From the NCBI GenBank assembly GCA_030669345.1, contig DAOVDX010000003.1, forward strand, positions 1 to 39,586: a DNA stretch of 39,586 bases, read 5' to 3'. This document shows, piece by piece, positions 1 to 39,586 of this stretch; position 1 is the stretch's first letter; each line of letters begins with the position of its first letter. Made by a program: the position numbers and the translations under genes. The notes under the pieces are model-generated. The model did no database searches. It was not told the DNA's origin and saw only the letters and a list, made by a program, of their open reading frames with translations. Source of the DNA: Methyloceanibacter sp. Lineage in GTDB: Bacteria > Pseudomonadota > Alphaproteobacteria > Rhizobiales > Methyloligellaceae.

Positions 1-1
1 G

Positions 2-646
2 GGCGTGCGTGGCATCAAGTTGAACAGCGACGATCAGGTGATTTCCATGACCATCCTCGGTCATGTGGAGGCCGACGCGCCCGAACGCGCCGCCTATGTG
101 CGCCAAGCCAATCTCGTTCGCCGGGGAGGCGCCGACAGCGAACCGGAGGTCGAGCCGGAAGTTGAGGGTCAGGACACCGTGGCGCTCTCGACAGAACGTT
201 ATGCCGAGCTTGGAGCCCGAGAAGAGTTCGTGCTGACCATTTCCGAGAACGGTTACGGCAAGCGCTCGAGCGCTTATGAGTTCCGGGTGTCGGGTCGTGG
301 CGGCAAGGGTATCATCGGCATGGTCGTCAATCAGCGGAACGGTAAGCTCGTGGCGTCGTTCCCGACCGAGGAAACCGACCAGCTCATGCTGGTTACCGAC
401 CGTGGCCAGCTCATCCGTATTCCCGTCGCGGGCATCAGCATTGTGGGCCGCTCGACACAAGGCGTGAAAGTGTTCGACACCGCAGACGACGAGCGCGTGG
501 TCTCGGTGGAACATATTCCCGATGAGGGTGGTGACGACGAAGAGGGCGATGACGTCGAAGACGCCGAAGCCGGCGAGGATGACGTCCAAGACGGCGATCA
601 AGGTGACGGCGATCAGGACGATGGGGATGCGCCTGAAGAGGCGTGA
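2..646 (+). CDS. gyrA: DNA gyrase subunit A, C-terminal part (5' end outside window), with long acidic tail
   Basis: GyrA C-terminal beta-pinwheel signature (GYGKRSSAYEFRVSGRGGKGI, VTDRGQLIRIPV, GRSTQGVKVF) in an ORF open at the left edge; Asp/Glu-rich tail. Confidence 0.95.
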   Translation, partial: GVRGIKLNSDDQVISMTILGHVEADAPERAAYVRQANLVRRGGADSEPEVEPEVEGQDTVALSTERYAELGAREEFVLTISENGYGKRSSAYEFRVSGRGGKGIIGMVVNQRNGKLVASFPTEETDQLMLVTDRGQLIRIPVAGISIVGRSTQGVKVFDTADDERVVSVEHIPDEGGDDEEGDDVEDAEAGEDDVQDGDQGDGDQDDGDAPEEA

Positions 647-702
647 TGCCTCCGGCGCCCCTGCGGTCCTACGCAATCTTAAAAATAGGCCGGGTTAGCG
701 AC

Positions 703-1482
703 TCAAACAGTCGAAAATGGCGACACTTCAGCCGTGCTCTGGCCATGCAGGGCCATGAGTGACCCTGCTGCCGGCGTCAGTTCGGCAAGGTCGGCGATCG
801 CAGGGACCAAGGCCCGGTGCCGTTCGGGATGGCTGAGCAGGCCACTCGCCCTAAGGCGCGACATCGTTCTCGACAGCATATCGGCATTGAGACCGAGATA
901 GTCGGCCATGTCGCTCCGGCCGAGCGGCACGTCGAAGATCAGGCCTCCGCATGAGGAGGGTGACCCGGTGCGCAAAGCGAGTTCCAGCAAAAAGGTCGCG
1001 ACGCGTTGCTGGCAATCGAACCGGCCAACGGCCGCCATGTGAATGGCTTGGCGTGCGTTCTGCTTGGCCACGGCGTTTTGCATATAGTTCGTGACTTTCG
1101 GTTCGGCTGCGGCTAATTCGGCGAACGCGCTCCACCGGAAACGAAGCACTTCACCTGGCCGCACGACAGAAAGAGTGGCGCCGGCATCGACTGGTGCGAA
1201 GGCTGATCGGAACAGATCGCCGGGGTAGAGCAGGGTGATGACCTGGCGCAAGCCATGGGGCAACGTCACAGTCAACATGAGCGCGCCGGAGCGTACGACA
1301 AACACCGCTTCGCTATCGTCGAAGGCGAGAGCAATCGTTTGTCCACGTCGTGTTCGAACGGTTGCGCCATGCGCTGCTAGATCGGCCGGTATTGCAACGG
1401 TCCCAAACGGCCGCCTCTCCATCCGGATCGCGCTTGCCGGTGGGGTCGGATCTTGGGTCTTCAAGCTCGCTGTCATCACCAT
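703..1482 (-). CDS. Crp/Fnr family transcriptional regulator
   Basis: Cyclic-nucleotide-binding-like N-terminal domain and C-terminal Crp-type HTH (LGRSDMADYLGLNADMLSRTMSRLRASGLL). Confidence 0.9.
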   Translation of the reverse strand: MVMTASLKTQDPTPPASAIRMERRPFGTVAIPADLAAHGATVRTRRGQTIALAFDDSEAVFVVRSGALMLTVTLPHGLRQVITLLYPGDLFRSAFAPVDAGATLSVVRPGEVLRFRWSAFAELAAAEPKVTNYMQNAVAKQNARQAIHMAAVGRFDCQQRVATFLLELALRTGSPSSCGGLIFDVPLGRSDMADYLGLNADMLSRTMSRLRASGLLSHPERHRALVPAIADLAELTPAAGSLMALHGQSTAEVSPFSTV

Positions 1483-1545
1483 AGCGTGCTCCCCCGCACG
1501 AGGTTGTCGAAGCTTAAGCAGTTCTGCGAGGGGCCCTCTCGCGCT

Positions 1546-1559
1546 TTGATATTGATCAA
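1546..1559. promoter_or_regulatory. FNR/FixK-type box TTGATATTGATCAA
   Basis: Exact TTGAT-N4-ATCAA palindrome about 70 bp upstream of the Crp/Fnr regulator start. Confidence 0.8.
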
Positions 1560-1685
1560 ATCGGTTAGGGAGTGCGACACCTAGTCCAAGTGGCGCGCCG
1601 CCCGCAACGGATTGGCCCCGTCAAAAGTCCGATATATGACCGCAAAAGCGGTGAATTGATACGTACACGGCAGATCGCAGCCAAT

Positions 1686-1699
1686 TTGATCCAGATCAA
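1686..1699. promoter_or_regulatory. FNR/FixK-type box TTGATCCAGATCAA
   Basis: Exact TTGAT-N4-ATCAA palindrome in the regulator/ompW intergenic region. Confidence 0.8.
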
Positions 1700-1746
1700 T
1701 GTTTTCGTTGCATGCCCGCAACAGTCGCAAATTGTTACGTACACAA

Positions 1747-1760
1747 CTGATTTCGATCAG
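1747..1760. promoter_or_regulatory. FNR-like box CTGATTTCGATCAG
   Basis: Palindrome CTGAT-N4-ATCAG, one symmetric change from consensus; centre about 42 bp upstream of the start predicted from a TACACT -10-like hexamer at 1784-1789. Confidence 0.6.
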
Positions 1761-1885
1761 GAATTTCAGTCCATCGGCACTGGTACACTCGCCCAGATCG
1801 TCTCAGGTTTAAGACAGCAAAGCCTGTCTCATATTTTAGGGAACAAGAACGAGGTCGATTGTCGCGGCCGCTGGGGGACTTCAAA

Positions 1886-2605
1886 ATGAAAAGGGTAGCA
1901 ACAGGGTTGGTCGCGGGCGCGTTTTTAGCGGCTTGCATCATGGGCGGGACATCGTCCGCTTCAGCTGGAAACGAGCACGGGGATTTTATGATCCGTGCTC
2001 TGGTGACAGGCGTGCAGCCTGAGACAGACGCCACGGTGACCGCGGGCGGCGCGCGCATTCCCGGTGCCAATGCCGATGTCAGCAACGAAATTATCCCGGC
2101 GACGACACTCACATATTTCTTCACCGATAATCTGGCGGTCGAGCTGTTCTGCTGCTTCGCGAAACTTGATATTGACGGCAAGGGCAGCATTGTGGGTCTT
2201 GGCCAGATCGCCGACACCTGGATCTTCCCGCCCGCGCTGACGGCCCAATATCACTTCACCGGGATGGGCGCTTGGAAGCCCTATGTGGGTGTGGGTCTTC
2301 AATACATCGCCTTCTTCGATGAAGGCACTGGGCGGAACGCGCTTGGCGCCACGAGCGTCGGCATTGACGATGCCTTGGGCCTCACGCTCCAGGCGGGTCT
2401 CGACGTCGATATCGGCAATAACTGGTATCTCAACGGCGACGTGAAGAAGACTTTTATGGATACGAAGATCCGTTGGAACGGTACTGGCGTCCGCGCCAAA
2501 GCCGACCTGGATCCTTGGATTTTCTCAGCCGGGCTCGGCTATCGCTTCAATCTTAGCGACGTGTTTGGTCATAGCGCGCAGACCGCCTCAGTACCCATAA
2601 AGTAA
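1886..2605 (+). CDS. OmpW family outer membrane protein
   Basis: Signal peptide followed by OmpW-like features (PATTLTYFFTDNLAVELFCC, PPALTAQYHF, PYVGVGLQY, terminal GLGYRF strand). Confidence 0.9.
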   Translation: MKRVATGLVAGAFLAACIMGGTSSASAGNEHGDFMIRALVTGVQPETDATVTAGGARIPGANADVSNEIIPATTLTYFFTDNLAVELFCCFAKLDIDGKGSIVGLGQIADTWIFPPALTAQYHFTGMGAWKPYVGVGLQYIAFFDEGTGRNALGATSVGIDDALGLTLQAGLDVDIGNNWYLNGDVKKTFMDTKIRWNGTGVRAKADLDPWIFSAGLGYRFNLSDVFGHSAQTASVPIK

Positions 2606-2626
2606 AGAAGAGAGTTGGGGTGGGAA

Positions 2627-2654
2627 GGGTCCGGCCCTGCCGGGCCCATTTTTT
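2627..2654 (+). terminator. Rho-independent terminator after ompW-like gene
   Basis: GGGTCCGGC-CCT-GCCGGGCCC hairpin (9 bp, one G-U) followed by ATTTTTT. Confidence 0.85.
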
Positions 2655-2802
2655 GTCTCGAGTTGCCCAGACAGCCAGCCTTTCTAGGAGCGATGCGGTC
2701 TTGCCGATTAAGGTGCCGCACGGCTAGAAGGGGCTGAAGATGCGCGGGCGCGCTTATCCATCGTGGATGACGGGCCGACTGGCGCATGGGAGTGTAGGCG
2801 CC

Positions 2803-3297
2803 ATGCGCGTTGGTCTTTATTCCGGCAGTTTCGATCCCGTCACGTTCGGGCATGTGGATATCGTGCGCCGGGCCGCGCATCTCGTCGACCGGCTGGTGAT
2901 CGCCATCGGCACCCATCACGACAAGCATCCGCTGTTTTCCGCCGAAGAACGGGTGAAGCTGGCTAATGAAGTGCTTCAGCCAATCGCCAAGGAAACGGGG
3001 ATGTCCCTTGAAGTGGGCACCTATGACAGCCTGACCGTCGACGCGGCCAAGGCAGCGAAGGCCACGGTCGTCATCAGGGGCCTGCGCGATGCCGGCGATT
3101 TCGACTACGAGATGCAGATGGCTGGCATGAACGCGGCTCTTGCGCCTGAGATCGAGACAGTGTTTTTGGCTTCGTCGCCCGGCACCCGCCATATCGCGGC
3201 GAGCCTTGTCCGTCAGATTGCCGCAATGGGTGGCGATGTATCGACCTTCGTGCCGCCCTTCGTTGCGGCAGCCCTCAAGCAGAAATTCACCCCCTAA
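2803..3297 (+). CDS. coaD: Phosphopantetheine adenylyltransferase
   Basis: [24 protein letters not shown] nucleotidyltransferase motif and [21 protein letters not shown]; start placed at internal ATG. Confidence 0.96.
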
Positions 3298-3327
3298 ATC
3301 CGTGTTCAAAACTCGTGAGGAGACCCC

Positions 3328-3975
3328 ATGAAGATCAGGGCCATCGTCCTATTCAGTGCAGCGCTGCTTTTCGGCGCTTTGAGCGTTTTCGGTACGGCGC
3401 AGGCCGGAAATCTTGGCGATCCGTCATCGCTCAAAGAGAAGGCGCCTGCCGTCTATAAGGCCAAGTTCGACACCAGCAAGGGCACGTTCGTCATTGAGGT
3501 GCATCGTGCCTGGGCACCCAACGGCGCCGACCGTTTCTACAATCTGGTCAAGAGTGGCTTCTATAACGACGCGCGCTTCTTCCGGGTTCTCGACGGCTTC
3601 ATGGTGCAGTTTGGCATTAGCGGCAATCCGGATGTCTCTGCCGTGTGGCGCGATGCGCGCATCCCCGACGATGGCGTGAATGAGAGCAATCAGCGTGGAT
3701 ATGTGACTTTCGCCACTGGCGGGCCCAACACGCGGACCACGCAAGTCTTCATCAATTTCGGTAACAACCATGGCTTGGACGGCCAGGGCTTCTCGCCGTT
3801 CGGCAAGGTCGTGTCGGGCATGAAAGTCGTTGATGCCCTCTACAGCGGCTATGGCGAGGGCGCGCCGAGTGGCCGAGGGCCTGACCAGGGGCAAGTCCAG
3901 GCGAAAGGCAACACCTATCTCAACGCCAAGTTCCCCAAGCTCGATTACATCAAGAAAGCCACGATCGAGCAGTAG
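3328..3975 (+). CDS. Peptidylprolyl isomerase, cyclophilin type, exported
   Basis: Signal peptide plus cyclophilin domain (FDTSKGTFVIEVHRAWAPNGADRFYNLV). Confidence 0.93.
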   Translation: MKIRAIVLFSAALLFGALSVFGTAQAGNLGDPSSLKEKAPAVYKAKFDTSKGTFVIEVHRAWAPNGADRFYNLVKSGFYNDARFFRVLDGFMVQFGISGNPDVSAVWRDARIPDDGVNESNQRGYVTFATGGPNTRTTQVFINFGNNHGLDGQGFSPFGKVVSGMKVVDALYSGYGEGAPSGRGPDQGQVQAKGNTYLNAKFPKLDYIKKATIEQ

Positions 3976-4013
3976 CACCCGACAACATTAGACAGCACAT
4001 AAGGAGGCCCCAA

Positions 4014-4478
4014 ATGGCGGCAACCCCAGAAGACACGCTCATCCTCGAGACGAGCAAGGGCAATGTAGTGATTGAATTGCTTCCCGACCTCGCGCCCAAT
4101 CACGTGGCCCGTATCAAAGAGCTAGCCCGCCAGGGCTTTTACGACGGCGTTCCGTTTCATCGCGTGATCGACGGCTTCATGGCGCAGACCGGCGATCCGA
4201 CCGGCACTGGCACGGGCGGCTCCGGTCAGAAGCTCGGCGCCGAGTTTAACGCCGAGCCGCATGTCAGAGGCATTTGCTCCATGGCCCGGGCGCAGTCTCC
4301 GGACTCCGCCGACAGCCAGTTTTTCATCGTGTTCGACGATGCGGGTTTCCTCGATCGCAAATACACGGTCTGGGGCCGCGTGATCGAAGGCATGGACAAT
4401 GTCGATAAGATCAACAAGGGCGAGCCGCCGGCGAGCCCGGACACGATCGTTTCAGCCAAGATCGCCGCTGACGCATAG
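4014..4478 (+). CDS. Peptidylprolyl isomerase, cyclophilin type, cytoplasmic
   Basis: Cyclophilin motifs (ARQGFYDGVPFHRVIDGFMAQTGDPTGTGTGGSG, SQFFIVF). Confidence 0.95.
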   Translation: MAATPEDTLILETSKGNVVIELLPDLAPNHVARIKELARQGFYDGVPFHRVIDGFMAQTGDPTGTGTGGSGQKLGAEFNAEPHVRGICSMARAQSPDSADSQFFIVFDDAGFLDRKYTVWGRVIEGMDNVDKINKGEPPASPDTIVSAKIAADA

Positions 4479-4509
4479 GGCTTAAGAGGCTCAGAGAAGG
4501 GGGCACGCC

Positions 4510-4965
4510 ATGTCGGTGCAGGCCGGTCTATTCACGCTTGTTGCGCTCATCGCCGGTGGCATGATTGCTTTGCAGGCCCCCATCAATGCCGAGGCTGCAG
4601 GCCGGCTCGGCAATCCTCTTGCCGCCGCGACCATGTCGTTCTGCGTTGGCACCATTGCGCTCGTGGCGTTGATGGCGCTCTTCGCGCGGCACAACACGGA
4701 TCTCGGCGCGCTGAAATCGATGCCCCTCTATATGCTTCTCGGGGGCGGGCTGCTCGGCGTGATCTATGTGACCGTCAATCTGATGCTGGTCCGCCATATC
4801 GGCATCGCCGCGGTCATGGCGCTCGGCATCGCCGGCCAACTCTTCGCCGCGCTGTTCATCGACCGCTGGGGCATGTTCGACATGGTGGAGCGCGAATTGA
4901 ACGCCGGCCGTGTCGGCGGCGCCGTGCTGGTGTTGGTTGGCGCCCTTATGGTGCGGCTCTTCTAG
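4510..4965 (+). CDS. DMT-superfamily YdcZ/DUF606 membrane protein
   Basis: Multi-helix hydrophobic 151 aa protein with YdcZ-like pattern ([28 protein letters not shown]). Confidence 0.85.
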
Positions 4966-4967
4966 TT

Positions 4968-6053
4968 TTGCGTACCGACCTTTTCGATTTCCATCTCCCC
5001 GAAGCGCTCATTGCGTTGCGCCCAGCGAACCCGCGCGATGCAGCGCGGCTTCTCGTGGTGGCCGGTGATGGGCGCGACGCACTTGCCGATAAGGTGATGA
5101 CGGACTTGCCCGCGCTGTTGCAGCCGGGAGATGCGCTGGTGCTCAACGATACGCGCGTGATCCCCGCCGCCCTGAAAGGCACCCGCACACGGGGCGAGGT
5201 TTCGGCTCAGGTGTCGGTGACGCTGGCCGAACGGCTCGACGACGCGCGCTGGCAAGTCTTGGCGCGTCCGGCCAAGCGCCTTGATGTGGGTGACCGCATT
5301 AAGTTTGGTGAAAGCGGCAATGTTTGTGGGCTCGGTGCACTGGACGCGACCGTCGAGGCCAAGGGCACGGAAGGCCAAGTGATGCTCGCGTTCGATCTCA
5401 GCGGTGCGGCACTGCACGACTCCGTCGAGGCATTCGGTGCCATGCCGTTGCCGCCTTACATCGCGGCGCGGCGTCCCGCCGACCAACAGGATCGCAGCGA
5501 CTACCAGACCATGTTCGCGCGTGAGGAGGGGGCCGTGGCGGCGCCGACCGCGGGTCTGCATTTCACCGATGCGCTGATGCAGGCCTTGGATGCGCGGGGC
5601 GTGTCACGTCATTTCGTGACGCTGCATGTGGGGCCCGGAACGTTTCTGCCCGTACGGGTCGATCAAACGGAAGGCCATAAGATGCACGCCGAATATGGTG
5701 TGATCAGTGCAGAGGTTGCGGAGGCTTTGAACGCGGTGAAGGCGAAGGGGGGACGCATCGTCGCCGTTGGGACCACCTCGCTTCGGCTGTTGGAAAGTGC
5801 GGCGGGCGAAGATGGAACGCTAAAACCTTTTTTGGGCGAAACGGACATCTTCATCACGCCAGGCTATCGCTTCCGTTTTATCGATCAGCTGTTGACCAAT
5901 TTCCATCTGCCGCGCTCTACCCTGTTCATGCTTGTCGCTGCCTTCTCAGGACTGGAAACCATGAAGCGTGCTTATGCCCATGCCGTCGAGGAGCATTACC
6001 GGTTCTACTCCTATGGCGACGCATGCTTGCTGAGCCCGCCAGAACGCGCATGA
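4968..6053 (+). CDS. queA: tRNA preQ1(34) S-adenosylmethionine ribosyltransferase-isomerase
   Basis: QueA signatures ([57 protein letters not shown]); TTG start. Confidence 0.96.
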
Positions 6054-7183
6054 CCGACCTGTTCTCATTCGGGCTCAAGGCGCAAGACGGCGGTGCCCGG
6101 ACGGGCGTGATCTCGACGCCGCGCGGTGAAATTCGCACGCCCGCCTTCATGCCGGTGAGCACGGGCGCCACGGTGAAGGCAATGTTCCCGGAGGATGTTG
6201 CGGCAGCCGGCGCGGATATCCTTCTCGGCAACACTTATCATTTGATGCTCCGCCCCGGTGCCGAGCGCGTCGCCAAGCTCGGCGGCTTGTACAAATTCAT
6301 GCATTGGGAGCGGCCCATCCTCACCGATAGCGGTGGCTATCAAGTCATGTCGTTGTCCAAGCTTCGTCGCATCACCGAGGAAGGCGTCACTTTCCAGTCT
6401 CATATCGACGGCGCCAAAATCAAACTGACGCCAGAGCGGGCCATCGAAATTCAATGTCTGCTCGGTTCCGACATTCAGATGGTTCTCGATGAATGCACGC
6501 CGTTCCCGGCGACGCGCGAGGAGGCGAAATCCTCGCTCGATCTGTCCATGCGTTGGGCCGAACGGTCCAAGGCCGCGTTCACTGACATGAGCGCACCGGG
6601 CCAAGCACTGTTTGGCATCGTCCAGGGCAGTATCTATCCTGATCTGCGCGAGATGAGCGCAAGCGGGCTCACCGATATAGGCTTTCCTGGTTATGCGGTC
6701 GGCGGGCTGGCGGTGGGTGAGGGACAAGAGGCGATGTTCGAAATGGTCGAACTGACCACCGCGTTTCTCCCCGAAGACCGGCCGCGCTATCTGATGGGCG
6801 TGGGCACGCCGCAAGATATGCTGGGCGCCATCGCTCGCGGCATCGACATGTTCGACTGCGTGATGCCGACCCGTTCTGGCCGCCACTGCCAAGCCTTCAC
6901 CTGGGGCGGCAAGTTGAACATGCGCAACGCGCGCTTCGCCGAAGACATGAGCCCGCTCGACGCGGAGAGCCAATGCCCCGCTGCCCAGTATGAGCGCGCC
7001 TATTTGCATCATCTGGTGAAGTCAGGCGAGGCGCTTGGGTCGATGCTGCTCACCTACGCCAATGTGCAGTTCTATCAAGAACTCATGGGCCGCGCCCGCG
7101 AGGCCATCGCGCAAGGCAATTTTGCCGGCTTCGCCGAGGATGTGTGCCGTCGCTATGATACGAGCGGCGATAGCGAAGACTAA
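6050..7183 (+). CDS. tgt: Queuine tRNA-ribosyltransferase
   Basis: TGT motifs ([41 protein letters not shown]); ATGA overlap with queA. Confidence 0.96.
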
Positions 7184-8121
7184 ACTGGGTCCACGTCGGA
7201 CGCGGGTCCACCTTTAGCCCCGCCCAGGCTCTTCCGCTCCCGCGCCAGCAGATAGAGACCCGCCACGATCACGATGGCGCCGCCGCCCAATGTCCAGGTT
7301 GTGGGGATGTCGCCGAACACCCAATAGCCGGCGAACGACATCCAGATCAGGCCGAGATACATGTAAGGCGCGAGCACAGGGGCAGGCGCGGCACGGTGGG
7401 CGAGGATCAACAGCCAGTGTCCGAGCCCACCCCAGAAGCCGAGCCCCGCGAACAGGATCCACAGCCACCACTCTTGCGGCCACTGCCAGGCCGCTAAGCC
7501 AAACGGCGTCATCACCAGCAGGCCGACGAGTGGCGTATAGGTCTGCGTCACCGCCGGTGGATCGAAGGCCGCGAGATAGCGCGTAGAAATATTGTAGAGC
7601 GCGAAGCCGAGCGTCGCGCCGAGTACGAGCAGCATGGCCCAATGAAATGAGCCGACGCCGGGATGCATGACCACCAGGACGCCAAGGAAGCCCGCGCCGA
7701 TCGCCAGCACGCGATGCCAACCAACCCACTCCCCAAGAATTGGCCCGGCCAATGCCGCGACGATCATCGGTGTGAGAAAGAAGATCGTGACGTTTTGATC
7801 GAGTTACAGATATTTCAGCGCGATGAAGTTCAACACCGTGGTCACAATCATGAAGCAGGAGCGGACCACCTGGATCAGTGGCTTGGCCGAGCGCAGTGAC
7901 GGCCGGAACGCGAATGGCCACAGCGCCACGGCGCTGAACACCACATGCGTGGCGAAACGGAGCCACGTCACTTGCGCCACGGGGACGTTTGTCTCGTCCA
8001 CCAGATATTTTGCCGTGGCGTCGAGCGCGGCGAAGCAGACCGATGCCAGAACCATCAGGCCAATTGCAATCAGCCTTTTGCGAGCATCGGAAGCTTCAGC
8101 GGTGGCGGGCTCAACTGTCAT
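7180..8121 (-). pseudogene. EamA/DMT family transporter interrupted by one in-frame TAA (7804-7806)
   Basis: Two ORFs in the same frame (7804-8121 and 7180-7767) give one EamA protein across ...FIALKYL*LDQNVTIFFLTPMIVAALAG...; expected residue at the stop is Gln (CAA to TAA). Confidence 0.85.
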
Positions 8122-8198
8122 TCGCTTATGTGCACCAATCTTTGCCTCGGCGCCATCCGTCGATAAAAGGAAGGGGCGAGTTTTATGTGGAGGACAGC

Positions 8199-8606
8199 GT
8201 GGCTGACATTCGCGCCATTTGCGCCATAGGCCTGAGCGGCCAATTGGGACTGAACGGCCGTCTTCCCTGGGAGGGGAACAAGGACCGAGAGTTTGTCGCC
8301 GACGTCGCGCGATTCTTCGACGTGACGCGCGGTCACGTGATTATCGCGGGCCCGACCACCACCGCATCCTTCCCGGCATTCGCCCTGAAGGATCGCACCG
8401 TCTGCGAGATACGCTCCGACGACGCCCCAGAAGAGGTGCTGGCCCGGTTTCCCGACCGCGTGGTCTATGTGGGTGGTGGCCCGCCAGTCTGGGACGTCTA
8501 CGCGCCCTATATCCGCCATTGGGACATCAACAGGCTGCCTTATGACGGGGAGGCCGATCGCTGGTTCAATCCGGCCTGGCTGGTGGCATCGCTCAATGGT
8601 GAGTGA
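8199..8606 (+). CDS. dmrA: DHFR-like protein, probable dihydromethanopterin reductase (DmrA-type)
   Basis: Short 135 aa DHFR-fold-like sequence (IRAICAIGLSGQLGLNGRLPWEGN...GHVIIAGPTT...VYVGGGPPVWDVY...HWDINRLPYDGEADRWFNPAWL); GTG start with GGAGGA RBS. Resembles the ~15 kDa DmrA of Methylobacterium from memory; not searched. Confidence 0.65.
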   Translation: MADIRAICAIGLSGQLGLNGRLPWEGNKDREFVADVARFFDVTRGHVIIAGPTTTASFPAFALKDRTVCEIRSDDAPEEVLARFPDRVVYVGGGPPVWDVYAPYIRHWDINRLPYDGEADRWFNPAWLVASLNGE

Positions 8607-9061
8607 CGCAACGATATCGCCGTATTCCTCGGCTATTGAGCCAGCGAATAGATGGTTCTCTGGTGCACAGTGAGGGCCAGCATTCGCCAATGCGCGACCG
8701 GGGTCGGGCACCGTCCGGCGCAGCCGTGAAACCCAAATTTTTGACCGATCTGTTGGAATGCCCCACGCGGACGACCCGCAAGGAGATCGCTATCGCCGCC
8801 GCAGAACCAGAATTCTCGTCCGAACAAGTCGGATTGCGATTCGCGATTGGCACGATCCTGCTGGTCGGTGCCTATGCGGCTTGGCCGATGATTCCGTTTG
8901 TTTTGGCGGCTAATATCGATCCTGGCGTCAAAGCTTGGCTCTCGGGCCTACTTGGGGCGACGCCCTTCCTGTCCAAGTTCGTGGCGATCCTGATCATGGG
9001 CCGCCCCGCATACCATTTCCTCAAGCGCACGGTCTACGACCGCATTCGCCGAAGGTTTTAA
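8603..9061 (+). CDS. Small membrane protein, possibly 'transporter suffix domain'-like
   Basis: C-terminal ~85 aa (GLRFAIGTILLVGAYAAWPMIPFVLAANI...SGLLGATPFLSKFVAILIMGRPAYHFLK) resembles that family; N-terminal start uncertain (GTG 8603 or ATG 8690). Confidence 0.55.
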   Translation: MTQRYRRIPRLLSQRIDGSLVHSEGQHSPMRDRGRAPSGAAVKPKFLTDLLECPTRTTRKEIAIAAAEPEFSSEQVGLRFAIGTILLVGAYAAWPMIPFVLAANIDPGVKAWLSGLLGATPFLSKFVAILIMGRPAYHFLKRTVYDRIRRRF

Positions 9062-9159
9062 CGCGAAAACGCCTGAGCCAATCAGACGGTGATTTTGCGT
9101 GCGCGGAGCAGGGTCCGCTCACGCTATAATTGCGCGTGGCCCCGTAAATCCTTCAAATA

Positions 9160-9196
9160 AATGCAAATAACCCCGGCCGAGTAAACTCGACCGGGG
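9160..9196 (-). terminator. Rho-independent terminator for the 36-aa ORF
   Basis: On minus strand: CCCCGGTCGAGT-TT-ACTCGGCCGGGG hairpin (near-perfect, one U-G) followed by T-rich TTATTTGCATTTATTTG. Confidence 0.7.
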
Positions 9197-9244
9197 CTGG
9201 CATTTGCCGGAGAGATAGATCCCAAAGGGCCATCTCGTAGTCAA

Positions 9245-9355
9245 TTAGCCGAGTTTCAGCGGCTCCATGACAGTGACCTGCTCGTGGTGGCCGAAGCAGC
9301 CGCCGAGACCGATGGTCGCCGAAACAATAATGGCAAGTGCAATAAACAGACGCAT
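9245..9355 (-). CDS. Small lipoprotein-like ORF, 36 aa (MRLFIALAIIVSATIGLGGCFGHHEQVTVMEPLKLG)
   Basis: Hydrophobic N-terminus ending in lipobox-like LGGC; GGGGGA RBS just upstream of ATG; intrinsic terminator downstream. Below the size cutoff of the ORF track. Confidence 0.6.
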   Translation of the reverse strand: MRLFIALAIIVSATIGLGGCFGHHEQVTVMEPLKLG

Positions 9356-9575
9356 GGTTGAGTCCCCCGTTTCTTTCTGTCGAATCTGTCCCTGACTATA
9401 TCCACTTCGTCGGAAAAAGCTGTGACGTTTGGGCCACAGCTATGACCTAAAAAGGCACAAGGCTCAGATTTTGCCGACTTCCTGCAAAGTTAGTTTTTTG
9501 GCTTCAGGTCCGTCTGCGAGGCTACCGTATCGCACCGCAACGGTCGCCTCAAAGACCCTAAGGCCTTGATTAATA

Positions 9576-9651
9576 TGGTGAGCCCGCCGGGACTCGAACC
9601 CGGGACCCTCTGATTAAAAGTCAGATGCTCTACCGACTGAGCTACAGGCTC
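9576..9651 (-). tRNA. tRNA-Lys (anticodon TTT), CCA encoded
   Basis: Reverse strand GAGCCTGTAGCTCAGTCGGTAGAGCATCTGACTTTTAATCAGAGGGTCCCGGGTTCGAGTCCCGGCGGGCTCACCA folds as a cloverleaf, 76 nt. Confidence 0.95.
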
Positions 9652-9830
9652 TCCACGGCGTCCATATGGGCCGCTAACTTCGGCAGGTCAACAAAACTTG
9701 GGGCCGGTGAGCCCGGGCCCATTGCCGCGCCTTCGCTTTCCCGGGGGGATGGCCCAGAAATAGGCCGTCGCGCTTCGGTGTCGCTTTCAGTATTGTCGCG
9801 CCCGATCCAAGGAATGGGGCGGGGGAAGCG

Positions 9831-10106
9831 ATGGCCGATAAAACGAGAAAGGGAGGATTCGCGCGCTATTGGCCGCGATTCTTGCTGATCATCCCATTTC
9901 TGCTTGTGGTCTGGGTGCCGTTCTATAATCGAGTAGAGCCGACCCTGGCCGATATCCCCTTCTTCTATTGGTACCAGCTGGCCGCGATTCTCATCGGCGC
10001 GGCCGTTGCGATCATCGTCTATCGGCTGGAAATGAGAATCGAGGGGGCGAATTCTGAGGACCCCACCGACGCCGATAGCTCTGGGACGCCGGGGGATATC
10101 CTTTGA
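9831..10106 (+). CDS. DUF3311 domain protein (small symporter-associated membrane protein)
   Basis: Short two-helix protein (LLIIPFLLVVWVPFYNRVEPTLADIPFFYWYQLAAILIGAAV) directly upstream of a sodium:solute symporter. Confidence 0.85.
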   Translation: MADKTRKGGFARYWPRFLLIIPFLLVVWVPFYNRVEPTLADIPFFYWYQLAAILIGAAVAIIVYRLEMRIEGANSEDPTDADSSGTPGDIL

Positions 10107-11629
10107 ATTTCAACCCCGTCGCCGCCAGCGTCTTCGTGGCGTTGTTTCTGTTGGTCACTGGACTCGGCTTTGCCGCTGCTCGCTGGCGCAAAGCGGATCT
10201 TAACAAGCTCGATGAGTGGGGCTTGGGCGGCCGCCGGTTCGGCACGGTGGTTACGTGGTTCCTGCTCGGTGGGGATCTCTATACGGCCTACACGTTCATC
10301 GCCGTGCCGGCGCTGGTCTATGGCGCCGGCGCCGTGGGCTTCTTCGCCGTGCCCTATACGGTGATGATTTTTCCGATTCTCTACCTGATTTTCCCGAAAT
10401 TTTGGGCCATCGCCAAGGAACGCGGTCACATCACTGCCGCCGATTATGTGCGCGATCGCTTCGATAGCCGTCTTTTGGCGCTTGCCGTGGCTGTCACCGG
10501 CATCGTGGCGACCATGCCTTACATCGCCCTTCAGCTCGTCGGCATGGAAGTGGTGATTGGCGCATTGGGGTTTCCGTCCGGCGACATTATCGGCCATTTG
10601 CCGCTCATCATCGCGTTCGTCATCCTCGCTGCCTTCACCTATACGAGCGGCTTGCGGGCACCGGCGCTCATTGCCGTGGTCAAGGACATCCTGATCTTCG
10701 TGACGATCTTCGCGGCAATCGTCATTATTCCGGTGAAACTCGGTGGCTATGGCGCCATATTCGCCGCGGTACCCCCCGAAAAACTGACATTGAAACCGCC
10801 GTCTGGCGACACGCTGGGGAGCTATAGCGCCTACGCCACGTTGGCTTTGGGGTCGGCGCTGGCACTGTTTCTCTATCCTCACGCCATGACGGGCATCATG
10901 AGCGCCTCGAGTGGCAAGGTGATCCGGCGGAACGCCGCGGCGCTGTCGGCCTATTCCTTCGTGCTCGGTCTCATTGCGCTGCTGGGTTACATGGCCATCG
11001 CCGCCGGTGTTGAAAACAACCCGGCTTATGAGGCGGGATTCGTCCAATATGGCGCGACTTTCGCCGTACCGGCCCTGTTCCTCGACTCATTTCAATCGTG
11101 GTTTGTGGGCGTGGCCTTCGCTGCCATTGCTATTGGAGCGCTCGTTCCAGCCGCGATCATGTCCATCGCCTGCGCCAACCTCTTCACCCGCAATCTCTAC
11201 AAGGAGTATATGCAGCCGGACTGTACCGATGCCGATGAGGCGCGTGTGGCCAAGATCGTCTCGCTGGTCGTGAAGGTCGGCGCCGTGGTGTTCGTTCTGG
11301 CGATCCCCAAAGCCTATGCCATTCAGCTTCAGCTGCTTGGCGGCATTTGGATTATCCAGCTTCTGCCGCCGATCATCCTTGGCCTGTTCACGCGGAGTTT
11401 CAACGCTCGAGCATTGCTGTTGGGCTGGGTGGCGGGCATGGCGATCGGCACCTATATGGCCGCCTCGCAGGGGTTCATCTCATCGATCTACCCGTTCGAG
11501 ATCTTCGGCCTATCAATCCCCGGCTATGCCGCTCTATATTCCGTCGTGGTGAATTTCCTCGTGGCCGCAGCGCTGAGCCCGGTCTTCAATCGACCGTCGG
11601 AGCGGGGGCGGGCGTCCTCCGCCCAGTGA
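10103..11629 (+). CDS. Sodium:solute symporter family protein (MctP-like)
   Basis: 508 aa, many TM segments; SSF-type motifs (WGLGGRRFGTVVTWFLLGGDLYTAYTF, GLRAPALIAVVKDILIF); TTG start overlapping DUF3311 stop. Confidence 0.88.
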   Translation: MNFNPVAASVFVALFLLVTGLGFAAARWRKADLNKLDEWGLGGRRFGTVVTWFLLGGDLYTAYTFIAVPALVYGAGAVGFFAVPYTVMIFPILYLIFPKFWAIAKERGHITAADYVRDRFDSRLLALAVAVTGIVATMPYIALQLVGMEVVIGALGFPSGDIIGHLPLIIAFVILAAFTYTSGLRAPALIAVVKDILIFVTIFAAIVIIPVKLGGYGAIFAAVPPEKLTLKPPSGDTLGSYSAYATLALGSALALFLYPHAMTGIMSASSGKVIRRNAAALSAYSFVLGLIALLGYMAIAAGVENNPAYEAGFVQYGATFAVPALFLDSFQSWFVGVAFAAIAIGALVPAAIMSIACANLFTRNLYKEYMQPDCTDADEARVAKIVSLVVKVGAVVFVLAIPKAYAIQLQLLGGIWIIQLLPPIILGLFTRSFNARALLLGWVAGMAIGTYMAASQGFISSIYPFEIFGLSIPGYAALYSVVVNFLVAAALSPVFNRPSERGRASSAQ

Positions 11630-11728
11630 GGCAGAACCTGTATTATTGAGGCTTGATGACCTCGACCGCTCCCTGATTCGCCGGTAGATTGTTCAAACCG
11701 CGCCGATTCCATGAGAGGGAGGGACTCC

Positions 11729-12100
11729 ATGGCAATGCACAATCCGGGCAGCCGGACATTTCTGGCCATCGTCATAGCTGGCATCGTGGTTGGGTTCGTG
11801 ATCGCTGCGTATTTCATGCATGGAGGCGATAGCGAGACGAAAGCCAAGATGGATGCGCCTGTTGCCAAGCAACCTGCCGCCGAAAAAGCAACAGATGACG
11901 TGACGCCGCCGGACGAAATGTCGGACGACATGACGCCACCCGACGAGATGTCGGAAGATGAGGCCATGGCTGATGACGGTTTTACGCCGCCAGACGAAAT
12001 GCCTGAAGAGGCCATGTCCGATGAAGCACCCGACGCGATGACGCCTGCGGAGAACCCAGAAGAAGCCGTAGCCGAGGATCCGCCCCCAGCGAATCCATAG
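11729..12100 (+). CDS. Single-TM acidic protein with TPPDEM repeats
   Basis: N-terminal TM helix (FLAIVIAGIVVGFVIAAYF) then acidic repeats (VTPPDEMSDDMTPPDEMSEDE..FTPPDEMPEEAMS); good RBS at 11715-11725. Confidence 0.7.
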   Translation: MAMHNPGSRTFLAIVIAGIVVGFVIAAYFMHGGDSETKAKMDAPVAKQPAAEKATDDVTPPDEMSDDMTPPDEMSEDEAMADDGFTPPDEMPEEAMSDEAPDAMTPAENPEEAVAEDPPPANP

Positions 12101-12161
12101 GCGGTTTCACCAAGGGCGAACTTTGGTGACGCGGTGCGGTCTCGAATTTGTGGGGCGGTAT

Positions 12162-12199
12162 GCAAAAGAAGAGCCCCGGCGCGGGGAGTGCCAGGGCTC
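12162..12199 (-). terminator. Rho-independent terminator, minus-strand orientation
   Basis: Minus strand GAGCCCTGGC-ACTCCCCGC-GCCGGGGCTC (10 bp) followed by TTCTTTTGC. Confidence 0.65.
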
Positions 12200-12300
12200 G
12201 TACGCTTTACACAGAACGCTTTAACAACCCAGACCGAACAAAACTGGGTTTGAGCACCATGCCACTACCCCATTGCAGTCCGATGACAGTTCCTTGTCAG
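12162..12300 (-). ncRNA. Candidate small RNA ending at the 12162-12199 terminator
   Basis: Minus strand has AACCCAG-N11-CTGGGTT hairpin (12226-12250) and a downstream intrinsic terminator but no plausible minus-strand CDS. 5' end not determined. Confidence 0.3.
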
Positions 12301-12478
12301 TATTCTGAATAGCAACAAGAAGTTGCGGGCCTGGTCTCATCCTCGGCGGGGAGGGCGTTCAACAAGTGTTTTGACGCGCGCGGCTGCGCTTGCCCATAGC
12401 CTTGTGTGGCGCTGTCCCCCATGCACAATGTTCGCAAGTTTCGGCATGCAGCACGAATTCTCGGCGGGGTCCTAATAG

Positions 12479-13474
12479 ATGCGGTGGCGCGGTCAAAAAC
12501 AAAGCCAGAATGTTGAGGACCGGCGCGGTCAACGCCGCGGTTTTGGTTTTCCATTTCCCGGGCATGGTGAGCGCGGCGGTGGCTTCCGCTTTCCGAGCAG
12601 GGGCGGCCCCCCGCGTCGTGGCGGCGGTATCGGCATCGTCGGCGTGCTCGTCATTGTGGGCCTTATGCTGTTCTTCGGCATCGACCCCTCGGTGCTCATG
12701 CAGGGCGGTGGATCGGGTGGGGGCGCTGGTTTCCCCGACATCACCATGCCCCAACAGAGGCCCGATGCGACGCGCGTTCCGCAAAGACGCGGACAGGCGA
12801 GCGACATTCAGCGGCCAAAGACCGGCGCCGACGACGATCTCAAAGGCTTCGTGGCCGTGGTGCTCGCCACCACCGAGGACAGCTGGGAACATATTTTCAA
12901 AGGCCTTGGTCAGCGCTACCGCGATCCAAAGCTGGTGTTGTTCACGGGCTCGGTGCGGTCTGCTTGCGGAACCGGCATGTCCGCCATGGGGCCGTTTTAC
13001 TGTCCTAGCGATGAGAAGGTTTATATCGATCTCGCCTTCTATCGTGAGTTGAAGAACCGCTTTCGCGCGCCAGGGGACTTCGCCCAGGCCTATGTCATTG
13101 CCCACGAGGTCGGTCATCACGTGCAGAATCTGCTCGGCATTGCCGACAAGGTCGACAGCGCGCGCCGCCGAATGGGCAAGACCGAGAGCAATGCGTTGCA
13201 AGTCCGTATGGAGCTGCAGGCTGATTGCTTCGCAGGAATCTGGGCCAACCAGATGCAAGCGGACAAGGGGCTCATCGAAAGCGGCGACATTGACGAAGCG
13301 ATCCGCGCGGCCGGTGCGATCGGCGACGACCGCATCCAAAAGCGGACACAAGGCTATGTGGTGCCGGATTCATTTACCCACGGTTCGTCGGCTCAACGTG
13401 TCCGTTGGTTCCGCCGTGGCTATGAAAATGGGAACCTGAAGCTCTGCGACACGTTCAACGTAGATAATCTGTGA
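12479..13474 (+). CDS. Neutral zinc metallopeptidase, YpfJ family
   Basis: YpfJ/zinc_peptidase pattern (MRWRGQKQSQNVEDRRG, HEVGHHVQNLLG, ELQADCFAGIWA, DDRIQKRTQGYVVPDSFTHGSSAQRVRWF). Confidence 0.94.
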   Translation: MRWRGQKQSQNVEDRRGQRRGFGFPFPGHGERGGGFRFPSRGGPPRRGGGIGIVGVLVIVGLMLFFGIDPSVLMQGGGSGGGAGFPDITMPQQRPDATRVPQRRGQASDIQRPKTGADDDLKGFVAVVLATTEDSWEHIFKGLGQRYRDPKLVLFTGSVRSACGTGMSAMGPFYCPSDEKVYIDLAFYRELKNRFRAPGDFAQAYVIAHEVGHHVQNLLGIADKVDSARRRMGKTESNALQVRMELQADCFAGIWANQMQADKGLIESGDIDEAIRAAGAIGDDRIQKRTQGYVVPDSFTHGSSAQRVRWFRRGYENGNLKLCDTFNVDNL

Positions 13475-13603
13475 TAGCGTGACAATTATCTGTGGACGGA
13501 CGGTCAACCTGCGCGCGTATGGCGTTGATGGACCTAGGGAAAGGCGTAAGCTGGCGCGCCTGACGGAATCTGGCTAGCGGCGGGGTTCTACCACGTGGGG
13601 TCT

Positions 13604-14830
13604 ATGAGAGGCTTTGTAGCGAGCCTGAGCTTTGTGCTGCTCGCATGTGGCGCTGACATTGCTGTCGGTGCCGATGACGCCGCAAATGATGACGTCATCA
13701 CCCTCGGCGCTGCCGTCTCGCTCACCGGAAAATACGCGCTGAACGGCGCCAACACCAAGAATGGCTACGATCTCGCGGTCCAGCAGATTAACAACAAGGG
13801 CGGTGTCAAAATTGGCGGCAAATCCTACGTGTTCGAGGTGCGCTACTACGACGATGAATCGACGCCGGCGCGCGGCACGGAACTGGTGGAGCGGCTGATC
13901 CAGCAAGACGGCGTCAAGTATATCCTCGGGCCCTATAGCTCGGGCCTGACCAAGGCAATTCTGCCGATCATTGAGCGGTATAAGGTGCCCATGGTCGAAG
14001 CCAATGGCGCGGCGCGCGAGCTGTTCACCAAGGGCTATCGTTACATTTTCGCCGTGTTGTCGACGTCCGACCAATATCTGACGCCAGCCATCAACCTGGC
14101 AGTGCAGAATGCGGAAAAACTCGGCAAGAAACCGTCCGAATTGACGGTGGCAATCGCCACCGAAAATGACCCGTTCGCACAAGATGTCCGTGCTGGCGTT
14201 CTGGCCGACTTGCAGCGGTTTGGCATGAATTGCTCGATTGACGACCAGCTACCGCCTGAGCTCAACGACATGACGGTGACCTTGGCCAAGATGAAGGCGC
14301 TTCAGCCCGACGTGCTTGTCGTTTCCGGCCATGAGAAGGGCGCGCTCACCGCGGTTACGCAGATCGAGGCCTTGCGCGTCAACGTGCCGGTCGTGGCGCT
14401 CACCCATTGCGACTCCGCGCAACTTGCCAAGAAGCTGAAGAAGGCGTCCCAGCATGTCTTCTGTGCCCAACAATGGCACCGATCGCTGGGCCATAAGGGC
14501 GCGCTATTCGGCTCGGCGGCGGATTTTGCCAAGCGTTTCGAGGCGGCCTATGGCTACGAGGCGCCTTATCAGGCGGCGCAGTCGGCAGCCGCCGTTTACG
14601 TATTTGCCGACGCCTTTTCACGCGCCGAGAGCCTTGACTCGGAAGCGGTTCGCGACGCCATCTCGGCCACCAATTTGAAGACCTTCTACGGGCCAATCAA
14701 GTTTGACCAAACGGGCAAAAACATCGCCAAGCCCATGGTGTTGACCCAAATTATCGACGGCGAGTATGTGGTCGTGGCGCCAAAAAAATGGGCGACGGCC
14801 GAGCCGGTGATTCCCCGCCCAAAATATTGA
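13604..14830 (+). CDS. Branched-chain amino acid-type ABC transporter substrate-binding protein
   Basis: Signal peptide and LivK/periplasmic binding type I features (ITLGAAVSLTGKYALNGANTKNGYDLAVQQINNKGG). Confidence 0.93.
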   Translation: MRGFVASLSFVLLACGADIAVGADDAANDDVITLGAAVSLTGKYALNGANTKNGYDLAVQQINNKGGVKIGGKSYVFEVRYYDDESTPARGTELVERLIQQDGVKYILGPYSSGLTKAILPIIERYKVPMVEANGAARELFTKGYRYIFAVLSTSDQYLTPAINLAVQNAEKLGKKPSELTVAIATENDPFAQDVRAGVLADLQRFGMNCSIDDQLPPELNDMTVTLAKMKALQPDVLVVSGHEKGALTAVTQIEALRVNVPVVALTHCDSAQLAKKLKKASQHVFCAQQWHRSLGHKGALFGSAADFAKRFEAAYGYEAPYQAAQSAAAVYVFADAFSRAESLDSEAVRDAISATNLKTFYGPIKFDQTGKNIAKPMVLTQIIDGEYVVVAPKKWATAEPVIPRPKY

Positions 14831-14906
14831 GCCGTCGACAGCGGCGTGCTGGCTTTGTAAGCAGCTTGCGGACCGTATCGCGAAGGTCCGCCATGGGTGC
14901 GGGGGC

Positions 14907-15809
14907 ATGACCAGCAATCTTCTCATTCTTTACGAAGCGCCGGCGCTTGGTCTGCAGCTTGCCATTGACGGCATTCTGATTGGCGCCGTGTTCGCGCTCG
15001 CCGCCTATGGCATGGCGCTGGTCTGGGGTGTCACCAACATCATCAATGTCGCTCAAGGTGAGTTCGTCATGCTTGGCGGGCTCATCTCCATTCTTGGAGC
15101 AGAGCATGGTCTGCCCCTGTGGCTCACGGTGCCGCTCGCCGCTGCGGCGCTCTACGCACTTGGTTGGTTGTTGTTCTACACGGTGATCGTGCATCTGCTC
15201 GGCCGGGACATGTTCAACTCGGTGCTCGCGACCTTCGGCATCGCCATCGTCATGCAGCAGGTCATGGCGCATGTCTTTGGCGCCGCCGACCGTATCGCCG
15301 CGAGCAGTCTCGGCAGCTGGTTCTTTCTCGACAACTTCGTGGTCATCAGCAAGATGAAGGTGGTGGTGTTCGCCGCCTGTATTGGGCTCGGGCTTACACT
15401 GGCGTGGTTTCTGTCGCGCTCGCGAAAGGGCCAGGCCATTCGCGCCGTGGCACAGAAGCCTGAAGCCGCCAGCATACTCGGCATTGAGACTCGTAAAGTC
15501 TATTGCCTGACATATTCTCTGAACGCCGCGATTTGCGGTGCTGCGGGTGCGCTTGCCGCCACCGCCTACACGATCCAGCCTTATGGCGGGCTGTCCTATA
15601 CCGTCCGGTCCTTCATGATCGTTGTGGTGGCGGGGCTCGGCAATCTCGGCGGCGTTATTTGGGCGGCGCTCGGGCTTGGCGTGGCGGAGAACTTCGCCGG
15701 ATTCATCCTCGGCACCCAATATCAGATCGCCTTTGTCTTCGGGCTGTTGGTCGCCGTGCTGGTGTTTCGCAATTGGCGCTTGCGCCGCCAACGTAAGCAT
15801 CTCGAGTAG
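14907..15809 (+). CDS. Branched-chain amino acid-type ABC transporter permease (LivH family)
   Basis: LivH motifs (GILIGAVFALAAYGMALVWGVTNIINVAQGEFVMLGG). Confidence 0.94.
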   Translation: MTSNLLILYEAPALGLQLAIDGILIGAVFALAAYGMALVWGVTNIINVAQGEFVMLGGLISILGAEHGLPLWLTVPLAAAALYALGWLLFYTVIVHLLGRDMFNSVLATFGIAIVMQQVMAHVFGAADRIAASSLGSWFFLDNFVVISKMKVVVFAACIGLGLTLAWFLSRSRKGQAIRAVAQKPEAASILGIETRKVYCLTYSLNAAICGAAGALAATAYTIQPYGGLSYTVRSFMIVVVAGLGNLGGVIWAALGLGVAENFAGFILGTQYQIAFVFGLLVAVLVFRNWRLRRQRKHLE

Positions 15810-15814
15810 GGACC

Positions 15815-16849
15815 ATGGCGGAATATCGCGCACTTACCCCAAAACGGCTCTTGTTGATCGCGAGCCTTCTCGCGGTTGGTGTTGCCGCACCTTTGGTGTT
15901 GCCCGCCTATCAATTGCAGCTCACCGAGCTTTTGCTGTTCATCGTATTCGCGCTCGCCTGGGATCTGGTCGGCGGACAGATGGGCTACAACTCATTCGGC
16001 AACGTGTTGTTTGTCGGCCTCGGCATGTATGGCGCGGCCATCGTCCAGGTCGGGTTGTTCTACGATGTGGGTCTCTATAACGCGGCGCGGGGCGGGGGTA
16101 CGCAGTTCGTATTTGACGTGCCCCAATTCATCACTGGGCTGGCGCTTGGCATTCCTGCCGCGGCGCTCATAAGCGCCTTTGCCGCCTGGCTGTTGGGCTC
16201 GCTCGTGCTCACCATGCGCGGGCATTATTTCGCCATCTGCACGCTGGGGCTCGGCATCGCCGCGGGTCAGATCGCAGCTGGTATTCCATGGATCGGCGCG
16301 GGCTCGGGCATGCTGACACCCAACCCGCCAGAAGCGCTCGGCGACGTAGCGCTTCTGCTCTATTACCTGGCGTTGGGCCTTGCTATTACCTGCGCCCTAA
16401 CTTTCGCCTGGCTATTGTCCACGCGCTTCGGCTTGGCGCTGAACGCCATCCGGGATGATGAGGACAAGGCGGAAGCGATGGGGCTCAAGACCCACGCCGC
16501 CAAGGTGACGGCCTGGGTCATCGCGGCAGGCTTTCTCGGCGCTGCCGGAGCGCTTTACGGCAATGTGGTCCGCTTCATCGATCCCGTTCAGACGGCCTTC
16601 GCCGGCGCCACCATCGGAGTGTGGATGATCCTGATGGCGTTGCTTGGGGGCAAGGGTACATTGGCTGGCCCCATCGTCGGCGCCATCGTGTTCCAGATCA
16701 TGAAGGAACTGTTCTGGACCTATCTCTTGGGTTGGCAGCGGGTCGCGCTCGGGCTTCTGATCATCGCCGTGGCCGTGTTCTTCCCGGCAGGCATTGTCGG
16801 TTTCATTCGCGAGCGCGGGAGCGCAAAGGCGAAGGAGCAGAACCAATGA
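15815..16849 (+). CDS. Branched-chain amino acid-type ABC transporter permease (LivM family)
   Basis: LivM motifs (ALAWDLVGGQMGYNSFGNVLFVGLGMYG, NAIRDDEDKAEAMG, MALLGGKGTLAGPIVGA). Confidence 0.94.
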   Translation: MAEYRALTPKRLLLIASLLAVGVAAPLVLPAYQLQLTELLLFIVFALAWDLVGGQMGYNSFGNVLFVGLGMYGAAIVQVGLFYDVGLYNAARGGGTQFVFDVPQFITGLALGIPAAALISAFAAWLLGSLVLTMRGHYFAICTLGLGIAAGQIAAGIPWIGAGSGMLTPNPPEALGDVALLLYYLALGLAITCALTFAWLLSTRFGLALNAIRDDEDKAEAMGLKTHAAKVTAWVIAAGFLGAAGALYGNVVRFIDPVQTAFAGATIGVWMILMALLGGKGTLAGPIVGAIVFQIMKELFWTYLLGWQRVALGLLIIAVAVFFPAGIVGFIRERGSAKAKEQNQ

Positions 16850-17589
16850 CGGCGATGCTTCAGGTCACCGATGTCACGAAGGCCTTTGGCGGTGTTGTCG
16901 CCAATGACGCCGTCAGCATCTCCGTGCCGCAAGGCGCCATTGTCGGGCTGATCGGGCCGAATGGTTCGGGCAAGACGACATTGTTCAATGCCATCACCGG
17001 GGCACAGGCCATCGATGCGGGTTCCATCCGTTTCGAGGGACAGGAGATTTCGCGGCTTCTCACTGGCGAGATCGCGCGGGCCGGAATCATCCGCACCTAT
17101 CAACAGCCGCGCATCTATGGCGGGCTCAGTACGCGCGACAACATGCTTGTGTCGGCGTCCATCAGGCGTGGGTCGTCCCCGAGCCTTTTCAGGCGCGCAA
17201 ACGCAAAAGCAATCGCCTGGGCCGATGAGTTGCTCGACTTCGTGGGGCTCATTGAGAAACGAGATATTCTCGCGGGCGATCTGTCCTTCGGTCAGCAGAA
17301 GCTTCTTGAGTTGGCCATGGCGCTTTCTAACGAGCCGCGCATGCTGCTGCTCGATGAGCCGACCGCAGGCATAAACCCGATTCTGATCGACAGCGTGATT
17401 GAACGCTTGAAAGTGGCCAATTCGAAGTTCGGCCTGACGCTTCTCGTCATCGAGCACAACATGCCGGTGATTATGGATCTGGCGCAGCACATCTACTGTC
17501 TCGCCCATGGCAGCCTCCTGGCGGATGGCACGCCGGAAGCCATCCAGAACGACGCAAATGTGCTCGATGCCTATCTTGGAGCGGCCTGA
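16846..17589 (+). CDS. ABC transporter ATP-binding protein (LivG family)
   Basis: Walker A GPNGSGKTTL, LSFGQQKLLELA, LLLDEPTAGINP; ATGA overlap with LivM. Confidence 0.94.
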   Translation: MTAMLQVTDVTKAFGGVVANDAVSISVPQGAIVGLIGPNGSGKTTLFNAITGAQAIDAGSIRFEGQEISRLLTGEIARAGIIRTYQQPRIYGGLSTRDNMLVSASIRRGSSPSLFRRANAKAIAWADELLDFVGLIEKRDILAGDLSFGQQKLLELAMALSNEPRMLLLDEPTAGINPILIDSVIERLKVANSKFGLTLLVIEHNMPVIMDLAQHIYCLAHGSLLADGTPEAIQNDANVLDAYLGAA

Positions 17590-18377
17590 TGGTGGAGGCG
17601 CAGAACGCGAATCGCGTGAGACCTGCGGATCTCGACGAGCTTGCCGGTGGTGAAGGGTTCGTCGCCATTGACGATCTCCATGCGGGGTATGGCCGCATGC
17701 ACATTCTGCATGATTTCTCGTTGCGCATAGCGCGCGGCCAGTCGCTCTGTCTGGTTGGCCCGAATGGGGCGGGCAAGTCCACCGTGCTCAACGCCATCTA
17801 TGGCTTTGCCAAGATTTTCTCTGGCGCTATCACGCTTGGCGGGCGCGATGTCACGACGCTATCCGCCAGTGCGAAACTGAAGGCAGCCCGTATCGCCTAC
17901 GTGCTCCAGGGTGACTCCGTGTTTCCCGATATGACCGTGGAAGAAAATCTTCTGATGGGGGGATATCTGCTGGAGCATCGCGCTCAGGCGCGGACTGTTG
18001 CCGAAGCGGTGCTCGACAGCTACCCAGCGCTTCAGGCCCGCCGTAGCGAGAACGCGCGCGTTCTGTCTGGCGGCGAGCGGCGGGTGTTGGAAATCTCCCG
18101 CGCGCTCATCATGGACCCGGATGTGATCTTGATTGATGAACCGTCCATCGGCCTCGAGCCGCGCGCCATCGACATGGTGTTCGAGACTTTGCGCGACCTA
18201 CGCGATGAGCGCGGCAAGACACTCATTCTCGTTGAACAGAATGCCCGCAAAGGTCTCAGCTTCGCCGATGTCGGTTACGTGCTCGCGGCGGGGCGGCTGG
18301 TGAAGGCAGAGCCAGGCGGTGAGCTTCTCGATGACCCTGAGATGGGGCGTCTGTTCCTCGGCGGTCGTGCGAGCTAG
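17589..18377 (+). CDS. ABC transporter ATP-binding protein (LivF family)
   Basis: Walker A GPNGAGKST, LSGGERRVLEISRAL, LIDEPSIGLEP; TGATG overlap with upstream gene. Confidence 0.94.
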   Translation: MVEAQNANRVRPADLDELAGGEGFVAIDDLHAGYGRMHILHDFSLRIARGQSLCLVGPNGAGKSTVLNAIYGFAKIFSGAITLGGRDVTTLSASAKLKAARIAYVLQGDSVFPDMTVEENLLMGGYLLEHRAQARTVAEAVLDSYPALQARRSENARVLSGGERRVLEISRALIMDPDVILIDEPSIGLEPRAIDMVFETLRDLRDERGKTLILVEQNARKGLSFADVGYVLAAGRLVKAEPGGELLDDPEMGRLFLGGRAS

Positions 18378-19330
18378 AGCGCGTCGCCCGCATAGACCGT
18401 CGCCGCGCATTTGCGGCCGGCCTTCTTGAACAGCGAGCAGGCGCCTTCGGCGTCTTGCGCATTTGCAAACGGGCCCGCGATCAGCCGCCATTTTTTATCC
18501 GGAGCGCGGATGCGCCGGGGCTGCAGGCCGGCGACAAGCGCCGCATGTTCGGTCAAGAGTTCCCGCCACAGGGGTCGCAGACCGTCTCGCTTGGAGACTG
18601 TGCCGAGTTCGATGCCATAGCGGGTCGAACCATCATTGGCGGTACGTGGCAACACGGCAGGATCGAGGACGGCAAGTTCCGCCGGTACAACCGGAGCCGC
18701 CTCAGGCTCGAGGTCTGGAGGCATCGGCGCAGAGACGACTGCAGGCGGAGCCACCAGGACCGGCGGTGGGGGCGGGGCCTCTGCGACAGGAGCCGCGTCT
18801 GGCATAACGAGCTCCGGCTCTGGCTTGGGTTCGGGTTCGCGTACTGGCAGGGGCTCAGGTTCGCGTACCGGCGTTGGGTCTGTGGCCGCGATCTGCACCG
18901 GCGCGGCGACGGTCTCCACAATTTCGGTCTCTTGGGTGACCACTTCCACAGGCACTTGTTCGGGCTCCGCCTCGGCGAGGGGCTGCGGCTCGGGCGGAGT
19001 TGCGTCTTCGGAGGCCTGCGGTGATGCCGTCTCGGCAGGCTTCTCAGGAATTTCAATCGCATCCAGGCGCGTATTGATCGCCGTCATCTGCTCGGAGAGA
19101 CTAGCAAGCGAACCCTTCAATCTCGCGACCTGGGCGGCGTTGAGTGGTCCGGTGCCCGATGGGAGGGAGACCCCGCGCGTAAGGCCGGCGGTATAGGCGC
19201 CAAGCGCCGAAGGGTCCGTGAACAGGGTAAAGAGATACAGGCTCGACAATCCGCCAAGCGCGATCCACATAAAGGCGAAGATGCCTCGCGCCCAGCTCCG
19301 CGCGCCTTTTCGGCGACTTTTGACGACCAT
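18374..19330 (-). CDS. SPOR domain-containing membrane protein with Pro/Glu-rich linker
   Basis: N-terminal TM, repetitive PVREPEP linker, C-terminal SPOR-like domain (KKWRLIAGPFANAQDAEGACSLFKKAGRKCAATVY). Confidence 0.8.
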   Translation of the reverse strand: MVVKSRRKGARSWARGIFAFMWIALGGLSSLYLFTLFTDPSALGAYTAGLTRGVSLPSGTGPLNAAQVARLKGSLASLSEQMTAINTRLDAIEIPEKPAETASPQASEDATPPEPQPLAEAEPEQVPVEVVTQETEIVETVAAPVQIAATDPTPVREPEPLPVREPEPKPEPELVMPDAAPVAEAPPPPPVLVAPPAVVSAPMPPDLEPEAAPVVPAELAVLDPAVLPRTANDGSTRYGIELGTVSKRDGLRPLWRELLTEHAALVAGLQPRRIRAPDKKWRLIAGPFANAQDAEGACSLFKKAGRKCAATVYAGDAL

Positions 19331-19593
19331 GGGCTTTCGAGCCTCCGGAATGCGAGGTTTTTTGGCGCAGAAGCGACGTGTATGAGGGCTTTCAGTCAGA
19401 TTACCAGTCGCTTGGATCGGAGATTACTCGCTTCGCACCCACGGTCAATTTCTGCGTAGCAATTTAGTGAGCGCCATAGCGGAAGGGCTCTGGCCCTGGA
19501 AGGCTGTTTGGACTAGACAGTCCGCGTTTAGGGAAAGTTGGTACAGCCATGCCACCTTCGGCTGAGGCTTAAAGAGGCAACATACAGAACCGA

Positions 19594-20949
19594 ATGATGC
19601 ATTCATCTGCTCTCGCCATTGTCCTTGCCGCCGGCAAAGGCACACGAATGAAATCCGCGCTGCCCAAGGTGCTGCACCGCCTGGCGGGTGCGCCCATGCT
19701 GACCCATGTGCTGAACGCGGCTACTCAAGCCGGTGTTGGCCGAGGATGCGTGGTCGTGGGCCCCGGTATGGAAGAGGTCGGGGAGGCAGCGCTTGGGATT
19801 GATTCCAAGCTCAAAGTCTTCGTCCAGCCCGAGCAATTGGGCACGGCGGATGCGGTGAAGGCCGCCAGTCCTGCATTCGCGGGCTCAGATGGGCCCGTGT
19901 TGGTGCTGTATGGCGACACGCCGCTGCTCCGTGCAGAGACGCTGAAGGCTGTCTTGGGTGAGTTGGATGACGGCGCCGATGTGGTGGTGATTGGTTTTGA
20001 GGCGGCCGACCCGACCGGCTATGGGCGTTTGCTCTTCGACGACAAGGGTCGGCTCGCCGGTATCCGCGAGGAGAAGGACGCCAGTGACGCCGAGCGGACA
20101 CTGACACTCTGCAATTCCGGTATCATGGCGTTCCGCACGAGTGAGACGCTGACCTCGCTCCTCGGGAAAATCAGCAACGATAACGCCAAGGCCGAGTTCT
20201 ACCTGACAGACGCGGTGGCGTTGGCGCGGGATGGCGGGCTTGAGGCGCGTGTGGTGTTGTCGGACCCCGAAGAGGTTCTGGGCGTGAACTCTCGCGCCGA
20301 GCTGGCGATCGGCGAAGGCCTGATGCAGCAGCGTCTGCGTGAAGCTGTCATGGCTGGCGGTGCCACGCTGGTCGCACCCGACACTGTCTTCTTCAGCGGT
20401 GATACATCGGTGGGCCAAGATGTGCTGATCGAGCACAGTGTGGTGTTTGGCCCTGGCGTCACCATTGAAGATGGCGTCACCATCAAAGCTTTCTGTCATA
20501 TCGAGCAGGCAAAAATTGGTCCTGGCGCAACGGTGGGTCCGTTCGCGCGGCTCCGCCCCGGAGCGGCGTTGGCCAAGGATGCGCATGTGGGAAATTTCGT
20601 CGAGATCAAAAACGCCGAAGTCGCCGAAGGCGCCAAGGTCAATCATCTCACTTATATCGGTGACGCCGAGATCGGCGCGAAGGCGAATATCGGCGCGGGT
20701 ACCATCACCTGTAACTATGACGGCTTTGAAAAACATCGTACCGAGATCGGCGCTGGAGCTTTCATCGGCTCAAACAGTTCGTTGGTTGCACCAGTCAAGA
20801 TTGGCGCCGGGGCGTTTGTCGGTTCCGGCAGCGTGATTACCAAAGACGTGCCCGGGGATGCGCTGGCGGTCACGCGCGCCGACCAAAAAAACCTGGCCGG
20901 CTGGGCCGGCAAATTGCGGGCGCGGCGGACGCGCGACAAATTCAAATAG
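19594..20949 (+). CDS. glmU: Bifunctional UDP-N-acetylglucosamine pyrophosphorylase / glucosamine-1-phosphate N-acetyltransferase
   Basis: LAAGKGTRMKSALPKVLH and left-handed beta-helix hexapeptides with NYDGFEKHRTEIG. Confidence 0.97.
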   Translation: MMHSSALAIVLAAGKGTRMKSALPKVLHRLAGAPMLTHVLNAATQAGVGRGCVVVGPGMEEVGEAALGIDSKLKVFVQPEQLGTADAVKAASPAFAGSDGPVLVLYGDTPLLRAETLKAVLGELDDGADVVVIGFEAADPTGYGRLLFDDKGRLAGIREEKDASDAERTLTLCNSGIMAFRTSETLTSLLGKISNDNAKAEFYLTDAVALARDGGLEARVVLSDPEEVLGVNSRAELAIGEGLMQQRLREAVMAGGATLVAPDTVFFSGDTSVGQDVLIEHSVVFGPGVTIEDGVTIKAFCHIEQAKIGPGATVGPFARLRPGAALAKDAHVGNFVEIKNAEVAEGAKVNHLTYIGDAEIGAKANIGAGTITCNYDGFEKHRTEIGAGAFIGSNSSLVAPVKIGAGAFVGSGSVITKDVPGDALAVTRADQKNLAGWAGKLRARRTRDKFK

Positions 20950-21055
20950 CGCCCCAAACTGCGGGACATGACCGCAATAAAGGGACACAGCTCGTGAATT
21001 GCGACACAGAGCGTTGCCAGTTAGGCAAACGCGAAGCTGTGAGGGAGTAGGGACA

Positions 21056-22876
21056 ATGTGCGGCATCGTGGGCGCCCTGAGTAAGGGCCCAGTTGCAGAA
21101 TTGCTTGTCGATGCGTTGAAGCGCCTCGAATATCGCGGCTACGACTCCGCCGGCGTGGCGACGTTGGAGAACGGGCGCCTTGAGCGCCGGCGCGCCCAAG
21201 GTAAGCTGCGCAATCTCGAAGAACTCCTCAAAGCCGAACCGCTTCTCGGTAATACGGGCATTGGTCATACGCGCTGGGCGACGCACGGAAAACCCAGCGA
21301 GATCAACGCGCATCCGCATATGACGGACGATGTATCGGTCGTGCATAACGGCATCATTGAGAATTTTCGTGAGCTGAAGGCCGAGTTGATGGCCGAAGGC
21401 GCGCCCTTCACCAGCGACACCGACACCGAGGTCATCGCGCATCTCGTGACGCGTGAGCTGCGCGCGGGAAAAGACCCGGTCACGGCGGTCTTCCATATTC
21501 TGAATCGCCTGCAGGGCGCATTCGCTCTGGCGATGATTTTCCAGAACTACGACAACCTGATGATTGTCGCGCGCCAAGGCAGTCCGTTGGCGATTGGTTA
21601 TGGCGAGGGCGAAATGTTCGTCGGCTCCGACGCCATCGCGCTCGCGCCGTTCACCGACAAGATCGCTTATCTCGAAGACGGCGACTGGGCTGTCCTCACG
21701 CGGGAAGGCGTCGCTATTCGGGATCGAAAGGGTGCTGGTGTTGAGCGCCCCGTGGCGCGGTCGCAGATCGGCGGCCTTGTGGTCGACAAAGGCACCTACC
21801 GGCACTTCATGGCCAAAGAGACCCATGAGCAGCCGGAAGTCGTCGGGCACACCCTGGCGCATTATCTCGACCTGGCGAATTCTCAAGTCAATTTGCCGGC
21901 TCTGCCTGTCGATTTCTCGCAAATCAGCCGGTTGTCTCTGTCGGCCTGCGGTACCGCGTTCTATGCGTGCCTCGTGGCCAAATATTGGTTCGAGCGCTGG
22001 GCCAAGCTTCCCGTCGATATCGATATCGCATCAGAGTTCCGCTACCGCGAGACGGCGATGGAGCCTGGTGGCGTCGCGCTGTTCGTTTCGCAATCTGGTG
22101 AGACCGCCGACACGCTTGCCTCGCTGCGCTATTGTCGCGCGCAAAACCAACAAGTGCTGTCCATCGTCAACGTGCAGGAATCATCCATCGCGCGGGAGTC
22201 CGACGCGGTCCTGCCGACGCTTGGCGGGCCCGAGATCGGTGTTGCCTCCACTAAGGCCTTCACCTGTCAACTTACGGTGCTGGCCTGTCTCGCCATCGCG
22301 GCGGGTAAGGCGCGCGGAGTGATCGGGCCGGAACGTGAAGCTGAATTGGTCAAGGCGCTGGTCGAGGTGCCGCGTCACATGGCGACCATGCTGCATGACG
22401 AGCAGGCTTACGAGACTCTGGCGCACAGCCTGTCGAAGGCGCGCGACGTGCTCTATCTGGGGCGGGGGTCCAGCTACCCAATCGCGCTAGAAGGCGCGCT
22501 GAAATTGAAAGAGATTTCCTACATTCATGCCGAGGGCTACGCGGCGGGTGAGTTGAAGCATGGGCCCATCGCTCTGATCGACGAGGAAGTGCCGGTCATC
22601 GTCATCGCACCGCGCGACGATCTCTTCGACAAGACCGTTTCCAACATGCAGGAAGTGGCGGCGCGGGACGGCAAGATCATCTTCGTGAGCGATGCTGACC
22701 CTGCGACCACGGGTTGCGCCGACCAGACGGCGCTACCGGTTCCGACCGTGCACCCCTTCGTGACCCCGCTGGTTTATGCGGTTCCCGTCCAGCTTATCGC
22801 CTATCACACGGCGGTATTCATGGGCACGGACGTAGACCAGCCACGCAATCTCGCAAAATCCGTGACAGTAGAATAG
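21056..22876 (+). CDS. glmS: Glutamine--fructose-6-phosphate aminotransferase (isomerizing)
   Basis: N-terminal MCGIVGA nucleophile motif, LEYRGYDSAGVA, SIS domains, terminal QPRNLAKSVTVE. Confidence 0.97.
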   Translation: MCGIVGALSKGPVAELLVDALKRLEYRGYDSAGVATLENGRLERRRAQGKLRNLEELLKAEPLLGNTGIGHTRWATHGKPSEINAHPHMTDDVSVVHNGIIENFRELKAELMAEGAPFTSDTDTEVIAHLVTRELRAGKDPVTAVFHILNRLQGAFALAMIFQNYDNLMIVARQGSPLAIGYGEGEMFVGSDAIALAPFTDKIAYLEDGDWAVLTREGVAIRDRKGAGVERPVARSQIGGLVVDKGTYRHFMAKETHEQPEVVGHTLAHYLDLANSQVNLPALPVDFSQISRLSLSACGTAFYACLVAKYWFERWAKLPVDIDIASEFRYRETAMEPGGVALFVSQSGETADTLASLRYCRAQNQQVLSIVNVQESSIARESDAVLPTLGGPEIGVASTKAFTCQLTVLACLAIAAGKARGVIGPEREAELVKALVEVPRHMATMLHDEQAYETLAHSLSKARDVLYLGRGSSYPIALEGALKLKEISYIHAEGYAAGELKHGPIALIDEEVPVIVIAPRDDLFDKTVSNMQEVAARDGKIIFVSDADPATTGCADQTALPVPTVHPFVTPLVYAVPVQLIAYHTAVFMGTDVDQPRNLAKSVTVE

Positions 22877-22908
22877 TCTACAGCCTCGGATTTGCCTGAT
22901 TTCTTTGA

Positions 22909-24174
22909 TTGAGCAAGCACATGGCGGATCATCGGAAGTCCTTCCGGCCGCGCCGTCTTGCTTTTGACGGGCGCCTCCTTTCGCGCGGCTGCCTCTTGGG
23001 CGCCACGCTGGCGCTGCTGTGCGCACTGACGCCCGCGCAGGCCCAGAATGCCGGTCTGAGGAACGGCGCCTCCTCGCTAAACTCGGGCAATTACAACGCC
23101 GCAGTCCGGCAGCTCTCCGCCACGGTCAACGACAGGAATGCCTCGAAAGGCCAGGCGGCTAAGGCCCTGTATCTGCGGGGCGTCTCCTATCGCAAGCTGA
23201 ATCAGCAAGGCCGTGCCATCTCCGATCTCGGTGCAGCGATCTGGTTGGGTCTGCCACAGTCGGACAAGGTGAAGGCGTTGGTCAATAAGGGCATGGCCTA
23301 CAAGGCTGTGGGGCTCTCCAGTCAAGGTGATGCCGAGCTTGCCCGGGCCCGTAGCGCGTCAAGTGCCGCTACGGTCCGAAGGCTGATCTCCGAGGATGGC
23401 GGCGCTGGTGCAGCGACCGGCGATTCGGTGGAAGTCAGTTCCAGCAGCCAATCTCCATCGAGCGAGAGTATCTGGACCCGGTGGCTCCCGAGCTTCGGTG
23501 GCGAGGCGACGCCGAGGCCAACAGCAACAGCAACGCCGACACCGCCTCCAGCTGCGGCGCCTAAGCCATCTTCAACCAAGACCGCTGCAGCAGCGCCCAC
23601 CAGCGGATGGGGCGCCGACGTGAGCGACGGGGCGCCTAAAAAGAGCAGCTCTGGCGTGGGCCGCTGGTTTGAATCCATCACCGGCGACAGTGCATCGACT
23701 CCAACCGCAGCAGCGCCGTCCTCGACGACAGCCGCGGCACCGAAAAGCACGACAGCGCCAAAGAGGACCGTCGCTCCACCGACAGCCGCCAATTGGGCAG
23801 CCAATACGGAAACCCAAAAAGTGGCCTCGAAGAGTTCAGGTGGCGGTATCGGCGGATGGTTTGGGGGTTCGTCGAGTTCTAAGTCGAGCGCGCCCGCACC
23901 AGCGGCGGTACCGGCACGCGGTGGATACCGCGTACAACTGGCCAATAGCCGGTCGCAGGCCGATGCTAAGGCGTTGTGGAAACAAGTGCAGGCCAAGAAT
24001 CGCCAACTCGCCAGCGTTCAGCCTCAAATCCAAAAAGTTGAAATTGGCAGTTTCGGCACATTCTACAGCCTAAGAGTTGGGCCCTATGCCAGCCGGTCGC
24101 AAAGCACCAAGGTCTGCAACGCCCTGAAACGAAGCGGCACGGATTGCTCAGTCGTGTCGCCGGACGGGCCCTGA
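22909..24174 (+). CDS. TPR-like plus SPOR domain exported protein
   Basis: Signal peptide (ALLCALTPAQAQ), TPR-like N-terminal region, low-complexity Pro/Ala/Ser linker, C-terminal SPOR (GGYRVQLANSRSQADAKALWKQVQ...FYSLRVGPYASRSQSTKVCNALKRSGTDC). Confidence 0.85.
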   Translation: MSKHMADHRKSFRPRRLAFDGRLLSRGCLLGATLALLCALTPAQAQNAGLRNGASSLNSGNYNAAVRQLSATVNDRNASKGQAAKALYLRGVSYRKLNQQGRAISDLGAAIWLGLPQSDKVKALVNKGMAYKAVGLSSQGDAELARARSASSAATVRRLISEDGGAGAATGDSVEVSSSSQSPSSESIWTRWLPSFGGEATPRPTATATPTPPPAAAPKPSSTKTAAAAPTSGWGADVSDGAPKKSSSGVGRWFESITGDSASTPTAAAPSSTTAAAPKSTTAPKRTVAPPTAANWAANTETQKVASKSSGGGIGGWFGGSSSSKSSAPAPAAVPARGGYRVQLANSRSQADAKALWKQVQAKNRQLASVQPQIQKVEIGSFGTFYSLRVGPYASRSQSTKVCNALKRSGTDCSVVSPDGP

Positions 24175-24323
24175 TTTTAAAAAACAGACGCGATCCGAAA
24201 GTAGGCTTGCCAGCGCGCCTGCATTCAGCCATGCCTCATCCCAAATCAGACCCGGCTGGAACGGGCGCACATCGAACCGTGTTAAATTGAGCACCCCTGT
24301 TTTCCAACATTTTCTAAGGCCGC

Positions 24324-25115
24324 ATGACCTCTAAAACGCCTCAAAACAAGGGCCCGAAGCCAGGGTCCAAGAAGCAAGACCCGAATCAAGACGACCCCGG
24401 CCTGTTCGGCGCGTTGGAGCCCACTTCGTCGCATCTGGGCGCGCGGCTGCGTGGCTATTTCCTGACGGGCCTCATCATTGTCGGGCCGGTGGCCATCACC
24501 GTCTATGTGGTTTGGTGGTTCATCAACCTGATCGACGGCTGGGTGAAACCGCTCATCCCGGAGGCCTATCTGCCGGAGAATTATCTGCCTTTCACGGTGC
24601 CAGGCGTCGGGCTGATCGTGGGCATCTTGGCCCTGATGCTCATCGGCGCGCTGATCGCCAATCTGTTTGGCCGCTCGATTGTCAGCTACGGCGAGATGAT
24701 GCTCGATCGCATGCCGGTCGTGCGCGGCGTCTATAAGTTGTTGAAGCAGATCTTCACCACCGTGTTCTCTAAGACGGGCACGTCGTTCAAGCGTGTGGGG
24801 CTGATCGAGTTTCCACGGCGGGGGCTCTTCGCGGTGGTGTTCGTCTCAAACGAGCCGCCGAACGAGGTGAAGGAGAAGGTGGGCAATGGCGAGGAGCTGA
24901 TGACCGTGTTCCTGCCGAATGCACCGAACCCAACCACAGGTTTCGTGCTGTTCATGCCGAAGAAGGACGTCACCCTGCTCGATATGTCTGTCGAGGACGG
25001 AGCTAAGCTCGTGGTTTCTGCGGGTCTTGTTGCGCCGCCTCAAGAGGCGCTTCAGAAGTTCGCGGAAAGCACCGAGGCGGACAAGCCTGCTCCTAAGCGG
25101 AGCCCCGCCTCCTAG
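24324..25115 (+). CDS. DUF502 domain-containing membrane protein
   Basis: DUF502 pattern (LRGYFLTGLIIVGPVAITVYVVWWFINLID, RMPVVRGVYKLLKQI, VFLPNAPNPTTGFVLFMPKKDV). Confidence 0.92.
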   Translation: MTSKTPQNKGPKPGSKKQDPNQDDPGLFGALEPTSSHLGARLRGYFLTGLIIVGPVAITVYVVWWFINLIDGWVKPLIPEAYLPENYLPFTVPGVGLIVGILALMLIGALIANLFGRSIVSYGEMMLDRMPVVRGVYKLLKQIFTTVFSKTGTSFKRVGLIEFPRRGLFAVVFVSNEPPNEVKEKVGNGEELMTVFLPNAPNPTTGFVLFMPKKDVTLLDMSVEDGAKLVVSAGLVAPPQEALQKFAESTEADKPAPKRSPAS

Positions 25116-25198
25116 GCATGAGTTTATTTGGTGGTCAGTCCTGACGTCCGCAGCGTGTAGATGTAGATCGAAACGCCCGATCATGTCATGATCGCGGC

Positions 25199-25951
25199 AT
25201 GGACCTAGGACCCACACAGAAATCCCGAGTGCACATTGCCGGGCTGTCTTCGAAGCAGTTCGTGTTCTTGGGCATCGTGGGCGTAATTGTGGTTGTGGGC
25301 GTCGTCCTCCGCAACGTCGATTTTTCTGGTGCGCCAGCCGGGGAGGAGACGGCGCCGGTTGCGGCCGAGGCTTCCCCACCCGAGGCTGACGCGCCTGAGG
25401 CCGCCACGGCGCCGATGGAAAAAACGAGCACCGAACGTCTTCCCGCGCCACCGCCCGTCACGCAAGAAGCCGCAATCCCTCCGAGCCCACAGGTTGAGCC
25501 GACGGGTGATGCCGCTGAGAAGCCTCTGCTGACCGGGGATGCGGCCGAGCCGTCGCTGCCAAGCTCCGACATGATCCTCGTCGCCAGAAGGCCCGTCGAA
25601 TTGCTGGCAGAGCCGTCAGCCGATGCGACGGTGATGTTCGGCTTCCCTGCCGGGCGGCCGTTCCGTGTGATCGGGGAGGAGGGAGGCTTCGTCCAAATCC
25701 GGGACGAGCAAAGTGGTGCGAGCGGCTGGATCGATAAGACCGCACTTGCGGCGCCGCCACCGCGTGCGCCTGTTGTCACGAGACGTTCGCCGTCGAAGCC
25801 GGGCGCAGCGGGGCGAGGGTCCTCACCGAGACGGAACGCGAAGCAGAGCGATTCGTCCATTACCGACGAGCTCGAGAGGAACGTCGAGCCGCCGAAACGT
25901 CCTGGCTTGTTCGGCGGACGTGGCCTCTTCGGCGGTCTTTTCCGCAACTAA
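25199..25951 (+). CDS. SH3-like domain membrane-anchored protein
   Basis: N-terminal TM segment, Pro/Ala-rich linker, bacterial SH3-like segment (PVELLAEPSADATVMFGFPAGRPFRVIGEEGGFVQIRDEQSGASGWI). Confidence 0.75.
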   Translation: MDLGPTQKSRVHIAGLSSKQFVFLGIVGVIVVVGVVLRNVDFSGAPAGEETAPVAAEASPPEADAPEAATAPMEKTSTERLPAPPPVTQEAAIPPSPQVEPTGDAAEKPLLTGDAAEPSLPSSDMILVARRPVELLAEPSADATVMFGFPAGRPFRVIGEEGGFVQIRDEQSGASGWIDKTALAAPPPRAPVVTRRSPSKPGAAGRGSSPRRNAKQSDSSITDELERNVEPPKRPGLFGGRGLFGGLFRN

Positions 25952-25956
25952 CTCGC

Positions 25957-28074
25957 TCAGCCGGCTCGCATCAACCGAACAGCATCGTCACGCTCGAACA
26001 GATAGAGCAGGAGCCGCAACGACTCTGCGTCCTTCTCTTTGAGTGCAGGGTCGTGGGCGAGCTTCAGCCGTGCCGCGTCGCGCGCTCCTTCCAACAGATC
26101 GCGATGGTCCGGCAGGACGGCTATGCGAAATGCGGGTAGGCCGCTTTGCTTTGTGCCAAGCATTTCGCCGCCACCTCGGAGTCGCAAATCCTCCTCGGCA
26201 ATGACGAAGCCATCCTCTGTCGTTCGCATCACCTTCAGCCGCTCGTGCACATTGTCGGACAGAGGCGAGCGATAGAGCAGGATGCAAGAGGACACCGCCG
26301 CGCCACGGCCGACGCGACCACGCAATTGATGAAGCTGCGCTAAGCCAAAGCGCTCCGCGTGTTCGATAATCATGATGGTGGCGTTGGGAACATCGACGCC
26401 GACCTCGATGACCGTGGTGGATACGAGAATGGAAAGTTCGCCGGACGCGAAGCCCGCCATCACCGCGTCTTTGTCCTTGCCGGAAAGCTGGCCGTGCACG
26501 AGGCCGACTTTGTCTCCGAACTTAGCGTGGAGCGTGGCGTAGCGCTCCTCCGCTGCGGCAGCGTCGATCAGCTCGGATTCGGCGACGAGCGGACAGACCC
26601 AATAGACCTGGGCGCCCTCGGCCACGGCGCGCCCCACGCCATCGACCACCTCGTCGAGACGTTCGAGGGGCACAGTGCGGGTGACAATCGGCTTCCGTCC
26701 TAGTGGCTTCTCGTCGAGCCTCGATACGTCCATGTCGCCATAGCTCGTCAACAAAAGCGTACGTGGGATCGGCGTCGCCGTCATTACCAAAAGTTCGGCG
26801 CCAGTTCCGGTGGCTTTGGCTTGCAGCGCCAAGCGTTGATGCACGCCGAAGCGGTGTTGCTCGTCAATCACAGCAAAGCCAAGATCCCGGAACTGGATGG
26901 TCTCTTGGAACAGCGCATGGGTGCCGATGAGGATGTCGATGTCGCCAGCCTTCAAGGCTTTCAGGATCGCCTCGCGCCCCCGCCCACGCTCCCGGCCCGT
27001 GAGTAGCGCCACGCGCAAATTCGCCGTCTCGGCGAAGCTGCTGATCGTTGCGAGATGCTGCCTCGCCAGAAGCTCGGTCGGCGCCATGAGGGCAGTTTGG
27101 GTGCCTGCTTCAATCGCGTTGGCCATGGCCAACAGTGCGACCACGGTTTTGCCGCTTCCCACGTCACCTTGCAGTAGCCGAAGCATACGGTCGGGGCTGG
27201 TAAGATCGCCATCAATCTCGGCGAGAGCATTCTCTTGCGCGCCCGTCAGGGCAAAGGGCAGGGCGTCTTGGATGGCCTTGCGTAGTTTGCCAGACGCTTT
27301 CAGTTCCCGGCCAGCGCGTTTCTTCAGGCGCTGACGAATGATGGCGAGTGCAAGCTGGTTAGCCAGAAGTTCGTCATAAGCCAGCCGCGCCCGTGCTGGC
27401 GCCGAAGGCAAAAGGTCGGCCTCGGTTTCTGGTGCATGAAGCGTCTTGATGGCTTGCGCGAAAGTCGGCCATTCGTTCTTGGCGAGGAAATCTGCATCGA
27501 TCCACTCAGGTAGATCGGGGATCTGGGCTAGAGCGCCGGCAATCGCCTTCCGCAAAGTCGCATTGGTGAGCCCCGCAGTCAGCGGGTAGATGGGCTCAAT
27601 GGGTGGCAACGTGTCGGAGCCATCCGCCACCGCCACGTGATCGGGATGAGGTATCTGCAAAGAGCCGTCATAGGATTCGATCCTGCCGGAGATGATGCGC
27701 TTGGCGTCCACCGGCAGCAGACGCTTCAAATATGAATGATCGGCCCTGAAATAGGTGAGCTCCAGCGCGCCGGAGTCGTCCTCGACCAACACCCGGTAGG
27801 GCGCCCGAGAGTTCCTTCGACTACCGCCAGGGCGATGCTCGGTGACCGTCACTTCAAGAGTCGCCAGCTCCCCAACCGTGGCATCGGCGATTCGCGGAAT
27901 GAGCGCCCGGTCCACCAGGCTCACGGGCAAATGCCACAGAAGATCGACTGTCCGGGCATGGGCGCCCTGGTAGCGTGGTGCCACCAAGCGGTTGAGCAGC
28001 CCTTCGATACGGGGGCCTACGCCCTTCAGAGCGCGGGCGGAGGCGAATAGAGGGGCTAACCGGGGTGGACGCAT
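25957..28074 (-). CDS. recG: ATP-dependent DNA helicase RecG
   Basis: RecG motifs (LLQGDVGSGKTVVALLAM, DEQHRFGVHQR, VMTATPIPRTL, HGQLSGKDKDAVM, QLRGRVGRG). Confidence 0.97.
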   Translation of the reverse strand: MRPPRLAPLFASARALKGVGPRIEGLLNRLVAPRYQGAHARTVDLLWHLPVSLVDRALIPRIADATVGELATLEVTVTEHRPGGSRRNSRAPYRVLVEDDSGALELTYFRADHSYLKRLLPVDAKRIISGRIESYDGSLQIPHPDHVAVADGSDTLPPIEPIYPLTAGLTNATLRKAIAGALAQIPDLPEWIDADFLAKNEWPTFAQAIKTLHAPETEADLLPSAPARARLAYDELLANQLALAIIRQRLKKRAGRELKASGKLRKAIQDALPFALTGAQENALAEIDGDLTSPDRMLRLLQGDVGSGKTVVALLAMANAIEAGTQTALMAPTELLARQHLATISSFAETANLRVALLTGRERGRGREAILKALKAGDIDILIGTHALFQETIQFRDLGFAVIDEQHRFGVHQRLALQAKATGTGAELLVMTATPIPRTLLLTSYGDMDVSRLDEKPLGRKPIVTRTVPLERLDEVVDGVGRAVAEGAQVYWVCPLVAESELIDAAAAEERYATLHAKFGDKVGLVHGQLSGKDKDAVMAGFASGELSILVSTTVIEVGVDVPNATIMIIEHAERFGLAQLHQLRGRVGRGAAVSSCILLYRSPLSDNVHERLKVMRTTEDGFVIAEEDLRLRGGGEMLGTKQSGLPAFRIAVLPDHRDLLEGARDAARLKLAHDPALKEKDAESLRLLLYLFERDDAVRLMRAG

Positions 28075-28167
28075 GGAATTCCCGTGTATAACGGCACGGC
28101 GGAGCCGAGCTTTGAATCGGTAGGCCCGCTTGTTCTAACCCACCGCTTAAGACTGAAAGCATGGATC

Positions 28168-28440
28168 ATGTCGAGTGATCTTGGAATGCGCCGGCGCCGG
28201 GCAGTATGGCGGGCGACTCACCGGGGCTCTAAGGAGATGGATCACTTGCTTGGTGGCTATACCAAGCAAGCCATCGACAGCATGAATGGTGACGAAATCG
28301 CCGTGCTCGAGCGTCTGATTGAGACGGCGGACCCGCAGATTGAGCTTTGCTTATATGAGGGCTACTCGCTAGACGACGCCGAGCTCGACGCGCTCATGGT
28401 GCGCATGCGGAGCTTCCACGGCCTGCCCAAAGCCAGCTAG
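28168..28440 (+). CDS. sdhE: Succinate dehydrogenase assembly factor (SdhE/DUF339)
   Basis: RRRRAVWRATHRGSKEMDHLLGGY variant of the RGxxE motif; location between recG and mfd. Confidence 0.9.
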   Translation: MSSDLGMRRRRAVWRATHRGSKEMDHLLGGYTKQAIDSMNGDEIAVLERLIETADPQIELCLYEGYSLDDAELDALMVRMRSFHGLPKAS

Positions 28441-28466
28441 AGACGAGCTAAACCGACAATCCCGCC

Positions 28467-31400
28467 ATGAGTGCTGTGCCCAATCTTCCATCCTTGCCGG
28501 TCGACCGCCTCCTAAAGGGTCCCCGCACGATTGCGAGCGGCGTGCCGGAGGGCTTTGACGCGGTTCTGCTTGGTGAGCTAGCGCGGCAAGCGGGGGCGCC
28601 GATCCTGCATGTGGCCCGAGACGGCAATCGGCTCGCGACCCTGGCAGACGCGATTTCGTTCTTTGGCCCGGACGTCATGGTGCTGAACTTCCCAGCCTGG
28701 GACAGCGTGCCCTATGACCGCGTTGCGCCAAACGCCGAGATCATCGCCACAAGGATCGAGACGCTTGCGGCGCTGACTGAACGCGGCGCGGACGATAAAT
28801 CACCATTGGTGCTGCTCACCTCCGTCAACGCCGTGCTCCAGCGGGTGCCGCCGCCCGCCTTCATCTCTGGCGCCAATCTCAATCTCAAGGCCGGCAGTGT
28901 CCTATCGATGCAGGACCTCATTGGGCGACTCGAAACGTCGGGCTATGGCCGCGCCGGTACCGTGACGGACCCTGGCCAATATGCCGTGCGCGGCGGCATC
29001 GTCGATCTCTATCCGCCGGGCGGCCAGCCGGTGCGCCTCGACTTCTTTGGCGACACGCTAGAGTCCTTGCGGGCCTTCGATCCGGACACCCAGCGGACAG
29101 AAGCAAAACCGGAGTCGATCCAATTTCTGCCCATGAGCGAGGTTTCGTTGACGCCGGACGTCCGGGCCAATTTCCGTCAACGCTATGTGGAGCTGTTCGG
29201 CACTGTCAAAGGCGACGATCCGCTCTATGAGGCGATCTCGGTGGGGCAGCAACATCAAGGCATGGAGCATTGGCTGCCGCTGTTCCACGAGAAGCTCGCC
29301 ACGCTGTTCGATTATCTGCCCGATGCGGTGGTGACGCTCGACCCGCTTGTCGACGACGCGCGGGAGAGCCGGAGCGAACAGGTCGCCGACCATTACGACG
29401 CGCGCGCAGATGCGCTCGAACGTAAGGCCTTCGGCGCGCCGCCCTACCATCCCGTGCCCGCCGACAGCATGTTTTTGACCGATGCAGACTGGCAGGCCGC
29501 ACTGAGCAGCCGCCATGTCGTCGCGTTCTATAATTTTGAACGGCCGGAAGAGGGGGCTGCGAACATCGTCTCGTTCGGCGGGCGGCAAGGACGCACCTTC
29601 TCAGCCGAACGGCAGACCGAGGACGCCAATGTCTTCGATGCGGTTGTCGCTCATGCAAAGAGCCTGATCGCTAAACATAAGCTGGTGATTGTTGCGTGCT
29701 GGAGCGTTGGCGCGCGCGAACGGCTCGCGACATTGCTCACCCAGCACGGCTTGGACGATACCGTGCGCGTGGAGAATTTTACTGAAGCCGTCGCCGCGCC
29801 GCGTAACGCCACATCCGTGGCCGTGTTGCCGCTAGAGACGGGCTTCGAGGGACCCGGCATCGCCGTCATCGGCGAGCAGGACATTCTCGGTGACCGTCTG
29901 GTTCGCAAAGCGCGCGTCAAAAAGGCGAGCGATGCTCTGACCGAGGCCTCGAGCCTCAGCGTCGGCGACCTCGTGGTTCATGCTGATCATGGCATCGGAC
30001 GCTTCACTGGATTGACGACAATTGAGGCAAATGGTGAGCCCCATGACTGTCTGGAGCTGCACTATCACAACAGCGACAAGCTCTATCTGCCGGTGGAGAA
30101 TATCGAACTACTGACGCGCTACGGGTCGGACCAGTCCGGTGTACAACTGGACAAGCTCGGTGGCGTGGCCTGGCAGTCGCGTAAGGCCAAGCTGAAGAAG
30201 CGCATTCTCGAAATGGCCGAGAAGTTGATCGAGGTTGCTGCCGCGCGTCAGTTGCGCAAAGCTCCGGTCCTCGAAGCGCTGGATGGAACCTATAACGAGT
30301 TTGCGGCGCGTTTCCCCTATGAGGAAACCGAGGATCAGATGACCAGCATCAACGCGGTGCTGGAGGATTTGGCGAGCGGGCGACCCATGGACCGGCTGGT
30401 CTGCGGTGATGTGGGTTTTGGCAAGACCGAGGTGGCGTTGCGCGCCAGTCTGATCGCGGTGCTCGCAGGCAGGCAGGTGGCGCTCGTTGTGCCCACAACA
30501 TTGCTGGCCCGGCAGCATTTCCACACATTCATCGAACGCTTCCGCGGGCTGCCGGTAAAGATCGCCCAAGCCTCGCGGCTCGTCAGCGGCAAGGAACTTC
30601 TTGAGGCGAAAGACCAGATCAAAACTGGCGATGTCGATATCATCATTGGCACCCACGCGCTGCTCGGGAAGGGCATCGAGTTTGCCGATCTCGGGCTGCT
30701 GATCATCGACGAAGAACAGCATTTCGGCGTGAAGCACAAAGAGCGGCTGAAGCAATTGCGCGAAGATGTGCATGTGCTGACGCTGACGGCGACGCCGATT
30801 CCGCGCACGCTGCAGCTCGCGTTGTCAGGCGTACGGGAGATGTCTCTGATCGCCACGCCGCCGGTCGATCGCTTAGCAGTGCGGACCTATGTGACGCCGT
30901 TCGATCCCATGACCTTACGCGAAGCCTTGCTGCGTGAACGCTTCCGGGGCGGGCAGGCGTTCTACGTCGTGCCGCGCGTTTCCGATCTTGACGAGGCGGC
31001 TGCCTTCCTGAAGGAACACGTGCCGGAACTGCGTGTGGGACGCGCTCACGGCCAAATGCCGAGCAGCGAACTCGACCAAGTCATGAACGCCTTTTACGAC
31101 CGCAAATACGATGTGCTGCTGTCCACCACGATCATTGAGTCCGGCCTCGATATCCCGTCGGCCAATACGCTGATTGTCTATCGCGCTGACATGTTTGGAC
31201 TGGCGCAGCTCTATCAACTGCGTGGCCGCGTCGGCCGCTCGAAGATCAGGGCCTATGCCTATTTCACTATTCGCGCGGACTCGAAGCTGACACCCGCGGC
31301 CGCGAAGCGCCTCAAAGTGCTTCAGTCGTTGGATACCTTAGGTGCGGGCTTTATCCTGGCGAGCCATGACCTCGACCACAGAGGTGCGGGCAATCTCTTG

Positions 31401-31976
31401 GGCGAGGAACAGTCGGGGCACATTCGCGAAGTGGGCTTCGAGCTTTACCAGTCGATGCTGGAAGAGGCGGTGGCTACGCTCAAGGGCGGGGACGGGGACG
31501 TGGAGGACCAGTGGTCGCCGCGCATCAATCTCGGCACGTCGGTTCTGATCCCCGAAGACTATGTGCTCGACCTGCAAGTGCGACTTGGGCTCTATCGCCG
31601 CTTGGCGACGGTGGAGAGTGCCGAAGCCATCGAGGCCTTCGCGGCGGAACTAATCGATCGTTTCGGGCCATTGCCGGAAGAAGTGCATCATCTTCTCAAC
31701 GTGGTCGAGATTAAGGGGCTGTGCCGTCAGGCGGGGATCGAGCAGATCGACGCCGGGCCGAAGGGCGCCGTCATCGCCTTCCGCGAAAATAATTTCGCCA
31801 ATCCCGAAGGTCTGATCCGCTTCATCAGTGAGGCCGGCAAGAAGGTGAAGCTGCAGCCCGATCATCGGCTGATCTACTACCACAACTGGTCGATCCCCGA
31901 AGATCGCCTGGCGGGCACGCGCGACCTGCTGAAGCGTCTGGTAGCGATCGCCAATGCGGGGAAGCAGGCAGCTTAG
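28467..31976 (+). CDS. mfd: Transcription-repair coupling factor
   Basis: 1169 aa; RNAP-interaction segment GDLVVHADHGIGRFTGL, CGDVGFGKTEVALRAS, DEEQHFGVKHKERLK, TATPIPRTLQLALSGVREMS. Confidence 0.98.
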   Translation: MSAVPNLPSLPVDRLLKGPRTIASGVPEGFDAVLLGELARQAGAPILHVARDGNRLATLADAISFFGPDVMVLNFPAWDSVPYDRVAPNAEIIATRIETLAALTERGADDKSPLVLLTSVNAVLQRVPPPAFISGANLNLKAGSVLSMQDLIGRLETSGYGRAGTVTDPGQYAVRGGIVDLYPPGGQPVRLDFFGDTLESLRAFDPDTQRTEAKPESIQFLPMSEVSLTPDVRANFRQRYVELFGTVKGDDPLYEAISVGQQHQGMEHWLPLFHEKLATLFDYLPDAVVTLDPLVDDARESRSEQVADHYDARADALERKAFGAPPYHPVPADSMFLTDADWQAALSSRHVVAFYNFERPEEGAANIVSFGGRQGRTFSAERQTEDANVFDAVVAHAKSLIAKHKLVIVACWSVGARERLATLLTQHGLDDTVRVENFTEAVAAPRNATSVAVLPLETGFEGPGIAVIGEQDILGDRLVRKARVKKASDALTEASSLSVGDLVVHADHGIGRFTGLTTIEANGEPHDCLELHYHNSDKLYLPVENIELLTRYGSDQSGVQLDKLGGVAWQSRKAKLKKRILEMAEKLIEVAAARQLRKAPVLEALDGTYNEFAARFPYEETEDQMTSINAVLEDLASGRPMDRLVCGDVGFGKTEVALRASLIAVLAGRQVALVVPTTLLARQHFHTFIERFRGLPVKIAQASRLVSGKELLEAKDQIKTGDVDIIIGTHALLGKGIEFADLGLLIIDEEQHFGVKHKERLKQLREDVHVLTLTATPIPRTLQLALSGVREMSLIATPPVDRLAVRTYVTPFDPMTLREALLRERFRGGQAFYVVPRVSDLDEAAAFLKEHVPELRVGRAHGQMPSSELDQVMNAFYDRKYDVLLSTTIIESGLDIPSANTLIVYRADMFGLAQLYQLRGRVGRSKIRAYAYFTIRADSKLTPAAAKRLKVLQSLDTLGAGFILASHDLDHRGAGNLLGEEQSGHIREVGFELYQSMLEEAVATLKGGDGDVEDQWSPRINLGTSVLIPEDYVLDLQVRLGLYRRLATVESAEAIEAFAAELIDRFGPLPEEVHHLLNVVEIKGLCRQAGIEQIDAGPKGAVIAFRENNFANPEGLIRFISEAGKKVKLQPDHRLIYYHNWSIPEDRLAGTRDLLKRLVAIANAGKQAA

Positions 31977-31987
31977 CTAGTCGCGAG

Positions 31988-33252
31988 CTATCTACACGTG
32001 TTCGAGGATCGCAGCACTTCAAGCGACACAGGCGCATTCGGTAACGGTGCGACGGCGGCGAAGATGCGGTCGCCAATGATTGGATCCGGCAGCACGAAAC
32101 ACGCGGCATCCAGAAATCCCGGGAAGGCCTGATAGAGTCCATCGAGTTCCGCCGCAGCGACGGTGAAGCCGCCATGGTGAACCAGCTCAGGATCACGGAA
32201 GAGTTTCATGCCGCCGTGACCGTTGGCCTGCCCATGTAGCCCGGTTGCGACAAAGCCATCTTCATCGCGCAGCACCGGGCCATCTGTTCTGCCTTCAGGC
32301 ACCACGGATCCGCGCAATAGGATTTCGCCCGTGTCATTTTCGGCGAGGCTCGTTTCGGCGAAGACCGCGCCGCCGCCATCCTCGCCGAGATGCACCGTAC
32401 CCAACGGTAGAAGCGGCCGAGCCTCTACGTTTTCGGCGCGCACGATGAGACAGGCGAGATCGCCGAGCGGGTAGACGTCAAAGGCGGATGGGTTCACGTC
32501 GTCTGTCTCTATAGCTACCAATGAGGCTCCCCGGTCCGCAAGCGCGGCTGCTGACCAAACGAGACCGACGCGCCTCAATTTGCATTGAGGGTCATCCAAC
32601 ACGCCGTCTTCGGTGAGTTGATCGAGAAAGGCCCCAGGCAGGGCGGTAACCGTCGCGCCCGAGTCATAGAGTTGCTCCACGAACGTTCCGGAGTCGAAGG
32701 GATCATATTGCACCAGCGTGCCACCACCAATGAGCCAAGGCGCAAAGCCAAGCGCCAAGCCGATTGGGCCGGTTAGCGGATAGGCGTTGAGAATCGTATC
32801 GCTGCGCAAGAGCGACAGGGCCAACACAGCCATGGCCCCTTGCGCCAAGACTTCTTTCTCGTGGCGTAGCAGTGGTACGAGTGGCGCATTGGCGCGCGCG
32901 GTGAAGGTGATAAGCGAGGGACCGGCTGGGGTGCGCGTCGGAAACTCGTCACTTGAGGGGCGCCCGGCGCCGATCACGTTGTCGAGCGAAAGAACCCCTT
33001 CGGGAAGGCTGAGACCATAGCCGAGCACGATACGCACCGAACGGCGGGTCGCGGCGACATCGCGCAGCATCTCGGCGGGCTTTCCGTCAGCGAAATGCGA
33101 AGCGCCAATCAAGGCCTTCGGTTCGAGCAGATCGTAAACCTTGGCGATCTCCATGGCCCGCCACAGCATGGGCACGCGCGACGGCGCAACAACCCTTCGG
33201 CGGTGATGGGGCCACTGTCATCGTTTGCGTCATTGCTAGTGGGCGCGCTCAT
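31988..33252 (-). pseudogene. Class I adenylate-forming enzyme / acyl-CoA synthetase remnant
   Basis: N-terminal piece MSAPTSNDANDDSGPITAEGLLRRRA (33252-33175) in one frame joined directly to VPMLWRAMEIAKV... in another; C-terminus stops early at LEVLRSSNTCR*. No conserved YKIP..PRT.GKxxR end. Confidence 0.75.
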
Positions 33253-35150
33253 GGGATCACGGCGTGGCGCTCTCTGCCGCTCTCAACTTGGTCAACAGAC
33301 TCTAACCACCACGTGTCGAGTTGGTAGCCATAGAGCGGAATCTTCTCGGGTCTCTTCAACATGTCCCAATGCGCCACCCATTGGCGTGGCAAATAGAACA
33401 GGGGCACCACGTAGTCCCCCGAGACGAGCACGCGATCAAGCGCGCGGACCGCCGAGATGAAGCTTTTGCGATCCTTCGCCCTCAGCATCGCCTCGATCAT
33501 AGCGTCGGCTGCCTCGCTCTTAACGCCGGGATAATTGAACGAACCTTCGGTCGCCGCGGCCTGGCTGCCCCAGCGGAACGATTGTTCGTTTCCCGGTGAG
33601 AGCGACACGCCCCAATAATTCTGAATCATGTCGTAGTCATAGGTCTGTTTGCGGCGCTGATATTGAGCGGAGTCCACCTGCCGGATTTTGGCCTCGATCC
33701 CCACTTGCTTGAGCGCCCGCGCATAGGTGAGGAGAAGCCTTTCTTGGGCACGAGTGGCGGCGAGAATTTCGAAGGCAAAGGGTTCGCCCGTCGCCTTGTT
33801 GACGAGCGTGCCATTCCTAAGCTCGTAGCCGGCGTCTTGGAGGAGCTTCAGCGCTTCGACACGGGCCTTGCGGTTCTGCCCGGTGTCGTCGCTGACTGGG
33901 AATGAAAAATCGCCGTCCATGACGGAAGGCTTCACTGCGTCGGGGAAGGGCGCCAGCAGCGCCCGCTCGGTCGCATCGGCGGGATGCCCATGGGAGGACA
34001 GCTCGGAGCGTGCAAAATAGCTTTCGGTCCGGGCATATTGAGCGTGATAGAGCGTGCGGTTCACCCATTCGAAGTCGAACAGCCGGATCAAGGCTTGGCG
34101 CACGCGTGGGTCGGCAAAGATTGGCCGCCGTGTATTGAACACCAGCGCTGACATGCCGGCCGGCGTCTCGACCGGCAGCGACTCTTTGATCACGCGGCCG
34201 TCGCGCATGGCAGGAAAGTCATAGCCCTCAGTCCAGCGCGTCGGGTCGCTCTCTTTGCGAAGCTGCACCAGTCCGGACTTGAACGCCTCGAACATGCTGC
34301 CGGTGTCGCGATAATAGTCGTAGCGGACCTGGTCGAAATTATAGAGGCCACGATTGACCGGCAGGTCGCGTCCCCAATAGTTGGGATCGCGCTTGTAGGT
34401 GATGGTCTTGCCGGGATCGAGCGTTTCAATCACGTAAGGCCCGCTGCCGATGGGTGCCTCAAGCGTTGTCTTCTCAAACGTCTCGGCGCTGAGCAGGTGG
34501 CTCGGCAGGACCGGCATCAAGCCCATGATCAACGGCATCTCACGGTCGCCAGACCCGTCAAAGGTGAAGCGGACCTTCCGCTCACCCGTCTTCTCCACCT
34601 TGGCGACCTTCTTGTAATAGGAGCGATGGTTTGGCCGTCCATGCTCGCGCAGGATGGCATGGGAGAAAATCACGTCATCGACGGTGATGGGCGCCCCATC
34701 TGAAAACTTGGCATCCGGGTTGAGTGTGAACTCCACATAGGTCCGGTCTGGCGGTGTCTCGACGTCCTCGGCGATGAGGCCATAAAGCGTGAAGGGCTCG
34801 TCATTGGCCCGAGCCAGCAGGCTCTCATAGAGATATTCGCGCACGCCATCCGCAGAAACACCTTTGACAATCAATGGGTTGAGGCTGTCGAAGGAGCCCC
34901 GGACGGCAAATGTCGCGCGGCCGCCTTTGGGCGCATCGGGGTTGGCATAGGGAAAATGTGTGAAATCCTCAGCCTCGCGAGGCACGCCGTGCATGGCAAG
35001 CCCGGACGCAGCCTCTGCTGGTCCACCGGCAGCGAACAGCGCCAGTGCCAGGGCGTGCAATAAAATTCGGGCTTTCAACCGCGACCTGGCATGGCTATAG
35101 ATGCCCTCGAATTGCACCATGAGGCTTAAGGGTAACATCCCTGACAACAC
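33249..35150 (-). CDS. Extracellular solute-binding protein family 5 (YejA-like oligopeptide-type)
   Basis: SBP_bac_5 features (AMHGVPREAEDFTHFPYANPDAPKGG, FSDGAPITVDDVIFS, GSGPYVIETLDPGKTITYKRDPNYWG). Confidence 0.93.
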   Translation of the reverse strand: MLSGMLPLSLMVQFEGIYSHARSRLKARILLHALALALFAAGGPAEAASGLAMHGVPREAEDFTHFPYANPDAPKGGRATFAVRGSFDSLNPLIVKGVSADGVREYLYESLLARANDEPFTLYGLIAEDVETPPDRTYVEFTLNPDAKFSDGAPITVDDVIFSHAILREHGRPNHRSYYKKVAKVEKTGERKVRFTFDGSGDREMPLIMGLMPVLPSHLLSAETFEKTTLEAPIGSGPYVIETLDPGKTITYKRDPNYWGRDLPVNRGLYNFDQVRYDYYRDTGSMFEAFKSGLVQLRKESDPTRWTEGYDFPAMRDGRVIKESLPVETPAGMSALVFNTRRPIFADPRVRQALIRLFDFEWVNRTLYHAQYARTESYFARSELSSHGHPADATERALLAPFPDAVKPSVMDGDFSFPVSDDTGQNRKARVEALKLLQDAGYELRNGTLVNKATGEPFAFEILAATRAQERLLLTYARALKQVGIEAKIRQVDSAQYQRRKQTYDYDMIQNYWGVSLSPGNEQSFRWGSQAAATEGSFNYPGVKSEAADAMIEAMLRAKDRKSFISAVRALDRVLVSGDYVVPLFYLPRQWVAHWDMLKRPEKIPLYGYQLDTWWLESVDQVESGRERHAVIP

Positions 35151-35347
35151 AAACCGACGCCGCAGCCTATCTCCAATCTAACGAAAAAACGTTAGAACTC
35201 TGGAGGAGCGGTTCAGAAACACCTGGGGCTCATCTGTAAAGCCATTTCTACGCCGCATTTCGGGTATTGACCCTAGTACAATGAGGCGGGCATGGGGTGT
35301 TTCTGGCAGGTCTGAGCTAGCCCGCAAATTAAGAGGAAGGTCGATTG

Positions 35348-36109
35348 ATGATCAGGTCCAAGGATCGTTGGAACACGCTGAGCCGCAGCGCGGGTCGTTG
35401 GATGCTCGGCGCTGGCGCTGGTGCGCTGGCCCTTGCCCTCGTGGCTCCCGTAACACTCGCCCAACAGGCGCAGCCCAAGTCCACGGTAGCGCCGAAGATA
35501 CCGCATTTGCCTCCCTCCCAGCCGTCCGCTGGACAGACGGCAGAGGATGCTTGGGTCAAGCTCTGCATGAAGAACGATAAGACAGGCGCCAAGGAAATTT
35601 GTCTGGTCAATCATGAGGGGCTCGAACCGAACACGGGCATGGTTCTCATCGCCGCCGCCGTTCGCAAGGCCGAGGGCGACGACAAGCAGCAGCTTCTTAT
35701 CAGGGTGCCGACCGCCTACGCGTTGGTGATCCCAGCCGGTGTGCAGCTCCGCATCGATGAAGAAAAGCCAATCCAGCTGCAATACTCGATCTGCTTCCCG
35801 ACGAGCTGTCAGGTGCAGATGGAGCTGACCGACGAGCTCTTTAAGAAAATGCGCTCTGGCAAGCGGATGGTCATCGCCGCCATGAACATTCAGCAGAAGA
35901 CCATGGGCTTCCCCGTGCCGCTGACTGGGTTCAGCAAGGCTTATGATGGCCCGCCGGTCGACAACGCTAAATATGAGGCTCAGCGCCGTCAGTTGATGGC
36001 GATGTTCCGCAAGCGTCAGGCCGATCTGGCCGCCAAGGCGAAGCAGGGGCAGCCGGCAGCTGGAGCGCCTGCCAGCGCACAGCCGAAGAAGGCTCCCGCG
36101 CCGCAGTAA
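35348..36109 (+). CDS. Invasion associated locus B (IalB) family protein
   Basis: Signal peptide; IalB-like core (WVKLCMKN...KEICLVNHE...VLIAAAVRK...RVPTAYALVIPAGVQLRID...YSICFPTSCQVQMEL). Confidence 0.9.
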   Translation: MIRSKDRWNTLSRSAGRWMLGAGAGALALALVAPVTLAQQAQPKSTVAPKIPHLPPSQPSAGQTAEDAWVKLCMKNDKTGAKEICLVNHEGLEPNTGMVLIAAAVRKAEGDDKQQLLIRVPTAYALVIPAGVQLRIDEEKPIQLQYSICFPTSCQVQMELTDELFKKMRSGKRMVIAAMNIQQKTMGFPVPLTGFSKAYDGPPVDNAKYEAQRRQLMAMFRKRQADLAAKAKQGQPAAGAPASAQPKKAPAPQ

Positions 36110-36139
36110 GCGCCTGGGTCTCAGAAGTTTAAAGTTTAA

Positions 36140-36171
36140 AGGTCGCGTCGGTAGCCCGGGGCGGCCTTTTT
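36140..36171 (+). terminator. Rho-independent terminator after IalB-family gene
   Basis: AGGTCGC...GCGGCCT hairpin followed by TTTTT. Confidence 0.7.
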
Positions 36172-36202
36172 GCATGTCGTGACGGCGTCGCCTGTGAGCG
36201 TC

Positions 36203-36538
36203 CTAGTGCTCCGGCACGTAGCGGAAGCGATACACGCCACCCTGCAGTTCTTCGAACATCTCCGGCACTTGCGGATGACGAAGGGGCTCGTCGGAAGGGT
36301 CGGGCACAAGGTTCTGCTCCGACACATAGGCGACATACTCGCTATCCGAGTTTTCGGCGAGCAGATAGTAGAAGGGCTGATCCTTCGCCGGCCTGACATC
36401 CTTCGGGATGGACGCGTACCACTCATCGGAGTTGGAGAAGATGGGATCGACGTCAAAGATGACACCACGGAACGGATAGAGCCGGTGGCGCACCACCTGG
36501 CCGATCTGAAATCTAGCGTTACGGGTCGTAGACATCAC
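36203..36538 (-). CDS. hspQ: Heat shock protein HspQ / hemimethylated DNA-binding YccV-like
   Basis: ARFQIGQVVRHRLYPFRGVIFDVDPIFSN.EWY and YYLLAENSDSEYVAYVSEQNL. Confidence 0.94.
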   Translation of the reverse strand: MMSTTRNARFQIGQVVRHRLYPFRGVIFDVDPIFSNSDEWYASIPKDVRPAKDQPFYYLLAENSDSEYVAYVSEQNLVPDPSDEPLRHPQVPEMFEELQGGVYRFRYVPEH

Positions 36539-36608
36539 GCGTTTCCCTACTCTTTGGGTCGATATGAACGCTGGCGATAGAGGCTGTCAACGCAGTTAAG
36601 CGTGCGCC

Positions 36609-37526
36609 TCAGAGCCATCGCCGGTTGGACCACATAAATTGCTCGGGCTTCTCCCGGATCCACGTTTCGAAGCAGCGTTGGATCGACGCAGTGATGGCCC
36701 GGATGTCTTCCGCCTGATTGGCAGTGCGCGGAATGCGAAGTTCGTTGACGCTGACATCGAAACAAGCCCGGTTGCCGATGCGCACGCAACGCCCGATCCA
36801 AATGCGCGCGCCGACGCGTCTGGCAATCATCGCGGCGATGGGCATGCTCTTGGCCGGATAGCCGAAGAACGGCACCGCGACGCCGTTGGCGTCATAGAGA
36901 TCGGAAATGAAGCCCAGGCGGCCACCTTGGCGCACATAGTCCATGATCAGGCGCGCGGTCTTCTGGGTCTCGTCCTGGCCCGCGGAACGGCCCCGGCCAA
37001 ACAGGCCTCCAGGATAAAGCGCTTCGCGCTGGCCCCGCAGATAACGGTCCACATAGGGGTTCTTCACCTGGCGATAGACGCCGGCTGGGTTTACGCCGGC
37101 CAAGGTCACCGGCCACATGCCGATCTCCCAATTACCCATATGCATGGTGACAATCAGGGCTGGCCCCATCTTGCCTTTGTAGCGGGCGATCCAATCGGCG
37201 TTGGTCACGTGGAGCCGGCTGGGGTCTTTCAGAATGCGATCGATATTCATGGTCTCGACCATGACCCGGCCGAGATTGTCCCAAGCACCAAGCGCGATGC
37301 GCTCGCGCTCCTCGTGCGTCTTGTCCGGGAAGGCGCGCTCAAGATTCATCATCGCGCGCTTGTGGCGCCGGTTGCGCTTGCCGAAGAAGCGCCAAGCCTT
37401 GGCCGAGATACTGCCGCCGACATCGATGGGGAACAGGCGCACGATGCCAATCAGGGTTCGCAAGCCCGCATATTCGAGCCGGTACCGCATATCCAGAGCA
37501 AATGGCAGGTTGAAACTATTGGCCAC
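36609..37526 (-). CDS. Lipid A biosynthesis lauroyl/acyl acyltransferase (LpxL/HtrB family)
   Basis: LpxL-like pattern (NLERAFPDKTHEERERIALGAWDNLGRVMVE, TMHMGNWEIG, YRQVKNPYVDRYL, FETWIREKPEQFMWSNRRW). Confidence 0.92.
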   Translation of the reverse strand: MANSFNLPFALDMRYRLEYAGLRTLIGIVRLFPIDVGGSISAKAWRFFGKRNRRHKRAMMNLERAFPDKTHEERERIALGAWDNLGRVMVETMNIDRILKDPSRLHVTNADWIARYKGKMGPALIVTMHMGNWEIGMWPVTLAGVNPAGVYRQVKNPYVDRYLRGQREALYPGGLFGRGRSAGQDETQKTARLIMDYVRQGGRLGFISDLYDANGVAVPFFGYPAKSMPIAAMIARRVGARIWIGRCVRIGNRACFDVSVNELRIPRTANQAEDIRAITASIQRCFETWIREKPEQFMWSNRRWL

Positions 37527-37605
37527 TAAGGCATCCTTTATTGGCTCTTCTTGGGGCTGGCGCGGCGGCAGGCGCCCATCGTCATGGCCAAACTGGCGGT
37601 CACCG

Positions 37606-38859
37606 TCAAGCGCCGAGATTTGGCGCCTCGGTCATGGGTCGCATCAGGCTTGGGAGCGCCGCTGGTGGCGCGAGACCGGCTCGCATGACCATGCGCCGCA
37701 GGGGAGGCAACGCATTCAGCCCAGCGAGAACCAATCCACGGGCCGCCTGAATGGGGGGCAGGCTCGTCAGCAGTGAGCGGTTCAGAAGATCGACCCCGAC
37801 GGTGCGCGACAGGATGTCGAGTTTGCGAGCCCGGGCGTAGGATGAGAGCACCACCTGGCTGCCGGGGTCCTGGCCGCGGCGGAGCGCACCTGCCACACAG
37901 TCGGCAAGAGCGGCGGCGTCACGCAGCCCGAGATTGAGACCTTGTGCGCCGATCGGGGGCATGATGTGGGCAGCTTCGCCGACGAGCGCGGTGCGGTTAT
38001 GGGCGAGCTGTTTGGCGCTGAGCCCGCCAACGGGAAACTGCGCGCGGGGCCCGACATCGGAAACAATCCCAAGGACATCGCCGAGGCGGCTTTGGAGCAC
38101 GACGGCGAAGCCAGAGTCGTCTGATGCCATCAGCTCTTCTATCTCGGTCGTACTGGCCACCCAGATTAGGCTCGACGTGAAAGCGTCCGGCGTTGGCACC
38201 GAAGTCACCGAGCCTAGCTCTCGATGCAGCTCTGTCGATGTGCCGTCATGAGGCAGCGAGTGGCGGAAGCTCGTGGCGATGGCGCCTTGATCGTAGAGCT
38301 TTGTGTCGACCTCGATGCCCGCAGCGGCGCGGCAGACCGACTTTCGCCCGTCGGCGCCAGCCACAAGCTGCGTCGACAGACAGGTATCGTCGCCAAGTTC
38401 GAGCCGCGCCTCGCGCTGGCTCAGCGTGATCTCCTTGACGGTGGTCGAGAGCACCGAGGGCAAGACTGCGCGCGCGCGCGCGTAGAGCCTATCCACCAGC
38501 ACGGTGTTGGCGACGTTGTAGCCGAACGCCTCAAGTCCGAGTTCGCTTGCCCTGAACGTGATGTCTGGCGAGCGAAGCAGGCTGCGCGAGGCATCGACAA
38601 TGCGGATGACCTTCAGTGGTGCGGCGTGGGGAATAAGTGCGTCCCACACTTCCAACCGCTTCAGGAAATCGACTGAGCTAGTGAGAAGTGCCGCCGTCCT
38701 GGTTTCTGGGCGCGCGCCTTCAAACTTGACGGGGGCTGGCCCCACAAGCGCAACCTTGGCACCCACGTGGGCAAGGGCCAGCGCTGCGGCGATCCCAGCA
38801 GGGCCTGCACCGACGACGGCGACATCAGAATGCAATTCACCAGTCTTGAGGTCGTTCAT
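37606..38859 (-). CDS. UbiH/UbiF/VisC/COQ6 family FAD-dependent monooxygenase
   Basis: Rossmann VAVVGAGPAGIAAALALAHVGAKVALVG, VAGADGRKSVCR, LVGEAAHIMPPIGAQGLNLGLRDAAALAD. Confidence 0.93.
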   Translation of the reverse strand: MNDLKTGELHSDVAVVGAGPAGIAAALALAHVGAKVALVGPAPVKFEGARPETRTAALLTSSVDFLKRLEVWDALIPHAAPLKVIRIVDASRSLLRSPDITFRASELGLEAFGYNVANTVLVDRLYARARAVLPSVLSTTVKEITLSQREARLELGDDTCLSTQLVAGADGRKSVCRAAAGIEVDTKLYDQGAIATSFRHSLPHDGTSTELHRELGSVTSVPTPDAFTSSLIWVASTTEIEELMASDDSGFAVVLQSRLGDVLGIVSDVGPRAQFPVGGLSAKQLAHNRTALVGEAAHIMPPIGAQGLNLGLRDAAALADCVAGALRRGQDPGSQVVLSSYARARKLDILSRTVGVDLLNRSLLTSLPPIQAARGLVLAGLNALPPLRRMVMRAGLAPPAALPSLMRPMTEAPNLGA

Positions 38860-38946
38860 ATGGCGTCTATTGTCTCTTGGATTTGATTGAGCCCTTAGCG
38901 TAGCCCGGTTCGAGGGCAGTCGCTATCGGTGCGAGGAGTATCTTGA

Positions 38947-39586
38947 TTGCCTGAGAGACCTAGATCAGAGCTTGGTTTGTTGGCCGTCATGGCCATAGCC
39001 GTTTGTGTCCTGGTAGCGCCTCACAACGTATTTTCCGGCGATAAGAGCCCGACCGTGTTCGCCGCCGCGAGCCTCAAAAACGCGCTCGATGCGGTCGCCA
39101 GTGATTGGCAGGTGGAGAATGGCCAGTCAGTGGTGATCTCCTATGCCGCTACGTCGGCTCTGGCGAAGTAGATCGAGCAGGGGGCCGAGGCCGATATTTT
39201 CATCTCCGCCGACCAAGCCTGGATGGACTATGTCGCCAAGCAGGGCCTGATCGACCAGGGCTCGCGCTTCGACATGGTCGGCAACCGCCTCGTTCTGATT
39301 GCTTCCAAGGGCTCGGATTTGAAGGTTAGCCTTAAGCCGGGCGTTCCGTTTGCCGCATGGCTCGGGGACGGACGTCTCGCCATCGCCAATGTGCGCTCGG
39401 TCCCGGCCGGAAAATACGCCAAAGCCGCGCTTGAGAGCCTTGGCGTATGGGATGAGGTCAAGGGCAGGCTGGCGCAAGGGGAGAACGTCCGTGCCGCGCT
39501 GCGCCTCGTTTCTCGCGGGGAAGTGGCTTTGGGGATCGTTTACGCCAGCGACGCGAAGGCGGACCCCAACGTCAAAGTCCTGGCGC
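38947..39586 (+). pseudogene. modA: Molybdate ABC transporter substrate-binding protein ModA, interrupted by in-frame TAG (39169-39171); 3' end outside window
   Basis: VFAAASLKNALDAVASDW...[31 protein letters not shown]...VPAGKYAKAALESLGVWDEV...GEVALGIVYASDAKADP continuous in one frame; expected residue at the stop is Gln (CAG to TAG). Confidence 0.85.

Follow-up and report, generated by a model that had tools for sequence, protein, structure and literature searches.

The 403-bp intergenic region that separates a Crp/Fnr-family regulator gene from a divergent ompW gene (1483-1885, between the regulator start and the ompW start) contains conserved Crp/Fnr-type palindromes of two different kinds, and we give somewhat better than an even chance to the reading that it is a two-input control region for ompW. 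In the mechanism that we propose, a FixK/FNR-type regulator that presumably acts when oxygen is low, for which P0003 is the candidate, would bind TTGAY...RTCAA at boxes B and A. The local regulator would have an operator of its own at about -42, box C (CTGAY...RTCAG), from which it would activate ompW as a class II activator. FixK would both raise the local regulator and prime ompW, giving a coherent feed-forward loop in which the main promoter-proximal contact at ompW would be supplied by the local regulator.

The window, by which we mean the whole 39,586-nucleotide stretch that was analysed, belongs to an assembly of 1.916 Mb that is 84.6% complete. The comparison covered 89 ompW promoters; whole-genome searches of the order supplied 84 of them, and named assemblies the other five. 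One genome was taken per species, the order is sampled unevenly, and the start codons of the relatives are predicted ones. The features of the region are collected in Table 1.

Table 1. Features of the regulator-ompW region, in window coordinates.
Feature	Position	Strand	Place	Description
Local Crp/Fnr-family regulator, P0001	703-1482	minus	divergent from ompW	259 aa
Box A, TTGATATTGATCAA	1546-1559		in front of the regulator gene, about 70 bp from its start codon	exact consensus; presumed FixK/FNR-type site
Direct repeat, older half and its counterpart	1636-1675 versus 1712-1751		offset 76 bp	30/40 identity (75%)
Box B, TTGATCCAGATCAA	1686-1699		distal site	exact consensus; presumed FixK/FNR-type site
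Dyad M, GTTGCATGCCCGCAAC	1707-1722		between boxes B and C	third conserved palindrome; family consensus GTGNC-N6-GNCAC
Box C, CTGATTTCGATCAG	1747-1760		proximal site	CTGAYN4RTCAG; proposed operator of the local regulator, at a putative class II position
CTGG, conserved CTNG element	1780-1783	plus	26.5-29.5 bp downstream of the box C centre	
TACACT	1784-1789	plus		-10 of the original prediction; not conserved
ompW, P0002	1886-2605	plus	ATG at 1886	239 aa; OmpW/AlkL/OprG family porin; Pfam OmpW

The original prediction spoke of an ompW-like gene, and Pfam confirmed that P0002 belongs to the OmpW family (PF03922, positions 1-195 of 195, E=3.1e-52); its solved relatives are AlkL, OprG and OmpW. In two related genomes the ompW gene is found without its N-terminal part (L011 in G002, 2277-2821, and L072 in G011). 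The product of the divergent gene, P0001, is a member of the Crp/Fnr superfamily, with HTH_Crp_2 (PF13545, E=1.5e-12) and cNMP_binding (PF00027, E=1.6e-8) domains that both score above the Pfam cut-off. We looked in P0001 for an N-terminal cysteine cluster of the FNR type, such as those recognised in FNR-type relatives (e.g. L188 and L189), and this cluster is absent, the first cysteine not coming before residue 157. Against the NCBIfam FixK equivalog the protein scored 83 bits, below the cut-off of 300. Its closest solved relative is FixK2 (PDB 4i2o, E=5.8e-14), but it has Gly at the position of the FixK2 redox Cys183 and Ala-Asp in place of Leu195-Glu196.

The recognition helix reads NADMLSR in P0001 and NADTLSR or NPDTLSR in its orthologues. 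The clade members that were read have the form N[APR]DTxSR, as against L/I/V-E-T-x-SR in FNR and FixK. Glu209 and Arg213 of FNR are conserved recognition-helix residues of the FNR/FixK/DNR class (PMC2908626), and in FNR and FixK the Glu is invariant and contacts DNA. All clade members examined have Asp at the FNR Glu209 position (Asp201 in P0001), while Ser204 and Arg205 are invariant, and with Asp for Glu the local regulator falls outside the FNR/FixK/DNR class as defined by Glu and Arg in the helix. A maximum-likelihood tree divides the Asp-type from the Glu-type proteins by a branch with 100/99 support. FixK2 Leu195, which corresponds to the Ala/Pro position of the clade, touches a thymine of its site according to a secondary citation (PMC9104804), and this thymine would probably be the first T of TTGA.

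Named relatives of P0001 come from species of Methyloceanibacter, Methyloligella and Hyphomicrobium and from related assemblies. A literature search on this regulator in Hyphomicrobium or Methyloceanibacter returned nothing relevant. In Methyloceanibacter superfactus (L014/L043) and M. methanicus (L022/L051) the regulator gene is split over two reading frames, and fixK is likewise split in M. superfactus (G012:C25); the split genes of these named strains are either pseudogenes or the product of sequencing errors.

Palindromes had been claimed at centres 1692.5 and 1753.5, and both are present, as boxes B and C. They are FNR-class boxes upstream of ompW as predicted, but they are not of one kind, the distal one being TTGA...TCAA and the proximal one CTGA...TCAG: boxes A and B agree with TTGAY-N4-RTCAA, whereas box C departs from it at C1 and G14. 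The pattern YTGAYN4RTCAR occurs three times in the window against 0.53 expected from shuffled sequences, and all three sites lie within 215 bp. The exact form TTGATN4ATCAA has only four sites in the whole assembly, two of which are boxes A and B. A search that tolerated two mismatches to TTGATN4ATCAA gave 11 sites where 9.9 were expected; box C taken alone would be at this chance level, and its significance comes from its conservation. A TTGAY box near the regulator, equivalent to box A, was found in most relatives although not in all, and since box A is of the TTGA type there is no sign of autoregulation of the regulator through CTGA. Another of the four exact TTGATN4ATCAA sites is at L004 (G000:C133:2238-2251), upstream of an ORF read as a CBS-domain gene; this gene is plausibly controlled by FixK as well.

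The divergent regulator-ompW pair is kept across the genus, in Methyloligella halotolerans and in Hyphomicrobiaceae, and the promoter arrangement is conserved over two families, Methyloligellaceae and Hyphomicrobiaceae. Alignment of the same intergenic region in relatives, as proposed with the original prediction, showed both boxes conserved in 20-odd species. Among relatives that have the local regulator, box B reads TTGAYN4RTCAA almost without exception, and the centres of B and C are mostly 60-63 bp apart. A proximal CTGAYN4RTCAG, at -90 to -150 relative to the ompW start codon, was found in 25 of the 29 ompW promoters that adjoin the regulator clade, whereas among the 60 ompW promoters without a clade regulator the proximal CTGA occurred in none and a TTGA-type box in 33. 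The four regulator-linked promoters without the proximal CTGA are those of L011, where ompW is truncated and box C has one mismatch (CTGATTTCGAGCAG) with boxes A and B intact; L072, where the promoter is deleted; L128, which has kept its clade regulator and has degenerate boxes; and L055, a distant member of the clade. When the 25 promoters were aligned on box C, CTGA and TCAG (eight positions, including C1 and G14) were invariant and the flanks varied. Because this set had been chosen by the CTGA pattern, the weight of the comparison lies in how many promoters have the pattern and not in its invariance.

L178 has a divergent Glu-type regulator (helix LGLQPETLSR) beside the promoter, and its box is TTGA, not CTGA. 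Against the association, the CTGA box is absent from the distant clade members L053, L055 and L120, and L024 has a TTGA box upstream. In L050, from a Hyphomonadaceae MAG, regulator and ompW run in the same direction and both upstream boxes are of the CTGA type, 60 bp apart. A genome-wide scan with CTGAYN4RTCAG for a regulon gave 11-27 sites per genome, which is too frequent to be informative, and a wider regulon is for this reason not readable from the sites.

As far as the sequences tell, the losses of the boxes dissociate, each box going with its regulator. A FixK/FNR-type protein is present in every checked genome having box B and an intact box C. In Methyloligella halotolerans (G023) and in one of the Hyphomicrobiaceae (G308) there is no such protein, and only box C is found, box B having been lost. 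Another of the Hyphomicrobiaceae (G261, listed as 99% complete) has no clade regulator anywhere in its genome, and its ompW promoter has kept the distal TTGA box and dyad M and lost box C. Both regulators are missing from G018, and so are the boxes. The exception is L052 (G408), in which FixK-like proteins are present and box B is absent, and in draft genomes the absence of a regulator can be an assembly gap. A cysteine-bearing FNR was sought in the 84.6%-complete assembly of the window and none was found; the only candidate found there is the FixK-like P0003, with the helix LTLETVSR. The reader of box B is likely a FixK-type protein. The original prediction had proposed an oxygen-controlled porin circuit with a local regulator, and of this the conserved, adjoining Crp/Fnr regulator stands, while the boxes are better described as following two different regulators.

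These losses bear on another reading, in which one FixK/FNR-type protein would read both B and C, with C as a weaker site (T1 changed to C1) that gives a graded response like that of the E. coli ompW promoter with its two sites, and the local regulator would act elsewhere. CTGA half-sites can be tolerated by such proteins, Rhodobacter sphaeroides FnrL being listed at CTGATgcagATCAA (PMC2908626), and E. coli FNR uses two ompW sites with different effects (PMC4886647). We nevertheless consider a single reader unlikely, because box C persists in the two genomes without FixK-like proteins and is lost in G261, where only the local regulator is missing. Moreover, the 33 promoters with an upstream box and no local regulator have TTGA and never CTGA, and the drift of a weak site would not maintain C1 and G14 in 25 sequences.

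Dyad M, between boxes B and C, is centred 39 bp upstream of the box C centre in most of the 25 aligned promoters, and its best columns have an information content of 1.1-1.8 bits. Several Rhizobiales ompW promoters that lack the regulator have similar dyads, whose distances from the FNR-type box (about -38/-39, -49 and -60) step by about one helical turn. We compared the dyad by eye with the consensus sequences of three kinds of regulator and accepted none of them. The CRP consensus is TGTGA-N6-TCACA, from which the dyad differs by 2 bp in the distance between half-sites; the PpsR/CrtJ consensus, TGT-N12-ACA, fits only some genomes and not the window; and a RegA/RegR-type box is offset by one base.

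The predicted class I/class II spacing is supported in part: box C is conserved at what would be a class II position, and box B, 60-63 bp further upstream, is kept; the transcription start at 1796 from which this spacing was counted is a putative one. TACACT is indeed found where it had been proposed as the -10, but aligned relatives read, for example, CGTGTC, TGCGTG or TAGGGG, and a sigma-70 promoter scan of the intergenic region called no promoter. The adjacent CTNG is conserved (C in 23, T in 24 and G in 22 of the 25 promoters) and is possibly part of the core promoter; the signal was looked for in ompW promoters without the regulator and none was found. Since CTNG is conserved and TACACT is not, a start at exactly 1796 is no more than a candidate. 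In the regulator-linked promoters no standard -10 is conserved, and it is the position and spacing of box C that are fixed. Promoters without the regulator have an A at +30.5 from the TTGA box in 24 of 33 cases, as a class II -10 would give. This A at -11, the mark of promoters without the regulator, is missing from the regulator-linked core promoters, and for this reason it is with some reserve that we infer the activator role and the exact ompW start.

Divergent regulator-target pairs are frequently repressor-operator pairs, and the local regulator on box C might repress ompW by covering the -35 region, with induction by FixK at box B or by release of the repressor. Box C does overlap the expected -35 region, there is no standard -10 downstream of it, and one of the E. 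coli FNR sites represses ompW. However, box C and the TTGA box of regulator-free promoters are about equally far from the start codon, the frequent A at +30.5 in the regulator-free promoters fits a class II activator, and in the genomes that lack FixK and keep box C alone, this box would be the sole remaining input of the pair. We consider repression quite unlikely, and activation by the local regulator remains the reading that we prefer.

The region also contains a direct repeat, whose identity at an offset of 76 bp is the best of all offsets, shuffled sequences reaching at most 25/40. The older half is also found in the sister species L011. The distance from A to B is 140 bp in the window and in the sister species versus 65-85 bp in most other Methyloceanibacter relatives. 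The repeat points to a tandem duplication of the B-to-C module in which one copy has decayed, and this decayed duplicate at 1636-1675 would account for the wider gap between boxes A and B here.

Regulator clade and CTGA promoters share a single origin, and their association therefore represents one or a few evolutionary events kept in many species, not independent ones. On this ground the CTGA form could be taken as no more than ompW ancestry inherited in two families and functionally unconnected with the adjoining regulator. That is very improbable, since CTGA was lost together with the regulator inside the same family (G261), and across both families the eight positions do not vary although the flanks do. 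Furthermore, a clade member in L121 is divergent from an OMP_b-brl/OmpA-like gene that is preceded at 76 bp by CTGACCCGCGTCAG, and a TTGA box is found close to the start of the regulator; the presence of a CTGA box before an outer-membrane gene other than ompW argues that CTGA is not merely ompW ancestry. Finally, it is barely credible that box C acts in the RNA, as a conserved hairpin of the 5' leader (CTGAY loop RTCAG), and not as protein-binding DNA. CTGAC-N4-GTCAG can make a 5-bp stem with a 4-base loop and sequence conservation does extend downstream of box C, but some copies break the stem (e.g. CTGACCTTAATCAG, where the fifth pair is C-A). The element also matches the 14-bp Crp/Fnr format exactly and keeps a fixed spacing to B and M, and where the regulator is absent the element is absent or is TTGA instead.

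A wider proposal, to which we give a little less than an even chance, is that the N[AP]DTxSR regulators are an undescribed Crp/Fnr subfamily with its own CTGAY-N4-RTCAG operator. The change of Leu/Ile-Glu to Ala/Pro-Asp in the helix would go with this operator, and the subfamily would be dedicated to outer-membrane beta-barrel genes, whose promoters it would share with FixK/FNR and, at the GTGNC-N6-GNCAC dyad, with a third factor. Many bacteria have FNR, FixK and DNR paralogues side by side that recognise nearly the same box, and how they are kept separate is a practical question. Here, two regulator lineages apparently have two distinguishable boxes in one promoter together with a matching change in the residues that read DNA and with natural losses of each regulator and its box, so that a few point mutations in the regulator and the exchange of a single base pair in each half-site would be enough to test the change in specificity. 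The ompW circuit is conserved in methylotrophic Hyphomicrobiales, and the literature searched holds no prior description of it.

That ompW is an alphaproteobacterial FNR target is already known; what is new is a second, apparently paralogue-specific operator. In E. coli, FNR acts on ompW from sites at -81.5 (activating) and -126.5 (repressing) (PMC4886647), and Dufour et al. 2010 (PMC2908626) place ompW in the core FNR regulon of Alphaproteobacteria. The likeness to FNR/FnrL control of ompW lies in the low-oxygen target and in the one or two TTGAT-N4-ATCAA-type boxes upstream, of which E. coli has two. In E. coli FNR occupies both, whereas here the proximal half-site is different (CTGA...TCAG) and is tied to a second, adjoining regulator. 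Boxes A and B match the FixK box of FixK2 in Bradyrhizobium and of FixK/FnrN in Rhizobiales, for which published analyses could not separate the FixK and FnrN sites (PMC4999443); the local regulator differs from FixK2 at Leu195-Glu196 and Cys183, as described above, and forms a separate clade.

The closest parallels are found where two paralogues meet at one promoter. In Herbaspirillum seropedicae, Fnr3 has a relaxed preference at site positions 1 and 14, and Fnr1 needs A at 14 (PMC5934665). There, as here, paralogues are told apart partly by positions 1 and 14 of a 14-bp site, with co-regulation at the class II position. However, the H. seropedicae paralogues share or exchange one hybrid site, whereas the ompW promoter described here has two separate palindromes, and Fnr1 and Fnr3 are both Fe-S FNRs while our local regulator is without the Fe-S cysteines. 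FnrL and CrpK of R. sphaeroides (PMC4263372) are likewise an FNR-type protein and a Crp/Fnr relative with overlapping targets, but their motifs are nearly the same and their sites are shared, whereas in the ompW promoters of this clade the half-sites are cleanly different.
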